A stretch of 64,000 bases of DNA from Sinomonas humi (lineage in GTDB: Bacteria; Actinomycetota; Actinomycetes; Actinomycetales; Micrococcaceae), in the NCBI RefSeq assembly GCF_000802235.1, contig NZ_JTDL01000079.1:1-64000 (forward strand), read 5' to 3'. Numbering within the stretch: position 1 is the stretch's first letter; the number at the start of each line of letters is the position of its first letter. Made by a program: the position numbers and the translations under genes. The notes beneath the pieces were generated by a model, which had not been told where the DNA came from, did no database searches, and saw nothing but the letters and a program-made list of their open reading frames with translations. This document shows positions 1 to 64,000 of this stretch, piece after piece.

Positions 1-59
1 TCTTCAAGGGCATGGCCGAGCGGATCACCGCGGCCGCAGAGAACAGGGGGCTGGCATGA
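1..59 (+). CDS. 3' end of an unidentified gene upstream of idi
   Basis: The frame that stops at the TGA at 57-59 is open to the window edge and encodes the last 18 residues of a protein, ending in ...AENRGLA. Its stop overlaps the idi start in an ATGA junction, so the two genes are probably translationally coupled. Isoprenoid or carotenoid genes are common neighbours of idi in actinobacteria, but this fragment is too short to show what it encodes. Confidence 0.55.
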   Translation, partial: FKGMAERITAAAENRGLA

Positions 60-586
60 AATTCGACTACACGCTTGTGCAGGTCGTGGACGACGACGGC
101 GCGCCCCTTCGGACGGCGCTCAAGGCGAGCATCCATGGGACGGACACTCCGCTGCACCTTGCCTTCTCGTGCCACGTCGAGGATGGCGAGGGTCGGGTGC
201 TCGTCACGCGGCGCGCGCTGGCCAAGGCCACGTGGCCCGGTGTCTGGACGAATTCGTTCTGCGGCCATCCCGCCCCTGGGGAGCCCGTCGAGGAGGCCGT
301 GCTGCGGAGGGCGCGCGAGGAACTCGGCCTCGAACTCGAGGCGCTCACCCCGATCCTCCCGGGCTTCCGGTACCGTGCGACGGACGCCTCCGGCCTCGTC
401 GAGAACGAGATCTGTCCCGTATTCCGCGCCCTGGCTGTCAACGAGCCTGCGCCGTCGCCCGACGAGGTGTGCGAGTGGGAGTGGACGAGCCCCGATCGGC
501 TGCGCACCGCCGTCGTCGCCGCGCCTTACGCGTTCAGCCCGTGGCTCCGTCTCCAGCTCCAGCAACTCGATCTGGCGTCGCTGTGA
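56..586 (+). CDS. idi: isopentenyl-diphosphate delta-isomerase (type I)
   Basis: This cytoplasmic enzyme interconverts isopentenyl and dimethylallyl diphosphate for isoprenoid synthesis. The 176-residue protein has the Nudix-like isomerase fold. Candidate catalytic residues are Cys69 in NSFCGHP and Glu118 in ENEICPVF; His27, His34 and His71 match the metal-ligand pattern of E. coli Idi. REELGL at 87-92 is the Nudix-box remnant. The length fits the family. The start overlaps the previous stop by 4 bp, and its own stop overlaps the GTG of the MFS gene, so it lies inside a tightly packed operon. Confidence 0.93.
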   Translation: MKFDYTLVQVVDDDGAPLRTALKASIHGTDTPLHLAFSCHVEDGEGRVLVTRRALAKATWPGVWTNSFCGHPAPGEPVEEAVLRRAREELGLELEALTPILPGFRYRATDASGLVENEICPVFRALAVNEPAPSPDEVCEWEWTSPDRLRTAVVAAPYAFSPWLRLQLQQLDLASL

Positions 587-2310
587 GCACCGCTGGCTTA
601 GCTCCGAGCACCGCCGAGGGCGGACGACGGCGCTGGGTGGGCCTCGTCGTCATCAGCCTCGCCGTCTCGCTCATCATCGTCGACTCAACGATTGTGAACG
701 TCGCGATCCCCTCGATCGTGAAGGACCTCGGGGTCGATTCGACTGGTGTCCAGTGGGTCCAGGAGTCCTACACGCTCGTCTTCGCAGCTCTCCTGCTCGT
801 GTTCGGCACCCTCGGCGACCGCTACGGCCGCCGCCTCGTCCTCATCGTCGGCGTCGTCGTGTTCGCGCTCTCGTCCGTCGTGGCCGCGCTCGCGCCATCG
901 GGCGAGCTCCTGATCGCGGCCCGCTTCGTCCAGGGCGTGGGCGGGGCGATGGTGCTGCCCTCGACTCTCTCCCTGATCAACGCAGGCTTCGCGGGCCCCG
1001 AGCGGGCCATCGCCTTAGCGGTGTGGGGCTCGACGATCGGCGGGATGACCGCCGTCGGCCCCCTCCTCGGCGGCTGGCTCACCACGGCTTACTCGTGGCG
1101 CTGGGCCTTCGGAATCAACATCCCGCTCGGCATCGTCATCGTCACGGGGGCCCTCCTCGCGGTCGCGGAGTCCCGCGACGACGCGCGGCGGAGGTTGGAT
1201 CCCGTGGGCGCGGTGCTCTCCGTCGTCGCGTCTGCGTCGCTCGTGTTCGCGCTCATCGAAGGCCGGAACTACGGTTGGTGGGCCGTGGACCACCGGCCGC
1301 GGCTCGGCTCGTGGGAGTGGCCCGGGGGCGTTTCGCCGATCCCCCTCGCCTTCGGGGTCGCCCTCCTCGCGATCCTTGCGTGGGTGTCCTGGGCCCGGGC
1401 GCGGGAACGCCGTGGGCTCGGAAGCATGTTCGCGATCGAGCTGCTCCGGATCCGCTCGTTCCGGAACGGCAACCTCGCCGCGATGATCGTCTCGCTCGGC
1501 GAATTCGGCATCATCCTCGCGCTTCCGATCTGGCTGCAGAACGTGCTCGGCTTCACGGCCCTCGACACTGGGCTCATCCTCCTCGCCCTCGCGTTGGGTT
1601 CTTTTGGCGCGAGCGGCCTCGCAGGCGCGTTCAGTGGTCGGGTTCGGCCCATCGTCGTGGTGCGCGTCGGGCTTGCGGCGGAGATCGTCGGCGTTGCTGG
1701 GCTGGGTGACGTCGTCCGGCCGGATGCTCCTTGGGCCGCCCTCGTGCCGTTCCTGTTCGTCTACGGGTTCGGGGTCGGGCTTGCGACCGCCCAGCTGACG
1801 GGCGTGATCCTGACCGACGTTCCGGTCAGCGCGAGCGGCCAGGCTTCCGGCACACAGAGCACGTCGCGGCAGATCGGCTCCGCCCTCGGCATCGCGGTGC
1901 TTGGCACGGTGCTGTTCTCCTCCGCTTCGGGCCTGCTTTCGAACGCCCTCGACCAACGGGGCATCCCGGCGGCGCAGCGTGACAGCCTGGTCTCCGCCGT
2001 CGTCGACAGTTCCGGGGCCGCGATCTCCCAGCTCGCGGCGTCGCCTGCCACGGCCCCCGCCGCCGGCGACGCGAAGGAGGCCTTCTCGGACGGAACACGC
2101 TACGCGGCGTGGTCCGCGGCGGCGTTCCTCGTCGTCGGCCTCGCCGCTACCCTGTCGCTCGGGAACGCTCGCGACGAAGTCACGCCCGGCGCTTCGGGAA
2201 CCCAAAGCGGTCAAGATCCTCTGCCGCGCGGACGACGGCGGAGCCAGCCTTCCGCCGAGCCTGCGCTTCCAGCTCGGTCACCTCGGGGTAGCGGGATGAG
2301 AAATGGGTGA
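583..2310 (+). CDS. MFS drug:H+ antiporter, DHA2 (EmrB/QacA) family
   Basis: A predicted 14-helix exporter of about 575 residues in the inner membrane. The GTG at 583 overlaps the idi stop (GTGA) and places the first helix (LVVISLAVSLIIVDSTIVN) about 20 residues in. The DHA2 motif LGDRYGRR and the helix-5 segment GVGGAMVLPSTLSLI are present. The drug or metabolite exported cannot be told from sequence; an isoprenoid-related substrate is only suggested by idi. The reading frame runs 131 bp past the last helix into the convergent RNase Z gene, giving a low-complexity Arg/Pro/Ser tail that may be dispensable read-through. Confidence 0.88.
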   Translation: MSTAGLAPSTAEGGRRRWVGLVVISLAVSLIIVDSTIVNVAIPSIVKDLGVDSTGVQWVQESYTLVFAALLLVFGTLGDRYGRRLVLIVGVVVFALSSVVAALAPSGELLIAARFVQGVGGAMVLPSTLSLINAGFAGPERAIALAVWGSTIGGMTAVGPLLGGWLTTAYSWRWAFGINIPLGIVIVTGALLAVAESRDDARRRLDPVGAVLSVVASASLVFALIEGRNYGWWAVDHRPRLGSWEWPGGVSPIPLAFGVALLAILAWVSWARARERRGLGSMFAIELLRIRSFRNGNLAAMIVSLGEFGIILALPIWLQNVLGFTALDTGLILLALALGSFGASGLAGAFSGRVRPIVVVRVGLAAEIVGVAGLGDVVRPDAPWAALVPFLFVYGFGVGLATAQLTGVILTDVPVSASGQASGTQSTSRQIGSALGIAVLGTVLFSSASGLLSNALDQRGIPAAQRDSLVSAVVDSSGAAISQLAASPATAPAAGDAKEAFSDGTRYAAWSAAAFLVVGLAATLSLGNARDEVTPGASGTQSGQDPLPRGRRRSQPSAEPALPARSPRGSGMRNG

Positions 2311-3064
2311 GCACGAGGTTCCGGGCCCCTGAACTGCCAGCGAGCTCGCCAGCCTGCCCCGCCGTGAGGTGCCGGTACTGCTCGGCGAGCGCGGCGTCGT
2401 CGTCGCTGAAGGTGCTCTCGGCGACGAGGAGGTCCGCGCCCTCGGCAAGCTGTTCGGCGCCCTCGCACTGCGCGGTGTCCATGACGAACGCGAAGCTCTG
2501 CCCGCGCCGGGGCACGCTCACGTCCTCGAGCCGCACTTCGCCGAGCCGGCCCTCGCGCTGGAGGCGGCCGACGTCGGGCCCGGCGATGCCCACGGCGGCG
2601 AGGCGCTCCGGCACGAGCGAACGGCCGTCCGGCTCGGAGAGACGGTAGCCGTAGGTCTCGATGCGGTGCTTGAGCGGCTGGACCTCGAGGCCGGGCGCGA
2701 TGTCTCCGGGCGCGCGGTGCGGCACGAGGCGGAGGTCGACGCCGGGCGATGCGATAGCGACGAGAGCCCGCACCATGAGCTCCCCCGAGGCGGGGTAGTG
2801 AACGTGGACGGGATGCTCGACGCGATCGAGGGCCATGCGCGAGATCACGCCTGGGAGCCCGTAGCAGTGGTCGCCGTGGACATGTGTGAGGCAGATGCGT
2901 GTGACATCGGTGCCCGCGACGCCGGCGTAGATCATCTGGCGCTGCGTCCCCTCGCCGGGATCGAACAGGAGGCCCTCGCCGTCCCACCGCAGGAGGTAAC
3001 CGTTGTGGTTGCGGGTCCGGGTCGGTACCTGGGAGGCAGTGCCGAGGACCACGAGTTCGCGCAT
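2180..3064 (-). CDS. rnz: ribonuclease Z (tRNase Z), metallo-beta-lactamase fold
   Basis: Predicted endonuclease that removes tRNA 3' trailers. The 294-residue protein carries the metal-binding HVHGDH at 61-66, an upstream FDPGEGTQRQ segment typical of RNase Z, the late VMDT block, and HFSSRY near the C-terminus. Standard tRNase Z proteins are 300-320 residues, so it is complete. The gene converges with the MFS exporter and their 3' ends overlap by 131 bp, which is long for this window, where most overlaps are 4 bp. Confidence 0.9.
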   Translation of the reverse strand: MRELVVLGTASQVPTRTRNHNGYLLRWDGEGLLFDPGEGTQRQMIYAGVAGTDVTRICLTHVHGDHCYGLPGVISRMALDRVEHPVHVHYPASGELMVRALVAIASPGVDLRLVPHRAPGDIAPGLEVQPLKHRIETYGYRLSEPDGRSLVPERLAAVGIAGPDVGRLQREGRLGEVRLEDVSVPRRGQSFAFVMDTAQCEGAEQLAEGADLLVAESTFSDDDAALAEQYRHLTAGQAGELAGSSGARNLVLTHFSSRYPEVTELEAQARRKAGSAVVRAAEDLDRFGFPKRRA

Positions 3065-3099
3065 GCTGCCTAGAGTATGCGCCGCCTAGACTGGCAACC

Positions 3100-3789
3100 G
3101 TGCGCCTGCTTCTCATCCGTCACGGACAGACCCCCTCGAACGTGCGGGGCGCGCTCGACACAGCGTTCCCCGGCGCGGGCCTCACGGCCCTCGGCAAGGC
3201 GCAGGCCCGCGCCGTCCCGGACGCGCTCGCACACGAACGCATCGCGGGCGTCTACGCCTCGCCGCTTGTCCGCACCCAGCTCACAGCCGGCCCGCTCAGC
3301 GAAACCTTGGGCGCGAGTGTGCAGGTTCAATCCGGGCTCGAAGAGATATCCGCCGGGGGCCTCGAGATGCGCAACGATTCCGAGGCCGTGGAAGCTTACG
3401 GCGAGTGCCTCATCGCGTGGATGCGAGGTGAGTTGGATCGGCGGATGCCGGAAGGCCGGACGGGCAGGGACTTCCTCGCAAGGTATGACGCAGCGGTGCG
3501 GGAGATCGCTGCGACGCACTCCGAAGGCGACACGATCGCGTTGTTCAGCCACGGAGCCGCAATCCGTGTCTACGGAGCCGTGAGTTCCCGGATGGACGGC
3601 GACGCCGCCGCCGAGCTCAGGATCATGAACACCGGCATGTGTGTGCTCGAGGGCAGCCCGGAGTCCGGCTGGGCGCTCGAGGAATGGCGGAGCCAGCCCC
3701 TCGGCGGCCTCGAACTCGAGGACCTCACCGCCCACGACGTCACCGGCGAGAGCGCCGACGACGCCGCCCACGAGCCCCGCCACCCCTAG
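3100..3789 (+). CDS. histidine phosphatase family protein (phosphoglycerate-mutase-like)
   Basis: The N-terminus MRLLLIRHGQT carries the RHG catalytic signature, with the phospho-accepting His at residue 8. The second catalytic His lies in ALFSHGAAIRVY. A GTG start 35 bp from the divergent rnz start leaves a short shared promoter. At 229 residues it is a single-domain member; the last 20 residues are Asp/Ala/His-rich and look like tail sequence. The substrate is unknown because the family includes sugar-phosphate and nucleotide phosphatases. Its stop is followed directly by the 31-bp repeat array. Confidence 0.82.
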   Translation: MRLLLIRHGQTPSNVRGALDTAFPGAGLTALGKAQARAVPDALAHERIAGVYASPLVRTQLTAGPLSETLGASVQVQSGLEEISAGGLEMRNDSEAVEAYGECLIAWMRGELDRRMPEGRTGRDFLARYDAAVREIAATHSEGDTIALFSHGAAIRVYGAVSSRMDGDAAAELRIMNTGMCVLEGSPESGWALEEWRSQPLGGLELEDLTAHDVTGESADDAAHEPRHP

Positions 3790-3801
3790 CCCCCTCGGTC
3801 T

Positions 3802-4043
3802 ACCGTCTCGGGTACAGATACTCCCCTCCCAAACCGTCTCGGGTACAGATAATCTCCTCCCCGACCATCTCGGGTACAGATAATCTCCTCCCCGACCGTC
3901 TCGGGTACGGATAATCCCCTCCCCGACCGTTTCGGGTACGGATATTCCACGGGCTTGCCGCAGTATCTGTACCCGAAATGGCTCTGGGCGGGATTATCCG
4001 TACCCGAGATGGAATTTGGGGTGAGTTTGTGTACCCGAAACGG
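3802..4043. repeat. 31-bp-period repeat array: five direct and three inverted copies
   Basis: Five direct copies of a unit whose core is ACCGTCTCGGGTACAGATA start at 3802, 3833, 3864, 3895 and 3926, exactly 31 bp apart. The linker (about CTCCTCCCCG) is also partly conserved. Three copies in the opposite orientation (TATCTGTACCCGAAATGG type) end at 3981, 4012 and 4043, again 31 bp apart. The arms can pair, so the whole region is one large imperfect palindrome between convergent genes. The same unit recurs at 35329. No protein is encoded here. 31 bp is close to three helical turns, so all cores would lie on one face of the DNA. Confidence 0.9.
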
Positions 4044-4055
4044 GGGCGGGGCAGG

Positions 4056-4970
4056 TTAGGTAGCCGGGCGGGTCAGGCCCCGGGCGGCGGCGCGGACGAC
4101 GGCGCGCGTCACCTCCTCGAGGCCCGGCGAGTCGAGCGTCCACACCTGCCAGTAGAGCCGCAGCTCCTCCGACCAGGCGGGATCGAGCTCCACGAGGGCG
4201 CCGTCGGGATCCTGCTGATCCGGGACCATGCCCCAGCCGAGCCCGGCATGGACCGATTCGACGTATTGGACCGAGTCGGGGATGAAATGCTGCGGAGGGG
4301 CGGCCTCGGGAGCGACGCGTGCGAGGAGGGCGAGCTGGTGGCTGTCCTTCCGGTCGTACTGCATGACGGGGGCGACCGCGAGCGCAGCCGGAGTGGGACC
4401 CTCCGAGAACCACCGGTCCACGAACTCCCTCGATGCCTTCGCCCGGTAGACCATGGAACCGAGAGGCCGGACAGTGCACCCCTGCACGGGCCGTGGCTCA
4501 GCCGTGACGGCGGCGACCGCGTCCCCTGAGCGGAGGAGGTCCGCCGTGGCGTGCTCGTCGTCGCGCAGCAGCTCAAGGGCAACGCGGCCGCCGAGGGCGA
4601 TCTCGCGAATGGCCGCGGGCAGCCAGGTCGCGATCGAATCAGCGTTCCCGACGATCGGAACCCTTAGCCGCTCGGCACTCAGGCGAGGGGCGCCGTCGTC
4701 GTCCGCGCCGCCCTGCCCAGCGCCTCGAAGGGCCAACACCGCCTCATCGGCGAGCAGGAGCAGCTGCCGCGCCGATCGCAGGAGCTGCTCCCCCGCGGGC
4801 GTGGGCCGGACGGGCTTGAGCCGCCGCACGAGGACGCTGCCCACCGACCGCTCGAGCGCCTTGATCCGCTGGCTCACGGCAGACGGAGTGAGCCTGAGCT
4901 CGCCGGCCGCGGCCTCGAAGGTCTCATTGTCGACGACGGCGGCCAACGCCCGGAGCTGGTCCAGTTCCAT
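4056..4970 (-). CDS. lysG: LysR-family regulator LysG/ArgP
   Basis: A 304-residue LysR protein with an N-terminal winged helix-turn-helix (LRLTPSAVSQRIKALE at about 25-40) and a C-terminal effector domain. It is divergent from a LysE exporter 69 bp away. This is the known arrangement in which LysG senses high lysine or arginine and switches on lysE. The C-terminal block WGMVPDQQ and the length match ArgP/LysG better than other LysR proteins. The ligand is inferred from the pairing, not read from the sequence. Confidence 0.87.
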   Translation of the reverse strand: MELDQLRALAAVVDNETFEAAAGELRLTPSAVSQRIKALERSVGSVLVRRLKPVRPTPAGEQLLRSARQLLLLADEAVLALRGAGQGGADDDGAPRLSAERLRVPIVGNADSIATWLPAAIREIALGGRVALELLRDDEHATADLLRSGDAVAAVTAEPRPVQGCTVRPLGSMVYRAKASREFVDRWFSEGPTPAALAVAPVMQYDRKDSHQLALLARVAPEAAPPQHFIPDSVQYVESVHAGLGWGMVPDQQDPDGALVELDPAWSEELRLYWQVWTLDSPGLEEVTRAVVRAAARGLTRPAT

Positions 4971-5039
4971 GAAGATATTCTAATGCGGATGCAAAAATAG
5001 TAAATTGTTCTTCATCAAGCCCGGACGTACCGTCGAAGG
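4971..5039. promoter_or_regulatory. divergent lysG-lysE control region
   Basis: This 69-bp spacer contains an unusually AT-rich stretch (about 4974-5007, with GATATTCTAATG and ATGCAAAAATAGTAAATTG) in 70% GC surroundings. It must hold the promoters of both genes and is the expected LysG binding region. No perfect palindrome is visible, as is common for LysR sites. Confidence 0.55.
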
Positions 5040-5645
5040 GTGACCCCCTTCCTCACCGGCCTCGGAGCCAGCCTCGGCCTCATCGTCGCGATCGGCGCGC
5101 AGAACGCGTTCGTCCTCCGTCAGGGGATCAAGCGCGAGGGCGTCCTGCCCGTCGTCCTCGTGTGCCTCGCGAGTGACGCCATCCTGATCTTCGCGGGGGT
5201 CGCGGGAATCGGCGCGCTGATTCAGAGCGCTCCGGCCCTCCTCGTCGTCATCCGCTGGGTGGGTGCGGCATTCCTCGTCACGTACGCAGCCTTCGCCGCC
5301 AAGCGTGCGCTCCGCCCGGGGATCCTCGAAGCCGCCACCGCGCCGCGCGGCATGACGGCGTGGACGGCCGTGCTCACGGCCGCCGGCATCACATGGCTCA
5401 ACCCGCACGTCTACCTAGACACCCTCGTGCTGCTCGGGTCGCTCGCGAACGCCCAGGGCTCCCCGGGCAAGTGGCTCTTCGGAATCGGTGCCGCGACGGG
5501 AAGCGCCCTGTGGTTCCCGCTCATCGGCTTCGGCGCCCGCGGGCTGCGAGGCTTCTTCGCCCGCCCCGCGTCCTGGCGGATCCTCGACGGATGCGTCGCC
5601 GTGCTCATGCTCGGACTCGCGGTGGTCCTCGCCGCCGAAGCCTGA
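5040..5645 (+). CDS. lysE: LysE/ArgO-type basic amino acid exporter
   Basis: A 201-residue membrane protein with the LysE-family N-terminus (GLGASLGLIVAIGAQNAFVLRQG split over helix 1 and its loop) and the later motif TWLNPHVYLDTLVLLG. The length and six-helix pattern fit LysE/ArgO, which exports surplus lysine and arginine in exchange for protons. It starts with GTG. It is divergently controlled by the adjacent LysG and probably monocistronic, since the next gene begins 36 bp later with its own start context. Confidence 0.88.
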   Translation: MTPFLTGLGASLGLIVAIGAQNAFVLRQGIKREGVLPVVLVCLASDAILIFAGVAGIGALIQSAPALLVVIRWVGAAFLVTYAAFAAKRALRPGILEAATAPRGMTAWTAVLTAAGITWLNPHVYLDTLVLLGSLANAQGSPGKWLFGIGAATGSALWFPLIGFGARGLRGFFARPASWRILDGCVAVLMLGLAVVLAAEA

Positions 5646-5681
5646 GGTTTGGGCCTCGCTACCGCGAGGTAGTAGGCACGC

Positions 5682-6896
5682 ATGAAGGCAGTGGTCTGGC
5701 ACGGCATAGGCGACATCCGGCTCGACGAAGTTCCCGAGCCCTCCCTCCAGGATCCGCACGACGCGATCGTCCGCATCACGCGCTCGGCGATCTGCGGAAC
5801 CGACCTGCATCTGGTCCGGGGGACGATGCCCGGAATGCAGGAGGGCACCGTCCTCGGGCATGAAGCTGTAGGCATCGTGACCGCCGTCGGGGACAGCGTC
5901 CGCGGCTTCAGCCCCGGCGACCGCGTCCTCATCAACTCGACGATCTCCTGCGGCGCGTGCCGCTACTGCCGGATGGGCCGGACGGCCCAGTGCGACGTCG
6001 CCAACCCGAACGGGCCCCAGGCCGGGACGAGCTTCTTCGGGGGCCCTGCGATGACCGGACAGGTGGACGGGCTCCAGGCCGAGTATGCGCGGATCCCGTG
6101 GGCAGAGAACACCATGCACCCGCTTCCGGACAACGTCTCCGACGAGCAGGCGATCCTGCTCTCGGACATCTTCCCCACGGGGTGGTTCGGGGCCGAGCTC
6201 GCTGGGGTTCGGCGTGGAGACATCGTTGTTGTGTTCGGCGCCGGGATCGTGGGCCAGTTCGCCGCTGCGTCCGCGTTCAAGCAGGGCGCGGGGCGGGTCA
6301 TCGTGGTCGACGGCGAAGAGACGCGCCTTGCCGCGGCGCTCGCCCAGAACTGCGAGATCGTGAACTACAACACGGAGGACCCCGTGCAGGCGATCATGGA
6401 TCTCACGAACGGGATCGGTGCGGACGCGGTCATCGACGCCGTGGGGGTCGATGCCGAGCGTCCCAAGCAGGGGCCTGCCGCGGTCTCGCCCGATGAGGGG
6501 GCGAAGTTCGACGGCGAGGTGCAGCAGATCGCTCCCGACGCCGCTCCGCAGGACGGACAGTGGAAGCCGGGCGATGGCCCCTCTCAGGTTGCCCGCTGGG
6601 CGGTCGAGGTGGTCGCAAAGTGCGGGCGGATCGGCATTATCGGGGTGTATTCGCCGACCGTCGAGACGTATCCCATCGGGAAGGCCATGAACAAGAACCT
6701 CACCGTCCGCATGGGCAACTGCGACCACCACTCCGTCACACCACCGCTCATCGACATGGTCGCCGCCGGGCAGTTCGACCCCACGGCTCTCATCACGGAG
6801 CACGAGCCCATCGGCTCGGCAATCGGCGCCTATGAGGCCTTCGACCGTCGTGAGGCCGGCTGGATCAAGGTCGAGCTCGCGCCGCTGGGGAGCTAG
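5682..6896 (+). CDS. zinc-dependent alcohol dehydrogenase (formaldehyde-dehydrogenase-like MDR)
   Basis: A 404-residue medium-chain dehydrogenase. Catalytic zinc ligands are Cys38 (AICGTD) and His60-Glu61 (GHEAVG). The structural zinc site is Cys90, Cys93, Cys96 and Cys104 (SCGACRYCRMGRTAQC). The dinucleotide fold has FGAGIVGQ at about 185-192. An insertion rich in Pro/Asp/Gln at about 260-300 resembles the long loop of glutathione-independent formaldehyde dehydrogenases. The substrate is not certain; formaldehyde or another short aldehyde/alcohol is plausible. It converges with the HAD-like gene 8 bp downstream. Confidence 0.87.
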   Translation: MKAVVWHGIGDIRLDEVPEPSLQDPHDAIVRITRSAICGTDLHLVRGTMPGMQEGTVLGHEAVGIVTAVGDSVRGFSPGDRVLINSTISCGACRYCRMGRTAQCDVANPNGPQAGTSFFGGPAMTGQVDGLQAEYARIPWAENTMHPLPDNVSDEQAILLSDIFPTGWFGAELAGVRRGDIVVVFGAGIVGQFAAASAFKQGAGRVIVVDGEETRLAAALAQNCEIVNYNTEDPVQAIMDLTNGIGADAVIDAVGVDAERPKQGPAAVSPDEGAKFDGEVQQIAPDAAPQDGQWKPGDGPSQVARWAVEVVAKCGRIGIIGVYSPTVETYPIGKAMNKNLTVRMGNCDHHSVTPPLIDMVAAGQFDPTALITEHEPIGSAIGAYEAFDRREAGWIKVELAPLGS

Positions 6897-6904
6897 CGCT
6901 GGAG

Positions 6905-7390
6905 CTAGACGGCCTCGAACGCGGGGACGCTGAGCCGGTACGAGGGGAGCGACCACAGCCGCCGTGCCGCGAAGTCCTCGACGAGTTCCGCGATCCCGAC
7001 CGTGAGGCCGAGCGACGGATCGGGAGCGAAGAGGAACGGCGTGATCCCGGCGTCGGCGAGGGCGTCCTCGGCGGCCTCGCGATAGGTCACGCCGAGGCGG
7101 TGATCGTACGTCGGCAGCTCTCCGTCGAGCCACACCACACGGTCGAGGCCGCGGAGGGCCATGAAGTCGATGACGGCGTCGATCTTCCACCAGCCGCTCT
7201 CGCCGCCCTCGGGCGGAAGGAACGAAGCCTGGGGCAACAGCCCGATGACCCGTGCCTGCTCGCGACTGCTCGGACGCCAGAAGAGGGCGCGCTCATCGGC
7301 CGCCGCGCTCATCCTCCATAAGGCCGCTGCGCCGCCCCCGCGCGATGCGCCGAGCCTGCGCGCGTCAGCTACGAGCCCAAGTCCACCCAT
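6905..7390 (-). CDS. HAD-like protein, degenerate N-terminus (possibly inactive)
   Basis: The C-terminal half (VVWLDGELP, then TPFLFAPDPSLGLT) resembles the end of HAD domains of the Swiss-army-knife RNA-repair type, where an acidic pair follows a VWLD strand. The N-terminal catalytic motif expected as DxDG is not visible; the aligned stretch is LVADARRLGAS. The chosen ATG at 7390 has GGAGGAGGAG upstream; an in-frame ATG exists at 7432 without a ribosome-binding site. With 161 residues it is shorter than typical members. It may be an inactive relative or a decayed gene. Family assignment is tentative. Confidence 0.5.
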   Translation of the reverse strand: MGGLGLVADARRLGASRGGGAAALWRMSAAADERALFWRPSSREQARVIGLLPQASFLPPEGGESGWWKIDAVIDFMALRGLDRVVWLDGELPTYDHRLGVTYREAAEDALADAGITPFLFAPDPSLGLTVGIAELVEDFAARRLWSLPSYRLSVPAFEAV

Positions 7391-7483
7391 CCTCAGGTCT
7401 CCTCCTCCGCGAGACATATAGGATCCCATCATTGGACAGGTCTATTCCGCCTGTAAAGAGCGAAAATATGTGCGAATGTCAGG

Positions 7484-7966
7484 CTAGGAGGCCTGCTCGG
7501 CGCCGGCCTCTTCCTGCGCCTCGAGCTGCGCGGCCAGCGTCTGCAGGGCAGGAAGCGCCTCATCGATCGCGTGGCGGCTTTCGGCGCTGAGCCCCTCGAG
7601 GGCGCGGCGGATGCGGCGTTCGTTCGCCTGTTTCCAGGCCAGGAGCCGCTCCCGGCCGTCGGCGGTCAGATTGAGGACGACGGCGCGGCGGTCACTTTCG
7701 TGGGCATGGCGCTCGAGGAGCCCGGAAGTGACCATCTGCTGCACGAGGTTGCTCACCGTGTTCCGGGCCAAGTGCTGCCGAACGGCCAGCTCGCTCACCC
7801 CGAGCCCGGGCTCTTCCGCGAGCCGCTGGAGCAATTCGACCTGCGCCATCGGCAGGGATTCCCAGGGCAATTCCTCGCGGACGCTCGCGCGGAGCGTCCT
7901 CCGCAGGCGTGTGATGACGTCCGTCAGAGACCACGCGTCGCCTGCGCCATGGGCTCCTGAAGTCAT
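7484..7966 (-). CDS. MarR-family transcriptional regulator
   Basis: A 160-residue protein with the MarR winged helix: LSVSELAVRQ-type helix around VSELAVRQHLARNTVSNLVQ, followed by the wing SDRRAVVLNLTADGR. The C-terminal helix is Glu/Ala-rich and used for dimerisation in the family. It is divergent from the penicillin-binding protein gene 100 bp away, and a GTTC-N7-GAAC element lies between them. The same half-site recurs before the ClC gene, so all three may form a small regulon (inference). Confidence 0.85.
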   Translation of the reverse strand: MTSGAHGAGDAWSLTDVITRLRRTLRASVREELPWESLPMAQVELLQRLAEEPGLGVSELAVRQHLARNTVSNLVQQMVTSGLLERHAHESDRRAVVLNLTADGRERLLAWKQANERRIRRALEGLSAESRHAIDEALPALQTLAAQLEAQEEAGAEQAS

Positions 7967-8003
7967 CTCTCAAGCCTAGACGAGAGGCCCCCCACGGAGA
8001 CCA

Positions 8004-8018
8004 GTTCTGTTACGGAAC
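8004..8018. promoter_or_regulatory. candidate MarR operator between marR and the PBP gene
   Basis: An imperfect palindrome GTTCTGTTACGGAAC lies in the 100-bp divergent spacer. Its half-site GTTCTG is shared with the larger inverted repeat at 10222-10281. MarR proteins commonly bind 15-20 bp palindromes next to their own genes. Confidence 0.45.
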
Positions 8019-8066
8019 ATCCCTGCTCTCAGGTTTCACCGATTCAGGCTCGGTAACATTCGCGGC

Positions 8067-10214
8067 ATGGCCCCGCGTAGGAAACCGTTGATCGACACGA
8101 CCACAGCGCTCGGGAAGGTACTCGCCTTCTTCAGCATCAGCGCTGTCTGCGGCGTCCTCGTCGCGGGGCTCATGTCCCCCGCCGTTGCCCTGACGAGCGC
8201 TGCGGCCAACGGGTCGGTGCAGTTCTTCAACAGCCTTCCGAGCGACCTTACGGTGACCCCGCCTTCGCAGTCCACCCGGATCCTCGCGGCCGACGGCTCG
8301 ACGATCGGGACGGTCTTCACGGAGAACCGGACAGACATCCCGCTGAGCCAGATGTCGATGAACATGCGGAATGCCATCGTGGCCATCGAGGACTACCGCT
8401 TCTACCAGCATGGCGGCGTTGACCCCATGGGCATCCTGCGCGCCTTGACGGTGGACGCCGGCGGTGCCCGGCAGGGCGCCTCGACCCTGACCCAGCAGTA
8501 CGTGACCAACGTCCTCAACGAGGATCTGGTCACGCAGGGCAAGAGCGCCGACGTCGTCCTCAACGGCCAGAAGGGCGTGGGCGACAAGCTGCGCGAGATG
8601 AAGCTCTCCATCGCGCTCGAAAAGCAGTACTCGAAGGACCAGATCCTCCAGGGCTACCTCAACATCGTCCCGTTCAATGGCAACGCCTACGGGGTTGAAG
8701 CCGCGAGCCAGTACTTCTTCTCTGAGGACGCAAAAGATCTGACCATCCCCCAGGCCGCTCTCCTCGCCGGCCTCGTCAACGGGCCCGGCTACTACGACCC
8801 CACTGCGTACCCGGACAGGGCCGTGGCGCGCCGGAACCTCGTGATCGACGCGATGCTCACGCACGGCTACATCGACAAGGCCCAGCACGACGCAGCGGTA
8901 AAGTCCCCGCTGACCCTCAAGCTCAATCCGCCCAAGCAGGGCTGCCAGTACGCCACGCAGGCCCCCTACTTCTGCGATTACGTGCTGCACCAGATCGAGA
9001 ACGATCCCGCGTACGGCGCGACCCAACAGGACCGTGTGCAGAGGGTCACGAGCGGTGGCCTCACGATCAAGACGACGCTCGATCCCCGCCTGCAGGGGCC
9101 TGCCCAGCAGCAGGTTGATGCTACGGCGGGGGCGAACCCGGACAAGTGGGGCGCTTCCCTCGTGACGGTCCAACCCGGCACGGGCAAGATCGTGGCGATG
9201 GCCCAGAACTCCCGCATGCTCGACGGCCAAGGGAGTGGCTTCGTCACGACCTACAACTTCAACGTCGACAGCTCGGATGCGAGCGGGAACCCGCTCGGTG
9301 GCGTCGGCGGCATGCAGCCCGGCTCGACCATGAAACCGGTCACCCTCGCAGCGTGGCTTGACGAGGGCAAGCCCACCAACCAGATCGTCGACGCCGCCCA
9401 GCGCGTGTACCCCCTGAACTACCCCTGGAGGGACACGTGTACCAAGGTCACCGGCGCGTACGACGACGCCGAGGTCAGCTTGGGTGCCGCGAACGACCTC
9501 CAGAACGACGAGCCCAACTGGTACTACCCGATGAGCGTGCGGGAGGGCATCACCCAGTCGATCAACACCGCGACCTTCGCCTCTGCCGCGGGGCTGAACG
9601 ACTTCTGCGACATCCAGCGCGCCGCTGACGCGCTCGGCATGCACAACGGTGCGGGCAACGGCCAGAAGCTCGACCTCTCGACCCTCGGCAACCTCCTCGG
9701 CGGCATGAACGTCGCGCCGCTCACGATGGCCAATGCCTTCGCAACGTTCGCCGCGGACGGAACCTACTGCACGCCGATCTCCATCACGGAGGTGGACGAC
9801 GCCCAGGGCAAGAAGATCGGCGGCCAGAACCAGAGCTGTCAGGCGAATGCCCTCAAGCCCGGCGTCGCGCAAGCCGCGACGAACGTCCTCCAGGACGTCA
9901 TCACGAAGGGCTCCGGGCTCCTGATCCCGCAGAAGCTCGGCGTCCCGGATGCGGCGAAGACGGGTACCAACCAGTACAACAACCAGACGTGGGTCGTCGG
10001 GTACACGAGGGGACTTTCGACTGCATCGTTCTTCGGGGACCCCTTCAATGCGACCGCACGCTTGGGCCGCGACGTCACGGTGAATGGGCAGTACTACCCG
10101 GTCGTCGACGGTGCCTACATCGCAGGCCCCCAGTGGGCGAAGTACATGCAGCAGGCCGTCGGCTACTACGACCACGGAGACTTCGACCCGCCGCCCCCGA
10201 ACCTCATCGGCTGA
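8067..10214 (+). CDS. class A penicillin-binding protein (transglycosylase/transpeptidase)
   Basis: A 715-residue bifunctional peptidoglycan synthase anchored by one N-terminal helix (about 16-42). The GT51 domain has EDYRFYQHGGVD at 108-119 with the catalytic Glu, and GASTLTQQ at 137-144. The transpeptidase domain has the active-site STMK at 420-423, SIN at 498-500 and KTG at 631-633. All catalytic motifs are intact. No PASTA repeats are present, unlike PonA2-type proteins. It is divergent from a MarR gene and is followed by a ClC channel after an extended inverted repeat. Confidence 0.93.
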   Translation: MAPRRKPLIDTTTALGKVLAFFSISAVCGVLVAGLMSPAVALTSAAANGSVQFFNSLPSDLTVTPPSQSTRILAADGSTIGTVFTENRTDIPLSQMSMNMRNAIVAIEDYRFYQHGGVDPMGILRALTVDAGGARQGASTLTQQYVTNVLNEDLVTQGKSADVVLNGQKGVGDKLREMKLSIALEKQYSKDQILQGYLNIVPFNGNAYGVEAASQYFFSEDAKDLTIPQAALLAGLVNGPGYYDPTAYPDRAVARRNLVIDAMLTHGYIDKAQHDAAVKSPLTLKLNPPKQGCQYATQAPYFCDYVLHQIENDPAYGATQQDRVQRVTSGGLTIKTTLDPRLQGPAQQQVDATAGANPDKWGASLVTVQPGTGKIVAMAQNSRMLDGQGSGFVTTYNFNVDSSDASGNPLGGVGGMQPGSTMKPVTLAAWLDEGKPTNQIVDAAQRVYPLNYPWRDTCTKVTGAYDDAEVSLGAANDLQNDEPNWYYPMSVREGITQSINTATFASAAGLNDFCDIQRAADALGMHNGAGNGQKLDLSTLGNLLGGMNVAPLTMANAFATFAADGTYCTPISITEVDDAQGKKIGGQNQSCQANALKPGVAQAATNVLQDVITKGSGLLIPQKLGVPDAAKTGTNQYNNQTWVVGYTRGLSTASFFGDPFNATARLGRDVTVNGQYYPVVDGAYIAGPQWAKYMQQAVGYYDHGDFDPPPPNLIG

Positions 10215-10221
10215 CGATAGT

Positions 10222-10281
10222 TCTGCCACCGATCTAGTTCTGGCCTAGAATAGGTCTATGCCAGAACAATTCTGTGGCAGA
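10222..10281. promoter_or_regulatory. nested inverted repeat upstream of the ClC gene
   Basis: Two perfect arm pairs are nested: TCTGCCAC (10222-10229) pairs with GTGGCAGA (10274-10281), and GTTCTGGC (10237-10244) pairs with GCCAGAAC (10260-10267). The central 15 bp contain TAGAAT, a plausible -10. There is no T-run after it, so an operator or leader structure for the ClC gene is more likely than a terminator for the PBP gene. Confidence 0.6.
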
Positions 10282-10295
10282 GTCCGGAGCAGACA

Positions 10296-11567
10296 GTGAG
10301 CTCCACGACGGCTGCAAGCACTTCGCGCCTGCGGAGCGAGGGCGCGTGGCTCCTGCGCCTGACGGTTGTGACCCTCCTTGTGGGCCTCGGCGCCGGAGTG
10401 GTCGGAATCGCGGTCGACTTGGCTCTCCAGCTCCTCCAGCATCTCGCCTTCGGCTACTCGAGCGGGTCCCTTCTCGAGGGCGTGACCCAAGCCCCGCCTT
10501 GGCGGCGGTTCGCATCGCTGGTTGCGGCCGGCGTCGTCGGCGGCATCGGTTGGTGGGCTCTGCGCAAGTGGGGGCCCCACGTCGTCTCGGTCGAGCGCGC
10601 CGCCAAGGGGACCGCCATGCCGCTCAAGACGACCATCGCGAATGCAGCCCTTCAGATCTTCATCGTGGGCCTCGGTGCATCGATCGGCCGCGAAGCCGCG
10701 CCTCGCGAGCTCGGCGCCCTGTTCGCGGACAAGGTCTCTCGGGCGGCCGGCCTGAGCGAGCGTGAAACGAAGATCCTCGTCGCGTGCGGTGCCGGCGCCG
10801 GCCTGGCCGCGGTCTACAACGTGCCGTTCGGCGGCGCGCTCTTCGTCGTGGAAATCCTCCTCGCCGAGGTGAGCTTCGCGACGCTGCTTCCGGCGTTCGC
10901 GGCCTCGGCCATCGGCGCAGCCGTCGCCCGCGTCGTCGTCCCCGTTTCGCCGATGTACGCGCTGCCGCACGTCGTCATGACACCCCAGCTGGTCGGATGG
11001 GCCGTCGTCGCCGGCCCCCTCATCGGGCTGGCCGCATCCGGCTTCGTCCGCCTTACCCAGCTTGCCGCCTCGACCAAGCCTCGCGGCCGGGCCATCCTCT
11101 GGGCCATGCCGCTCATCTTCGCCGGAGTCGGCGCCATCGCGCTCTTCTTGCCCGAGGTGCTGGGCAACGGAAAGGCGGCCGCCCAGACCGTGTTCACCGG
11201 GACGGCGCCGCTCGCCCTCGTCGCCGTCCTGCTGATCGCCAAGACAGCGACGACAGTCGGCACCATCAAGGCGGGTGCGGCTGGCGGGACCCTCACCCCT
11301 TCCGTGGCCGTCGGGGCGATGCTCGGCATCGCCCTCGGCAGCGTCGTGAACCTTGTCATGCCGGGGACATCGACGGCCGCCTTTGCGTTCGTCGGCGCCG
11401 CCGCTTTCCTGGCCGGCACGATGCGCGCGCCGATGACCGGCCTGATCCTCGTCACCGAGTTCACCGGCCAGGGCCCCGAGCTCCTCGTCCCGGGGATGGC
11501 AGCGATCGCCGGGGCCCTCGCCGTCGTCTATTTCCTCGAGCGGACTCGACTCTCCGACATCGCCTGA
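10296..11567 (+). CDS. ClC-family chloride channel/transporter
   Basis: A 423-residue polytopic membrane protein. The ClC signature segments are GASIGREAAP (equivalent to GxxGREGP, keeping the gating Glu but with Ala-Ala for Gly-Pro order changed), GAGLAAVYNVPFGGALFVVE, and the late GGTLTPSVAVGAMLG. No CBS domains follow the membrane part. GTG start. Whether it moves chloride, fluoride or nitrate cannot be decided; no fluoride riboswitch is recognisable upstream. It converges with the amine oxidase gene 9 bp downstream. Confidence 0.85.
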   Translation: MSSTTAASTSRLRSEGAWLLRLTVVTLLVGLGAGVVGIAVDLALQLLQHLAFGYSSGSLLEGVTQAPPWRRFASLVAAGVVGGIGWWALRKWGPHVVSVERAAKGTAMPLKTTIANAALQIFIVGLGASIGREAAPRELGALFADKVSRAAGLSERETKILVACGAGAGLAAVYNVPFGGALFVVEILLAEVSFATLLPAFAASAIGAAVARVVVPVSPMYALPHVVMTPQLVGWAVVAGPLIGLAASGFVRLTQLAASTKPRGRAILWAMPLIFAGVGAIALFLPEVLGNGKAAAQTVFTGTAPLALVAVLLIAKTATTVGTIKAGAAGGTLTPSVAVGAMLGIALGSVVNLVMPGTSTAAFAFVGAAAFLAGTMRAPMTGLILVTEFTGQGPELLVPGMAAIAGALAVVYFLERTRLSDIA

Positions 11568-11576
11568 GCTCGCGGC

Positions 11577-13298
11577 CTAGCCCAGCCGGACCGGTCCCCA
11601 CTCCCCCAGGGCATCGCCGGGGCCCGGATTCTCCGGGGCTGACGAACCGCCCAGGTGCTTGACGACGCCCCACACGGCGTTGAGCGCCGTCGTCACGGCA
11701 CCTTCCGCCCAACCTGCCGTCCAGGAGATGTCGTCGCCCGCGAGGAAGATGCCGCGGTGCTCGGCACTCAGGCCGGACTGATCGAAGTGCGTGTAGAGCC
11801 TCTCCTGATACCGATAGTGCCCGGGGAGGTTTGCCTTGAAGGCCCCCATGAAGTTGGGATCCGCCTCCCACGAGACCGTGATCGGCTGCCCGATGATGTG
11901 GCTGCGGATGTCGGTCTCGGGATAGATCTTCTCGAGGGAGTGCAGCATGAGCTCCACGCGCTGTTCGGCATCGAGCGCGAGCCATTTGAGCGCGTCGTCG
12001 TTCCACGTGTAGGAGAGCAGGATGACTGCAGGCTGGTCTGGGCCGTTGTCGAGAAGGTAGGTGGCCCGGTTGAGGCGGTCGGTGAGCGTCATCGACATGA
12101 CCTCCCGCCCTTCCGAGTCCCGCTCTTTCCAGAACGGCCTGTCGACCATCACGAAGGTCTTGGACGACTGCATGTAGTGCGAGCGTTCGATCGCCGTCCA
12201 ATGCTCGGCCGGGAACAGGCCCTCCTCGGTGTCTATCCGCGTGGAGAGGAGCCAGGACTGGCAGGTCGTGACGACGGCGGGATAGCTCCGCTGCCGCCCC
12301 CAGGTCTCGGTCACCGTGATCGGGGCGCTTTCCCCGGCCGGGGTGGCGGGGCTGTGGGCGCGCGCTATCTTCGCAACAGCACCTCGCGGCGAGCCACCGT
12401 GAAGCGAGGCGAGGGAGGTGCCTGCGGGCCAATGTGCCATCTTCGCCGGCGAGTGGTGCCAGAGGGCCTGCGGGAGCCTCTGGGCGCCACCGACGATGAG
12501 TCGATGCCGGTCGTCCGCGTCCGTGTAGACCACCCTGAGGATCTCGAGGATCGAGTTCGGGAAGTCCGTGTCCCAGCCGCCTGTCCCGAAACCGACCTGG
12601 CCGAACGCCTCCCGGTGGGCGAACCCGGCGTCCTTGAACGCCTTGCTGCCGGCAATGAACCCGTAGAACGTCTCCTCGTCGAGATCCTCGACCAGGCGGT
12701 CCCAGATCTCCTTGACCCTGCGGGCATCGCGGGAGCGGATCGCCTCCTGCATCTGTTCGAAGTGTGCCTCGTCGCGCAGCGCCGCCTTCCAGGCAGCAGC
12801 GACCTCGTGGAAGAACGCCGGGAGGTCCTCGGCCGTCTCGGCATAGAACTTCTTGCCCGCGAGCTCGATCACGGTGCTCGACGTGACGGGTGAGAGGGGG
12901 TTGGGGAACTCTCTCGTCTCGAGGCCCAGGAGGTCGATGTAGTGGTAGAGCGCACGCCCCGATTCCGGGAAGCGCATCCCACCGAGATCGGCCGTGACCC
13001 CCTCCGCGCTGGGGAAGGACGCCGTCCTGAGCCGGCCGCCGATCTGGTCGGCCTCGTACACGACCGGCTTGAGGCCGAGCTTCATGAGTTCGTATGCGGT
13101 CACGAGGCCAGAGAGCCCAGCCCCGACGACGGCGACTTCGCTCCCGTGGAGCTCCTCCGGCACACTTCCGAGGCCCGCGGGGTGCTCGAGGTACAGGTCG
13201 TAGCTGAACGGGAAGTCGGGGTTCAGCATCGTCAGGCGAGCGGACGGCGCCGCGTTGTCGCCTTCGAATGAATCTGCCGAATTGGCTGCCATGGTCAT
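11577..13298 (-). CDS. flavin monoamine oxidase / L-amino-acid oxidase family protein
   Basis: A 573-residue FAD enzyme. The ADP-binding VVGAGLSGL lies at 57-65 with the acidic YEADQIGGR that ends the fold, and the C-terminal FAD block is FLAGDDISWTAGWAEGA. Size and the split substrate domain resemble the L-amino-acid oxidase/tryptophan 2-monooxygenase branch more than simple monoamine oxidases. The start overlaps the stop of the upstream permease by 4 bp (ATGA), so uptake and oxidation are coupled. With amidases nearby, an oxidative decarboxylation of an amino acid to an amide is a tempting but unproved role. Confidence 0.83.
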   Translation of the reverse strand: MTMAANSADSFEGDNAAPSARLTMLNPDFPFSYDLYLEHPAGLGSVPEELHGSEVAVVGAGLSGLVTAYELMKLGLKPVVYEADQIGGRLRTASFPSAEGVTADLGGMRFPESGRALYHYIDLLGLETREFPNPLSPVTSSTVIELAGKKFYAETAEDLPAFFHEVAAAWKAALRDEAHFEQMQEAIRSRDARRVKEIWDRLVEDLDEETFYGFIAGSKAFKDAGFAHREAFGQVGFGTGGWDTDFPNSILEILRVVYTDADDRHRLIVGGAQRLPQALWHHSPAKMAHWPAGTSLASLHGGSPRGAVAKIARAHSPATPAGESAPITVTETWGRQRSYPAVVTTCQSWLLSTRIDTEEGLFPAEHWTAIERSHYMQSSKTFVMVDRPFWKERDSEGREVMSMTLTDRLNRATYLLDNGPDQPAVILLSYTWNDDALKWLALDAEQRVELMLHSLEKIYPETDIRSHIIGQPITVSWEADPNFMGAFKANLPGHYRYQERLYTHFDQSGLSAEHRGIFLAGDDISWTAGWAEGAVTTALNAVWGVVKHLGGSSAPENPGPGDALGEWGPVRLG

Positions 13299-14767
13299 GC
13301 GCGGGCCTCCTGGTACTCCGTCTCAGCGAGCTTTCCGATGCGAGAATTCCGGCGCCCGTAGGCGAAATAGAGGACGACGCCGGCGGCCATCCATGCGCCG
13401 AAGACCGCCCAGGTGATGCCGTCGAGATTGGCCATGAGGAAGACGCAGGCCACGGCGCCGAGGATCGGGACCACCGGGTACAGCGGGACGCGGTACGTGC
13501 GGGGCAAGGACGGCCTGGTGCGGCGGAGGATGATGACGGCGATGTTGACGAGTGCGAACGCGAACAGCGTCCCGATGCTCGTGGCATCTGCGAGCGCGCC
13601 GAGCGGAACGAGCGCCGCCGTGACCGCGACGAGGATCCCGACGATCCAGGTCCCTGCAACGGGGGTGTGCGTCCGTGGGGAGACGCGGGCGAAGACCGAG
13701 GGGACGAGGCCGTCGCGGGACATCGTGAGCAGGATGCGGGTCTGGCCGTAGAGGACCGTGAGGACTACCGAGCAGATCGCAAGGACCGCGCCGATCGCGA
13801 AAACGACGGCGATCCAAGCCTGGCCGGTGATCTCGGCGAGGATCTGCACGAGCGCTGCCTCGCTGTCGCCGAACCACTGCCAGTCCTTCGCGCCGACGGC
13901 GGCGACCGCGACGAGGACGTAGAGAGTGGTGACGATCAGCATGGACAGCAGGATCGCACGTGGCATGTCCCTCTTAGGGTTCCGGGCTTCCTCTCCCGCT
14001 GTCGATGCGGCGTCGAAGCCGATGTAGGAGAAGAAGACCTTAGAGGCAGCCGCGCTCACGCCCGCGGCACCCATGGGCATGAGCGGGGCGAAGTGGCCCG
14101 CGTTGAAGGCCGTGAAGGCCACCGCGCAGAAGAAGACGAGGATCACGATCTTGACCGCCACGATGGCGGTGTTGACGACGGCACTCTCCTTGGCTCCCCG
14201 CACAAGGAGGACGGTGGCGAGGAGGACGACGACGAGCGCCGGTATGTTGACCAGCCCTCCTGAGCCGGGGGGCTGGGAGAGGGCGTCCGGCAGTTGGAGC
14301 CCGACGACGGAAAGCGTCTCGTTGACGTATTGGCCTGCGCCGACGGCGACTGCGGCGACGGAGACTGCGTATTCGAGCACGAGGCACCAGCCGCAGACCC
14401 ACGCGGTGCCTTCCCCCATCGTCGCGTAGGAGTAGGAGTAACTCGAACCGGCCACGGGCACCATTCCGGCCATCTCCGCGTAGCTCACGGCAGAGAGCAG
14501 GGCGGCGACGCCGGCGATGACGAAGGAGATCCACACGGCCGGGCCGGCCACGGGAACGGCTTGGCCGAGGATCACGAGGATGCCGGTTCCGAGGGTCGCG
14601 CCGATGCTGATCATCGTCAATTGGAGCACTCCGAGGCTTCGGCGGAGCGTACCGCCGCTGCCCCCGTCGGCGGCCTCGGATTCCATCGTCGTGATCGCTT
14701 TGCGGCGGAGGAGCTGGCGGCCGAGACTCGTCTTCGAGTCTTCACGCGCCTCAGTCAACGTGCTCAT
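13295..14767 (-). CDS. APC amino acid permease (cationic-amino-acid-transporter type)
   Basis: A 490-residue, 12-14-helix permease. The first helix region SIGATLGTGILVILG carries the APC GxG(T/I)G substrate loop, and FFSYIGFDAASTAGEE in helix 6 with NPKRDMPRAI is typical of the CAT/YfnA subgroup. It is first in an operon with the flavin oxidase (4-bp overlap) and divergent from a PucR regulator, which makes an amino acid or amine substrate of that oxidase the likely cargo. Confidence 0.87.
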   Translation of the reverse strand: MSTLTEAREDSKTSLGRQLLRRKAITTMESEAADGGSGGTLRRSLGVLQLTMISIGATLGTGILVILGQAVPVAGPAVWISFVIAGVAALLSAVSYAEMAGMVPVAGSSYSYSYATMGEGTAWVCGWCLVLEYAVSVAAVAVGAGQYVNETLSVVGLQLPDALSQPPGSGGLVNIPALVVVLLATVLLVRGAKESAVVNTAIVAVKIVILVFFCAVAFTAFNAGHFAPLMPMGAAGVSAAASKVFFSYIGFDAASTAGEEARNPKRDMPRAILLSMLIVTTLYVLVAVAAVGAKDWQWFGDSEAALVQILAEITGQAWIAVVFAIGAVLAICSVVLTVLYGQTRILLTMSRDGLVPSVFARVSPRTHTPVAGTWIVGILVAVTAALVPLGALADATSIGTLFAFALVNIAVIILRRTRPSLPRTYRVPLYPVVPILGAVACVFLMANLDGITWAVFGAWMAAGVVLYFAYGRRNSRIGKLAETEYQEARA

Positions 14768-14817
14768 GGGGACATCCTCTTTTGGTCGGCTTCAGTCCGA
14801 AGACAACGCTAAGTGTG

Positions 14818-14855
14818 TGAGACAGCTCTCAGCGCGGTGCAAAGTGACCTAGAAT
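14818..14855. promoter_or_regulatory. pucR/permease divergent promoter with small palindrome
   Basis: TGAGACAGCTCTCA (14818-14831, arms TGAGA/TCTCA) sits about where a -35 would be for the TAGAAT at 14850-14855. That -10 is 8 bp before the ATG at 14864, so the pucR transcript may be leaderless. The palindrome is a candidate PucR operator. Confidence 0.4.
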
Positions 14856-14863
14856 CCTTTCTC

Positions 14864-16489
14864 ATGGGATCGAATGCACCCGAGGTTGAGTCCCCCACCC
14901 TCCGGGTTTCAAGCTTCCTCCAGCAGCTGCCCGGGGATGTTCGGGTTCTGCACGACGCGGGCGATCAGCCGCTGCGATGGGTGGAGCCAAGCGACCTCGC
15001 AGACCCCACCCCTTACCTCGTGGACCACGAACTGCTCCTGACCTCCGGCCTCCCACTTCGCAGCTCCGGCGCGGATCCCTTCGATGCGGACGGCTTTGTG
15101 CGGCGGCTTGTCGCGGCGCAGGTCTCTGCTCTGGGGTTCGGGCTCGAGCCGTACTTCAGCGAGGTTCCCGAATCGCTCGTCGAAGCCTGCTCGCGCCACG
15201 GACTCACGCTGTGGGAGATCCCGCCTTCGCTGCCGTTCGCGGCGATCGGGCTCTCCTTCTCGCGCCTCCTCGAATCCGAGAATGCACGGAGGCTGCGCGA
15301 CGTCGCCGACATGAGCCGGCAGCTCCTGCGTTCGGTGCTCGGCGAGCGGCCCGAGCAGGATCTGCTCGAGGCGCTCTCGCGGCGCATCGGTGCACGGCTC
15401 GAGCTCTACGGTGCGCGGGGCCAGCTCCGTTTCACTGCGGGCGCACGCAGCAAAGGACCCTCTAATTGGCGCGAGGCCGAGGATGCGATCGCCGAACTGG
15501 TCGCGACGACGCTCGCCAGTTCAGCACCGCGTGTCGAGCATCGAGGCCTCGAAACCGGCGAGGTGGTTGCTTTCCCCTTGCGGAGCGGCCGCCCGCGGAA
15601 TCGACTGCCCGAAACGACCCTCGGAGCCCTTCTCCTTGCGCTCACAGGCACCCTCTCGCCCACCGAGCACAGCATCGTAACGATGGCGGTCGGGCTTCTC
15701 GAGGTCCTCGCACGGCAGCGCACGGCTGGAGACCTCTCACCGAGCCAGCTCGCCACGGTACTGCTTCTTGGCACGGAGGCCGTCCCCGGGCAGATCTCGG
15801 AGCAGCTCCTCGCCGAGAGCGTCGGCGGCCCTCGACGGGCCCCATTGCGCGTAGTGGTCGGTGCGCGAATCGAGCGGGAATCCGGGACGCCGGAAGGAAG
15901 CCAGCCTGGTCTCGAAGCCATGCCCGAGGTCCTCCAATGGCGGCGATTGTGGGACACCAAGCTCGTGGTCCACGAGGGTCAGCACCTCTGCGCTCTCACG
16001 AGGGTCCATCCGTCGGAGGAATCGTTCGCGGCGGCACAGAAGGCCGGGTACGTCGTCGCCGTGAGCTCAGCCGCTGCCGCCATGAGTTCAGCCGCTGGCG
16101 AGCCCTCGGCGCAGCCCGGATCCTTCTCCCAATTGCGCGAACAGGCGCTTGCTGTGCTGCCGCGCGCCCTCGACGAACGCCGGAGCATGAGCGCCGACGA
16201 CGTCCCGCCGTCGTTCTTGGGACTCCTCGCCCCCGAAGCCGGGCGCCTTCTCGCGAAAGAACTTCTTGCTCCGCTCACTGAGGCAGGCGGCCCGCGCACG
16301 GAGCTCCTCCTCCGCGTCCTCCGCGCCTGGTTGGGCGCGAATGGTTCGTGGGACGCCTCTGCTTCAGCCCTGGGCCTGCACCGCAACAGCGTGCGGCGGC
16401 ACATCGGCGCGATCGCCGACCTGCTCGGCAAGGACCTACAGGACGCCGGTGTCCGCGCCGAGCTCTGGTTGGCACTCCACTTCGTCTAG
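14864..16489 (+). CDS. PucR-family transcriptional regulator
   Basis: A protein of about 541 residues with the N-terminal PucR sensor (PTLRVSSFLQQLPGDVRVL and the YLVDHELLLTSG block) and the C-terminal PucR helix-turn-helix (WDASASALGLHRNSVRRHI). An earlier in-frame GTG at 14813 exists, but the ATG at 14864 leaves room for the promoter and places the conserved domain directly after the start. PucR proteins sense purines, amines or amino acids. The divergent oxidase/permease operon is its probable target. Confidence 0.85.
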   Translation: MGSNAPEVESPTLRVSSFLQQLPGDVRVLHDAGDQPLRWVEPSDLADPTPYLVDHELLLTSGLPLRSSGADPFDADGFVRRLVAAQVSALGFGLEPYFSEVPESLVEACSRHGLTLWEIPPSLPFAAIGLSFSRLLESENARRLRDVADMSRQLLRSVLGERPEQDLLEALSRRIGARLELYGARGQLRFTAGARSKGPSNWREAEDAIAELVATTLASSAPRVEHRGLETGEVVAFPLRSGRPRNRLPETTLGALLLALTGTLSPTEHSIVTMAVGLLEVLARQRTAGDLSPSQLATVLLLGTEAVPGQISEQLLAESVGGPRRAPLRVVVGARIERESGTPEGSQPGLEAMPEVLQWRRLWDTKLVVHEGQHLCALTRVHPSEESFAAAQKAGYVVAVSSAAAAMSSAAGEPSAQPGSFSQLREQALAVLPRALDERRSMSADDVPPSFLGLLAPEAGRLLAKELLAPLTEAGGPRTELLLRVLRAWLGANGSWDASASALGLHRNSVRRHIGAIADLLGKDLQDAGVRAELWLALHFV

Positions 16490-16498
16490 GTGCACCCC

Positions 16499-17290
16499 TC
16501 AATGCCCCCATCCGCGGTAGACCTCTGGGCGGCGGTCGTGAAGGTACGGCACATCCCTCCGTGCCGCCTCGACGCGCTCGGGGTCGAGATCGGCGAACAG
16601 CAGCTGCGGCCCTCTCCCGGCGTGGGCGATCAGCTCGCCGAACGGATCTGCAACGGCGCTTCCCCCTGAAAGCGCGAAGCCGTCCTCGGTTCCGGAGTGG
16701 TTCGCGTAGGCGACGTAGAGCTGGCTTTCGAGCGCACGTGTAGGGATTAGCCGCTCGGGAACTCGGTCATATCCCATGCCCAACGCCGTCGGGACGAGGA
16801 GCGCCTGAGCTCCTCGAAGGGCGGCCGCGCGAGCCGTTTCCGGGAACTCAATGTCGTAGCAGACCGCAATGCCGAGTCGCATTCCGGAGAAATCGACGAC
16901 AGCAGGCGGGGCGGTTCCAGGAGTGAAGACCTCCCGCTCCTGGGACCCGAACAGGTGCACTTTGACGTAGTGGGCAAGGAGCGTCCCGTCTGCACCGGCG
17001 AGGCTCGCAGTGATGCGCCATTGGCCCTCGCCCTTCTCAGGGAGGCTGTAGAGCAGCCCGATCCCCTGACGTCGGGCAACGTCCAGAAGCGACTGCGCGA
17101 TCTCAGGCAGCAGCCGCGGGTCGAGCTCGTCCCTGAGACGGCGCGGGGCGTAGCCCACTGGGAAGAGCTCGGGCGTCACGAGCAGATCGGCGCCGCCCTC
17201 ACGGGCCAGTTGGGCAGCCGTTTCGACGGCGGCAAGGTTTGCATCGACGTCCAGCACGGCCGACTCCGCCTGCATGAGTCCGAGTCGCAT
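16499..17290 (-). CDS. carbon-nitrogen hydrolase (nitrilase superfamily amidase) 1
   Basis: A 263-residue C-N hydrolase with the full catalytic triad: Glu41 (TPELF), Lys110 (HYVKVHLFG) and Cys144 (AVCYDIEFPE). The short size fits aliphatic amidase-like, carbamoylase or omega-amidase branches rather than plant nitrilases. It would hydrolyse an amide or related C-N bond to an acid and ammonia. It converges with pucR (9 bp between the genes). It is the first of three superfamily members within 10 kb. The substrate is unknown. Confidence 0.85.
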   Translation of the reverse strand: MRLGLMQAESAVLDVDANLAAVETAAQLAREGGADLLVTPELFPVGYAPRRLRDELDPRLLPEIAQSLLDVARRQGIGLLYSLPEKGEGQWRITASLAGADGTLLAHYVKVHLFGSQEREVFTPGTAPPAVVDFSGMRLGIAVCYDIEFPETARAAALRGAQALLVPTALGMGYDRVPERLIPTRALESQLYVAYANHSGTEDGFALSGGSAVADPFGELIAHAGRGPQLLFADLDPERVEAARRDVPYLHDRRPEVYRGWGH

Positions 17291-17403
17291 CGGCCCCTCC
17301 TCTACTCGAGTGCAAGCTCCAGACTAGAGCGCGCGAGGAAGTCCGGGCGGTGGACGAATTGCACCACTGCCGACCGTTCGAGGGACGGATCGTCCAAGGC
17401 TCG

Positions 17404-17874
17404 TCAGGCCGGCTGCACGCGGTGGATGCCGAGCCGCTCGGCAGTGCCGTTGACGGCCGCCGCCAAGGCCTGAGCGTTCTCCGCGCCGATGAGAGCGCAT
17501 GTGGACGACTCCCACGCAGAGACGATCGTGTTCATGCGGGCGAGTCTTCCCGCTCCGTGATCGGAGAGCCGGACGGTGATCCGACGGCGGTCATTGGGCG
17601 TGGGAAGACGGTAGACGGAGGCGGCGTCCTCGAGGGCATCGACGATCCTGCTGAGGGATGCGTTGGGCATGCCCGAGAACCCTGCGAGATCCCCCATGGT
17701 CGGTGCCTCAAGCTGCGAGACCAGCTGCAGGATGCGCCACTGATCCACGGTTGCACCCTCTTCGCCGAGTGCCAGGGTGAGGCCCTCGAGCATGCGTGTC
17801 CCGACTCCTGAGAGGGTAACGATGACTTGCGACAGGGATACGCTGTGTTCGCTGTCCCCCGGTAAGGCGGGCAT
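17404..17874 (-). CDS. MarR-family transcriptional regulator
   Basis: A MarR winged-helix protein (GDLAGFSGMPNASLSRIVDALE helix pair, then DRRRITVRLSDHGAGR wing). The ATG at 17874 is chosen because AGGAGG lies 5 bp upstream; in-frame starts up to 17931 would overlap the divergent gene and lack a ribosome-binding site. The resulting 156 residues fit the family. It lies between an amidase and an amide-binding-type protein, so a role in amide or amine utilisation is likely. Confidence 0.82.
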   Translation of the reverse strand: MPALPGDSEHSVSLSQVIVTLSGVGTRMLEGLTLALGEEGATVDQWRILQLVSQLEAPTMGDLAGFSGMPNASLSRIVDALEDAASVYRLPTPNDRRRITVRLSDHGAGRLARMNTIVSAWESSTCALIGAENAQALAAAVNGTAERLGIHRVQPA

Positions 17875-17921
17875 GGCATCCTCCTCGATCGCCCCAGCCA
17901 TTCGATGCGGCAGGACCTTCT

Positions 17922-19013
17922 GTGACTTCACCAGTCAGCCTAGTGCTTCCGAGCACGCTGCTGCTTCGCGGCCCCATGCCGGGAACGCTCGGCATCGGCC
18001 TGCTCGCGCCGCTCTCAGGCGTCATGGGCATAGCCGGGCCCTCGATCATCAACTGCGCCCAGCTCGCGGCAGAGCACGTAGCCGAGCGTACCGGCTTCCA
18101 CGCAGAACTCGTTCCCATCGACGCCGGCCAGCGCCCTGCCGAGGTCGCGCGGGCCGTCCGCCAGCTCCTCGACGCCCGCCTGGTCCAGGGCCTCGTCGGG
18201 GCACACACGTCCGACGTGCGGGTCGCAGTCTCGAGCGTCGTACCGCAAGAAGTGCCCTATGTCTTCACTCCGCCCCACGAGACGGGGCCAGGCCGGCCCG
18301 GCACGGTCTTCACGGGCTCGGCGCCGCAGCTGCAGCTGCGGCGTCCCCTGGAATGGATCATCCGGCACCACTCCGTGCGCCGGTGGGCGCTCATAGGCGG
18401 CGACTACGTGTGGCCTCAGCAAGTGCACCGCGAGGCGCGGCGGATCCTGCGGGCTCTCGGGCAGGAGATAGTCATGGACAGGTTCGTTGCCCTCGGAGAC
18501 GTGGACACCGAGCGCCTCGTGGACGAGGCCCGACGCAGCCGCGCTGAGGCAATCCTGGTCTCGCTCGTCGGCCGCGACGGGATCACCTTCCACCGCGACG
18601 CTGCCGAATACGGTGCCAACAAGCAATTTGTCCGCCTTTGCACGGCCCTCGACGAGAACTGCTTGCTGGCCGTGGGCGGGGACACGACTGGGACGCTCTA
18701 CTCCGCGATGCCTTCGTTCATCCTCCAGCAGGACGACGAGCACCAGAACTTCCTCGAACTCTATCTGCGGCGCTTCGGCATGATCGCCCCACTGCCCGCC
18801 TCGTACGCAGAGGGATGCTACGACGGCGTACTGCTGCTAGCCGAGCTCTGGATGAGCGGCCTCCTCGATTCCATGCCGCCCGCGCACGCCGCCCTGACCC
18901 TCGCCGGGGACTCCAAGAGCACCGGACCCGCCGTCGTCGGCCGTCCCCCCGGCGGCCGTCTGGCGCGCGCAGAAGGCACGGAACTAGTGGTCATCGAGCA
19001 GAGGAGCATGTAG
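17922..19013 (+). CDS. AmiC/urea-type periplasmic-binding-fold protein without signal peptide
   Basis: A type I periplasmic-binding-fold protein of the AmiC/FmdD/urea-binding group (IGLLAPLSGVMGIAGPS near the N-terminus, SFILQQDDEHQNF and YAEGCYDGVLLL later). No signal peptide or lipobox is present, so it should be cytoplasmic, as is AmiC of Pseudomonas, which senses amides and holds the antiterminator AmiR. No AmiR is adjacent. The GTG at 17922 has a weak AGGA upstream; ATG at 17976 is an alternative that puts the conserved core at the start. Followed by a permease and an acetamidase on the same strand. Confidence 0.75.
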   Translation: MTSPVSLVLPSTLLLRGPMPGTLGIGLLAPLSGVMGIAGPSIINCAQLAAEHVAERTGFHAELVPIDAGQRPAEVARAVRQLLDARLVQGLVGAHTSDVRVAVSSVVPQEVPYVFTPPHETGPGRPGTVFTGSAPQLQLRRPLEWIIRHHSVRRWALIGGDYVWPQQVHREARRILRALGQEIVMDRFVALGDVDTERLVDEARRSRAEAILVSLVGRDGITFHRDAAEYGANKQFVRLCTALDENCLLAVGGDTTGTLYSAMPSFILQQDDEHQNFLELYLRRFGMIAPLPASYAEGCYDGVLLLAELWMSGLLDSMPPAHAALTLAGDSKSTGPAVVGRPPGGRLARAEGTELVVIEQRSM

Positions 19014-19016
19014 CAT

Positions 19017-19044
19017 CAAGTTATTTCCATCTGGAAATAACTTG
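19017..19044. promoter_or_regulatory. perfect 28-bp AT-rich palindrome before the permease-acetamidase operon
   Basis: Arms CAAGTTATTTCCA (19017-19029) and TGGAAATAACTTG (19032-19044) are exact inverted copies around TC. The element starts 3 bp after the upstream stop codon, is AT-rich in high-GC surroundings, and has no T-run after it. It is therefore more likely an operator for the permease-acetamidase genes than a terminator. The binding protein is unknown; the neighbouring MarR is a candidate. Confidence 0.72.
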
Positions 19045-19095
19045 GACACCGCGGACGCAGCGGTCCGTGGCCGAGCATTGGACGACTCAACGGCG

Positions 19096-20568
19096 ATGAA
19101 CTCAGAACCTCGTCAACCTTATGACGCCCCGGCTCTCACCGCGAACAACGAGGGCACAGACACAGGCCCCGCCACAGGCAGCGGGATCGAAGAATTCGGC
19201 TACCGCCAAGAACTCAAGCGCACGCTGAAGTTCTCCGACCTCCTGGTCTACGGCCTGATCTTCATGGTGCCGATTGCCCCCTTCGCCATTTTCGGCAGCG
19301 TCTTCCAGGCCTCCGGCGGAATGGTGGCGATGGCGTACATCGTCGGCATGCTCGCCATGATGTGCACGGCGAACTCCTACGCCCAGATGGTCCAGGCGTT
19401 CCCGATGTCGGGCTCCGTCTACACCTACGTGGGGCGCGGAATCACGCGCATCCTTGGGTTCGTCGCGGGCTGGATGATCCTCTTGGACTACATCCTCATT
19501 CCTGCCCTCCTGTACTTAGCGGCAGCAATCGCAATGAACGGCATGATTCCCGCTGTGCCCCTTTGGGCGTGGCTCGTCGCGTTCGTGCTGCTCAACACCC
19601 TCATCAACTATCTGGGGATCGAATTCACGGCAAAGGTCAACAAGATCATGCTCGTGCTTGAGCTCATCGTGCTCGCGATCTTCCTCGTCATCGGGTTCGT
19701 GGCGGTCGCCAACGGTCAGGGCACCTTCAGCTTCGACGCCTTCTTCAACCCGCACACGTTCAACCCATCGCTCATCTTCGGCGCCGTCTCGATCGCGGTG
19801 CTCTCCTTCCTCGGCTTCGACGGCATCTCGACGCTGGCCGAGGAGAATGCCGGCTCGACCAAGTCCCTCGGACGCTCGATGATCGCGTCGCTCCTGCTTG
19901 TGGGCGTGCTCTTCGTCGTCCAGACCTGGGTCGCCTCGATGCTCGTGCACGATCCGGCCGGGCTCCTGGCCAACGGCGATCCGAACGGCACGGCGTTCTA
20001 CGACGCCGCCAAGAACGCCGGCGGTGCGTTCCTCTTCATCCTCACGGCTGCGGCGACCGCCGTCGCGTGGGGTTTCGCGAACGCCCTCGTCGCCCAAGCT
20101 GCAACGTCCCGGCTCCTCTTCGCGATGGCCCGCGACCGCCAGCTCCCGGCGTTCCTCAGCCGCGTGCACCCGAAGCGGGGCGTGCCGGTGAACGCGACGT
20201 TCCTGGTCGCAGCCATCTCGCTCGTGCTGGGCCTCTACCTCGTGACCCAGCCCAACGGCCTCACCGAGATCTCGACGCTCGTCAACTTCGGGGCGCTCAC
20301 CGCGTTCTCGCTGCTCAACATCGCCGTCGTCTGGTGGTTCGTGATCCGCCAGAAGTCGCGCCGGTGGTTCGTGCACCTCGTGCTGCCGCTCCTCGGTCTC
20401 GCGATCCTCGTGGCCGTCATCATCAACGCCAACATCGCGGCACAGGTCCTAGGCGTCCTCTGGCTCGTCGTCGGCCTCATCCTGGCGTTCTTCCTGCTCA
20501 AGGCCGGGCGGATGACCGACCCCTCGGTTGCGGCCGCCTCCCCCCTCGACGAAAAGGAGGTTCGCTGA
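19096..20568 (+). CDS. APC permease (putrescine-importer-like)
   Basis: A permease of about 490 residues with 12 helices. The segment LKFSDLLVYGLIFMVPIAPF and the later SFLGFDGISTLAEE are typical of the PuuP-type APC group that imports amines or amino acids. The ATG at 19096 is preferred; a TTG at 19042 would start inside the palindromic operator. The stop is 1 bp from the acetamidase start, so the two are co-expressed and the cargo may be an amide or its precursor amine. Confidence 0.85.
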   Translation: MNSEPRQPYDAPALTANNEGTDTGPATGSGIEEFGYRQELKRTLKFSDLLVYGLIFMVPIAPFAIFGSVFQASGGMVAMAYIVGMLAMMCTANSYAQMVQAFPMSGSVYTYVGRGITRILGFVAGWMILLDYILIPALLYLAAAIAMNGMIPAVPLWAWLVAFVLLNTLINYLGIEFTAKVNKIMLVLELIVLAIFLVIGFVAVANGQGTFSFDAFFNPHTFNPSLIFGAVSIAVLSFLGFDGISTLAEENAGSTKSLGRSMIASLLLVGVLFVVQTWVASMLVHDPAGLLANGDPNGTAFYDAAKNAGGAFLFILTAAATAVAWGFANALVAQAATSRLLFAMARDRQLPAFLSRVHPKRGVPVNATFLVAAISLVLGLYLVTQPNGLTEISTLVNFGALTAFSLLNIAVVWWFVIRQKSRRWFVHLVLPLLGLAILVAVIINANIAAQVLGVLWLVVGLILAFFLLKAGRMTDPSVAAASPLDEKEVR

Positions 20569-20569
20569 C

Positions 20570-21577
20570 ATGGCGATCCACCAGCTCAAGCCCACCCCGG
20601 AGCAGTACTCCTACGTCTTCGGCGGGGCAAAGCCTCTCCTGAGCGTCAAGCCCGGGGACATCGTCGAGGTGAGCACCGAAGACTGCTACGGCGGGCGCGT
20701 GGACTCCCCGGACGATCTCCCGAGCGAGGTCGTTCCCTTCTCAGAGCTGAACCCGGTGTCCGGGCCGATCGAGGTGGAAGGGGCCGAGGTCGGGGACATC
20801 CTCGCGGTGCATTTCGTCTCGATCGTCCCGGCTCGCCCCTACGCGATCTCGAGCACCTTCCCCCACTTCGGCGCTCTGACCCCGACGCACGAGACCTCGA
20901 TGCTCGCCAACCCGCTAGAGGAGCGCGTCTGGTTCTACGACATCGATCTCGAAGCCTGGACGGCCACCTTCCGGGCCCGAAATTCCGACTACGAGCTCTC
21001 CCTGCCGCTCGACCCGATGCACGGCACGGTCGGCGTCGCCCCCGCGAGCGGGGAGGTCCGCCTCGTCGTGACACCCTCGACCCACGGCGGGAACATGGAC
21101 ACTCCCGAGGTGCGGGCGGGAACCACGCTCTACCTGCCGGTCAACGTTCCCGGGGCGATGCTCTCGCTCGGTGACGGCCACGCGCGGCAGGGCGAGGGCG
21201 AGGTGTGCGGCACGGGTCTCGAATCGGCCATGAACAGCGTGATCGCGGTGGACGTCGTCAAGGGCGGCGCCCTCAGCTGGCCGCGTCTCGAGGACGACGA
21301 GTTCATCATGAGCACCGGCTCCGTCCGCCCGCTCGAGGACGCCTATCGGATCAGCCAGACCGACCTCATCGGTTGGACTTCAGAGCTGACAGGCCTGGAC
21401 ACGCTGGACGCGTACCAGCTCGTCAGCCAGCTCGGCCTCGCCCCGGCGGCCAACGTCTGCGACCCGAACTACACGATGCTCGCGAAGCTGCCCAAGTGGT
21501 CGTTGAAGTCCGCCGAGGCATACGGAGGTGTCCACCGACGCCTCCGAGCCGCGGCAGAGGACTACAGCGTTCGATAG
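20570..21577 (+). CDS. acetamidase/formamidase family amidohydrolase (FmdA/AmdA)
   Basis: A 335-residue zinc-type amidase of the FmdA_AmdA family, which releases ammonia from formamide, acetamide or larger amides. The start is set by AAAAGGAGG 9 bp upstream of the ATG at 20570. Recognisable segments are EDCYGGRVDSP, DPMHGTVGVAP and STHGGNMDTPE with conserved His and Asp residues. Relatives in plants hydrolyse indole-3-acetamide, so larger amides are possible. It is translationally linked to the preceding permease. Its 3' end overlaps the convergent lactonase gene by 16 bp. Confidence 0.88.
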   Translation: MAIHQLKPTPEQYSYVFGGAKPLLSVKPGDIVEVSTEDCYGGRVDSPDDLPSEVVPFSELNPVSGPIEVEGAEVGDILAVHFVSIVPARPYAISSTFPHFGALTPTHETSMLANPLEERVWFYDIDLEAWTATFRARNSDYELSLPLDPMHGTVGVAPASGEVRLVVTPSTHGGNMDTPEVRAGTTLYLPVNVPGAMLSLGDGHARQGEGEVCGTGLESAMNSVIAVDVVKGGALSWPRLEDDEFIMSTGSVRPLEDAYRISQTDLIGWTSELTGLDTLDAYQLVSQLGLAPAANVCDPNYTMLAKLPKWSLKSAEAYGGVHRRLRAAAEDYSVR

Positions 21578-22650
21578 CACTCGATCGCGAGCGGTCCAGC
21601 GCTCGTCTCGGACCTCGACCCCTGTGTCAGCCACCCGTCGTCCCCGATCCAGTAGGACGAGATGTGATCCGACGCCTCGCCGCACACGAGGAGGAATCGG
21701 CCCGACGGGTCGATCGCACTCCCGCACGGCTGTGCCTCGGTCGAGGTCCGGGACACGAACTCGAGCGTCCCATCGTCCTTGACGGCGAAACCCGCGATGG
21801 TGCTCGTTGAACGCTCTGTCGTGTAGAGGAAGCGCTCGTCGGGGGTCAGGCGGAGGTCCGCGGCCCACACCACGCCGGTCCCGGGGTCCGGGGTGCTCGC
21901 GGAGCGCACCGGTCCCGGCACCAGCCCGAGCCCCTCAACGGCCGAGATGCGCTGGAGGAGCTCGAGCCCACCGGATTCCGCGTCCCTCGCGTACACGCCA
22001 ATCTCCCCCGTGAGCTCGTGCACCACGTACACGCGGTCACCTGCCCTGTTGAGGCGCAGGTATCGCGGTCCCGAGCCCCGCTCGGCGGCGACGGAACCGC
22101 TCGGGCCGATCGCGCCGTCGTCGTCCGCCGGCGTTTCGGCGTTCGCGGCCGTTTCGAACCAGCTCACCCGGTCATCCCCTAGGGAGGTCGCGTAGAGGAA
22201 ACGGCCGTCGGGGCTGAAGGCGACACAGTGCGTGTTGGCTCCCGTTTCGTACCGAGCGGCCTTGCCGCCTTCGGTCCCGGGAAGCGGCACCCTGTCGAGC
22301 CGGGCGTCTCCGTAGGATGCGCTGAAGAGGCTGCCTCCATCGGGGCCGAGCGCGACGAAGCAGGCCGACGCCGGCAGGTCCCGGGCGGCGCCCTGGGCAA
22401 CCGCGCCCGTCGCATCGAGGGAGAGGGCGACGGCGCGTGGCCGGCTTCCATCGGTCCCGTCGCCATTGCAGGCGGCGTACGCCGTTCCCTGCGGATCAAG
22501 GGCGAGCGCCGCGACACCGGGAAGGCCCTCGGCTCGTGCGAGGGCCTTGAGGGCCCCCGTTCCGGCGTCGAGTTCGAGAAGGTCGACGGCGCCGGCCCCC
22601 GGGCACGCGACGAGGACGAGGGTGCGCTGGGGCATGCTCTGCTCGGTCAA
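21562..22650 (-). CDS. lactonase family beta-propeller protein (6-phosphogluconolactonase-like)
   Basis: A 362-residue seven-bladed propeller of the Pgl/lactonase family (repeated blocks such as HCVAFSPDGRFLYATSLGDD and LRLTPDERFLYTTERSTSTI with the FLY strand pattern). No signal peptide is seen, so it should act in the cytoplasm. Gluconolactones are the usual family substrates, but the neighbourhood gives no pathway clue. It converges with the acetamidase and is not part of that operon. Confidence 0.78.
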   Translation of the reverse strand: MTEQSMPQRTLVLVACPGAGAVDLLELDAGTGALKALARAEGLPGVAALALDPQGTAYAACNGDGTDGSRPRAVALSLDATGAVAQGAARDLPASACFVALGPDGGSLFSASYGDARLDRVPLPGTEGGKAARYETGANTHCVAFSPDGRFLYATSLGDDRVSWFETAANAETPADDDGAIGPSGSVAAERGSGPRYLRLNRAGDRVYVVHELTGEIGVYARDAESGGLELLQRISAVEGLGLVPGPVRSASTPDPGTGVVWAADLRLTPDERFLYTTERSTSTIAGFAVKDDGTLEFVSRTSTEAQPCGSAIDPSGRFLLVCGEASDHISSYWIGDDGWLTQGSRSETSAGPLAIECYRTL

Positions 22651-22766
22651 TGATCCGCCTTTCCGAAACGCCTCACCGGCTGGACGAGGTCGACTAAGGG
22701 CTCCATACCCCGCTCGTCCGGGGTGACACGTGCCCTCTCCGGGCGAACGTTCGTCCCTTGGGCCCC

Positions 22767-22795
22767 TTGCCTTTCGGCTCAGAGGTTCCTAGGCT
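22767..22795 (+). promoter_or_regulatory. sigma-70-like promoter of the tatA-like gene
   Basis: TTGCCT (22767-22772) and TAGGCT (22790-22795) are separated by 17 bp, which fits a vegetative promoter. The following gene starts 64 bp after the -10. The rest of the 208-bp spacer (22651-22858) shows no other feature. Confidence 0.45.
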
Positions 22796-22858
22796 CGTAC
22801 AGGACGGGAAACCGTTTTCTCACTGCCCGTTCAGCCTTTCCCGAGAGGAAGCACTCCA

Positions 22859-23065
22859 TTGGCACGACTCTTCGAAGAACCGTGGGTCATCGGCATCCTC
22901 ATCCTTGCGGCCCTGCTCCTCTTCGGGGCACCCAAGCTGCCGGGTATCGCGCGGAGCGTGGGCCAGTCCCTCCGCGTCTTCAAGACCGAGGTGAAGCAGT
23001 TCAAGGAGGAGGCCTCGACGGCGGACTTCACAGCCGCCCCGAAGACCCCTGAAGCGCAGGACTGA
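22859..23065 (+). CDS. tatA: TatA/E-type twin-arginine translocase subunit
   Basis: A 68-residue protein with one N-terminal helix (WVIGILILAALLLFG), the FG-x-KLP hinge (FGAPKLPGIARSVG) and an amphipathic helix with acidic tail, the layout of TatA/TatE. It begins with TTG after GAGAGGAAG. TatA forms the pore that passes folded proteins across the membrane. No tatB or tatC is nearby, so this is probably an extra copy that works with a TatC encoded elsewhere. It converges with an amidase gene 8 bp on. Confidence 0.87.
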   Translation: MARLFEEPWVIGILILAALLLFGAPKLPGIARSVGQSLRVFKTEVKQFKEEASTADFTAAPKTPEAQD

Positions 23066-23073
23066 AGGCGCAG

Positions 23074-23868
23074 CTAGGGCCTGGAAGACGGTATCCGGCG
23101 CTGCTCGACGACCGGGAACTCGAGCCGGGTCGACGCGATGCGGGCGAGGTCGAGGTCGGCCACGACGACGCCGGGATCGGGACCGAGTAGGGCGAGTACG
23201 TCGCCCTGGGGATCGATGATGAGGCTGCTCCCGATCGAGATCGGGGGCGCTTGGCACGAGCCGGCCACGAAGACGGCGTTGTCGATGGCCCGGGCGGCCG
23301 AGAGGGTCCGCCACTGCTGCGTCTTGAGCTCTCCCGGCACCCAGGACGCACCGAGCGCGAGTACCTGCGCGCCAGCCTCCGCCAAAGCTGCGGCAAGCTC
23401 GGGGAAGCGCAGGTCGTAGCAGGTCATGAGCCCGAAGGTGACCCCTCCGGCGTCGAACGTCACCGGCTCCGCGGAAGGAGCCGGTGAGATGAAGTCGGAT
23501 TCGCGCTGCCCCTGGGCGTCGAAGAGGTGGATCTTGCGGTAGGCCGCGGCAAGCGTGCCGTCAGGCGAGAAGGCCGCGAGCGTGTTGTAGGGGCGGTCGG
23601 GTGCGGGGCTGGCCTCCACCACCCCCGCCACGAGTGTGATGCCGTGGCGGCGGGCGGTGGAGGCCAGTTCGGCGCAGACGGGACCGTCGAGCGGCTGGGC
23701 CGCGCGGGCGAAGGTCTCGTCGAGGCGCTTCTTCTCGTACGTCGCGTATTCGGGGAAGAGGACCACCTCGGCCCCGAGCCCCGCCGCCTCCTCGGAGAGC
23801 CGCGCTATCTCGGCAAGGTTCGCCGCGACATCATCGGTGGAGGCGGGCTGGGCGACGGCGACGCGCAC
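23074..23868 (-). CDS. carbon-nitrogen hydrolase (nitrilase superfamily) 2, Nit-like
   Basis: A 264-residue hydrolase with triad Glu40 (LFPEYATY), Lys112 (YRKIHLFDA) and Cys150 (GLMTCYDLRFPE). The KIHLFD and TCYDLRFPE wording is close to the Nit1/Nit2 branch (deaminated glutathione amidase or omega-amidase), so a metabolite-repair or alpha-keto-acid amide role is possible. It lies 17 bp downstream of an APC permease on the same strand and probably shares its transcript. Confidence 0.85.
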   Translation of the reverse strand: MRVAVAQPASTDDVAANLAEIARLSEEAAGLGAEVVLFPEYATYEKKRLDETFARAAQPLDGPVCAELASTARRHGITLVAGVVEASPAPDRPYNTLAAFSPDGTLAAAYRKIHLFDAQGQRESDFISPAPSAEPVTFDAGGVTFGLMTCYDLRFPELAAALAEAGAQVLALGASWVPGELKTQQWRTLSAARAIDNAVFVAGSCQAPPISIGSSLIIDPQGDVLALLGPDPGVVVADLDLARIASTRLEFPVVEQRRIPSSRP

Positions 23869-23885
23869 GGTTGGGTTCCTCTCGG

Positions 23886-25232
23886 TCAGACGAGTGCTGC
23901 CTCAGCAGTCTGCATCTCCGGCGGCGCCTTGCGGAAACCGCGGGTGAGGGTGGCGAGCACGAGGACCCCGACGACGAGCCACGAGAGGCCCAGGGTGAGC
24001 GCGTTCGAATCGAGCTGCGAGAGAAGGTACGCGCAGATGATCGTCCCAACCCCAGGCACCAGGAGGTAGCTAATCCGGTTGAGCCGGATCCCGCGCTTGG
24101 CCTGGCGGAAGTAGTGGAAGATCACCGAGACGTTGACGAGGGTGAACGCGGTGAACGCGCCGAAGTTGATGAACGAGGTCGAGGTCGAGACGTCCAGGAG
24201 CATGGCTATCAGCCCCACTGCGCCGGTGATGGCAATGTTGATGACCGGAGTGCGGAAGCGCGGGTTCAGGCGGCCGAAGACCTTCTTCGGCAGCACCGAG
24301 TCACGGCCCATCGCGTACATGAGGCGCGAAGCGCTTGCCTGGGCTGCGATCCCCGAGGCGAACTGGGCCACGACCATGCCCGCGAGGAACACGGCCGCGA
24401 AGAGGTTGCCGCCGATCTGGACGGCGATCTCGGTTGCGGCCGAGTCGACGTTCGCGAAGTCGCCACCTGGGTGCACGAGCTGCGCGACGTAGGAGACCAC
24501 GATGAAGATCCCGCCTCCGATGAGCGCGACGAGCATGATCGCCCGCGGGACGGTCTTCTGGGGCTCGAACGTCTCCTCCGTGAGGGTTGTGACGGCGTCG
24601 AAGCCGAGGAAGGAGTAGGCAGCGATCGCGGCGCCGGCAGTGATCGGGCCGAGGCCCGTGCCCGGGTTGGCGAACGGCGTTGCACTGAAGAGGCTCCCCG
24701 TGCCGTGCGGGCCCATGATCGAGCCGATGGAGAGCACGACGAACACGAGGATGACGAGCATCTGGAACGCCATGAGGAGGAAGTTGGCCTTGTCGGCGAC
24801 CTTGATGCCGAGGACGTTGAGCGCCGTCGTGAGGACGATGTAGGAGACGATCCAGACCGGGGTCGGGATGCCGGGGAAGGCCGAACCCAGGTACGAGGCG
24901 CCGATGAGCCAGATCACCATGGGAAGGAACATGTAGTCCAAGAGCATCGCCCAGCCGACGAGGAAGCCCACGCGTGAATCAATCGACTTGCGCACGTACG
25001 TGTAGGCGGATCCCGAGACCGGGTGGGCCACGGACATGCGCCCGTAGCTGTGCGCCGTGAACAGCATGGCGACGAGGGCCACGAGATACGCCGACGGCGT
25101 CGCACCGGCCGTCGTCTGGGCGATGACGCCGAAGATGCCGAGGACGATGAGCGGCGCGAGGTACGCGAGCCCGAAGAGGACGAGCGACGGGAGCCGCAGC
25201 GTCCGGGTGAGGGTTGCCGACGAATCGGTCAT
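23886..25232 (-). CDS. APC permease, third in the region
   Basis: A 448-residue, 12-helix APC transporter (LPSLVLFGLAYLAPL at the N-terminus; YSFLGFDAVTTLTEET in the mid part; FGRLNPRFRTP between helices 8 and 9). The ATG at 25232 is chosen because AGGAG precedes it by 6 bp; longer upstream reading in the same frame has no coding character. It sits between two C-N hydrolases on one strand, which implies import of the amide or amine that they process. Confidence 0.87.
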   Translation of the reverse strand: MTDSSATLTRTLRLPSLVLFGLAYLAPLIVLGIFGVIAQTTAGATPSAYLVALVAMLFTAHSYGRMSVAHPVSGSAYTYVRKSIDSRVGFLVGWAMLLDYMFLPMVIWLIGASYLGSAFPGIPTPVWIVSYIVLTTALNVLGIKVADKANFLLMAFQMLVILVFVVLSIGSIMGPHGTGSLFSATPFANPGTGLGPITAGAAIAAYSFLGFDAVTTLTEETFEPQKTVPRAIMLVALIGGGIFIVVSYVAQLVHPGGDFANVDSAATEIAVQIGGNLFAAVFLAGMVVAQFASGIAAQASASRLMYAMGRDSVLPKKVFGRLNPRFRTPVINIAITGAVGLIAMLLDVSTSTSFINFGAFTAFTLVNVSVIFHYFRQAKRGIRLNRISYLLVPGVGTIICAYLLSQLDSNALTLGLSWLVVGVLVLATLTRGFRKAPPEMQTAEAALV

Positions 25233-25270
25233 GAAACGCTCCTGACTATGGCGGGAGCCACGTCTACGTG

Positions 25271-25303
25271 GCCGGTGGTTGGCTATGAGCCGGTGGTTGG
25301 CTA
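25271..25303. repeat. two direct copies of GCCGGTGGTTGGCTA
   Basis: The 15-bp sequence occurs at 25271-25285 and 25289-25303, separated by TGA. The second copy includes the stop codon of the third amidase gene; the first looks like a duplicate of that gene end. Probably a local slippage product. Confidence 0.7.
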
Positions 25304-26176
25304 GGAGAAGTTCGAGGGCTGCCAGGTCTCGGGATCGATCCGCCCGCCATAGACGGGCAGTGGGATGGCGGGTTCCCCGGGGCGGAACTGGGACCACATG
25401 CGGTTGACGCCTGCGGTCCCGTTGGTACGCACATGGTCGACGACGGCGAGGTCGAGGTCCGTGGCGAGAAGCGTCGGCTCCGCGTCGGGAGCCTCGGCGA
25501 TGACGCCCCCTTCGGGGTCGACGATGATGCTCTGCCCCATTCCCGTGGGTCCCGCGCAGTTGACGCTCACCACGAAGACCTGGTTGACGATCGCATTCGC
25601 CCGGGCGAGCACGAGCTCTTGGGCGCGGTCCGCCGTCGTCGTCTTCACGACGTTGAGGACCACCTCGGCGCCCATCCAAGCGAGCTGCCTCATGGTCTCG
25701 GGGAACCACGCGTCGTAGCAGATGTTGAGCCCGACCCGGCCGATGCCGTCGAGGTCGACGACGACGAACCGGTCACCCGGCACGTACGGCTCGTGCGGGC
25801 GCCAGGGGAAGACCTTGCGGTAGCTGCCCGCGAGCCTTCCCTCGGGCGAGAGGACGATCTGCGTGTTGAACAGCTCGCCGTGTTCGCCGAGTTCGCAGAC
25901 GCTCCCGGGAACGAGCCAGACGCCGAGCTCGGACGCGAGCGCGGCCAGGGCCTCGACGCGCGGCCCGTCCAGCGGTTCGGCGGCTCCCCGAAGGGCCTCC
26001 TCACGCTGGCGGTCTGGAAAGCCGTCGCCGAACAGGTGGAGCTCGGGGAAGGCGAGTAGCTTGGCCTCGGGATGCCGCTCAAGCGCTCGGCGCGCTTCGT
26101 CGGCGAAGCCATCGAGGGGTGCCCCGATGAGCTGCGGCGGCGCTTGGACGGCCACGAGGGGAAGATGACGTTGCAA
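25301..26176 (-). CDS. carbon-nitrogen hydrolase (nitrilase superfamily) 3
   Basis: A 291-residue hydrolase with Glu45 (AFPELHLFG), Lys121 (YRKVFPWRP) and Cys153 (NICYDAWFPE) forming the triad. The PWRPHEPY segment after the Lys is seen in carbamoylase and aliphatic amidase relatives. First gene of a minus-strand unit with the permease and amidase 2 (68-bp and 17-bp gaps). It is divergent from a GntR regulator, so the whole unit is probably under that regulator. Confidence 0.84.
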   Translation of the reverse strand: MQRHLPLVAVQAPPQLIGAPLDGFADEARRALERHPEAKLLAFPELHLFGDGFPDRQREEALRGAAEPLDGPRVEALAALASELGVWLVPGSVCELGEHGELFNTQIVLSPEGRLAGSYRKVFPWRPHEPYVPGDRFVVVDLDGIGRVGLNICYDAWFPETMRQLAWMGAEVVLNVVKTTTADRAQELVLARANAIVNQVFVVSVNCAGPTGMGQSIIVDPEGGVIAEAPDAEPTLLATDLDLAVVDHVRTNGTAGVNRMWSQFRPGEPAIPLPVYGGRIDPETWQPSNFS

Positions 26177-26196
26177 GGCTGACCTCGTCTTTCGGT

Positions 26197-26232
26197 CTGA
26201 CGTCAGCCATAATAGATCAAGCTGAGCTATTA
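26197..26232. promoter_or_regulatory. candidate GntR operators in the amidase-3/gntR spacer
   Basis: The 93-bp divergent spacer has a perfect palindrome CTGACGTCAG (26197-26206) and a wider inverted repeat, TAATAG (26210-26215) facing CTATTA (26227-26232). The second is AT-rich and has the half-site layout of FCD-type GntR operators. The gntR start follows at 26270. Confidence 0.5.
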
Positions 26233-26269
26233 AAAGAAGCCCGGCTTTTCGAGGGAACAGGAGCCTGAA

Positions 26270-26983
26270 GTGACGCTCATCGACGACGCCTCACTCGCCG
26301 GCATCGGGCGCCGGAGCGCGATCGACGCCGTGCGGATGAGGATCGGCGTCGCGATCCGCCTGGGACTCCTGAAGCCCGGCGAGCGGCTTCCCGACAAGGA
26401 AGACGTCGCGCTCGGCCTTTCCGTGAGCCCTATGACCGCCCGCCGGGCCCTCGCCTCGCTGGCCGAGGACGGCGTCGTCGTCCGTCTCAGGGGACGCGGC
26501 GGCGGCACGTTCGTCGCCGAGGATCCTCCCGCGGACATCCTCCGCGATCTCACGATGCCGGCGTCCGAATTCTCGGAGATCCACAGGATGATCGACCGGC
26601 GAATGCTCTTCGAGACCTCCGTTGGGCACTTCGCCGCCCTCAACGCGAGCGAGGAGCAGCTCTCGGAGCTCGAAGCGCTCACCGCGCGAATGGCGGCGAC
26701 GACCGGATGGGCCGAATATCACCAGGCCGACGCAGCCTTCCACGAGGTCGTCGGGCAGGCTTCGGGCTTGGGCACCGCCGTCGAGGAGTACCAGCACTCG
26801 CTCGACGAGCTCTACGCCTTCTTCGTCCCGTACCCGATCGAGCAGCTGCACGTCGCCAACCGCGACCACGCCGCCCTCACCGCAGCGCTCCACGCCAAGG
26901 ACGCTGTCGCCGCGGCGGCCGTCTCCCGCAAGCACGTCGAGACGCTGCACCGGACGATGGTGGTCGGGCTGCTCAAGGAGTGA
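26270..26983 (+). CDS. GntR-family regulator, FCD type
   Basis: A 237-residue regulator with an N-terminal winged helix (KPGERLPDKEDVALGLSVS) followed by the all-helical FCD ligand domain (VGHFAALNASEEQL; FHEVVGQASG; HAALTAALHAKD) with the His and Asp residues that bind a metal and acid in that fold. GTG start with GGAACAGGAG upstream. Divergent from the amidase-3/permease/amidase-2 unit, so it most likely represses these genes until a carboxylate inducer appears. Confidence 0.87.
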   Translation: MTLIDDASLAGIGRRSAIDAVRMRIGVAIRLGLLKPGERLPDKEDVALGLSVSPMTARRALASLAEDGVVVRLRGRGGGTFVAEDPPADILRDLTMPASEFSEIHRMIDRRMLFETSVGHFAALNASEEQLSELEALTARMAATTGWAEYHQADAAFHEVVGQASGLGTAVEEYQHSLDELYAFFVPYPIEQLHVANRDHAALTAALHAKDAVAAAAVSRKHVETLHRTMVVGLLKE

Positions 26984-27001
26984 TGCCCCGAGACGCGCTG
27001 A

Positions 27002-28729
27002 TCACCCGAACGTGAACGAGTAGAGCTCGAGGCCAGGGCTCGCGGCCACGTCGAGGGTCCCGCTCTGCCCGGACGAAGCGTCGAACAGCAGATATGAGCG
27101 CGGGGCCCCGGATACGGTGACAGTCTTCTGCCCCCCGGGCTCATGCACCGTGAGCGTCCCCGTCCCACCGAGGACGGCTTCGACCCGGCGGGCGTGGAAC
27201 CGCAGCCGAACCTGCGAAGGTGGCTCCGACGGCCCGCTCGACGCTGGGGCGACAATGCGCTGGGTGTCGAGCATCCAAGGCCCGGCCAGGGCAAACGAGT
27301 CCGGACGCTGTGACGCCGGGTACGAGAAGTTGCCCGTCCCGGGCGAATACGGCTGGGCTCCGGCGTAGTTCACCTGCTTGGCGACGCCGAGGAATGTCTC
27401 CGGCGTCGTGCTTCCAGGCGCGGGCGCGGTGTCGGCGCCCTCCACCGGCTGTGGGAGCGAGATGCCGGGGTGAGCCTGGTCGAGCAGCTGCCGCACGAGC
27501 GATTCCGTGGTCTGGTACCCGCCCTCTCCCTGCTGGACGTGCCGTACGTTGCCGTTCGCGTCGATGAGGTATTGCGCCGGCCAGAACCTGTTCCGGTACG
27601 CGGTCCACGTCCCGTACGAGTTGTCCATCGCAACCGGGTAGTCGATGCCGTGCTGAGCGATCCCGGCTTCGACGTTGCCCTGAACGCGCTCGAACGCGTA
27701 TTCAGGCGTGTGGATCCCGATCACCTCGAGCCCGTCCGAGCGGTAGGTGTCGTTTAGCTGGACGATGTGCGGCAGCGAGCGCTGGCAGTTGATGCACGAA
27801 TACGCCCAGAAGTCGATCAGCACAACCTTCCCCCGCAACTGTGCGAGGGTGAGCGGCTGGGAACCGAGCCACGCCGTGACGTCGTGGAAGGCCGGCGCCG
27901 GTCCACAGTCCTGGAGGACGGTCGCGTTCTGGGTGCATCGGTCGAGCCCGCGGTTCTCATTGGTCACGAGGCCTCCGAGGTCTAGGGGGCTGCCGGCCGA
28001 GGGCGCTAGCCGGTCTTGGAGTCCCGCGGTGTAGTCGGGGATGAGACGCTGCACGGCGGCCGGGAGGTCTAGGGCGAGTCCGGCCGCGAGGGCGATCATG
28101 AGCACCCCGGCGGTGATGCGAATGGTGCGTTGGCGGCGGCGGAACGATTTCAGCCGCTCTGCGAGGCCGCGACCAGCGAGGGCGAAGAACAGCAGCGGGA
28201 CCGAGACGCCGAGCGCGAATGAGAGCGTCAGCGCTACGGTCTCCGGTCCGATCCTCCCCGTCGCCCCGGAGACGGTGATAGCTGCCAGCACAGGCCCGGC
28301 GCATGGGACGAACACGGCCCCGAGGGCTAGCCCGAGGCCGAGGCCGCCTCGCCGCGCGTCGACCCTGCGGGCAGGAATCCAGGAGAAGGGCTTCTCGAGC
28401 AGCTCCTCAAAGCGCGGAACCATGAGTCCGAGGCCAACAGCAGCGAGTACCCCGATCCCCGCCCACCGGAAGAAGTCCTGCGGGAGTCCGAGAAGGCCGA
28501 GAATGAGCGAGCCGAGCAGGGTGAAGGCGCTGAAGCTCAGCACGAGTCCCGCGATCACTTGGTAGGGCCGCCATCGGGAGGCCCTACGCACCTGAACGGA
28601 CGACGGCGCCCCTGGACGCGCGCTGTCGAGGCCACCGGAGACGAAGATCACCGGGAGGACCGGGAGGATGCACGGCGAGATGCCGGTGATGAGGCCACCG
28701 AGGAAGCCGATGAGAATGTTCGCGCCCAT
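27002..28729 (-). CDS. dipZ: DipZ-type CcdA-thioredoxin fusion, membrane thiol reductase
   Basis: A protein of about 575 residues. The N-terminal part is a CcdA-like membrane domain with ISPCILP and FVPCAGP as the two redox cysteines. It is followed by an extracytoplasmic thioredoxin domain with CINC (YSCINCQRS) and a C-terminal carbohydrate-binding-like beta domain. This is the DipZ layout of mycobacteria; it passes reducing power from the cytoplasm to envelope thiols. The ATG at 28729 is preferred (GTG at 28735 is in frame). A SigK-like promoter ends just upstream, so the mRNA may be leaderless. Confidence 0.9.
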   Translation of the reverse strand: MGANILIGFLGGLITGISPCILPVLPVIFVSGGLDSARPGAPSSVQVRRASRWRPYQVIAGLVLSFSAFTLLGSLILGLLGLPQDFFRWAGIGVLAAVGLGLMVPRFEELLEKPFSWIPARRVDARRGGLGLGLALGAVFVPCAGPVLAAITVSGATGRIGPETVALTLSFALGVSVPLLFFALAGRGLAERLKSFRRRQRTIRITAGVLMIALAAGLALDLPAAVQRLIPDYTAGLQDRLAPSAGSPLDLGGLVTNENRGLDRCTQNATVLQDCGPAPAFHDVTAWLGSQPLTLAQLRGKVVLIDFWAYSCINCQRSLPHIVQLNDTYRSDGLEVIGIHTPEYAFERVQGNVEAGIAQHGIDYPVAMDNSYGTWTAYRNRFWPAQYLIDANGNVRHVQQGEGGYQTTESLVRQLLDQAHPGISLPQPVEGADTAPAPGSTTPETFLGVAKQVNYAGAQPYSPGTGNFSYPASQRPDSFALAGPWMLDTQRIVAPASSGPSEPPSQVRLRFHARRVEAVLGGTGTLTVHEPGGQKTVTVSGAPRSYLLFDASSGQSGTLDVAASPGLELYSFTFG

Positions 28730-28736
28730 GCCCACC

Positions 28737-28804
28737 GTTCGAAACGATCACCCCTGCCGGATTGGAATCAGCCATTCCAATCCGCTCGCGCACCCGCTCC
28801 GAAC
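28737..28804. promoter_or_regulatory. paired divergent SigK-like promoters on a shared palindrome
   Basis: A perfect inverted repeat CGGATTGGAAT / ATTCCAATCCG (28758-28784, 5-bp centre) supplies a CCAATCC box on each strand. On the plus strand CGAAC follows at 28800-28804 after 16 bp; on the minus strand CGAAC (28741-28737) follows after 17 bp. The pattern resembles the SigK promoter of mycobacteria (CCATCC and CGAAT-like boxes, from memory). It faces dipZ on one side and the FAS1 lipoprotein on the other. Confidence 0.68.
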
Positions 28805-28859
28805 CTCCCGTGCAACCCCAGCCGACCGGCGGGGAAACCGATGAAACAGGAGTGAAGCC

Positions 28860-29540
28860 ATGAAGAGCATCCAGCGCACCTCGGCCGTCGTCGGCCTCGC
28901 CGCCCTCACGGCCCTCGGCCTTGCCGCCTGCGGAGGCTCGACGACGGCGAGCGGCGGGTCGACGTCGTCCGCCGCCAGTTCTCCGAGCGCCATGACCAGC
29001 CCGATGTCCCCGATGGCCTCCTCTACGACAACGGCTGACCCAGCAGCCGGCCTTGTGGGGCCGGGCTGCGCCTCGTACGCCCAGTCAAACCCCAGCGGGC
29101 CCGCCTCGGTTCAAGGGATGGCGGCAGACCCAGTCGCAGTTGCGGCGTCGAACAATCCGATGCTGACCACCCTCGTTTCGGCGGTGTCGGGCAAGCTCAA
29201 CCCCAAGGTCAACCTCGTCGACACGCTCGACTCGAGCCAGTTCACCGTCTTCGCGCCCGTCGACTCGGCCTTCGCCAAGATTGACCCGAACACGCTCGGC
29301 AGCCTCAAGACCGACGACGCGACCTTGAAGAAGATCCTGACCTACCACGTGGTGGCGGGCCAGATCGAACCTTCGTCGATCGACGGCGACCACACGACGG
29401 TCGAGGGCCAGAAGCTCACCGTCACCGGCTCGGGCAACAGCCTCAAGGTCAACGGCGCCAACGTCATCTGTGGCGGCGTGCACACCGCCAACGCCACGGT
29501 GTATCTCATCGACTCGGTCCTCATGCCCCCCGCGAACTAG
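28860..29540 (+). CDS. fasciclin (FAS1) domain lipoprotein, MPT83-like
   Basis: A 226-residue secreted lipoprotein. The signal peptide ends in the lipobox LAAC with Cys24 as lipidation site, followed by a Ser/Thr/Met-rich linker and one FAS1 domain (about 98-226; [13 protein letters not shown] and YHVVAGQI boxes). AGGAG precedes the ATG. Mycobacterial MPT83/MPT70 have the same build and belong to the SigK regulon together with dipZ, as is also suggested here by gene order. Its exact role in the envelope is unknown. Confidence 0.88.
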
Positions 29541-29621
29541 GGAGACCCGCCGTGCGAGCGCCGTCCGGGCGGGTAGCCGGGCGGCGCCCGCCCCTGTAAC
29601 CGCCGAGCCGAGGGAGCCCCA

Positions 29622-30227
29622 GTGCCGAGACGTGAGACAGTTGTCTGCATGCCGTATCGAGACGCGGGCAACGCCGCTGCCCCCGACGTCGACGCGCTCA
29701 TGGCGCGCGTTGCGAACGGCGATCAGGAAGCCTTCGGGCACCTCTACGATGCGCTCGCCCCGCTCGTGCACGGCCTCGTGCTGCGTGTGGTGCGGGATCC
29801 GGCCCAGAGCGAGGAAGTGACCCAGGAAGTCTTCCTCGAGGTCTGGCAACAGGCCAAGCGCTTCGACTCCGACCGCGGGCGCGCGCGGGCGTGGATCACG
29901 GTCATGGCCCATCGCCGGGCCGTCGACCGCGTCCGCGCCGCCCAAGCGTCCGCGGACAGGGACCTCCGCGAAGGTGCCAAGGACTTCCGCGAGAGCTACG
30001 ACGACGTCGAACACCGCGTCGAGGTGGCGCTCGAGAGCGAGCGGGTGCACAAGGCGCTCGAGTCGCTTACCGAGGTTCAGCGGCAGGCGATCCGCCTCGC
30101 CTATTACGGCGGCTATACGTATGGGGAAGTGGCCGACGCCCTAGGACTGCCCCTGGGCACCGTGAAGACCAGGATCCGCGACGGCATGATCCGTCTGAGA
30201 GACGTGTTGGGAGTGAGCCATGGATGA
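29622..30227 (+). CDS. sigK: ECF RNA polymerase sigma factor SigK-type
   Basis: A 201-residue ECF sigma factor. Region 2 (DPAQSEEVTQEVFLEVWQQ, then RARAWITVMAHRRAVDRVR) binds the -10, and region 4 (LTEVQRQAIRLAYYGGYTYGEVA, LPLGTVKTRIRDGM) binds the -35. The GTG start has GGGAG upstream; ATG at 29649 is an alternative. It overlaps the anti-sigma gene by 8 bp. Placement next to dipZ and a FAS1 lipoprotein supports the SigK identity over other ECF groups. Confidence 0.87.
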   Translation: MPRRETVVCMPYRDAGNAAAPDVDALMARVANGDQEAFGHLYDALAPLVHGLVLRVVRDPAQSEEVTQEVFLEVWQQAKRFDSDRGRARAWITVMAHRRAVDRVRAAQASADRDLREGAKDFRESYDDVEHRVEVALESERVHKALESLTEVQRQAIRLAYYGGYTYGEVADALGLPLGTVKTRIRDGMIRLRDVLGVSHG

Positions 30228-31011
30228 CCAGCTGCACCTGCTGACCGGCGTCTACGCGCTCAACGCGCTCGACGGCGAAGAGCGGGGCCGCTTCGAGAAA
30301 AGCCTTCCGTTCGGGCATCCGACGGCGGAAGAGGCGCGCGAGCTGAGCGAGACGGCGGCGCTGCTCGCCGCAGGGACGACGCCGGTCGCCCCGCCACCCG
30401 CTCTCAAGGAACGGCTCATGGCCCAGATCGCGATCACGCCCCAGGCTGAGGTGGGAGCAAAGGAGGAGACCAGCCCCGCGAGCGCAGGCGCTGACCGCTT
30501 CGCCGAGCGCCGCCGTCGTGCCTTCCCCACGAGCGCACGCTGGCTCGCGGCAGCTGCCGCCGTCCTTCTCGTCGCGGCCGGAGGGGCCGGGCTGTGGGGA
30601 GTTCAGCAGCAGCGCGAACGTGACGATGCCATGCGGACGCTGGCCGCCTCGCAGAACTCACGCTCGTCGGTCATCGACAGGATCCTCTCGTCCCCCGACG
30701 CGAAGGTTCAGGAGGTCCCGGCCCCCGGGGGCGCAACCATGCTCATCGTTCACTCGAAGGACGCCGGGCTCGCCGGCGTGGTGACGATCGGGATGGCGTC
30801 GCCGCCTCAAGGCAAGTCGTACGAGCTCTGGCTCATCGATTCTGCAGGCGCGGCGAAGCCGGCAGGGCTCCTCAAGGCAGGGGACGGCTCCACGTGGAAT
30901 GAACTCTCGGGAGGTCTCGGCAATGCCGCGTACCTCGGCGTCACGGTCGAACCGGCAGGCGGATCGTCCCAGCCGACAACGAAGCCGTTCGTACTCCAGA
31001 GCCTTGCCTGA
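30220..31011 (+). CDS. rskA: anti-sigma-K factor RskA
   Basis: A 263-residue membrane protein: a cytoplasmic N-terminal anti-sigma helix bundle (LLTGVYALNALDGEERGRFE), a single helix (about 107-127) and an extracytoplasmic RskA domain with SYELWLIDSAGAAKPAGLL. In the family the domain is cleaved or loses its grip under redox signal, freeing SigK. The 8-bp overlap with sigK ensures equal synthesis. It converges with a small gene of the GAF-ANTAR operon. Confidence 0.87.
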   Translation: MDDQLHLLTGVYALNALDGEERGRFEKSLPFGHPTAEEARELSETAALLAAGTTPVAPPPALKERLMAQIAITPQAEVGAKEETSPASAGADRFAERRRRAFPTSARWLAAAAAVLLVAAGGAGLWGVQQQRERDDAMRTLAASQNSRSSVIDRILSSPDAKVQEVPAPGGATMLIVHSKDAGLAGVVTIGMASPPQGKSYELWLIDSAGAAKPAGLLKAGDGSTWNELSGGLGNAAYLGVTVEPAGGSSQPTTKPFVLQSLA

Positions 31012-31035
31012 CGGCCCGCGCGAGACACGCCCTGT

Positions 31036-31344
31036 TCACTTGTCCTCGGACTCGTCCTGCCTCTCGTGAAGCTTGCCGTCTCCATCGGCACCACGGCTGT
31101 AGGGCGCCCGCCGCGGGCCGGACTTCTCGTCAATGAGCTCGTTCACGGCATGGGAAACGAGATCGCGCTGCAACTCAGGCAGTACGAGCAGGCCGTTCAG
31201 GTACGCGTCGACCTCGTACTCGCCCGCCTTCCCGGTGAGGCTGAAGTATCGCAACCAGACCATTCCGATCGTCAACCCGGCCTCGTCCATGGCCTGACGG
31301 GTGAGCCTCCACTGCCGCTCAGCATCGTCGTTGCCAGTGCCCAT
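31036..31344 (-). CDS. conserved small protein downstream of a GAF-ANTAR gene
   Basis: A 102-residue soluble protein, start set by GAGGA before the ATG at 31344, 8 bp after the stop of the GAF-ANTAR gene. It has a compact core with WLRYFSLTG, VDAYLNGL and HAVNELIDE, followed by a charged Arg/Asp/Glu tail. I recall similar proteins next to ANTAR genes in Arthrobacter, but no function is known to me. Co-transcription suggests a partner of that regulator. Confidence 0.65.
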   Translation of the reverse strand: MGTGNDDAERQWRLTRQAMDEAGLTIGMVWLRYFSLTGKAGEYEVDAYLNGLLVLPELQRDLVSHAVNELIDEKSGPRRAPYSRGADGDGKLHERQDESEDK

Positions 31345-31352
31345 CCGCGTCC

Positions 31353-32069
31353 TCAGAGAACAGGGCGCCCGGAGACAAGGTCCTGGGCTATGTCTCGAAG
31401 GGCCCGTTGCCTGAGCCGTGAAAGGGAGATGATCCGCGAGAGCGCGTCGTCGGGACCGAGACGCTCCCTCTCCATCAGGATCCCCGTCGCCAGATTGATC
31501 GCGTCCCGGTCCGCCACGGCTTCCGACATCATGGCGCTGGCCCGCTCGGCCGCGTCCCTGGCCTGCACGTTCGCCAGCATGACGGCCGCGGGGCGAGCGA
31601 GCATCTCCAGCAGGCGGACGTCGCGGTCGGTAAACGTCCCCGGCTTGTCCGAGTAAACCTTGAGCGCCCCGATCGGTGTTGCACCTGCCGTCAGCGGCGT
31701 GCTCAGCGCGGACCGCACCCCGAGAGCTGAAACTGCTTCCGTCCACTCGGGCCACCGCGTCTCGGTTTCGATGTCCGCGATGATCTGGGTCCTGTCTTCG
31801 GCCCAAGCGCTCAGGCAGAGCCCCTGCCCCATCTCATACTGAAGCCGATCGGCCTCGAGCACCACGTCGTCGGTGGCCCCGGTGCTGGTCTTGCGTCCGC
31901 GTGGATCGATGAGGGTTGCTCCTGCCCCTGAGGCATGGGGAATGGCTTCCTTCGCGGCCTGCGCGAGCGACTGGACGGCGTCCTCAGCGGACTCCCGCGT
32001 CAGCAGAAGATCGGCGAGCCTGGCGGTCAGCTCGGCAAGCTCCTGTGCGAGTGGAAGGTCGGTCCTCAT
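31353..32069 (-). CDS. GAF-ANTAR RNA-binding antiterminator 1
   Basis: A sensor of about 238 residues with an N-terminal GAF domain (APPHASGAG region, MGQGLCLSAWAE, ALSTPLTAGATPIGALKVY) and a C-terminal ANTAR helix bundle (RDAINLATGILMERERLGPDDALSRI split over its helices). ANTAR domains bind paired-hexaloop RNA hairpins and prevent termination. The ATG at 32069 has GGGGAG 6 bp upstream and is preferred to a GTG at 32096. It may form an operon with the small 102-residue protein. Confidence 0.86.
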   Translation of the reverse strand: MRTDLPLAQELAELTARLADLLLTRESAEDAVQSLAQAAKEAIPHASGAGATLIDPRGRKTSTGATDDVVLEADRLQYEMGQGLCLSAWAEDRTQIIADIETETRWPEWTEAVSALGVRSALSTPLTAGATPIGALKVYSDKPGTFTDRDVRLLEMLARPAAVMLANVQARDAAERASAMMSEAVADRDAINLATGILMERERLGPDDALSRIISLSRLRQRALRDIAQDLVSGRPVL

Positions 32070-32113
32070 CGCCAACTCCCCTGAAAGCACCTGCACATGG
32101 ACATCGTTGCCCT

Positions 32114-32839
32114 TCAGTCGAAATGGGTGGCCGGGTCGATCTCATTGAACCGAGCCAAGATCTGGGACGCCACGTCGCGAAGCTTGACGTTCCGGCTGCT
32201 CGAAGCACGTCGGAGAATCTCGACCGCCTGTTCCTGGGTGCATCCCGATTGGGCCATGATCACTCCCGAAGCAAGATTGATCGCCGTCCTCGATTCGAGG
32301 GCCGCCTTCAAGTCCGAGGATCGCTCCATCTCGGTTTCCAGCCGCACTGCAAGGCGCACAGAGGACGCCGTCAGATCGGCAAATGCCTCCACGCTTGCCT
32401 TGTCCTCGTTGTCGAAGGCCCCGGCTTCTTCTGCATAGCAGTTCAGGGCGGCTTGGGCGCCGAGTTCAAGGACGATGGGTACTGCCAGGACGGCTCGAAT
32501 GCCTGCTTCGAGCGCAGGACGCCGGTACGCGGGCCATCGGTCGTCGTGGACCAGATCCGGCACATCAACCACTCTTCCGGTCTTGAGCGCGGTCATGCAG
32601 GGGCCCTCACCGGTCGAATACTGAAGGTCATCCAGACTCGCGGCGACCTCCTCACTGAACCCGACGGTCGCCCAGCGCCGCTCGCGGAGCACCGTGACGC
32701 TGCAGTAGGCGGTGCCGTTTCGAGCCAATTCCTGAGCGGCCACTTGGGTCAGACGGAACAGGAAGGACTTGAGGTCCGAGCTCTCAAGAAGGAGGCCCTG
32801 CAACTCAGCCACATCGAACTTCGTCCACTCAGAACGCAT
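32114..32839 (-). CDS. GAF-ANTAR RNA-binding antiterminator 2
   Basis: A 241-residue protein of the same architecture as its neighbour: GAF domain (WATVGFSEEVAASLDDLQY, GEGPCMTALKTGRVVDVPD) and ANTAR domain (AINLASGVIMAQSGCTQEQA). The two share layout but differ clearly in sequence, so this is not a recent duplication. It lies 44 bp upstream of the first one on the same strand. The RNA targets are not identified. Confidence 0.87.
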   Translation of the reverse strand: MRSEWTKFDVAELQGLLLESSDLKSFLFRLTQVAAQELARNGTAYCSVTVLRERRWATVGFSEEVAASLDDLQYSTGEGPCMTALKTGRVVDVPDLVHDDRWPAYRRPALEAGIRAVLAVPIVLELGAQAALNCYAEEAGAFDNEDKASVEAFADLTASSVRLAVRLETEMERSSDLKAALESRTAINLASGVIMAQSGCTQEQAVEILRRASSSRNVKLRDVASQILARFNEIDPATHFD

Positions 32840-33189
32840 GTTCCGCCAGCCTCCCCTGCCTCGGAAACGTCAGTCCGTCACCCCTACAAGAACGCTACAC
32901 CCGGGCGCCCTGAAGAGCCCCTCCTCGCCCGCGCAGGGATCCCCGCGTAGACATGAGCGCGCGGATAGCCGTACGCTCAACGAAGGAGCGGAAGGAGCCT
33001 GCTCCATCTGGAAGCCCATTGGCAGGGGCGGTCGTCGCCGCATCTGCCCTACGGGAAATCCCGGAAGGCCTGGCTCCGCATGATCGCCATAGCACCCGGC
33101 GAAGACACCTCCATTCCCTCTGCTTATCTGCAATTCGGCAGCCGAGCTTGGCATCTCCACCCCTCAGCGGGGGCAGCTAGGAGCGGTTC
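32840..33189. other. 350-bp intergenic stretch, no gene recognised
   Basis: Open frames here lack codon bias, ribosome-binding sites and family motifs. The only structure is a short hairpin with GGAGC/GCTCC arms near 32990. It must contain the promoters of the divergent GAF-ANTAR and TetR genes. Confidence 0.5.
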
Positions 33190-33756
33190 ATGAGGGAGCA
33201 AATCCTCAAGGCGTGCTTCGATCTCTTTGCCCGGCAAGGTATCCGCAAAACCAGTGTGGAAGATCTTGTAGCTTCCGCAGGTGTCGCGAGGGCCACCTTC
33301 TACAGCTATGTCCCCTCCAAAGAGGAGGCCGCATTGGCCTATCTCAAGCACCTCTACCGGAGTTGGGCGAACGCCCTCGAAATGTCGGTCGCCGCGCGCG
33401 GCGAAGGTCCTCAAGCCCTGCTGGGGGTGCTCGACGCCGCCGAGACGCTGTGCGGCAAGGACAGCGAAGGCGGCCCGCATGCGTCTCTGGTCCGCGTCCT
33501 GGCCGAGTTCGGCCCCGCCGATCCTCTGGGGCGCGCAAGCATTGAACTCTCTGCGCGCCTGACTGCTCACATCGCGGAGCTGGCCGACGCCGCGGGCCTC
33601 AGCCAGCCGGGCGAATTTGCGAAGGACTATCGGCTGCTCCTTGACGGCGTCATTCTCTCCTTCGCCGAGGACAGCCCGCGCGCGATGCACGACGCCGGAA
33701 TCCTCGCCGAAGCGCTCATCAGGCACCACCTCGCACCCAAGGAGGTACGGGCCTAG
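33190..33756 (+). CDS. TetR-family transcriptional regulator
   Basis: A 188-residue TetR protein: N-terminal helix-turn-helix (ACFDLFARQGIRKTSVEDLV, GVARATFYSYVPSKEE) and a ligand domain of helices. AGGAG lies 6 bp before the ATG. The nearest downstream gene on the same strand is an aldehyde dehydrogenase (109 bp away), which may be its target or operon partner. The ligand is unknown. Confidence 0.83.
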   Translation: MREQILKACFDLFARQGIRKTSVEDLVASAGVARATFYSYVPSKEEAALAYLKHLYRSWANALEMSVAARGEGPQALLGVLDAAETLCGKDSEGGPHASLVRVLAEFGPADPLGRASIELSARLTAHIAELADAAGLSQPGEFAKDYRLLLDGVILSFAEDSPRAMHDAGILAEALIRHHLAPKEVRA

Positions 33757-33865
33757 ACCACCTCTGCGCCCGATGACAACCATCGCTCACCCCAAGACAA
33801 GCCTCCGCGCACAGTCGGCTCCGAGACTGGAGACAACCAACAGCGGACTCGATGTGGAGGTTTCG

Positions 33866-35290
33866 ATGGATACCACTTTGGAGCAGACGGTTTCCCTTCT
33901 CGATGCGATCGCCCCGTCCCCGGGCGAGCCGGGCCGGGAGATGCTCGACCCCGCCACCGGGGAGCTCGTCGGGGTGAGCCCGATGCACGGGATCGCCGAG
34001 CTCGAGGCCGCGGTCGCCGCGGCCAAGGCCGCCCAGCCCGGCTGGGCCGCGGCCGGGCACGAGGCGCGCAGCGCGGCGCTGCTCGCGGCCGCCGACGCCG
34101 TGGAGGCCCACGCCGAGGAACTCGCCCGGATCCTCTCCCGCGAGCAGGGCAAGCCCCTCAACGGCCCCAACGCCCGCTTCGAGGTCGGCGCCTGCGCCGC
34201 CTGGCTCCGCTCCGCCGCCACCACCCCCCTCGAGCCCGAGACCCTCGTGGACGACGGGACCACCAAGGCCGTCCTGCACTACCGCCCCATCGGCATCGTC
34301 GGGGCCATCGGGCCCTGGAACTGGCCCATGATGATCACCGTCTGGCAGATCGCCCCCGCCCTGCGCATGGGCAACGCCGCGATCGTCAAGCCCTCCAACT
34401 ACACCCCCCTCTCGGTCCTGGCCCTGATCCGGGTCGTCAACCAAGCCCTCCCCGAAGGCGTCCTGCACGTCCTCGCCGGCGACCGCGAGGTCGGGGCCGC
34501 GATCACCACCCACCCCGCGATCGGGAAGGTCATGTTCACCGGCTCCACCCCCACCGGCAAGGCCATCATCCGCTCCAGCGCGGACACCGTGAAGCGCCTG
34601 ACCCTCGAGCTCGGCGGCAACGACGCTGGCATCGTCCTGCCCGACGCCGACCCCGCCGCGATCGCCGAGGGCCTGTTCTGGGGCGCGTTCATCAACACCG
34701 GCCAGACCTGCGCCGCCCTCAAGCGCCTCTACGTCCACGCCGACATCTACGACCAGGTCTGCGAGGCCCTCACCGCCTACGCCGCCAACGTCCCCATGGG
34801 CGTGGGCCTGGAGGAGCAGAACGTCCTGGGCCCCCTGCAGAACAAGGCCCAGTACCAGATCGTCGCCGACCTCGTCGAGGCCGCCAAGGCCTCCGGCGCC
34901 CGGATCCTCCTCGGCGGAAACCCCCAAGAAGACCAGCCCGGCTACTTCTACCCCACCACCCTCGTCGCCGACATCGACAACGAGAACCCCCTCGTCGCCG
35001 AGGAGCAGTTCGGCCCCGCCCTCCCGATCGTGAAGTACACCGACCTCGATCAGGCCATCCAGTGGGCCAACGCCCTCGAGGTGGGCCTCGGCGCCTCCGT
35101 CTGGTCCACCGACCCCGACAAGGCCCGCGAAGTCGCCGCCCGCCTCCAAGCCGGAACCGTCTGGATCAACGCCCACGGCGTCGTCGACCCCCGCATCCCC
35201 TTCGGCGGAGCCAAGCAATCCGGCTACGGCCTCGAATTCGGCGCCGAAGGCCTGAAGCACCTCGCCCAACCCCAAATCATCAACGGCTAA
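33866..35290 (+). CDS. aldehyde dehydrogenase family protein (NAD(P)-dependent)
   Basis: A 474-residue ALDH with Asn152 (PWNWP), Lys175 (VKPSNYTP), the general base Glu248 (LELGGN) and the catalytic Cys282 (GQTCAAL). EEQFGPALPI closes the family pattern. The set is intact, so it should oxidise an aldehyde to its acid. TGGAGG precedes the ATG. From about codon 15 on, third positions are almost all C or G and C-runs are unusually frequent, unlike the first codons and the neighbours. The aldehyde is not known; succinic-semialdehyde or an amine-derived aldehyde are possible. Confidence 0.9.
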   Translation: MDTTLEQTVSLLDAIAPSPGEPGREMLDPATGELVGVSPMHGIAELEAAVAAAKAAQPGWAAAGHEARSAALLAAADAVEAHAEELARILSREQGKPLNGPNARFEVGACAAWLRSAATTPLEPETLVDDGTTKAVLHYRPIGIVGAIGPWNWPMMITVWQIAPALRMGNAAIVKPSNYTPLSVLALIRVVNQALPEGVLHVLAGDREVGAAITTHPAIGKVMFTGSTPTGKAIIRSSADTVKRLTLELGGNDAGIVLPDADPAAIAEGLFWGAFINTGQTCAALKRLYVHADIYDQVCEALTAYAANVPMGVGLEEQNVLGPLQNKAQYQIVADLVEAAKASGARILLGGNPQEDQPGYFYPTTLVADIDNENPLVAEEQFGPALPIVKYTDLDQAIQWANALEVGLGASVWSTDPDKAREVAARLQAGTVWINAHGVVDPRIPFGGAKQSGYGLEFGAEGLKHLAQPQIING

Positions 35291-35328
35291 CCCTCCCCCA
35301 GCCCCCTAAGCGATCCTCCCCTCCCCTT

Positions 35329-35395
35329 ACCGTTTCGGGTACAGATAATCCTCCCTAGGAGCAACTCGGGTACGCGAACTAACGCGCTTTCGGGC
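35329..35395. repeat. second site of the 31-bp-period repeat
   Basis: A copy of the core ACCGTTTCGGGTACAGATA starts at 35329, and a diverged copy starts at 35360, again exactly 31 bp later. A third TCGGG block follows at 35390, out of register. The unit is the same as in the 3802-4043 array. It lies between the aldehyde dehydrogenase stop and a strong hairpin. Confidence 0.8.
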
Positions 35396-35410
35396 ACCCG
35401 GAACGGAAAG

Positions 35411-35458
35411 AAGCGGAGGACGACGACGCACCGCCGCGTGCGTCGTCGTCCTCCGCTT
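35411..35458. terminator. 21-bp perfect stem-loop after the ALDH gene
   Basis: Arms 35411-35431 and 35438-35458 are exact inverted copies (left arm begins AAGCGGAGGACG) around the 6-base loop CGCCGC. The arms end in AAG/CTT and are followed by TCT only, so it is a strong hairpin with a weak T-tract. It may stop transcription in both directions or protect an RNA 3' end. Confidence 0.75.
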
Positions 35459-35534
35459 TCTGCAAGCCGGGTTGAGGCAAGCGGGCGCGGGTAGTGCGCC
35501 GGTGAGAAGATTCTCGGCTGGAGGGCGTCGAACA

Positions 35535-36011
35535 ATGGGACTTATACGGCGGGCGATCCGCGGTGCTGGTGCGGGAGCCGCGGCCACGGCGGCCATGACT
35601 ACAGTCTTCGGAGCCGCCGGAGCTTCCGGCTTGATCCACCGCCAGCCACCGGAGAAGATCGTCCGGACCCTCTTCCCATCCCTCCCCACTACGGGCAAGG
35701 AAGCTCTCGCCCTCGCTTCCCATGTGGGCTACGGGATGAGCGGCGGAGCCCTCTACGCATGCCTCGTCCCGCCGCGGTTCCAAGACCCAGGCACCGGCAC
35801 CTTTTTCGGAGCGATGGTCTGGCTCGCCGGGTATGAAGGGTGGCTCCCCGCAATGGGCATCCTCCCACCGGCCCACGAAGACAGGCCCGGCAGAGCCGCT
35901 AACGTGTTCGTCGCACACCTCGTCTACGGTTGGACGTTGGGTTGGGCCGCGAGGCGCCTGCGTGAGAAGCGAGAGTCGGACAACCAGGCGAAGTCCCTCG
36001 ATCGGCCCTGA
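35535..36011 (+). CDS. small membrane protein, DUF1440/YagU-like
   Basis: A 158-residue protein with about four hydrophobic segments (GAGAGAAATAAMTTVFGAAG; SHVGYGMSGGALYACLV; FFGAMVWLAGYEGW; NVFVAHLVYGWTLGW). The Gly/Ala-rich first helix, the invariant-looking HVGYG and AHLVYGW motifs and the size resemble YagU-type inner-membrane proteins. Start at the ATG at 35535. No functional neighbours; the role is unknown. Confidence 0.62.
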   Translation: MGLIRRAIRGAGAGAAATAAMTTVFGAAGASGLIHRQPPEKIVRTLFPSLPTTGKEALALASHVGYGMSGGALYACLVPPRFQDPGTGTFFGAMVWLAGYEGWLPAMGILPPAHEDRPGRAANVFVAHLVYGWTLGWAARRLREKRESDNQAKSLDRP

Positions 36012-36097
36012 TTCCTCAATTGAGAGATCGCCCCCTGTTCGCGACCCTCCGCTGCGAATGAACGAGGTGACGAAGCCGTGAGGGCTACCCTCGTGAT

Positions 36098-36511
36098 ATG
36101 TCAGAGTTCCGCCACCTGACCACTCCCATTGCCCTGCCCGCCGGTGACGTAGCCTCCTTCGCCGGCAATCCCGCCAACCTCCCCCTCTGGGCCGAGGGAC
36201 TCGCCGGTGGCATCCGAGCCGAGGGCGAGCGCTGGATCGCCTCGTCGCCGATGGGCGACGTCGAAGTCAGCTTCGTGGGGGATCTCGCCGAGGGAATCCT
36301 CGACCACAAGGTCACCCTTCCCACCGGCGCGACGGTCCTCAACCAGTTCCGCGTCCTGCACGACGGCCCCCACAGCCTTGCGGTCTTCCATCTCCGCCGT
36401 GAGGCCGGCGTCACCGACGAGCAATTCGAGGCCGACGCCGCGGCGGTCCAACGCGATCTCGACACCCTCCGCTCCGTGCTCGAGCACGGAGCGGACGGGG
36501 TGGTCGACTAG
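36098..36511 (+). CDS. SRPBCC superfamily protein (polyketide-cyclase-like)
   Basis: A 137-residue protein of the START-like helix-grip fold, recognisable by PLWAEGLAGGIRAEG near the N-terminus, a run of beta strands, and the long C-terminal helix (TDEQFEADAAAVQRDLDTLRS). It has the same length and strand pattern as polyketide cyclase/dehydrase-like lipid-transport proteins. The ligand is not known. It lies 27 bp before the kinase gene on the same strand. Confidence 0.65.
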   Translation: MSEFRHLTTPIALPAGDVASFAGNPANLPLWAEGLAGGIRAEGERWIASSPMGDVEVSFVGDLAEGILDHKVTLPTGATVLNQFRVLHDGPHSLAVFHLRREAGVTDEQFEADAAAVQRDLDTLRSVLEHGADGVVD

Positions 36512-36538
36512 GCTTGGACCGAGAGAAAAAGTCCGGTG

Positions 36539-37744
36539 ATGGAAGGGCAGATCGTGGCCGAGAGCGACACCGGGCTCAAGCCCTCCCTCATGGGGGGCCG
36601 GTACCGCCTTCTCGAGGTCGCGGGAAGCGGTGCGATGGCGACCGTGTACCGGGCACGCGACGAAGTCCTCGGCCGGATTGTCGGCGTCAAGGTGTTCCGC
36701 GCGCATTCCCCTGACCCGAGCAACGGCCGCCGCAGGCGAAGCGAAATGGAAGTCCTCGCCCGCCTCAACCACCCGAGCCTGGTCCGCCTCTACGACGTCG
36801 GGACCGAGACGAGCGCTGACGGGAAGGCCCAGGTCACCTACCTCGTCATGGAGTTCCTCGAAGGCACCGATCTGCGTCAACGCCTTCGTCAGGGTCCCCT
36901 CAACGGGAAGGAGGTGCAGCGTCTGGGCGCCGATCTCGCGAGCGCCCTCGCCTACATCCACGCCCTCGACATCGTGCACCGCGATATCAAGCCCGCGAAC
37001 GTCATCGTCCCCGACCCGGCCGTTGCCGTCGGCCCGCGCCGGCCTGCCAAGCTCACGGACTTCGGGATCGCGCGCGTGATCGACGCGACGCGCGTGACCC
37101 AGACGAACACCACGATCGGTACTGCTCACTACTTGAGTCCCGAGCAGGCACGCGGAGAGGCCGTCGGGCCGCCCTCGGACGTCTATTCGCTCGGGCTCGT
37201 GCTTCTCGAAGCCCTGACCGGCCGGATCGAATACCCGGGCGGTGCGGTCGAGTCCGCCGTCGCCCGCCTGCTCCGCGAACCGCGCGTGCCCGCCGAACTC
37301 GGAGCGCCCTGGACCGCGCTCCTGCCGCGAATGATGGCGAAGGAACCGTCCGAGCGGCCGACGGCGATCGAGGTCGCCCAGACGCTCGAAGCAGAGCACT
37401 CCGCACCCACCGAAGTCATCCCGCCGATCCCTCAGCACGCCCCGTCCGAGCACGCGCAGTTCCAGCACGCGCCCACGCGGCACATCCCAGTGCCCCAGCG
37501 CGTCCCCGCAACCCGTCCGGTCGCCACATCGACTGCGCCCCCTCGCCGCAACCCGCTCCTCCGCCGGCCTCTCGTGTGGGTGGCTGCCGCCGTCGTCGTC
37601 CTTGCACTCATCACGGTGATTCCGCTCGCTCTGCGCACGGCGTCGCCCGACTCCGGGCCCGCACCCATCGCGCCCGGCTCACCTCATATCCCGGGACCGC
37701 TCGGGAGCCACATCGCCCAGCTTGAACGGAGTGTCAGACCGTGA
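36539..37744 (+). CDS. membrane serine/threonine protein kinase
   Basis: A 401-residue kinase. P-loop GSGAMATVY (29-37), catalytic Lys51 (VGVKVF), HRDIKPAN (147-154), DFG (174-176) and SPE (200-202) are all intact. A Pro/His-rich juxtamembrane stretch leads to one helix (344-366) and only about 35 outside residues, with no PASTA repeats. It starts at ATG 36539 (a GTG at 36536 is in frame). The stop overlaps the start of a lipoprotein gene, which may supply the missing sensor part. Confidence 0.9.
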   Translation: MEGQIVAESDTGLKPSLMGGRYRLLEVAGSGAMATVYRARDEVLGRIVGVKVFRAHSPDPSNGRRRRSEMEVLARLNHPSLVRLYDVGTETSADGKAQVTYLVMEFLEGTDLRQRLRQGPLNGKEVQRLGADLASALAYIHALDIVHRDIKPANVIVPDPAVAVGPRRPAKLTDFGIARVIDATRVTQTNTTIGTAHYLSPEQARGEAVGPPSDVYSLGLVLLEALTGRIEYPGGAVESAVARLLREPRVPAELGAPWTALLPRMMAKEPSERPTAIEVAQTLEAEHSAPTEVIPPIPQHAPSEHAQFQHAPTRHIPVPQRVPATRPVATSTAPPRRNPLLRRPLVWVAAAVVVLALITVIPLALRTASPDSGPAPIAPGSPHIPGPLGSHIAQLERSVRP

Positions 37745-38160
37745 CCGTCAGCCGACAACGCATCGTGCTCGCTGCCGCAGCCGCCTGCCTCACCGCCGCA
37801 ACCCTCTCTGGCTGCGCCCAGAACGCGTCGGACATGGATTCAGGGGTCGCCGCGGACCTCCAATCGGCGGCGCAGAACGTGCGGGCCGAGGCCGCCGCGG
37901 GCCACTACGGCCAAGCGTTGCAGGAGCTCGCGGACATCGAACGGCAAGCGAATGAAGCCGCGGCCCAAGGCAAACTGAGTGCGGCTCGCAAGCAGGACGT
38001 GCTCACCGCCGTCGCCCTCGTCAGGACGGACCTCGAGACGGCCTCGGGCTCGCACAGCACCCCGTCGCCGAGCACCTCAACGTCGAGTTCCTCCCAGAGC
38101 ACGAGCGAATCTCCGAAGGAAAAGAAGAAGGACGAGGCGAAGGATCCGGGCGACCACTAG
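37741..38160 (+). CDS. small lipoprotein paired with the protein kinase
   Basis: A 139-residue secreted lipoprotein: signal peptide and lipobox LSGC (Cys25 is the lipidation site), a helical Ala/Gln/Glu-rich domain of about 70 residues, then a Ser/Thr-rich and Lys/Asp/Glu-rich tail that could cross the cell wall. GTG start overlaps the kinase stop (GTGA). No family known to me. Translational coupling suggests a ligand-binding or regulatory partner of the kinase. Confidence 0.7.
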   Translation: MTVSRQRIVLAAAAACLTAATLSGCAQNASDMDSGVAADLQSAAQNVRAEAAAGHYGQALQELADIERQANEAAAQGKLSAARKQDVLTAVALVRTDLETASGSHSTPSPSTSTSSSSQSTSESPKEKKKDEAKDPGDH

Positions 38161-38182
38161 CCCGCCGGCCGCCAGTCGCGCA

Positions 38183-38265
38183 AAGTTCCTCTCTCGCACA
38201 GAAGCCTGCGATGAGGGAACTTCCAGACGAAAAGGGAACTCCACCTCTGCCGGAAGTGCACTTCC
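38183..38265. terminator. inverted repeats between convergent genes
   Basis: AAGTTCCTCTCTCGCA (38183-38198) pairs with TGCGATGAGGGAACTT (38207-38222) at 14 of 16 positions around an 8-base loop. Beyond it lie AAGGGAACTCC and the 14-bp perfect palindrome GGAAGTGCACTTCC (38252-38265), then CTGCGAGA that can pair with TCTCGCA. The cluster fits a bidirectional terminator, but the extra palindrome is unexplained. Confidence 0.55.
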
Positions 38266-38318
38266 CTGCGAGAACCGAACTACCCGAGCGGCTTCCCCCA
38301 TGGAGAAGGCGGCGACCA

Positions 38319-38828
38319 CTACCCCGGTATCGGCGCGCCGAACGGGAGGCCCTCGCGAATGTAGCCGTCATAGAGGGGCTGCCATGCGAGAGCACCTGCA
38401 CTGTGCGGGCCGCCAGGCTCTTCCCCGCCCAGCTTGACCGCGAGTTCGGCGAGGCACACGTGCCAGCCAGCTGCGTTGCGGGCGGCGGCCGTGCGATCAC
38501 CGAGCCAGTTGCGCAGAGTCAGCTCCGCATCGGTACCCGAACCCTGGACCAGGAACTCGAGCGTGTCCTCGCCCCAGTCGAAGGCCCAGCGCTTCGGGGG
38601 CTCCCAAGCGGTGATCCGTTCGGACGACGGCGGCATGTTCGGATCGCCGGTCAGCGTCACCGTGTGCGTTGAAAGATCGATCGCGACGGCGGAGGGGAAC
38701 CATCCGTCCAGGCCGTCGGCGCTGCTCACGGCGTTCCACACCTTCTCAGTGCCCACCGGGTACGAGCGAACGAAAGTAACGGAAGCGCGGCCCTCTTCCT
38801 CGCTGTACTGCCCGTCGAGCTCTTCCAT
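38319..38828 (-). CDS. SRPBCC/AHSA1-type protein
   Basis: A 169-residue helix-grip protein of the AHSA1 (activator of Hsp90 ATPase homologue 1-like) group, shown by the phrases VTFVRSYPVGTEKVWNAVSS, GLDGWFPSAV and the closing HVCLAELAVKLGG helix. Such proteins bind hydrophobic ligands or assist others; no partner is next to this one. The nearest genes are a converging lipoprotein and an SDR on the same strand. Confidence 0.75.
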   Translation of the reverse strand: MEELDGQYSEEEGRASVTFVRSYPVGTEKVWNAVSSADGLDGWFPSAVAIDLSTHTVTLTGDPNMPPSSERITAWEPPKRWAFDWGEDTLEFLVQGSGTDAELTLRNWLGDRTAAARNAAGWHVCLAELAVKLGGEEPGGPHSAGALAWQPLYDGYIREGLPFGAPIPG

Positions 38829-38880
38829 GATGCGCTTGCCTTTCGCCAGTCAGTGCCCTTGCACAGTGGGCTCAGTGGGC

Positions 38881-39702
38881 TCAGTGCCCGTAGACAGTGC
38901 GGACAATCGCGTCGAACGCCCTGTCCGGAAGCACCTTCCGCGCCGCCAGGATGGGCCATGCCCCTCCCCCGACTGGGTAGCGGGCTGCCGGATTCTTCGA
39001 TTGAACCGCCCGGACAATCGTCCGCGCCACGGCGTCGGGCGGACTCGCTCGTCCCGGCTTGTAGGCCTGGGCCAAGACGCCCGCGACCTTCCGCGCGTTG
39101 CCTTCATAGGCCGTGCCCTCTGAGTTCTCCAAGAGGGACTCGCTCGCGATCGCACTCCACTCGGAGAGGATCGGGCCGGGCTCGATCACCACGACACGGA
39201 TCCCGAAGGGCTTGAGCTCGATCCGGAGCGAATCGGAGAGGCCCTCAACCGCGAACTTGACGGCGTGGTACCACGAGCCGAGCGGCTCGTAGAACTTGCC
39301 GCCGATTGAGGAGATGTTGACGATCGTCCCCGAGCGTCTGGCCCGCATCCCCGGCAGCACGAGCTGCGTGAGGCGAGCGAGGCCGAAGAGATTCACGTCG
39401 AACTGGCGCCGGGCCTCAGTCATCGGCACGTCTTCGAGAGCCCCATAGGAGCCATAGCCCGCATTGTTGACGAGGACGTCGATCCGGCCGGCGTCGGCAA
39501 GGATGCGCCGGACGCCGTCGGTCATCGATTCATCCGAAGTGACGTCCATGGAGAGGATCCGGGCGCCGAGCTCCGTGAGGCTCTGCATGCGTTCGACCCG
39601 GCGCGCCGCGGCGTACACGGTGAAACCCTCCGCGATGAGTGCTCGCACGGTGGACTCGCCGATTCCGCTCGACGCGCCCGTGACGAGGGCAACCTGTTCC
39701 AT
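38881..39702 (-). CDS. short-chain dehydrogenase/reductase (classical SDR)
   Basis: A 273-residue SDR: TGASSGIG (8-15) binds NAD(P), NNAG at about 88-91, the catalytic Ser in NISSIGG and YHAVK as Tyr-x-x-x-Lys. AAARRVERM after the fold suggests NADP. The ATG at 39702 is chosen since it precedes the Rossmann strand directly; longer reading is non-coding. The C-terminal PDAVARTIVRAVQSKNP is common in oxidoreductases annotated as YbbO-like. The substrate is unknown. Confidence 0.85.
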   Translation of the reverse strand: MEQVALVTGASSGIGESTVRALIAEGFTVYAAARRVERMQSLTELGARILSMDVTSDESMTDGVRRILADAGRIDVLVNNAGYGSYGALEDVPMTEARRQFDVNLFGLARLTQLVLPGMRARRSGTIVNISSIGGKFYEPLGSWYHAVKFAVEGLSDSLRIELKPFGIRVVVIEPGPILSEWSAIASESLLENSEGTAYEGNARKVAGVLAQAYKPGRASPPDAVARTIVRAVQSKNPAARYPVGGGAWPILAARKVLPDRAFDAIVRTVYGH

Positions 39703-39762
39703 GGGCCTCACGCTACCTGAGCGCCCGGCCCACACACGAGGGCTTGTGACAAGCTGGAGCCC

Positions 39763-40992
39763 ATGAGCCTCCGACACCTCGCGGCCTCGTCCCGCTCTCA
39801 AGTTGCCCCATTCGCGGTCATGGACATCCTCGCGCGCGTCGATGAGCTCCGAGCCGCTGGGCGGGACGTCGTCTCACTGTGTGCAGGCGAACCGTCAGGT
39901 GGCGCGCCTTCCGGCGTCTCCGCGAAGGCGGCCGCGATCCATGCGTCCGAGCGCCCGCTCACGTATACGCCGGCTCTCGGCACGGCCGAACTGCGTTCGG
40001 CGATCGCAGGGCACTACCGCCGCTGGTACGGCCTCGAAATCGACCCGGCACGGATCGCCGTGACAACCGGCTCATCCGGGGCTTTCGTGCTGGGCTTCCT
40101 CGCGGCCTTCGAGGCGGGGGACCGCGTCGCCCTCGCGAGACCGGGGTACCCCGCGTACCGCAACATCCTCGCCGCGTTGGGCTGCGAGGTCGTCGAGATC
40201 GACTGCGGTCCTGAGACCCGGTACCAGCCGACGCCGGAACTGCTCGACTCGGCGGCCCGAGAGCACGGCCAGCTCGCCGGGCTAATCCTCGCCTCCCCCG
40301 CGAATCCCACGGGAACAATGGTGAGCCGGTCCGAACTCGAAGCCATCGCGTCCTGGTGCTCGGCCAACGGGACTCGGCTCGTGAGCGACGAGATCTATCA
40401 CGGCATCACCTACCCGGACGCGGTCCTCGACAGGCACAGCCCGCGCGGCGTCTGTGCGTGGGAGCTGGCGAGCGATCTCTCGCGAGACACCATCGTCATC
40501 TCGAGCTTTTCGAAGTACTGGGGAATGACGGGCTGGCGCCTCGGCTGGATGCTGCTCCCAGAAGAACTCGTCGGAACCGTCGATGCCCTCGCCGGCAACA
40601 TCGCCCTCTGCCCGCCCGCACCTTCCCAACTCGCGGCCGTCGAGGCCTTCTCTCCAGCCTCCTACGCGGAGGCGGACGCCTGGGTCGCGCAGTATGCGGA
40701 GACGCGAAGGGCCCTCCTCGGCCGTCTCGATGCCCTCGGCTGGGGACCCGCAGCGCCAGCCGACGGGGCGTTCTACCTCTACGCCGAGCTCGGCTCCCAC
40801 CTCGAACGGTTCGAGGACTCCCGGGCCTATTGCCGCGAACTGCTCGAATCCGAGGGCGTTGCCATCGTCCCGGGCACGGACTTCGATGCCGCATCCGGCG
40901 GCCGCTCGGTTCGCCTCAGCTTCGCCGCGGGGTCGACGGCGGTGACGACCGCCGTCGAACGCATCCTCCGGTTCCAGGAGCGCGGAGCCTAG
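39763..40992 (+). CDS. class I/II PLP-dependent aminotransferase
   Basis: A 409-residue fold-type I aminotransferase. SPANPTGT, the DEIYHGITY block and SFSKYWGMTGWRLGW with the PLP-binding Lys are all intact, with the substrate Arg near the end (VRLSFA). The length fits aspartate-aminotransferase-like enzymes. It is divergent from the SDR with a 60-bp spacer and overlaps the convergent S4 gene by 4 bp. The amino donor is not known. Confidence 0.88.
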   Translation: MSLRHLAASSRSQVAPFAVMDILARVDELRAAGRDVVSLCAGEPSGGAPSGVSAKAAAIHASERPLTYTPALGTAELRSAIAGHYRRWYGLEIDPARIAVTTGSSGAFVLGFLAAFEAGDRVALARPGYPAYRNILAALGCEVVEIDCGPETRYQPTPELLDSAAREHGQLAGLILASPANPTGTMVSRSELEAIASWCSANGTRLVSDEIYHGITYPDAVLDRHSPRGVCAWELASDLSRDTIVISSFSKYWGMTGWRLGWMLLPEELVGTVDALAGNIALCPPAPSQLAAVEAFSPASYAEADAWVAQYAETRRALLGRLDALGWGPAAPADGAFYLYAELGSHLERFEDSRAYCRELLESEGVAIVPGTDFDAASGGRSVRLSFAAGSTAVTTAVERILRFQERGA

Positions 40993-41396
40993 CCTTCGCG
41001 CTGGCCGCGCAGCTTCTCCATCTCGCGGCGGTCCTTCTTGGTGGGACGGCCCGCGCCCCTGTCCCGCTGTGGGAGGCCCAGGAACGGCGCGGGAGGCCGC
41101 TCGGGGGTGTGATCGGTGTAGCAGCGGGAGGCGGCCTCGGCGCCCACGCGCTTGGCAATCAGGACGTGCACCTCGAGGATCCGCTCGAAGCCGGGCTGCC
41201 GGACGCGGATCGTGTCCCCGGGGACTACGGTCTGGGAGGCCTTGACCGGGTTTCCGTTGAGCCTCACGTGCCCTGCTCGGCACGCCGCCGTGGCAGCGGA
41301 ACGCGTCTTGTAGGCGCGCACGGCCCACAGCCACGAGTCGATGCGGACCGCGGCCGGGGACGAGGAACCGGAAGCAGGAGCGTGCGAAAAGGCCAT
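40989..41396 (-). CDS. S4-domain RNA-binding protein (Hsp15-like)
   Basis: A 135-residue protein with the S4 fold: VRIDSWLWAVRAYKTRSAA, CRAGHVRLNGNPVKASQ, VVPGDTIRVRQPG. A basic C-terminal tail (GAGRPTKKDRREMEKLRGQ) is like that of Hsp15, which rescues stalled 50S subunits carrying nascent tRNA. Ribosome rescue is therefore a likely role, but other S4 proteins act in RNA modification. Confidence 0.82.
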   Translation of the reverse strand: MAFSHAPASGSSSPAAVRIDSWLWAVRAYKTRSAATAACRAGHVRLNGNPVKASQTVVPGDTIRVRQPGFERILEVHVLIAKRVGAEAASRCYTDHTPERPPAPFLGLPQRDRGAGRPTKKDRREMEKLRGQREG

Positions 41397-41457
41397 GGTG
41401 CGCAGCAGTCTAGCGGCGTATCGTCAGCTCATGGGGGGACGACCCTGAGGAGCTGAA

Positions 41458-41601
41458 ATGCCGGACAAGCAGCCACATCAGAACGAACACAAGAAGCCGT
41501 CGAAGTCGATCAAGGAGCAGCGCGCAGTCAAGAAGGCTAAACGCCAAGTAGCTCTCGATTCCGACCCCGTCGCGCATCTGCGCAAGCCGCGGACCCGCTG
41601 A
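41458..41601 (+). CDS. 47-residue basic protein
   Basis: An ATG at 41458 with GAGGAG 7 bp upstream opens a 48-codon frame with stop at 41599-41601 and a Rho-independent terminator 5 bp beyond. The product is Lys/Arg/Gln-rich (KKPSKSIKEQRAVKKAKRQ) and has a Leu/Pro end. Similar 40-50-residue basic proteins occur in actinobacteria from memory; they may bind nucleic acid. The RBS and terminator make it a convincing monocistronic gene. Confidence 0.7.
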   Translation: MPDKQPHQNEHKKPSKSIKEQRAVKKAKRQVALDSDPVAHLRKPRTR

Positions 41602-41605
41602 CCGA

Positions 41606-41645
41606 CCCGCCCTCCAGCCTCAGCCCGGAGGGCGGGCCTTTTTCT
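41606..41645 (+). terminator. Rho-independent terminator of the small basic protein
   Basis: CCCGCCCTCC (41606-41615) pairs exactly with GGAGGGCGGG (41627-41636), 11-base loop, followed by CCTTTTTCT. A textbook intrinsic terminator. It also lies at the end of the convergent 456-residue gene. Confidence 0.92.
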
Positions 41646-43014
41646 ATGCCTTGCGGAGCTGAAGGCCGGCGCGCGCCATCGCGTCGGCATACGCCTTGCC
41701 CATCTCGATGAGCCACTCCGTCTGGCGCTCCTTCGACCCAGCGAACGCGCGGCCGTGGAGCGAACGCGCCTTGTAGACCTTCAGGCCACGGCGCCAGATG
41801 AGCGGGTTGCTCGTCTTCAGGAGCATCTGGGCGAGCCGGTTCGCCTCGGGGCCGTGCGCGACGATCGCCGAGGCGCGCGGCAGCAGCTTGAGGAGCGCGA
41901 GGAGCGGCTTGAGCCCGGCCTGAACCTGATCCGGCGTCAGCTTTCCGTTTGCCTCGCCTGGCGTGAACCAAGGGTGGGTGTTCCAAGGCATGATCCACTC
42001 CGGACGCAGGCCGAGCTGGTACTGAAGCCCTAGGAGCCGGGTCGCTGCAGCGTCGTCCCCCGCCCACACGAAGCCCTGGGGGCTGGCCTCACCGGTGTTC
42101 GAGAAGAGGCTTACTATTCGGCACTCCTCGGCTGAGTGCATCGGGTCGACGTAGGGGACCTCGAAGCCCGGGCGGAGCTTGCGCAAGAACTCGACGTGCT
42201 CCGTCACGGATACGATCGCGGGCGCCCGCAGCGGGTCAGTCACCTCGAGGGCATCACGGACGACGGCGAGCGCCGGCTCGGGCGCGTTCGTCGCCGGGGT
42301 GATCGTCTCCTCGGGGTCCGCCACCTCGGGGTCCGCCTCCTCGGGGTCCGCCTCCTCTGCCAGGGCGGGTTCGGTCTCGGTCTCCGCTTCTGCGACCGCG
42401 AGCCCGGCTTCTGTCTGCGCGAGGGCATCCTCGGCCGTCTGCCGCGCAGCCTCCTTCGCCTCGGCCTCCTTCGCCTGAGCGAGACGCTCGGCAGCGGCCC
42501 GGGCGAGCTCCTCGGCCTCCGTCGAACGGGCGAGCGCAAGCTGGGCGGCCTCCTCGGCCGCGGAAGCCTCCGCGGCCGCCGCCTTCGCCGCTGCTGCCTT
42601 TGCAACCGCCTCGGAAACCGCGCGCTTGGCTGCCTTCCCCGCAGACTCCGCCGCGACCCGAGCACGGGTCGCTGCCTCGGCCAGTGCGCCGATCACCGGA
42701 TCGCCCTGAGGAGCGGCCACAACGGCCACCTCCGGGGTGCGGGCGGGTGCGACCTTGCTGGTCGAAGCCTTCGAAGTCGACATCTTGCTCGCGGGGGACT
42801 TCCGTGACGCGCGCGTCGCGCTCCGTGTCGCAGAAGGTGCGTCATCGTCGTCGTCCTCGTCGAAGAGGTTGGCGAACAGGTCGTCGAACTCATCCTCGTC
42901 GTCGTAGGCAGGCTCGGGACTCTGGCCGAAGCCCTCTTCGTACTTGGCGTCGAGGTCGGACCGGTAGTCCTCGTCGTAGTCGTCATAGGCGAAGCGCGAG
43001 GCCAAGACTGTCAT
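41644..43014 (-). CDS. long acidic/Ala-rich protein with a uracil-DNA-glycosylase-like C-terminal domain
   Basis: A 456-residue protein in three parts. The first 60 residues are very acidic (DDEDEFDDLF; DEDDDDD). Residues 105-215 form an Ala/Glu/Lys-rich probable coiled coil followed by ADPEE repeats. Residues about 268-456 resemble the actinobacterial uracil-DNA-glycosylase superfamily: VPYVDPMHSAEECRI, FVWAGDDAAATRLLGL, IMPWNTHPWF, VVAHGPEANRLA-like core and a late His in SLHGRAF where the family has HPS. The long N-terminus is not usual for the family. A DNA-repair or nucleic-acid-binding function is inferred. Confidence 0.65.
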   Translation of the reverse strand: MTVLASRFAYDDYDEDYRSDLDAKYEEGFGQSPEPAYDDEDEFDDLFANLFDEDDDDDAPSATRSATRASRKSPASKMSTSKASTSKVAPARTPEVAVVAAPQGDPVIGALAEAATRARVAAESAGKAAKRAVSEAVAKAAAAKAAAAEASAAEEAAQLALARSTEAEELARAAAERLAQAKEAEAKEAARQTAEDALAQTEAGLAVAEAETETEPALAEEADPEEADPEVADPEETITPATNAPEPALAVVRDALEVTDPLRAPAIVSVTEHVEFLRKLRPGFEVPYVDPMHSAEECRIVSLFSNTGEASPQGFVWAGDDAAATRLLGLQYQLGLRPEWIMPWNTHPWFTPGEANGKLTPDQVQAGLKPLLALLKLLPRASAIVAHGPEANRLAQMLLKTSNPLIWRRGLKVYKARSLHGRAFAGSKERQTEWLIEMGKAYADAMARAGLQLRKA

Positions 43015-43308
43015 CTGTTGCAGGATCTCCTCGAGGTCAGCGCGAGTGTCCGACGGCGCGCCAGAAGGCGTCCGACTCGAACGGAAGAGGGGGATGGGCC
43101 GGCCGTTGGGGGCGGTCGGGCTTTAAGAGCTTAGCAAGCTCGGGTTCGCCTCCGGTTCGCTCGGCGTTCAACGCAACCCCCGCGTTCCAGCAACTCGCGG
43201 TCTGTCAGGGAATTTTCGGGCAGACTTGATGTTGCACACAGTGCCTTGTCGTCGCCCTTCAAGGGCTCGCCTCTCCCAGTTCCGCGCCCGACCTCCTCAG
43301 GAGCAGCC
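43015..43308. other. 294-bp intergenic region
   Basis: It separates two divergent genes. An ATG-proximal GAGGAG for the minus-strand gene lies near 43029-43036. No coding frame with a convincing start is seen. AT-rich patches (TTTAAGAG near 43120 and GGGAATTTTCGGG near 43209) are the best promoter candidates. Confidence 0.4.
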
Positions 43309-44775
43309 GTGACGCCCGCGTCCAACCATCCGATCTCCCGCGAGAACCGTCTCGTGATCACCGCGCTCGTCACGGCTACGTTCGTCGTGATCCTCAATGA
43401 GACGATCATGAACGTCGCCCTGCCGCGACTCATGGCCGAACTGCACATCGATGCCCCTACGGTGCAGTGGCTCGCAACCGCCTTCATGCTCACCATGTCC
43501 GTCGTCATCCCGACCACGGGCTTTCTCCTTCAGAGGCTCACGCGCCGGACCGTCTTCATCCTCGCAATGGGCTTCTTCAGCGCGGGAACGCTGCTCGCTG
43601 CCCTCGCGCCCGGCTTTCCGGTCCTGCTCCTCGCCCGGGTCGTCCAGGCCTGCGGTACCGCCGTCATGCTGCCGTTGCTCATGACGAGCGTCCTCTCGCT
43701 CGTTCCGATCGCGCGCCGTGGCCAGGTTATGGGCGTCGTGAGCATCGTGATCTCGGTCGCGCCGGCGATCGGGCCCACGATCTCGGGACTCATCCTGCAG
43801 TTCTTCTCATGGCGCTTCATGTTCCTCACGGTCCTGCCGATTGCCCTCGCTGCGCTCGTCTTCGGTGCGCGCAAGCTGGGCGGTGCGTCCGAGCAGGAGC
43901 GCCCGCGCCTCGACGCCATCTCCGTGGTGCTCACGGTTCCGGCGTTCGGGGGCCTCGTGTACGGCTTGAGCCAGCTCGGCGGTCAGGGAAACGGCCTCGG
44001 GCCAGGGGTGCCGCTCGCCGTCGGCCTTGTGTGCCTCGCGCTCTTCGTCCTCCGGCAGCTCGGCCTCCAGCGCTCGGGATCGCCCCTGCTCGACCTCCGG
44101 GCGTTCCTGCACCCGATGTTCACGGTGGCCACCGCCCTTCTTGTCGTCGGCATGATCGCGCTGTTCGGCGTCGTGATCCTCTTGCCGATCTACCTGCAGG
44201 AAGTCCGCGGGCTCGATACCCTCTCGACCGGCCTCTTGCTCCTCCCGGGCGGGCTCGTCATGGGCCTGCTCGCACCGTTCGTGGGCAGATGGTTCGATCG
44301 TGTGGGTCCGCTGCCGCTCACCCTCGCCGGAACGGCGCTGATGACGGCGGTCCTCTTCTTCTTTGCGTTCCTCGCCGCCGGGACTCCGATCTGGGCGGTC
44401 CTCGCGCTCCACGTCGGGCTATCGCTCGGCCTCGCGCTTCTGTTCACGCCGGCCTTCACGAGCGGGCTGAACCCACTCCCGCCGCACCTCTACAGCCACG
44501 GCTCGGCGATCCTCAGCACCCTCCAGCAGGTCGCAGGCGCCGCGGGCACCGCGCTGCTCGTGGGCGTCATGGCTTCGCAGGCGCAGGCGGCTGCGACTTC
44601 CGGCGCGGCTACGGGCGCGATTGAGGCCCAGATGGCTGGCTTCCGCGCGGCGTTCCTCGTTGCCGCGTTCGTAGCGATCGCGTCGATAGTCCTCGCCGCC
44701 TTCCTCCGCAATCGCCCGGCGGCCGAAGCACCCGAAGTCGCCTCAGGCCGAGAACCCGCCGTCGGCCTTCACTAA
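43309..44775 (+). CDS. MFS transporter, DHA2 (EmrB/QacA) family
   Basis: A 488-residue, 14-helix exporter. The GTG at 43309 has AGGAG 5 bp upstream and starts 13 residues before the first helix; an upstream TTG at 43246 has no RBS. The helix-2 motif and RRTVFILAMGFFSAGTLL, the helix-5 signature VVSIVISVAPAIGPTISGL, and the late PLPPHLYSHGSAILSTLQQ fit the multidrug-exporter subgroup (EmrB/LfrA). The compound moved is unknown. Its end overlaps the convergent SDR by 33 bp. Confidence 0.85.
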   Translation: MTPASNHPISRENRLVITALVTATFVVILNETIMNVALPRLMAELHIDAPTVQWLATAFMLTMSVVIPTTGFLLQRLTRRTVFILAMGFFSAGTLLAALAPGFPVLLLARVVQACGTAVMLPLLMTSVLSLVPIARRGQVMGVVSIVISVAPAIGPTISGLILQFFSWRFMFLTVLPIALAALVFGARKLGGASEQERPRLDAISVVLTVPAFGGLVYGLSQLGGQGNGLGPGVPLAVGLVCLALFVLRQLGLQRSGSPLLDLRAFLHPMFTVATALLVVGMIALFGVVILLPIYLQEVRGLDTLSTGLLLLPGGLVMGLLAPFVGRWFDRVGPLPLTLAGTALMTAVLFFFAFLAAGTPIWAVLALHVGLSLGLALLFTPAFTSGLNPLPPHLYSHGSAILSTLQQVAGAAGTALLVGVMASQAQAAATSGAATGAIEAQMAGFRAAFLVAAFVAIASIVLAAFLRNRPAAEAPEVASGREPAVGLH

Positions 44776-45537
44776 CTGTCCGTTGATCCAACCCCCAGGC
44801 CCGCTCACGAGGAAGGCGACGACGGCGGCGACGTCCTCCGGCGTGCCGAGGCGGCCTCCCGGTTGGCGGGCGGTGAGGGCCGCACGAGTTGAATCGTCCA
44901 TCCAGCCCGTATCGATCGGCCCGGGATTGAGGACGTTCGAGCTGATTCCCAAATCGCCGAATTCGCGGGCAGCCGCGAGGACCATTCGATCCAAGGCCCC
45001 CTTGCTCGCACCGTAGGGAAGGTTGTGGACGGTGTGGTCGCTTGTGAGCGCGACGATGCGCCCGAGCCCCCGCAGGCTCTCGGGGAACTGCTCGGCGAAG
45101 GCTTTCACAAGCAGCCACGAGGCACGGGCGTTCACGGCGAAGTGACGGTCGAACGAGTCCAGACTCGTGTCGAGGATCGAGGAGTCGACCGATTCGGCGT
45201 GGCTCAGGATGAGCGCGCGAACCGGCGAGCGCCGGCCAGCCGATGCAAGAAGCTGGCCCGGGACATCGGGGTGCGCAAGGTCGGCCTCGAAGACCTCGAC
45301 CGTCGCACCCCGCGCGCGGAGCTCGCTTGCGATCTCCTCGACCTCCTGGGGGCGAGCCTGGCCGTGGAGGCGTGCGTCGTAGGCGGACCAGTGCGAAAGC
45401 GCCAAGTCCCATCCTTGGGACGCGAGCACACGGGCGATGCCCGCAGCGATCCCAACGCGGCGTCCAACGCCCGTCAGGAGGGCGAGGGGACGCTCCTCGG
45501 AGACGGACGACGGCGGGGGCTGAGGTATGGCGGTCAT
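44743..45537 (-). CDS. SDR family oxidoreductase
   Basis: A 264-residue SDR. The cofactor loop is GVGRRVGIAAGIA rather than the classic TGxxxGIG. Catalytic Ser in ALTSD and YGASK as Tyr-x-x-x-Lys are present, as are the GPGGWINGQLVKADGG closing motif. The ATG at 45537 is chosen from the conserved N-terminus. The variant loop resembles 3-oxoacyl reductase-like SDRs. Its substrate is unknown; overlap with the MFS gene is only at the 3' ends. Confidence 0.82.
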   Translation of the reverse strand: MTAIPQPPPSSVSEERPLALLTGVGRRVGIAAGIARVLASQGWDLALSHWSAYDARLHGQARPQEVEEIASELRARGATVEVFEADLAHPDVPGQLLASAGRRSPVRALILSHAESVDSSILDTSLDSFDRHFAVNARASWLLVKAFAEQFPESLRGLGRIVALTSDHTVHNLPYGASKGALDRMVLAAAREFGDLGISSNVLNPGPIDTGWMDDSTRAALTARQPGGRLGTPEDVAAVVAFLVSGPGGWINGQLVKADGGFSA

Positions 45538-45580
45538 GCTCCCCGAGCGTAGTCCCTCGCCGGGCCTGCTCCCGCCCCGT

Positions 45581-46189
45581 TCAGAGGTCGATAGCTGTGC
45601 GGTCGATCCTTCGGTGGTAGCGCATCCCCGCCGCCCCGCCGAGGACGGCGCCAGCAAGGGTTATGAGCGCTCCGACGATCAGGACGATGATTCCACCCGT
45701 GGTCAGGGTGCCTTCGTCGACTGGGATGCGGGGGAAGCTGTTGAGGCTGGAGAGGACGTTGAACCGGGCTCCAGCTGCCAGGGCCAGGAGGGCGATGACG
45801 ATGGCGATGACAACAGCCCAGAGCCACACGGCCACGCCCTGCCTTGCTCCGTCGAAGCGCGCCATTCGGCCCGCAACATATCCTCCGCAGTAGTAGGAGA
45901 CGAACAGGATCACCGCTACGGCGATGGCACCGACGATTCCAACGGTCGGTGCCGCCTGCCCGGCGAGCTTCGTCGGGTCCGTCTGGGTGCCGATGCCGAT
46001 TCCTGCGCCGGCGCCTGTGAGAAGAGCGGTCAGGAGCACGGACATGCCCGTGGCGCTCAGCCAGCCGAAGAAGGCCGATCCGGCCTTCATCCCGCCGAAG
46101 CGCCGCCTCTGCTCGCTGACAATCGCCTGTTCGTCGGTCTCCCAACCGGGATCGTGCTCGTTATCCGGCTTGCGATGTTCGGGGCTCAT
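45581..46189 (-). CDS. conserved four-helix membrane protein
   Basis: A 202-residue protein with a charged N-terminus of about 35 residues and four hydrophobic segments (about 42-66, 82-104, 118-142 and 165-190). SYYCGGYVAGRMARFDGARQG between helices 2 and 3 is a motif I have seen in actinobacterial hypothetical membrane proteins. It belongs to no enzyme family I recognise. The DnaA-box-like cluster A lies in its upstream region. Confidence 0.62.
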   Translation of the reverse strand: MSPEHRKPDNEHDPGWETDEQAIVSEQRRRFGGMKAGSAFFGWLSATGMSVLLTALLTGAGAGIGIGTQTDPTKLAGQAAPTVGIVGAIAVAVILFVSYYCGGYVAGRMARFDGARQGVAVWLWAVVIAIVIALLALAAGARFNVLSSLNSFPRIPVDEGTLTTGGIIVLIVGALITLAGAVLGGAAGMRYHRRIDRTAIDL

Positions 46190-46309
46190 CGGTCCTGCCT
46201 TCCGGTGATGGCTGATACCTGCTGCAGCGAAGCGCTGCGATTTGCCTTTCCAAAACTACGAGTCCATTTCCCGGTTCGGGTTCCCCTAACCCCATAGGCC
46301 CTCACAAGA

Positions 46310-46479
46310 GTCCACAGCATGTGAGTCTTGCGTGGCAAATTATCCACAGGCTGTGGAGGAGAGAGCGGACGAACTCAGCTCAGCTGGCTCTCTCACTCGC
46401 CATTGCGGGGGAAAGCCCGAAGAGGAGGTAGGAATGACAACTCTGTAAGTTATCCACTCATGTGGACAACTTTGTGGAG
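46310..46479. promoter_or_regulatory. DnaA-box-like cluster A
   Basis: Within 170 bp: TTATCCACA (46340-46348), TTATCCACT (46450-46458), TGTGGACAA (46461-46469; the minus strand reads TTGTCCACA, the high-affinity actinobacterial box), plus TCCACA at 46311-46316. TCCACAG-G-CTGTGGA (46343-46357) is a perfect palindrome. A CTGTAAGTT core (46443-46451) precedes the second box. No gene lies here (46190-46483). Confidence 0.7.
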
Positions 46480-46483
46480 AAGT

Positions 46484-46798
46484 TCAGTCCTCAGGCTCCA
46501 CGAAGCCGTCGACCACAAGGTCGCGGTACTCGGGGTGGCGCCGCAGAAACGCTCGGACGTAGGGGCAGTACGGCCGGATCCGCGCGCCCTTCGATCGGAT
46601 GTCGTCTAGGGCGAACTTCACAAGGCGACTCGCCAGGCCGAGGCCGGAGTAGCCTTCGTCGACCTCAGTGTGGTCGAACGCGTAGACGGACCCCTCGTCC
46701 TGGATCCGGTAGAGCTCCATGCCGATGCGCTTGTCCGCGTCGCGAAGCTCGTAGCGATGCCGCTCCGGCACGTGAACGATGTCGATCTGGTCGGTCAT
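46484..46798 (-). CDS. GNAT-like N-acetyltransferase (YjdJ-type)
   Basis: A 104-residue mini-GNAT: RYELRDADKRIGMELYRI, the cofactor-binding YSGLGLASRLVKFALD with the Q/RxxGxG/A-like loop, and PYCPYVRAFLRRHPEY at the end. This short form is the YjdJ group of uncharacterised acetyltransferases. The start overlaps the upstream pirin stop by 4 bp, so the two genes are translated together. Its substrate is unknown. Confidence 0.85.
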   Translation of the reverse strand: MTDQIDIVHVPERHRYELRDADKRIGMELYRIQDEGSVYAFDHTEVDEGYSGLGLASRLVKFALDDIRSKGARIRPYCPYVRAFLRRHPEYRDLVVDGFVEPED

Positions 46799-47853
46799 CC
46801 GTGATTCCTTTCTCGTGCGCCTCTGCGGGGGCGAAGGCGGACGTGGGGGAGCGCGGGAGCTGGAAGGGGGCCCTCCCCGCGGGCGAGCTCGACGACGGGT
46901 CCGAACCGCGCGTCGTCGTGCGCCGCGCTCTCTTCCTCGCCCCTGCTCGCTGTCTCGGCCCCGATTTCGCGCTGCCATGCCGCGCGGTATCCAACGATCT
47001 CGTCGTGGTCCCGGCCGACGAAGTTCCACCACATCGTGATCTCCTCCCCGAAGGGAGTCCCGCCGAGAACGAGAAGACGCAGCGGCTCGTCGCCCTCATT
47101 GGCGAGCCGAAGGGCGGCCCGATCAGGGGCCAGATAGGCAAGCACGCCCTGCGGCACCCTCGTCCCCTCCACGGTGACGTCGCCGTTGTCAGCGAGGACG
47201 CCATGTTCGTAGGTGGGGTCGACATCAAGCACGACGGCGGTGTGCGGCTCGAGCGTGAGCTCTGCGCCGAGGAGGGGCGAATAGGTCCGCACAGGGGAGA
47301 CGGACCCGAGGAGGGATCCGAGGAACACGCGCGCCTCGCCTCCGTGTCCGCCTCGGACGTCCACGAGTGCGACTGGTTCCGGCACATAGCGCTCGAATCC
47401 CGGGTCGGTGTGGCGGGAGGCATCGGGCAAGGCTGTCCAGAGCTGGGCGCCGTGCAGAACGGTGGTTCCAGACGTCGAATACTCGGAGTGATTGATTCCA
47501 CGGCCGGCCGTCATCAGATTGAGCTCCCCCGGCCGGACGAGCGCCTGGTGACCCGCACTGTCTCTGTGCTCGATCTCGCCCGTGAACAGCCAACTCACCG
47601 TCTGGAGCCCAGTATGCGGATGAGGGGGAACACGCATCCCTCCTGTGCGCGAGACATCGTCTGGGCCGTAATGGTCCAGAAAGCACCACGCGCCGATGAG
47701 GCTCCGCTCCTTCGAAGGCAGGGTCCGCCGGACGGCCATGGCCCGCGGGCCGCCGAGGGGCACATCGCGGGGAACGATCAGTTCGACCGCGGCGCTATCC
47801 ACGTTGTCCGCCCCGCACAGTGTTTCCTGGGGCTCGAGTTCGAGATTGCTCAT
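46795..47853 (-). CDS. pirin family protein
   Basis: A 352-residue bicupin. The N-terminal cupin carries PPHPHTGLQTVSWLFTGE with the His residues that bind iron, and AGRGINHSEY follows. The C-terminal cupin has GGTPFGEEITMWWNFVGRDHDEI. Pirins act as redox or quercetinase-type proteins. The C-terminal 35 residues are charged and Arg-rich. Coupled with the GNAT gene by an ATGA overlap. Confidence 0.88.
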   Translation of the reverse strand: MSNLELEPQETLCGADNVDSAAVELIVPRDVPLGGPRAMAVRRTLPSKERSLIGAWCFLDHYGPDDVSRTGGMRVPPHPHTGLQTVSWLFTGEIEHRDSAGHQALVRPGELNLMTAGRGINHSEYSTSGTTVLHGAQLWTALPDASRHTDPGFERYVPEPVALVDVRGGHGGEARVFLGSLLGSVSPVRTYSPLLGAELTLEPHTAVVLDVDPTYEHGVLADNGDVTVEGTRVPQGVLAYLAPDRAALRLANEGDEPLRLLVLGGTPFGEEITMWWNFVGRDHDEIVGYRAAWQREIGAETASRGEEESAAHDDARFGPVVELARGEGPLPAPALPHVRLRPRRGARERNHG

Positions 47854-47929
47854 GGCACTGGCCTCCTCCGCCCGAGCCTAATCCGAAGTGGGCTCGGGTT
47901 GTGCACTTTCCAACAGGCCGTATCCCCAA

Positions 47930-48060
47930 AGTTATCCACAGGTGTGGATTAGCCGCTGCATTAAGGGGGTTGGGCGCCTGGAAGGCCCTACAGAGCGGGA
48001 AAAGCTGGGAAAACTACAGCGCTGTAAGTTACCCACACTGTGGAAAACCCGTGTGGACAA
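47930..48060. promoter_or_regulatory. DnaA-box-like cluster B
   Basis: TTATCCACA (47932-47940), TGTGGATTA (47943-47951, minus TAATCCACA), TTACCCACA (48029-48037), TGTGGAAAA (48039-48047) and TGTGGACAA (48052-48060, minus TTGTCCACA). The palindrome TACAGCGCTGTA (48015-48026) overlaps a CTGTAAGTT core at 48022-48030. The 323-bp spacer 47854-48176 holds this cluster and the ArsR operator but no gene. Confidence 0.72.
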
Positions 48061-48114
48061 GGGGCGGCGAGAGCCTCTTGACCTTCGCGATACGGCGACC
48101 TAAGCTGGTTTTAT

Positions 48115-48130
48115 TCAACCAAATCGTTGA
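48115..48130. promoter_or_regulatory. candidate ArsR operator
   Basis: TCAAC (48115-48119) faces GTTGA (48126-48130) in an AT-rich inverted repeat 47 bp before the ArsR start. A second GGTTGA at 48141 repeats the half-site. This is typical of ArsR autoregulatory sites. Confidence 0.45.
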
Positions 48131-48176
48131 TAAACAGAGCGGTTGATTACCTGATGGTCCATCCGAAAGGCATCCT

Positions 48177-48566
48177 GTGGAGACTGCAACCGCTAATCCC
48201 AAAACCGCCGAGGAAACCCGACTCAACCGCGCTTTCGCTGCTCTCTCGGATCCCCTGCGCCGGCGCCTTGTAGCACGTCTGGCCCAGGGAGACGCCACGG
48301 TGAACGAACTTGCCGAACCGTTCGCCGTCACCCTGCAGGCCGTCTCGAAGCACCTCAAGGTGCTCGAAGAAGCCGGCCTGATCACGCGCAGTCGCGACGC
48401 CCAACGCCGCCCCTGCCATCTGGACGCCGCCGCATTGGGCCGCCTCACGGCTTGGCTGGACGGCTACCGCCAATTGGTCGAGGAGCGCTATGAACGCCTC
48501 GACGCCCTTCTCGCATCGGAGGAACACCATCATGACCACGACCAAGACCACCCAGGTCAGCGCTGA
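48177..48566 (+). CDS. ArsR-family transcriptional regulator
   Basis: A 129-residue ArsR winged-helix protein (LSDPLRRRLVARLAQGDATV, ELAEPFAVTLQAVSKHLKVLE). GTG start with AAAGG upstream. No metal-binding Cys pair is seen; the His/Asp-rich C-terminus (EEHHHDHDQDH) could bind a metal but lies in the region that overlaps the next gene. The pair ArsR plus AHSA1-type SRPBCC is a common actinobacterial unit. Confidence 0.87.
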   Translation: METATANPKTAEETRLNRAFAALSDPLRRRLVARLAQGDATVNELAEPFAVTLQAVSKHLKVLEEAGLITRSRDAQRRPCHLDAAALGRLTAWLDGYRQLVEERYERLDALLASEEHHHDHDQDHPGQR

Positions 48567-49017
48567 GCCCGGACTCCCGTTTGTGGATGTGATCCGCGAG
48601 TTCGACGCCCCCGCAGAGCGCGTCTACCGGGCGCACGTCGATCCGGAACTGTTCAGCCAGTGGATCGGGCCCCGCAGATACGCGACGACGATCGACCGCT
48701 TCGACGCCCGGAGCGGCGGTTCGTACCGCTTCGTCCAATCCGACGACGACGGGCTTTCCTTCGCCTTCCACGGGTCCTTCCATGAACTGACGGAGCCGCG
48801 CCGGATGGTGCAGACGTTCGAGTTCGAAGGGGCGCCGGGCCACGTTTCACTCGACGCAGCCGAGATCGAGCCGCTCGAAGACGGGCGCTGCCGCCTCACG
48901 GTGCACTCGACGTTCCAGTCCGTCGCCGCGCGCGATGCGATGCTCGAGGCTGGAATGACGGACGGAATGAACGAGGGCTACGAGCGCCTCGACGAACTCC
49001 TGAGCCGCGAGGCCTGA
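48532..49017 (+). CDS. SRPBCC/AHSA1 protein in operon with ArsR
   Basis: A 161-residue AHSA1-type helix-grip protein (IREFDAPAERVYRAHVDPEL, SQWIGPRRY, GSYRFVQSDDDG). The ATG at 48532 has GGAGGAA 9 bp upstream and overlaps the ArsR gene by 35 bp. ArsR-coupled AHSA1 proteins are frequent; their ligand is not known. A hydrophobic small-molecule response is the usual guess. Confidence 0.82.
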   Translation: MTTTKTTQVSAEPGLPFVDVIREFDAPAERVYRAHVDPELFSQWIGPRRYATTIDRFDARSGGSYRFVQSDDDGLSFAFHGSFHELTEPRRMVQTFEFEGAPGHVSLDAAEIEPLEDGRCRLTVHSTFQSVAARDAMLEAGMTDGMNEGYERLDELLSREA

Positions 49018-49057
49018 GCGCGGGGTCTGAGCCCCAATCAGTCCCTAGCCTGCTGAG

Positions 49058-49232
49058 TCCACAGCCACTCCAGGAGCGATATCCACAGCTGGGGAATGCG
49101 CGGTGGGAGCTGGGCTCTCACAAGGAGCTCCAGCTCCCGTCAGCACTGGGATCCCCGTGGTCTAACTACAGATCTGTAAGTTGTGCACACTGTGGATAGC
49201 CACTGTGGAAAACCGGGACCAAGTGTCCACAG
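49058..49232. promoter_or_regulatory. DnaA-box-like cluster C
   Basis: TATCCACA (49080-49087), TTGTGCACA (49181-49189), TGTGGATAG (49191-49199), TGTGGAAAA (49204-49212) and GTGTCCACA (49223-49231), plus TCCACA at 49058-49063. The perfect palindrome TACAGATCTGTA (49167-49178) overlaps CTGTAAGTT (49174-49182), the same layout as cluster B. The spacer 49018-49237 contains no gene. Confidence 0.7.
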
Positions 49233-49237
49233 CGGGA

Positions 49238-50113
49238 CTACGTGCCGACGGTAGAGGGCTGCGTGAGGCCCAGGCCTCCGGCTCGGACGGCGGTCACGAT
49301 CACGAGGATCGCCACCACCGCGACCATTCCGCCGATCTGGACTGCGAGGCGGTACCGGCCGCGGGGCGCGTAGGCAATGATCGCCGTCGTCACCCCTCCG
49401 GTGACAAGTCCGCCGAGGTGCGCCTGCCAGGCGATTCCCGGGACCACAAACCCCAACACCGCATTGAGGGCGATGAGGACGAGGAGCTGGCGGACGCTGC
49501 CTCCCCGCTGGCGAACGACGACGAAGAGCGCCCCGAAGAGCCCGAAGATCGCGCCCGAAGCCCCGATCACAGCGGTCATGGAGACCGGGGTCAGGAGGAA
49601 GAATCCGACCGAGCCGCCGAGCGCGGAAATCAGGTAGACCAAGAGATAGCGCCATCGTCCGAGCACCGGCTCGAGCACCCGCCCGAAGATCCACAGGGTG
49701 TACATGTTGAGCCCGATGTGAAGGATGAAGCTCTGCGAGTGCAGGAAGGCGCTCGTGAGCATGCGCCACGGCTCGGTGCCGGTGAGGACGGTCGCGTACG
49801 CGAAGTCCTGGAAGACGACGTCGTTCGGCAACAGCCACTCGAGAACGTAGACCAGCACGCACAGGCCGATGATCGCCCAGGTCACGACGGGCTGGCCCGA
49901 CCGCCGGAGGTTTCCTCCGTACGGACCACGAGGCCCCTGCGCCGCGAGTTCGCGCACGCAGTCGACGCATTGAATGCCCACCGCGGCCGGCCGCTGGCAG
50001 TCCGGGCATGCCGGACGCCCGCACCGCTGGCACCTCACATAGGAGACGCGGTCCGGATGGCGTGGGCAAACCGGGGGAGCGGCCGGCTCAGCGGGGGGCA
50101 TTCCGTAGCTCAT
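49238..50113 (-). CDS. rhomboid family intramembrane serine protease
   Basis: A 291-residue rhomboid. The catalytic Ser187 lies in GASGAIFG and the His232 in WQAHLGGLVTGG, with HIGLNMYTLW before. A zinc-ribbon-like N-terminus (Cys16, His19, Cys28, Cys31, Cys36, Cys39, Cys49, Cys52) precedes six helices. Location next to a cyclophilin gene near gyrA is conserved in this group. Targets are unknown. Confidence 0.9.
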   Translation of the reverse strand: MSYGMPPAEPAAPPVCPRHPDRVSYVRCQRCGRPACPDCQRPAAVGIQCVDCVRELAAQGPRGPYGGNLRRSGQPVVTWAIIGLCVLVYVLEWLLPNDVVFQDFAYATVLTGTEPWRMLTSAFLHSQSFILHIGLNMYTLWIFGRVLEPVLGRWRYLLVYLISALGGSVGFFLLTPVSMTAVIGASGAIFGLFGALFVVVRQRGGSVRQLLVLIALNAVLGFVVPGIAWQAHLGGLVTGGVTTAIIAYAPRGRYRLAVQIGGMVAVVAILVIVTAVRAGGLGLTQPSTVGT

Positions 50114-50121
50114 GCGGAGGG

Positions 50122-50667
50122 TTAGAGCTGCTCGACGTCGATCGAGCTGATGACGACGTCCTCGACCGGGCGGTCCTGAAGGCCCGTGCGGACACCCTCG
50201 ATCTCGTCCACAACCTTCTTCGACTGCTCGTCCGCAACCTCGCCGAAGATCGTGTGCTTGCCGTAGAGCCAGCTCGTGTCGACGGTCGTGATGAAGAACT
50301 GGGAGCCGTTGGTTCCCTTGCCGCCCTGGACGCCCGCGTTCGCCATGGCGAGCTTGTACGGTTCCTTGAAGTTCAGCTCCGGATGGATCTCGTCGTCGAA
50401 CCGGTAGCCGGGGCCTCCGATGCCCTTGCCGAGCGGGTCGCCGCCCTGGATCATGAAGTCCTTGATGATGCGGTGGAAGATCGTGCCGTTGTAGAGAGGG
50501 GTCCCCGTCTTGTCCTCGCCGGTCTCCGGGTGGGTCCAGGACTGCTCGCCCGTCGCGAGTCCCACGAAGTTCTTCACGGTCTTCGGCGCGTGATTGCCGA
50601 AGAGGTTGACCACGATGTCGCCGTGGTTCGTGTGGATGGTGGCCTTGGCGGTTGCATTAGCACTCAT
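50122..50667 (-). CDS. ppiA: peptidyl-prolyl cis-trans isomerase (cyclophilin type)
   Basis: A 181-residue cytoplasmic cyclophilin. FHRIIKDFMIQGGDP and NGSQFFITTVDTSWLYGKHTIFGEV hold the catalytic Arg and the active-site Phe/Trp/His pattern. The ATG at 50667 is preferred over longer reading. 8 bp upstream of the rhomboid on the same strand, so they are probably co-transcribed. It speeds proline isomerisation in folding proteins. Confidence 0.93.
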   Translation of the reverse strand: MSANATAKATIHTNHGDIVVNLFGNHAPKTVKNFVGLATGEQSWTHPETGEDKTGTPLYNGTIFHRIIKDFMIQGGDPLGKGIGGPGYRFDDEIHPELNFKEPYKLAMANAGVQGGKGTNGSQFFITTVDTSWLYGKHTIFGEVADEQSKKVVDEIEGVRTGLQDRPVEDVVISSIDVEQL

Positions 50668-50832
50668 GCCGCCATTGTTCCACGGGCACGTCAGAGGTTG
50701 CGGGGCACCCTCGGGCGTTCTGCGGTGGGTGAAATCCGGGAACCCCATGGCACGGAATGCCTCGTTTTCGTAGCATACGGCGTCTCGCTCTCGTAGGCTG
50801 GCGATGGACCTAGCAGATATCTGGAGGTAGCT

Positions 50833-51786
50833 GTGAAGAAATCATTGGAGAAGACCGTCACGACCAGCGTCGAGAACGCGCGCGATTGGGCCCAGCCCCG
50901 CGTCGACGCGGCCGTGGAGTGGGCCGTCCCGAAGATCCAGCAGGGTCTCGATGCCGCCTCCCCGAAGGTCCAAGAGGGCCTCAAAACCGCCGCGAACAGC
51001 CTGGCTGAGGGCGTGGCAGTCGTGACCCCAAGGATCCAGGAGGGCCTTTCGCACCTCGGCCCGAAGATCAGCGAACTCGTCGACACCACCTCGCCGCGCA
51101 TTCATGAGGCTGTGGACAAGGCCGGTCCCGTGATCAAGGACGCTGCTGACCAGATGCTTCCCCGCATCTCGGAGGGCCTCGCGACCGCGGCAGAGACGGT
51201 GAACCGCAGTCTTTCCTCGGCTCCGGGGCAGGTCGACGCCGTTGCTCAGAAGCTCGCAGAGTCCGGCATCGTGCGCCAGGCCGACGCCGCCACGAAGCAG
51301 GCAGTTGCCGCGGCGCAAGAAGCCGCTCATCAGGCAACGAGCCAGCCCGGGAAGAAGAAGGGGCGCGGCTTCCTCGTGTTCGGTGTGGTGGCAGCCGCGG
51401 TCGCCGCGGGCGTCGCTGCCTGGCGCGCGGCGAAGCCGGTCGAGGACCCGTGGAAGACGCCCGTTCCGGTCAAGCCCGTCCCGGTGACGCCGCCGTCGTC
51501 ATCTTCGTCGCAGTCTGTGGCCTCGGCGCCTCAAGGAAGCACCTCGGCTCCTACGGCCTCCACTCCGACGAAGGAGACGGCTGAGGACACCGTCGTATCC
51601 GAGGCCACCGACGCCTCCGGTGCCGCCGCCGAGCCCGCCCCTGTCTCCGCCGTCGACACCTCGATGGGCCCGGAGGCCGCAGAAGGCGAGGAAAGCGATG
51701 CCAAGGGCGAAGCCAAGCACGTCGCGAAGGATGCCACGGCGGCGATGCGCGACATCCACAACGCCAGCCAGGACGGGGAGTCCTAA
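50833..51786 (+). CDS. amphipathic 11-residue-repeat membrane-associated protein
   Basis: A 317-residue protein. Residues 22-120 comprise nine consecutive 11-residue repeats, most starting with Pro (such as PKIQQGLDAAS, PRIQEGLSHLG, PKISELVDTTS, PRIHEAVDKAG, PRISEGLATAA), with the layout of an apolipoprotein-type amphipathic helix. A short helix follows a Lys-rich stretch (GRGFLVFGVVAAAVAAGVAAW, about 178-197), and the tail is Pro/Ser/Thr-rich and acidic. The first half may lie on the membrane surface. GTG start with GGAGG upstream. Not a family I can name. Confidence 0.65.
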   Translation: MKKSLEKTVTTSVENARDWAQPRVDAAVEWAVPKIQQGLDAASPKVQEGLKTAANSLAEGVAVVTPRIQEGLSHLGPKISELVDTTSPRIHEAVDKAGPVIKDAADQMLPRISEGLATAAETVNRSLSSAPGQVDAVAQKLAESGIVRQADAATKQAVAAAQEAAHQATSQPGKKKGRGFLVFGVVAAAVAAGVAAWRAAKPVEDPWKTPVPVKPVPVTPPSSSSSQSVASAPQGSTSAPTASTPTKETAEDTVVSEATDASGAAAEPAPVSAVDTSMGPEAAEGEESDAKGEAKHVAKDATAAMRDIHNASQDGES

Positions 51787-51801
51787 ACACCTCGCACGCA
51801 G

Positions 51802-51868
51802 GCACGGAGGACTTCCGTGCTGACACGGAGGGGATCCGCTCACACGGGCGGGTCCCCTCCTTGCCTTT
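51802..51868 (+). terminator. two stem-loops after the repeat protein
   Basis: GCACGGA (51802-51808) pairs with TCCGTGC (51814-51820). GGAGGGGA (51827-51834) pairs with TCCCCTCC (51853-51860) and is followed by TTGCCTTT. The second is the better terminator candidate. Confidence 0.55.
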
Positions 51869-51884
51869 GCTAGATTGGCCAGTG

Positions 51885-52757
51885 ATGGCACCCAGACCCG
51901 CCCTCTCCGCGTCGACCTACGCGATCGGACGCCCGAGCGTGTCGATCGTGATCCCCGCGTACAACGAGGAGAGCGTGATCCGGCAGTGCGTCACTGCGGC
52001 GATCTACCAGTCGGTGCCCGCCCTCGAGATCATCGTCGTCGACAACCTCAGCACCGATGCCACCGCGAAGATCGTCGACCAACTGCAACAGGAGTACCCC
52101 GAAGCGGGAGTCCGTCTCCTCTCCCAGGACGCCGAGCAGGGGCTGATCCCCACCCGGAATTTCGGGCTCGATGCCGCACGCGGTGACATCATCGGTCGCA
52201 TCGACGCGGATTCCGTCCTCGAACCTGACTGGGTCGAGGAGGTCATCTGGGCGTTTGCTGACCCCTCAGTGCAGGCTGCTACGGGTCCCGTCGTTTACTA
52301 CGACATGCCGATGCGTCGCTTCGGGCTCAAGGCCGACGACAAGGTGCGGCAGCTCATGCTTAGGCTCGCGAGGCACCAGTACCATTTCCTCTTCGGCTCG
52401 AACATGGCGTTGCGCAAGAGCGCATGGGAGGCCATTCGCGGGGAGGTCTGCCTGGACGAGAACGACGAGATGCACGAGGACATCGATCTCTCCCTTCACC
52501 TCGCCGAGCGCGGCATGCGCATCCAGTACTGGCCCGAGATGGTCTCCGGCATGTCCGCCCGGCGGCTCGAGGACTCGCCGCGGGACTACCGCTACTACGT
52601 GACCCGCTTCGACAGAACCTACAAGGCGCACAACGTCAAGAAGATTGCACTCAAGGCGCCCATGGTCGTCTTCTTCTCCATCTACTTCCCGGCGAAGCTG
52701 CTCCGTGCAGTGCACACGGCGAACACGGCGGCGGCCAAGCGGGCGGGAATCGGCTAG
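51885..52757 (+). CDS. glycosyltransferase family 2
   Basis: A 290-residue GT2 enzyme: VSIVIPAYNEES with the acidic loop, VDNLSTDATAKI, the DxD-like metal site IDADSV and the DENDEMHEDIDLSLHLAE acceptor block. The C-terminus holds a hydrophobic stretch (APMVVFFSIYFPAK) that suggests membrane association. The ATG at 51885 follows a TAGATT -10 closely; TTG at 51861 is in frame. The acceptor is unknown, probably a cell-surface glycan. Overlaps the convergent EamA gene by 4 bp. Confidence 0.85.
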   Translation: MAPRPALSASTYAIGRPSVSIVIPAYNEESVIRQCVTAAIYQSVPALEIIVVDNLSTDATAKIVDQLQQEYPEAGVRLLSQDAEQGLIPTRNFGLDAARGDIIGRIDADSVLEPDWVEEVIWAFADPSVQAATGPVVYYDMPMRRFGLKADDKVRQLMLRLARHQYHFLFGSNMALRKSAWEAIRGEVCLDENDEMHEDIDLSLHLAERGMRIQYWPEMVSGMSARRLEDSPRDYRYYVTRFDRTYKAHNVKKIALKAPMVVFFSIYFPAKLLRAVHTANTAAAKRAGIG

Positions 52758-53659
52758 TCCGCGCCGAGCTCCGGCTCGACCGGGCGCTCGCGCCTGGCCC
52801 TGCGCTGTCCGAGGACGACAACGGCTAGCCCGGCCAGAATGCAGGCGAGCCCCGCGTAGGTCCCGGCTGGCAGCACCTGATGGAGAAAGACCCCTGCGAG
52901 AATAGCCGCGCCGGGGATCTCGAGCAGGATGATCATCGAGACGACAAGCGGGCTCAGCATCGCGACCAGATGGTTGAAGGCCGTGTGCCCCACGATCTGC
53001 GCTGCGATCGTGATCGCGAAGATCCCGGCCCAGCCGATCGGCTCGAACCCACCCAAGCGTTGCCCGGAGATGAGCGCGAGCACCGCGACGATGGCCGCGC
53101 ACACGCCATAGCAAAGGGTTGTGTAGGTCCCCGTGCCCATGGTCCGCCGCGCTTGGCCTCCGGCCATTGTGTAGAGGCCTGCCAGGATTCCGCCTGCCAC
53201 GGCGAGCAGATCTCCGAGCAGGGCCTCGTGCGTGCCGCCGACGTCCAATCCGGTGATGGCTACGACTCCGAGGAAGGAGATGCCCAGGCCGACGACCACC
53301 GCCCGCGGGAGCCGCCGGCCGCGCAGTAGCGAGAAGACGGCAATCCACCCCGATTGGAGGCAGACGAGGGCGGTGGCGGCCGCGACCGAGGTCAGCGTCA
53401 ACGAGAGGATGAAGCACACGAAATGGAACGCGAGGGCGGTGCCGGCAAGAGAGGACCACAGGTACTCGCGCCGCCCGAGCAGGCGGAACTGGCGCGGCTC
53501 GCGGATCGCCACCGGCGCGGCCATTACGACGGCTGCGAGAGCGTTGCGCCAGAACGCGATGGCGAGCGCCGTGACCGAGCTGCCAGCCATCGTGGCTGCT
53601 ATGAGGGGGCCGGAAGAAGAGACGCCGAGCACGCCAAGGGCCGCGAGAAGGAGGGTCAC
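52754..53659 (-). CDS. EamA/DMT-family transporter
   Basis: A 301-residue drug/metabolite exporter with ten predicted helices in two EamA repeats (first TSVAAATALVCLQSGWIAVF, second PLVVSMIILLEIPGAAILAG). The tail is Arg-rich. Family members export amino acids, nucleosides or drugs; the cargo here cannot be told. The 220 bp upstream of its start contains no gene. Confidence 0.83.
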   Translation of the reverse strand: MTLLLAALGVLGVSSSGPLIAATMAGSSVTALAIAFWRNALAAVVMAAPVAIREPRQFRLLGRREYLWSSLAGTALAFHFVCFILSLTLTSVAAATALVCLQSGWIAVFSLLRGRRLPRAVVVGLGISFLGVVAITGLDVGGTHEALLGDLLAVAGGILAGLYTMAGGQARRTMGTGTYTTLCYGVCAAIVAVLALISGQRLGGFEPIGWAGIFAITIAAQIVGHTAFNHLVAMLSPLVVSMIILLEIPGAAILAGVFLHQVLPAGTYAGLACILAGLAVVVLGQRRARRERPVEPELGAD

Positions 53660-53831
53660 CCGACCACTCTAGGCTCTGGCCAGCTCAAGCCGTGCGCCCG
53701 TCATGCGCCCGTCAGGGTCGGCTCAACGCTCCGGCCCGCTTGTGCCCGCTCGGGTTCCGTGTCTCCGCTAGACACGCGGATGCGAGACTGATTGGGAGTT
53801 CACAACCGGGCGGGAGCGCGGGTGACGGCAC

Positions 53832-53875
53832 GAAAAAAGGTCCCGGCTCCACTCTCTTCAAGTGGAACCGGGACC
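53832..53875 (-). terminator. Rho-independent terminator of the tRNA unit
   Basis: On the minus strand a 15-bp stem (plus strand 53839-53853 with 53861-53875, one mismatch, 7-base loop) is followed by a run of T (plus-strand GAAAAAA at 53832-53838). It starts 6 bp after the end of tRNA-Ala. Confidence 0.92.
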
Positions 53876-53881
53876 GTGCGG

Positions 53882-53954
53882 TGGAGGCAAGGGGACTCGA
53901 ACCCCTAACCCCCTGCTTGCAAAGCAGGTGCGCTACCAATTGCGCCATGCCCCC
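53882..53954 (-). tRNA. tRNA-Ala (UGC anticodon)
   Basis: A 73-nt cloverleaf on the minus strand: acceptor GGGGGCA pairs with TGCCTCC (one G-U pair), the anticodon loop is TTTGCAA with anticodon TGC, and the T-arm has GGTTCGAGTCC. The discriminator base is A and the CCA is not encoded in full. It is the last element before the terminator. Confidence 0.95.
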
Positions 53955-53975
53955 GCGGTACCCGCAGGACTCGAG

Positions 53976-54095
53976 CTACTCGACGTTGTCCGTCGTGGTG
54001 CTCCAGACCTTCTTTTGGGCTTCGGATTCCTGCATCTTCTTGACAACAAAGGCGCCCGCAGCAGCAGCGATCGCGAGTGCAATCAGCTTCTTCAA
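53976..54095 (-). CDS. DLW-39 family small protein
   Basis: A 39-residue frame between the two tRNAs: TTG start at 54095 with GGAGG 6 bp upstream, a hydrophobic Ala-rich helix (IALAIAAAAGAFVV) after KKL, and the end QKKVWSTTTDNVE where the family has a DLW motif. Length and position between gyrA and tRNA-Ala match the actinobacterial DLW-39 family. The function is unknown; the helix suggests a small membrane protein. Confidence 0.8.
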   Translation of the reverse strand: MKKLIALAIAAAAGAFVVKKMQESEAQKKVWSTTTDNVE

Positions 54096-54128
54096 CAGGC
54101 ACCTCCGAAGGTGGAAAAGCAGGTTCCG

Positions 54129-54202
54129 TGGGCGTACCAGGACTTGAACCTGGGACCTCTTCGTTATCAGCGAAGCGCTCTAACCGCCTGAGCTATACGC
54201 CC
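54129..54202 (-). tRNA. tRNA-Ile (GAU anticodon)
   Basis: A 74-nt cloverleaf on the minus strand: acceptor GGGCGTA with TACGCCC, anticodon loop CTGATAA (anticodon GAT) in a CTTCG/CGAAG stem, T-arm GGTTCAAGTCC. Discriminator A, no encoded CCA. The Ile-Ala pair downstream of gyrA is a conserved origin-proximal feature. Confidence 0.95.
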
Positions 54203-54289
54203 CGATCGACCGTACGACACTAAGGTCCGTATCGCCCTCGGGCCGAGATAAGACTCTACAGCACCGAGGGCAGCCCGGCCAAATCCGGA

Positions 54290-54909
54290 CTAGTCGTCAG
54301 TGAGGGTGACTCCAATGCCACCGACGAGCGCCGAAGCGAGGTTGTAGAGCACTGCCGTGAGCATCGACAGGGCAGTGAGCAGCACAACGTTGACCACTGC
54401 GATGATCGTCGCGAACGAGGCCACTTGGCCCAGCGAGGCAACCTTCTTGAGGTCGAAGCCACCGCTCTCCGACCCGGCAACCTGCCCGAGGAGACCATTG
54501 ATCTTGTCGAAGATGCCGGTGATGTCGAGGACGGTCCACAGGACGATCGAGGCGACAACGGTCACGATCCCGAGGGCCACCGAGAGGAGGAACGCCATCT
54601 TGAGGACCGACCACGGGTCGACCTTGCTCACCAGGAGTCGAGCGCGCCGCTGCTTGGCCTTGGGCGCAGGGCGAACGAGGCCCTGAGTCGGGGCACCGCC
54701 GAGAGGCGGCCGCTGAGCCGGACGGGCCGCCGGGCGCTGACCCGCTGCCGCCGGGCTGACGCTGGGCCGTTGGGTCGCAGCTGCAGGAGCCTGCGCGCCA
54801 CGAGGCTGATAGCCTCCGGACGACGCCGGTGCCGCGGCTGGCCGCTGCGGGGGCCGGGCCGGTGGGGTCACCTGGTAGCCCCCGGGACGGGCTTCATTCT
54901 CGGGCGTGC

Positions 54910-54913
<4 letters not shown>
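54290..54913 (-). CDS. DUF3566 membrane protein downstream of gyrA
   Basis: A 207-residue protein with a long Pro/Ala/Arg/Gln-rich cytoplasmic N-terminus and two helices in the C-terminal DUF3566 domain ([39 protein letters not shown]). The start overlaps the gyrA stop by 4 bp. The family is found beside gyrA in most actinobacteria and may be linked to cell-division or envelope tasks, though its role is unproved. Confidence 0.9.
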
Positions 54914-57546
<2,633 letters not shown>

Positions 57547-57597
57547 GAATGTCTCCTCTGGTTGCTCTGGTTCATCTGGCGGGACGCGGGCCCGGCG

Positions 57598-59637
57598 TCA
57601 GATGTCCAGGAAGCGGACGTCCTTGGCGTTCTGCTGGATGAAGTGGCGGCGGGACTCGACGTCGTCGCCCATGAGCACCGCGAAGGTCTGATCGGCCGCG
57701 GCGGCGTCCTCCATGGTCACCTGGAGGAGCGTGCGTCGATCCGGGTCCATCGTGGTGTCCCACAGCTCCGTGTAGTCCATCTCGCCGAGGCCCTTGTACC
57801 GCTGGATGCCGTTCTCCTTCGGGAGCCGCTGGCCGTTCGCGAGGCCCACCCGGATCATCTCATCCCGCTCGCGGTCGCTGTACACGTAGTCGTGCGCGTG
57901 GTTGGACCACTTGATCCGGTACAGCGGAGGCTGCGCGAGGTACACGTAGCCGTTCTCGATGAGCGGCCGCATGTAGCGGAACAGCAGGGTCATAAGCAGC
58001 GTCGTGATGTGCTGCCCGTCGACGTCCGCATCGGCCATCAGCACGATCTTGTGGTAGCGCAGCTTGGCAATGTCGAAGTCCTCGCCGATGCCCGTGCCGA
58101 AAGCCGTGATCATCGACTGGATCTCAGCATTCCCGAGCGCCTTGTCGAGGCGCGCCCGCTCGACGTTGAGGATCTTGCCACGGAGGGGCAGGATGGCCTG
58201 CGTCTTCGGGTTGCGCCCGCGCTTGGCGGAACCGCCGGCCGAATCGCCCTCGACGAGGTAGACCTCGCACTCCGACGGGTCCTTCGAGGAGCAGTCCGAG
58301 AGCTTGCCCGGCATGCCGAACGATTCGAGCGGGCTCTTGCGGCGTGCGTTGTCACGGGCCTTGCGAGCCGCCATGCGAGCCTGCGAGGCCTGAATCGCCT
58401 TGCGGATGATGTCGCGGGCCGGCCCTGGGTTGCGCTCGAACCAGTCGCCGAGTTGGTCGGTCACGACGCGCTGGACGAAGCCCTTCGCCTCCGAGTTGCC
58501 GAGCTTCGTCTTCGTCTGCCCTTCGAACTGCGGCTCTGCAAGCTTGATGCTGATGACGGCGGTCAGGCCCTCGCGCACGTCGTCGCCCGTGAGGTTGTCT
58601 TCCTTCTCCTTGAGGATCCCCTTGTCGCGCGCGTACCGGTTCACCAGCGACGTCATCGCCGCGCGGAAGCCTTCCTCGTGGGTGCCGCCCTCGTGGGTGT
58701 TGATCGTATTCGCGTACGTGTGCACCGACTCGGCGTAGGCAGTCGTCCACTGCATCGCAACCTCGAGGGCCATCCCGCGCTCACTGTCCGTGCTGTCGAA
58801 CGCGATGACCTCTTCGTGGATGACCTCGATCTTCTTCGAGGAGTTGAGGTGCTTGACGTAGTCGAGCAGGCCCTCGTCGTACTTGTAGTCGACGGTCCGG
58901 TGCTCGGGAGCATGCTCCTGCTCGTCGGCGAGCTCCTCCTCGTCGACCTGGGCCGTGCGCTCGTCCGTGAGGGTGATGCGCAGGCCCTTGTTGAGGAACG
59001 CCATCTGCTGGAAGCGTGCACGGAGCGTCTCGAAGTCGAACTCGACGCTGTCGAAAATCGAGGGGTCTGGGTAGAACGTCTGGATCGTACCGGTCGCGTC
59101 CGTCTCTTCGCCCTCGACGAGGCTGCCCACCGGGTGCCCGCCATCGCGGAACGACATCCTCCAGACATGGCCCTGCCGGCGCACCTCCGTGTCGACGCGG
59201 GTCGAGAGTGCGTTCACGACCGAGATGCCGACGCCGTGCAGGCCGCCCGAGACGGTGTACCCGCCACCGCCGAACTTGCCGCCCGCGTGCAGGATCGTCA
59301 TGACAACCTCGACGGTGGGCTTGCCCTCCGTCGGGTGGATGTCGACCGGGATGCCGCGGCCGTTGTCCTCGACGCGGACGCCGCCATCCTGCTGGAGCGT
59401 TACCTGGATGTGGTCGCAGTACCCGGCGAGGGCCTCATCCACCGAGTTGTCGACCACCTCATAGACAAGGTGATGGAGGCCGCGGGGACCGGTCGATCCG
59501 ATGTACATGCCAGGGCGTTTGCGGACTGCTTCGAGGCCTTCGAGCACCGTGATGCTGCTCGCCCCGTATTCCCTAGGAGCATTCGGCGGGTTGGTCGCAT
59601 GCTCGTTGGACACGTTCGCTGCGCTCTCGTCAGCCAC
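57598..59637 (-). CDS. gyrB: DNA gyrase subunit B
   Basis: A 679-residue subunit: the GHKL ATPase ([38 protein letters not shown]) and the TOPRIM domain with [19 protein letters not shown] and DADVDGQHI. The GTG start fits the AGAGGGG upstream. ATP hydrolysis drives supercoiling with GyrA, and novobiocin-type inhibitors bind here. Promoter region 59638-59861. Confidence 0.98.
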
Positions 59638-59681
59638 AGGCGGTCTCGACCCCTCTTTTGGTAGGCAGGCTTAACGTCTCA

Positions 59682-59687
59682 ATTCTA
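59682..59687 (-). promoter_or_regulatory. -10 element of the gyrB promoter (candidate)
   Basis: On the minus strand TAGAAT lies 45-50 bp before the gyrB start. No strong -35 is seen at 17 bp, so the assignment is tentative. The rest of the 224-bp spacer holds no gene. Confidence 0.35.
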
Positions 59688-59861
59688 CCGGGTTCGCCGC
59701 GCGATCCCGGACACACGCGCCCGGCCGGTGCCCATGGGAGGCCTTTAAGGGGCGAAATGGCGGCTCAGCGGGCGGGCGTCTAAGGGGGAGTGTGGGTCCC
59801 GGCCCGAGAGAGGCACAGACAGGGATTTCCGGCTTCCCATGTCAAGAGTCCCGAGGGAGAT

Positions 59862-60398
59862 TTATCCGTACGTGTCGCGCGGGCCCCGGCCGCGGACATT
59901 CCGCATCCCCTTCCGCCAGCTCGGCGCCGCCGGGCCGAGCACTTGGAGCGTGCGCACGACGTCGGGGCCAAGCTCGCGCGCGAAGCGGTCCAGGAGTGCC
60001 GTGCTCAGCAGGCGAAGCTGGGTTGCCCAGGCGGTCGAATCGCACCTGACCCGCAACGTCGTGTCCTCGAAGCTCTCAGGAGTGCAGTGCGCCGCGACCT
60101 CGCGGCCCACGAGTTCCGGCCAGCGGGCCATGACGGAACCGACCGCCACGGGAGAGGACCAGCCGCGCTCGGCAACCATTCGCTGGACGACGCTGCCGAG
60201 CCCGAGCGGATCGCGACCCCCATAGCCTGGCTCACCTCTGCGCCGCGTGCCTCGCCGGGCGGGAGATCCGGGAGCGGCAGGGACGAGCGAACCCGTCGTC
60301 CGGGTCCGCGTCTCACCCCGGGCTTCTGCGGCTTGGCGGACCCGGTTGAGCGCCGCTTGGGCTGCGTCAACCTCGGGTTGATCAGCGTCCGCCATCAC
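59862..60398 (-). CDS. DUF721/DciA-like protein
   Basis: A 178-residue protein with the DUF721 core at the end ([35 protein letters not shown]) preceded by an Arg/Thr/Pro-rich N-terminus. DciA-like proteins help load the DnaB helicase. The overlap of 4 bp with recF and position in the recF-gyrB block fit. Whether this protein carries out helicase loading here is inferred. Confidence 0.88.
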
Positions 60399-61732
60399 GC
60401 GCCCTCGAGACCGGGTTCCACGGCGCTGGGTTCCACGGCGCTGGGCTCCGCACCCCGCGAGTGCGCGGCGTCGTCGGCCTCTTCGGTGCCCCCGGGGACA
60501 ACGCGGACGCGTCGCCCAGAAAGCTCAGGCGGAATGTCGCCGTCGACCGCCGCCGTGACGAGGACCTGTTCGGCCCTCGCGACGATCGCGGCGAGCCGCG
60601 TACGCCGGGCGACATCGAGTTCGGCGAAGACATCGTCGAGGATGAGGATCGGCTCGTCTCCCTCGACGGTCGAATCGTCGAGCATCACGTAGTAGGACGC
60701 GAGGCGGAGGGCGAGCGCGAACGACCACGTCTCCCCGTGCGAGGCGAACCCCTTCGCGGGGGCCTGGCCGAGGAGGAGCTCAAGCTCGTCGCGATGCGGG
60801 CCAACGAGGGAAAGCCCGCGTTCGAGTTCGGCCGGGCGGGCGGCCGCAAGCGCAGCGAGGTACCGCGCGCCGATCTCGTCAACGCTGAGAGTCTCGAGCT
60901 CAGCCGACAAGACAGACGACGGCGCGGAGCCGCCGCCGGGGTCGCCCTCAGGGGAGCGCTCAGGCAAGCGATCAGCGGACTCAGCATCATCATCCGGCAC
61001 GAAACCCTCGATGGACGAGCGGTAGGCGAGCTCGGCTGCCTTCGAACCATCGGTCAACTGCGCATACGCGGCCGCGACGTGCGGTCGCAGTCTTTCCACG
61101 AGCGCGAGGCGCGCGGCCAGCAGCTCGGCGCCGACCTTCGCCAGGTGCTGGTCCCAGACGTCGAGCGTCGACTCGACGGTGGCTCCGTGGGCGTCAGGGA
61201 CGCGGCCACCGCGAGAGCGCGACGTGCGAGCGGACTTGAGCAGGGCATTCCGTTGCTTGAGAACCCGCTCATAGTCTGAGCGGGTTCCCGCGTGGCGCGG
61301 CACGAGGACAGTGAGGAGCTCGTCGAGGAACCGGCGGCGTGCCGAGGGATCGCCCTTGACCAAGGCGAGATCCTCGGGCGCGAACAGGACCGTTCGGGCG
61401 ATGCCGAGCAGTTCCCTCGCACGTCGCGGAGCGCCCCTATTGATCCTAGCCCGGTTCGCCTTGCCCGGATTGATCTCGAGCTCAAGCTGCGACCGCTGCG
61501 CGCCCCGCACGAAACCTGCACGGACGATCGCCTGGCTCGCGCCGAACGCCACGAGTGGGGCATCCGAGGAAACTCGGTGCGAGGACAGCGTCGAAAGGAG
61601 GCCGAGGGCCTCCACGACATTGGTCTTGCCGACGCCGTTGGGGCCTACGAGGACGGTCGGCCCCGGCTCGAGGGTGAGGTCGAGCTGCGGATAGCTCCGG
61701 AAATCCGTGAGCGAAAGCCGTTCGACGTACAC
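60395..61732 (-). CDS. recF: DNA replication/repair protein RecF
   Basis: A 445-residue SMC-like ATPase that loads RecA at gaps. Walker [10 protein letters not shown] (30-38), [11 protein letters not shown] and the Walker [13 protein letters not shown] are present. It is longer than typical RecF (about 360-400): an acidic Gly/Ser-rich insert at about 255-280 and a C-terminal tail with a SAVEP duplication (two copies of TTCCACGGCGCTGGG in the DNA near 60417-60446). GTG start. Last gene of the dnaN-gnd-recF unit before DUF721. Confidence 0.95.
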
Positions 61733-61762
61733 CGGGACGAGACCGTCCTTTCCCCGACCCTG

Positions 61763-62647
61763 CTACTTGGCAGGACGCGTCGCGTGGCCACCGAACTGGT
61801 GGCGCAGCGCGGAGACCATCTTCATCGCAGGCGAGCTGTCCTCACGCGACTCGAACCGTGCGAAGAGGGCGGCCGTGATGGCCGGGGCAGGGATCGCGTT
61901 GGCGATGGCTTCCTCGACGGTCCAGCGCCCCTCGCCCGAGTCCTCGACGTAGTCACCGATGTTGTCGAGTCCCGGGTCCTCCTCGAGAGCCTTGACCAGG
62001 AGGTCCAGGAGCCACGAGCGGACGACGGTGCCCTTCTGCCACGCGCGGAACGTCCCCGGGAGATCCGTGATGATGTCCTTGGCCGCCAGGAGCTGGTACC
62101 CCTCGGCGTACGACTGCATGAGGCCGTACTCGATGCCGTTGTGAACCATCTTCGCGTAGTGGCCGGCGCCGATCCCGCCCACGTGGACGAAGCTGTCCGC
62201 GCGCTCGCCCTCGGGGCGCAGCGCGTCGAAGATGGGCATAGCAATTTCGATGTCCTCGGCTTCGCCACCGGCCATGAGGCCGTAGCCGTTCTGGAGCCCC
62301 CAGACGCCACCGGACACACCGCAGTCGACGAAGTGGATCCCCTTCTGGGCAAGTTCAGCCGCGTGCCGCTGGTCCTCGGTGAACCGTGAGTTGCCGCCGT
62401 CGATCACGAGGTCGCCCTCGGAGAGCTTCTCGCAGAGTTCCTTGACCACCGCGTCCGTGATCTCACCCGCCGGGACCATGACCCAGACGACGCGCGGAGT
62501 CGGCAGAGCAGCGACGAGGGCCTCGATCGATGCGACGTCGGCGACGTCCTGGTTCCGGTCGTAGCCCGTCACCTCAAGGCCGGCGCGGCGTGCCCGCTCG
62601 CGCATGTTGAAGCCCATCCTGCCGAGGCCGATCAATCCAAAGTGCAT
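61763..62647 (-). CDS. gnd: 6-phosphogluconate dehydrogenase (decarboxylating), short form
   Basis: A 294-residue enzyme of the short YqeC/GndA type: GLIGLGRMGFNM binds the cofactor, IDGGNSRFTED and CGVSGGVWGLQNGYGLMAGG give the substrate site, and Lys166 (HYAKMVHNGIEYG) is catalytic. It yields ribulose-5-phosphate, CO2 and NAD(P)H. Its presence between dnaN and recF is a known actinobacterial arrangement. Confidence 0.95.
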   Translation of the reverse strand: MHFGLIGLGRMGFNMRERARRAGLEVTGYDRNQDVADVASIEALVAALPTPRVVWVMVPAGEITDAVVKELCEKLSEGDLVIDGGNSRFTEDQRHAAELAQKGIHFVDCGVSGGVWGLQNGYGLMAGGEAEDIEIAMPIFDALRPEGERADSFVHVGGIGAGHYAKMVHNGIEYGLMQSYAEGYQLLAAKDIITDLPGTFRAWQKGTVVRSWLLDLLVKALEEDPGLDNIGDYVEDSGEGRWTVEEAIANAIPAPAITAALFARFESREDSSPAMKMVSALRHQFGGHATRPAK

Positions 62648-62696
62648 GGTGTTCCTTTCGACGAGGCGTGTGGTTCCGAGCTAGCGGGATCGCCGC

Positions 62697-63821
62697 CTAG
62701 TTGGGGAGACGGACTGGCATGACGAGGTAGCGGTAGCCGATCTCGTCGTCGCCCTCGAGCTCCCGCTGGGCCGTGAGCATCGCGGGCTTGGGCGCACTCG
62801 TGAAGGAGAAGCGCACGTACGGAGCTTCGATGACGCTCAGTCCCTCGATCAGGTAGTGGGGGTTGAAGGCCACGGTGATGTCCTCGCCAGTGAGGTGGGC
62901 CTCGAGTTCTTCGGAGGCCTGCGCGTCCTCGCCCGTGCCGGCGTCGAGCGCCACGAGGCCGTCCGAGAACGCCAGCCGGACGGGGGTATTGCGTTCGGCG
63001 ACCAGAGAGACGCGGCGCACCGCCTCGACGAGCTCCTGGGTGGAAACGATCGCGTGGATCGGCGTGGTCTCGGGAAAAAGCGAGCGGATCTTCGGGTAAT
63101 CGCCATCGACGAGGAGCGACGTCGTGGTGCGGCCGCCGCTTTCGAAGCCGATGAGGCGCGAGTCGTCGTCTGCGAGGGCGATGTTGAGCTCGCCTGCCCC
63201 GCCTAGGGTCTTCGCCACTTCGTTGAGGGTCTTTGCTTTGACGAGTGCGCTCGTCGACACAGACGGCGACGCCGGCTTCCACGGGATTTCACGGAGCGCC
63301 AGCCGGTACCGGTCGGTTGCGAGGAGGGTGATGAGTTCGTCTTCGAACTCCATGCGAACACCGGTGAGGATCGGCAAGGTGTCATCTCGGCTCGCGGCGA
63401 TGATCACCTGGGAGACGCCTCGGGCGAACGCGTCCCCGGAGACGGCTCCTGTCAGGGGTGGCAGCGCCGGAAGCGGCGGGTATTCCGCTTCGGGCATGGT
63501 TGCGAGGTGGAACGAGCTTCGGCGGCACGTGAGCGTGACCTTCGAGCCGTCAGTCTCGACGTCTACGGGTGCGGCAGGGAGACTGCGGCAGATATCGGCC
63601 AGGAGGCGCCCGGAAACGAGGATCGTACCTTCGGTGCTGATCTCAGCGGGGATCTCAAGCCGTGCGGATGTTTCGTAGTCGAAGCTGCTCAGGCTGACAA
63701 CGCCGTCGTGCGCTTTGAGCAGGAGGCCGGAGAGGACGGGGACCGGAGGCCTAGGGGAGAGGGAACGTGCCGCCCAGCTCACTGCCTCGGTGAGGACATC
63801 CCGCTCGACTCGGAACTTCAC
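62697..63821 (-). CDS. dnaN: DNA polymerase III beta subunit (sliding clamp)
   Basis: A 374-residue clamp (VKFRVERDVLTEAVSWAARSL start, RPPVPVLSGLLL, EYPPLPALP, ATDRYRLALRE, VMPVRLPN end). The GTG at 63821 opens the conserved N-terminus MKFRVERDV; a longer frame to 63878 lacks family sequence. dnaA is expected upstream, beyond the window. The clamp ties polymerase to DNA and anchors many partners. Confidence 0.97.
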   Translation of the reverse strand: MKFRVERDVLTEAVSWAARSLSPRPPVPVLSGLLLKAHDGVVSLSSFDYETSARLEIPAEISTEGTILVSGRLLADICRSLPAAPVDVETDGSKVTLTCRRSSFHLATMPEAEYPPLPALPPLTGAVSGDAFARGVSQVIIAASRDDTLPILTGVRMEFEDELITLLATDRYRLALREIPWKPASPSVSTSALVKAKTLNEVAKTLGGAGELNIALADDDSRLIGFESGGRTTTSLLVDGDYPKIRSLFPETTPIHAIVSTQELVEAVRRVSLVAERNTPVRLAFSDGLVALDAGTGEDAQASEELEAHLTGEDITVAFNPHYLIEGLSVIEAPYVRFSFTSAPKPAMLTAQRELEGDDEIGYRYLVMPVRLPN

Positions 63822-64000
63822 GGAAGGGTTCCCGCCTTTCAACGATTTCGGTGCGTGGCGCTGCGCAGATTGGTGCATGGCCCTGTGCGCACTGGGGACA
63901 GCTTAGCCGCAAGATCGGCGGCTCGTTCAACGGCCGGTGGTCTTCAGTGGCTTGGATGGGCCAAGCGCGTGGAGGCGGGGTTCCTGTTGTCTAACGGATC
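63822..64000. other. 179-bp region between dnaN and the window edge
   Basis: Part of the dnaA-dnaN spacer. It has no TTGTCCACA-like box and no open frame with a start. The usual oriC, if between dnaA and dnaN, must begin beyond base 64000. Confidence 0.5.

What the first reader, a model, noticed from the sequence alone, without database searches (positions are those of the whole stretch)
46310..49232. Three intergenic DnaA-box-like clusters 14-18 kb from dnaN
Three spacers (46310-46479, 47930-48060, 49058-49232) each carry several boxes close to TTGTCCACA/TTATCCACA in both orientations, including two exact TTGTCCACA boxes. Each also has a CTGTAAGTT core at 46443, 48022 and 49174. In B and C the core overlaps the palindromes TACAGCGCTGTA and TACAGATCTGTA, and the boxes follow at nearly the same spacing. 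Random occurrence in about 70% GC DNA is unlikely. DnaA sinks or reactivation sites (datA, DARS, DBC) are known in other bacteria; a set of three related clusters near an actinobacterial origin is, to my knowledge, not described. A repeated local regulatory role is the alternative.
Basis: partly seen in the sequence, partly recalled or inferred. Interest (0 to 1): 0.82.

Follow-up and report, generated by a model that had tools for sequence, protein, structure and literature searches.

The report
Conserved DnaA-site element near actinobacterial origins
Three short DNA clusters near the replication origin of a soil actinobacterium are copies of an ancient element, found near the origin in many bacteria of its class, that very probably holds the replication starter protein DnaA, perhaps next to an unknown partner, and so may help to time DNA copying.

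Summary
A, B and C are three copies of one element of about 50 bp: a dyad (consensus TNACA-N4-TGTNA) one base before a DnaA box, followed by two reversed boxes ('> < <', starts 10-11 and 12-13 bp apart). All 15 genomes searched of the genus (Sinomonas) carry three clusters. A profile matches 239 of 240 sampled family genomes and 129 of 296 of the class. Outside the family, 56 of 59 genomes read have it by crgA, rhomboid or ppiA; in 39 of 41 loci with both crgA and rhomboid it lies between their 3' ends. In 40 genomes that the profile missed, 31 have two or more DnaA boxes behind crgA. The mycobacterial copy falls in the spacer where DnaA binding was shown in vitro and in vivo, role unknown (PMC7738170). 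Box order equals the E. coli DARS core, but box I-II spacing is 3-4 bp shorter, so I do not file it as a DARS. Best explanation: a near-origin DnaA-regulating site (sink or nucleotide switch) with an unknown dyad-binding partner. DnaA binding in Sinomonas is untested.

The parts
46340..46360 (.). cluster A upstream DnaA-box pair (> 46340-46348 TTATCCACA; < 46352-46360)
   Evidence: genus sequences
46431..46481 (+). element copy A: dyad 46435-46448 (TGACA-ACTC-TGTAA), DnaA boxes > 46450-46458, < 46461-46469, < 46473-46481
   Evidence: profile R1 45.8 bits, E 7.5e-13 on 184 kb; boxes; dyad
47932..47951 (.). cluster B upstream DnaA-box pair (> 47932-47940 TTATCCACA; < 47943-47951)
48011..48060 (+). 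element copy B: dyad 48014-48027 (CTACA-GCGC-TGTAA), DnaA boxes > 48029-48037, < 48039-48047, < 48052-48060
   Evidence: R1 54.2 bits, E 1.8e-15; boxes
49079..49087 (+). cluster C upstream DnaA-like box (ATATCCACA)
49163..49212 (+). element copy C: dyad 49166-49179 (CTACA-GATC-TGTAA), DnaA boxes > 49181-49189, < 49191-49199, < 49204-49212; lies between convergent genes
   Evidence: R1 50.4 bits, E 2.7e-14; boxes
49223..49231 (+). extra DnaA-like box behind copy C (GTGTCCACA)
49238..50113 (-). rhomboid-family gene, 3' end faces copy C; conserved neighbour of the element
   Evidence: Pfam PF01694 E 9.5e-30; synteny
50122..50748 (-). ppiA-like cyclophilin gene, conserved neighbour
   Evidence: Pfam PF00160 E 4.8e-43
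48177..49017 (+). ArsR-type regulator and AHSA1/SRPBCC-type gene that lie between copies B and C
   Evidence: Pfam PF12840/PF01022 and PF08327
46484..47853 (-). GNAT and pirin genes that lie between copies A and B (start of GNAT not fixed; about 46798)
   Evidence: Pfam PF14542, PF02678

Best explanation
A, B and C are three copies of a class-wide near-origin DnaA-regulating element. DnaA binds the three-box core '> < <' (inferred here; DnaA binding was shown for the syntenic mycobacterial spacer), and a second protein, or weakly bound extra DnaA, occupies the adjoining dyad TNACA-N4-TGTNA (inferred). The complex acts on DnaA itself, by holding molecules soon after the origin region is copied and/or by changing their nucleotide state (inferred), so as to set the timing of initiation relative to growth and division. 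It does not chiefly control neighbouring genes. An ancestral single or tandem site in the rhomboid-crgA spacer became three spaced copies in Sinomonas, with ArsR-SRPBCC and pirin-GNAT genes between them (inferred from relatives).
For: Three clusters in 15 of 15 Sinomonas genomes. R1 matches 239 of 240 sampled family genomes, 32 of 32 genera, E<=0.01. R2 matches 129 of 296 class genomes at E<=1e-4. Of 59 different genomes outside the family whose match surroundings I read, 56 have crgA, rhomboid or ppiA within 2 kb and 47 have crgA plus one of the others (one search counted one genome twice). All 51 crgA and all 46 rhomboid matches there turn their 3' end to the element; in 39 of 41 loci with both it lies between the two 3' ends. 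Test that does not use the element's letters: 40 of the 167 class genomes without an R2 match, anchored on crgA. Within 400 bp 3' of crgA (six flanks shorter or cut by contig ends are included where present): two or more boxes in 31 of 40 (0.44 on average in two-base-block shuffles), strict dyad in 17 of 40 (0.045 in shuffles; 0 of 40 on the 5' side); '> < <' triplets in 15 of 40, 0 of 40 on the 5' side, none in 100 shuffles. DnaA binding of the mycobacterial spacer by IDAP-seq, EMSA and ChIP-seq: PMC7738170 section 9; the gene order of L233 (ppiA, 140-aa gene, element, crgA) is that spacer.
Against: No binding or phenotype data exist for Sinomonas. Copies A and B lie upstream of genes (B in a divergent spacer), and in the f22 (mycobacteria-like) loci the element lies at the 5' side of the 140-aa gene, so local control is possible there; 8 of the 59 loci have such a gene. 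5 of the 40 crgA-anchored loci have no box. R1 and R2 were trained on copies first picked with a GTAAGTT pattern or found by a model made from those, so their counts favour that form. 11 of the 45 Sinomonas clusters lack the full triplet at one mismatch per box. In Rothia/Kocuria-type genomes the matches sit by other genes, 10 of 70 named loci show none of the neighbours sought (some cut off by the locus end), and one f57 locus has no known neighbour. In the mycobacterial study the site mutants' initiation rate was unchanged, not the simplest outcome for an initiation timer.
Confidence: 0.72

Rival explanations
1. Pure DnaA sink (datA/DBC-like titration): the boxes only soak up DnaA after they are copied early, and the dyad is incidental or a weak DnaA pair.
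For: Near-origin place doubles the sites early; extra boxes around each copy; five probable Streptomyces genomes have 5-8 boxes behind crgA; reviews cite near-origin DnaA-box clusters of B. subtilis and S. coelicolor that repress initiation (passages).
Against: A sink needs no fixed box order, spacing or adjoining dyad, yet these recur across families; most matching class genomes have a single match, few sites for titration.
Confidence: 0.3
2. DARS-like reactivation site: the opposed boxes I and II hold ADP-DnaA head to head and promote nucleotide exchange, gated by the dyad-bound partner.
For: E. coli DARS1 and DARS2 cores scan as '> < <' with starts 14 and 12 apart; here '> < <' with 10-11 and 12-13. 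PMC8682772 passages describe boxes I and II as opposed, with head-to-head DnaA contacts that stimulate ADP release.
Against: Box I-II spacing differs by 3-4 bp; R2 gives no match at E<=10 to the E. coli DARS1, DARS2 or datA stretches; three boxes in this order can arise for other reasons; no biochemical data.
Confidence: 0.33
3. Local transcription control: the dyad is an operator (for example of the ArsR-type gene beside B) and DnaA boxes add cell-cycle control of the neighbours.
For: B lies in the pirin/ArsR divergent spacer, A upstream of a 202-aa ORF (no Pfam match); copies lie by an ArsR gene in several Arthrobacter loci too; in f22 loci the element is at the 5' side of the 140-aa gene.
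Against: C lies between convergent genes, as do 39 of 41 loci with both crgA and rhomboid; neighbours vary while the element stays; no promoter-like match in 46190-49240 (sigma-70 consensus only); PMC7738170 reports no expression change of the two flanking genes in dnaA mutants.
Confidence: 0.1
4. Relic or accessory origin parts, or a spreading repeat with no present function.
For: In two genomes of family f3 the element lies on the dnaA side of rpmH; tandem copies 260-350 bp apart occur in several genera; Rothia/Kocuria-type copies sit elsewhere.
Against: Dyad and boxes recur over the class in one spacer; the own-contig oriC spacers give no match at E<=1; a spreading repeat would not stay at one place.
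Confidence: 0.07

Closest known systems
Mycobacterial DnaA site in the Rv0010c-Rv0011c (crgA) spacer (PMC7738170)
   Same: Same gene spacer, about 13.6 kb in record coordinates, cluster of DnaA-like boxes with a palindrome; DnaA binding shown in vitro and by ChIP-seq in M. smegmatis
   Different: Single site; its authors saw no obvious correspondence in other species; here class-wide, with a defined dyad plus three-box form, and three spaced copies in Sinomonas. The named M. tuberculosis sequence was not fetched
E. coli DARS1/DARS2 core
   Same: Three DnaA boxes in the order > < <, boxes II-III 12-13 bp apart here, 12 there
   Different: Box I-II starts 10-11 bp here, 14 in DARS; adjoining dyad here; near the origin; nucleotide exchange untested
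E. coli datA and B. subtilis DBC clusters
   Same: Non-coding DnaA-box clusters outside oriC
   Different: datA boxes scanned show no such triplet; IHF sites not sought; B. subtilis not examined
Streptomyces coelicolor DnaA-box cluster (Smulczyk-Krawczyszyn et al. 2006, not held; known here from review passages)
   Same: Near-origin actinobacterial DnaA-box cluster said to repress initiation
   Different: Whether it is the crgA-side cluster seen in five probable Streptomyces genomes or another place could not be checked

Membership tests
Mycobacterial crgA-spacer DnaA site | Lies between the ppiA side and crgA near the origin | tested here: met
   56 of 59 outside-family genomes near crgA/rhomboid/ppiA; in Sinomonas beside rhomboid-ppiA, but with crgA on another contig
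Mycobacterial crgA-spacer DnaA site | Bound by DnaA | not testable with these tools
   shown only for mycobacteria in PMC7738170
DARS (DnaA-reactivating sequence) | Core of three DnaA boxes, I and II opposed, III as II | tested here: met
   order > < < in A, B, C and in E. coli DARS1/2
DARS (DnaA-reactivating sequence) | Same box I-II spacing as the E. coli cores (14 bp start to start) | tested here: not met
   10-11 bp in Sinomonas against 14; R2 finds no match in the DARS stretches
DARS (DnaA-reactivating sequence) | Promotes ADP release from DnaA | not testable with these tools
   needs purified DnaA
datA | DnaA boxes with an IHF site that promote ATP hydrolysis by DnaA | not tested
   only box positions of datA were scanned
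Titration cluster (DBC type) | Dense DnaA boxes outside oriC in a non-coding spacer | tested here: met
Titration cluster (DBC type) | Removal causes extra or early initiation | not testable with these tools
   needs deletion strains
oriC | dnaA-dnaN or rpmH-dnaA place | tested here: not met
   14.6-17.5 kb from dnaN; oriC spacers of this genome give no match at E<=1

The most novel reading that the evidence does not exclude
The element is the actinobacterial counterpart of the DARS/datA control loop, kept at one near-origin spacer through most of the class: DnaA on a fixed '> < <' core whose nucleotide state is switched by an undiscovered, class-conserved dimeric protein on the adjoining dyad. 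The mycobacterial site under selection in clinical strains would be one copy of it, and Sinomonas would carry a natural three-dose version.
Probability: 0.33. Interest if true: 0.92.

Novelty: new variant of a known kind. Interest (0 to 1): 0.8.

Why it matters
How actinobacteria control DnaA is poorly known (recalled). A DNA element kept near the origin over much of a bacterial class, with a predicted partner site, makes this directly testable: pull down the dyad-binding protein and assay DnaA with the element. It also gives the cryptic mycobacterial DnaA site, whose authors saw no obvious correspondence in other species, a family of relatives and a defined architecture.

Tried and rejected
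A first composite pattern had wrong spacing and found nothing. A TCCACA-TGTGGA-TGTGGA gap pattern found only 2 places genome-wide, one of them in A. A dyad-only search found 12 places in the genome against 3 for the reversed control, of which only A is ours (B and C begin CTACA); the other 11 were not followed. Considered and set aside for the dyad: LexA, MtrA, BldD, ParB and CRP-type operators, all from recalled consensus sequences whose half-site or spacing differs; none was tested with data. Promoter/terminator scan: no promoter, one terminator at chance level. R2 on E. coli DARS1, DARS2 and datA stretches: no match. Phylum search: 23 of 296 matched, 12 of them outside the class, all at 29.1 bits or less; one of those, L291, has a weak crgA-like match (E 3e-4) just before it; the other 11 were not read. 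Sinomonas crgA itself, on contig C4, has no box cluster behind it. Paper PMC1595370 is not held, so the Streptomyces cluster could not be placed. Literature: the listings of searches showed no paper on the class-wide element; only CC-licensed papers are covered and not every listed paper was opened. Papers: PMC7738170 outline with abstract, section 9 whole, and passages; PMC8682772, PMC5742627, PMC4451416, PMC4585315, PMC10950094 passages only.
Full report
Observation. The clusters are real and at the stated places. In the whole genome (4,416,081 bases, 156 contigs) exact TTRTCCACA occurs 48 times and only four neighbouring pairs lie within 130 bp: one in A, one in B, two at 74.4-74.8 kb of the same contig in the parB-trxA interval; 48 random sites give 0.065. 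CTGTAAGTT occurs four times in the genome, three of them here. C has weaker boxes (none exact to TTRTCCACA). One-mismatch clusters were not ranked genome-wide; a cluster of six such boxes also lies at 172.95 kb of the contig.

Anatomy. Aligned over 32 copies the element reads GAATNACA-N4-TGTAAGTT-NTCCACA-N-TGTGGANAA-N3/4-TGTGGATAA; 26 positions are invariant, of which 14 were fixed by the pattern used to pick the copies and 12 were not, among them ACA of the left dyad half and TGTGGA of the last box. One base separates the strict 14-bp dyad from the first DnaA box; the conserved extension TGTAAGTT runs two bases into it. Box starts are 10-11 and 12-13 bp apart in the 34 of 45 Sinomonas clusters where all three boxes score at one mismatch or better. 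A further '>' box, with a '<' partner in A and B, starts 97-110 bp upstream of the first box.

Genus. In 15 of 15 genomes of the genus exactly three clusters of three or more boxes lie within the 19 kb taken around the rhomboid gene, 34 of the 45 with an exact CTGTAAGTT (sequences). Profile R1 gives three matches in 13 of these genomes and four in two. In G012 copy C lies about 2 kb from the rhomboid gene, with an MFS-like match between them.

Family and order. A strict pattern finds the element in 38 of 245 family genomes, reversed control in 1. A sequence-only profile R1 from the 32 copies finds it in 239 of 240 sampled genomes and 32 of 32 genera at E<=0.01, one to ten matches each; weak partial matches are among these. 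In the order 68 of 198 genomes match at E<=1e-4, 15 of them from the family. On the 180 kb held of the window's own contig the profile scores 54.2, 50.4 and 45.8 bits at B, C and A; the next match has 16.4. Tandem copies 260-350 bp apart are seen in several genera (L210, L214, L218, L220, L222); G075 (genus g9) has one strong and three weaker or partial matches within 0.7 kb. Of 70 loci with an exact pattern in named genomes, 60 show at least one of the neighbours sought and 10 none.

Class. Profile R2 (33 order-wide copies) matches 129 of 296 class genomes at E<=1e-4. Outside the family I read 59 different genomes with a match: 56 have crgA, rhomboid or ppiA within 2 kb and 47 have crgA together with one of the others (the 60/57/48 printed counts genome G655 twice). 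Exceptions: G246 (f3), with the element between rpmH and dnaA; G333 (f3), with it beyond rpmH at the very end of the record, where dnaA is expected but not seen; and one f57 genome. All 51 crgA and all 46 rhomboid matches turn their 3' end to the element, and in 39 of the 41 loci with both it lies between the two 3' ends; 8 loci, f22 and similar, have a 140-aa-type gene as well, whose 5' end faces the element in L233. CrgA is found in 289 of 296 genomes.

Independent test. R1 and R2 rest on copies first picked by a pattern, so I anchored on crgA instead. For 40 of the 167 class genomes without an R2 match I took the crgA surroundings. Within 400 bp 3' of crgA there are 109 boxes, against 4 on the 5' side (only flanks of at least 380 bp summed). 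35 of 40 loci have one box or more, 31 two or more, 21 three or more; two-base-block shuffles give 0.44 loci with two or more. The strict dyad is there in 17 of 40 (0.045 in shuffles, 0 on the 5' side), and in 10 of those 17 a box starts 0-1 bp behind it. '> < <' triplets occur in 15 of 40, none on the 5' side or in shuffles. In some families (f23, f24, f32) the dyad adjoins the third box instead of the first, so dyad and triplet are partly separable modules.

Link to known biology. In L233 (family f22) the order is ppiA, a 140-aa gene, element, crgA; its PpiA matches PDB 1w74 with 323.6 bits over all 162 residues (that 1w74 is the M. tuberculosis protein is recalled), and its crgA is confirmed by Pfam. 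This is the Rv0010c-Rv0011c spacer in which Hicks et al. found DnaA binding by IDAP-seq and EMSA and, at the homologous place, ChIP-seq in M. smegmatis. They report longer cells with unchanged initiation rate for mutants, no expression change of the flanking genes in dnaA mutants, and 'no obvious correspondence' in other species (PMC7738170). I did not fetch the named M. tuberculosis sequence.

DARS comparison. E. coli DARS1 and DARS2 stretches (places recalled, DNA fetched) scan as '> < <' with starts 14 and 12 bp apart. Order and II-III spacing agree with the element; I-II spacing does not, and R2 does not recognise the DARS or datA stretches. So it may work like a DARS but is not filed as one.

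Mechanism. Shown: sequence, spacing, conservation, place. Shown elsewhere: DnaA binding in mycobacteria. Inferred: DnaA binding in Sinomonas, partner on the dyad, action on DnaA. A local regulatory role explains neither the 3'-3' spacers nor the changing neighbours, but cannot be excluded for A, B and the f22 copies. In Sinomonas the ArsR-SRPBCC and pirin-GNAT genes lie between copies, and crgA lies on another contig without a box cluster.

Limits. Searches of more than 40 genomes used stricter filters. Gene names outside and the CrgA search rest on similarity to window genes or on my reading. Absence of the element from print rests on the seven literature searches named in Tried and rejected.

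Noticed in passing
L006:12953-13084 (contig C134:172953-173084): Another cluster of six DnaA-like boxes (one exact TTGTCCACA) in about 130 bp, 107 kb from dnaA; no match to the element profile.
   Followed up: no
L001:14355-14761 (contig C134:74355-74761): Four exact TTATCCACA in 407 bp in the parB-trxA interval, where ORFs look doubtful and translations repeat VSRET, as parS sites would give (recalled).
   Followed up: no
L245:3034-3082 and about L104:1501-1550: In two genomes of family f3 the same element lies on the dnaA side of rpmH; in L245 directly between rpmH and dnaA, that is at the origin itself.
   Followed up: partly
L139, L154, L158, L184, L197: Five Gordonia genomes carry two adjoining direct copies of dyad plus DnaA-like box, 33 bp apart where measured (L139).
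   Followed up: partly
L059, L062, L065, L066 and L061, L064: In Rothia/Kocuria-type genomes the element lies beside a sodA-like gene or between pdxH- and thiM-like genes (names by my reading), doubled in some, not beside rhomboid.
   Followed up: partly
L248-L252: Five probable Streptomyces genomes have 5-8 DnaA boxes within 400 bp behind crgA without the strict dyad.
   Followed up: partly
window 51111-51119: A lone exact TTGTCCACA inside the 317-aa ORF beside ppiA.
   Followed up: no
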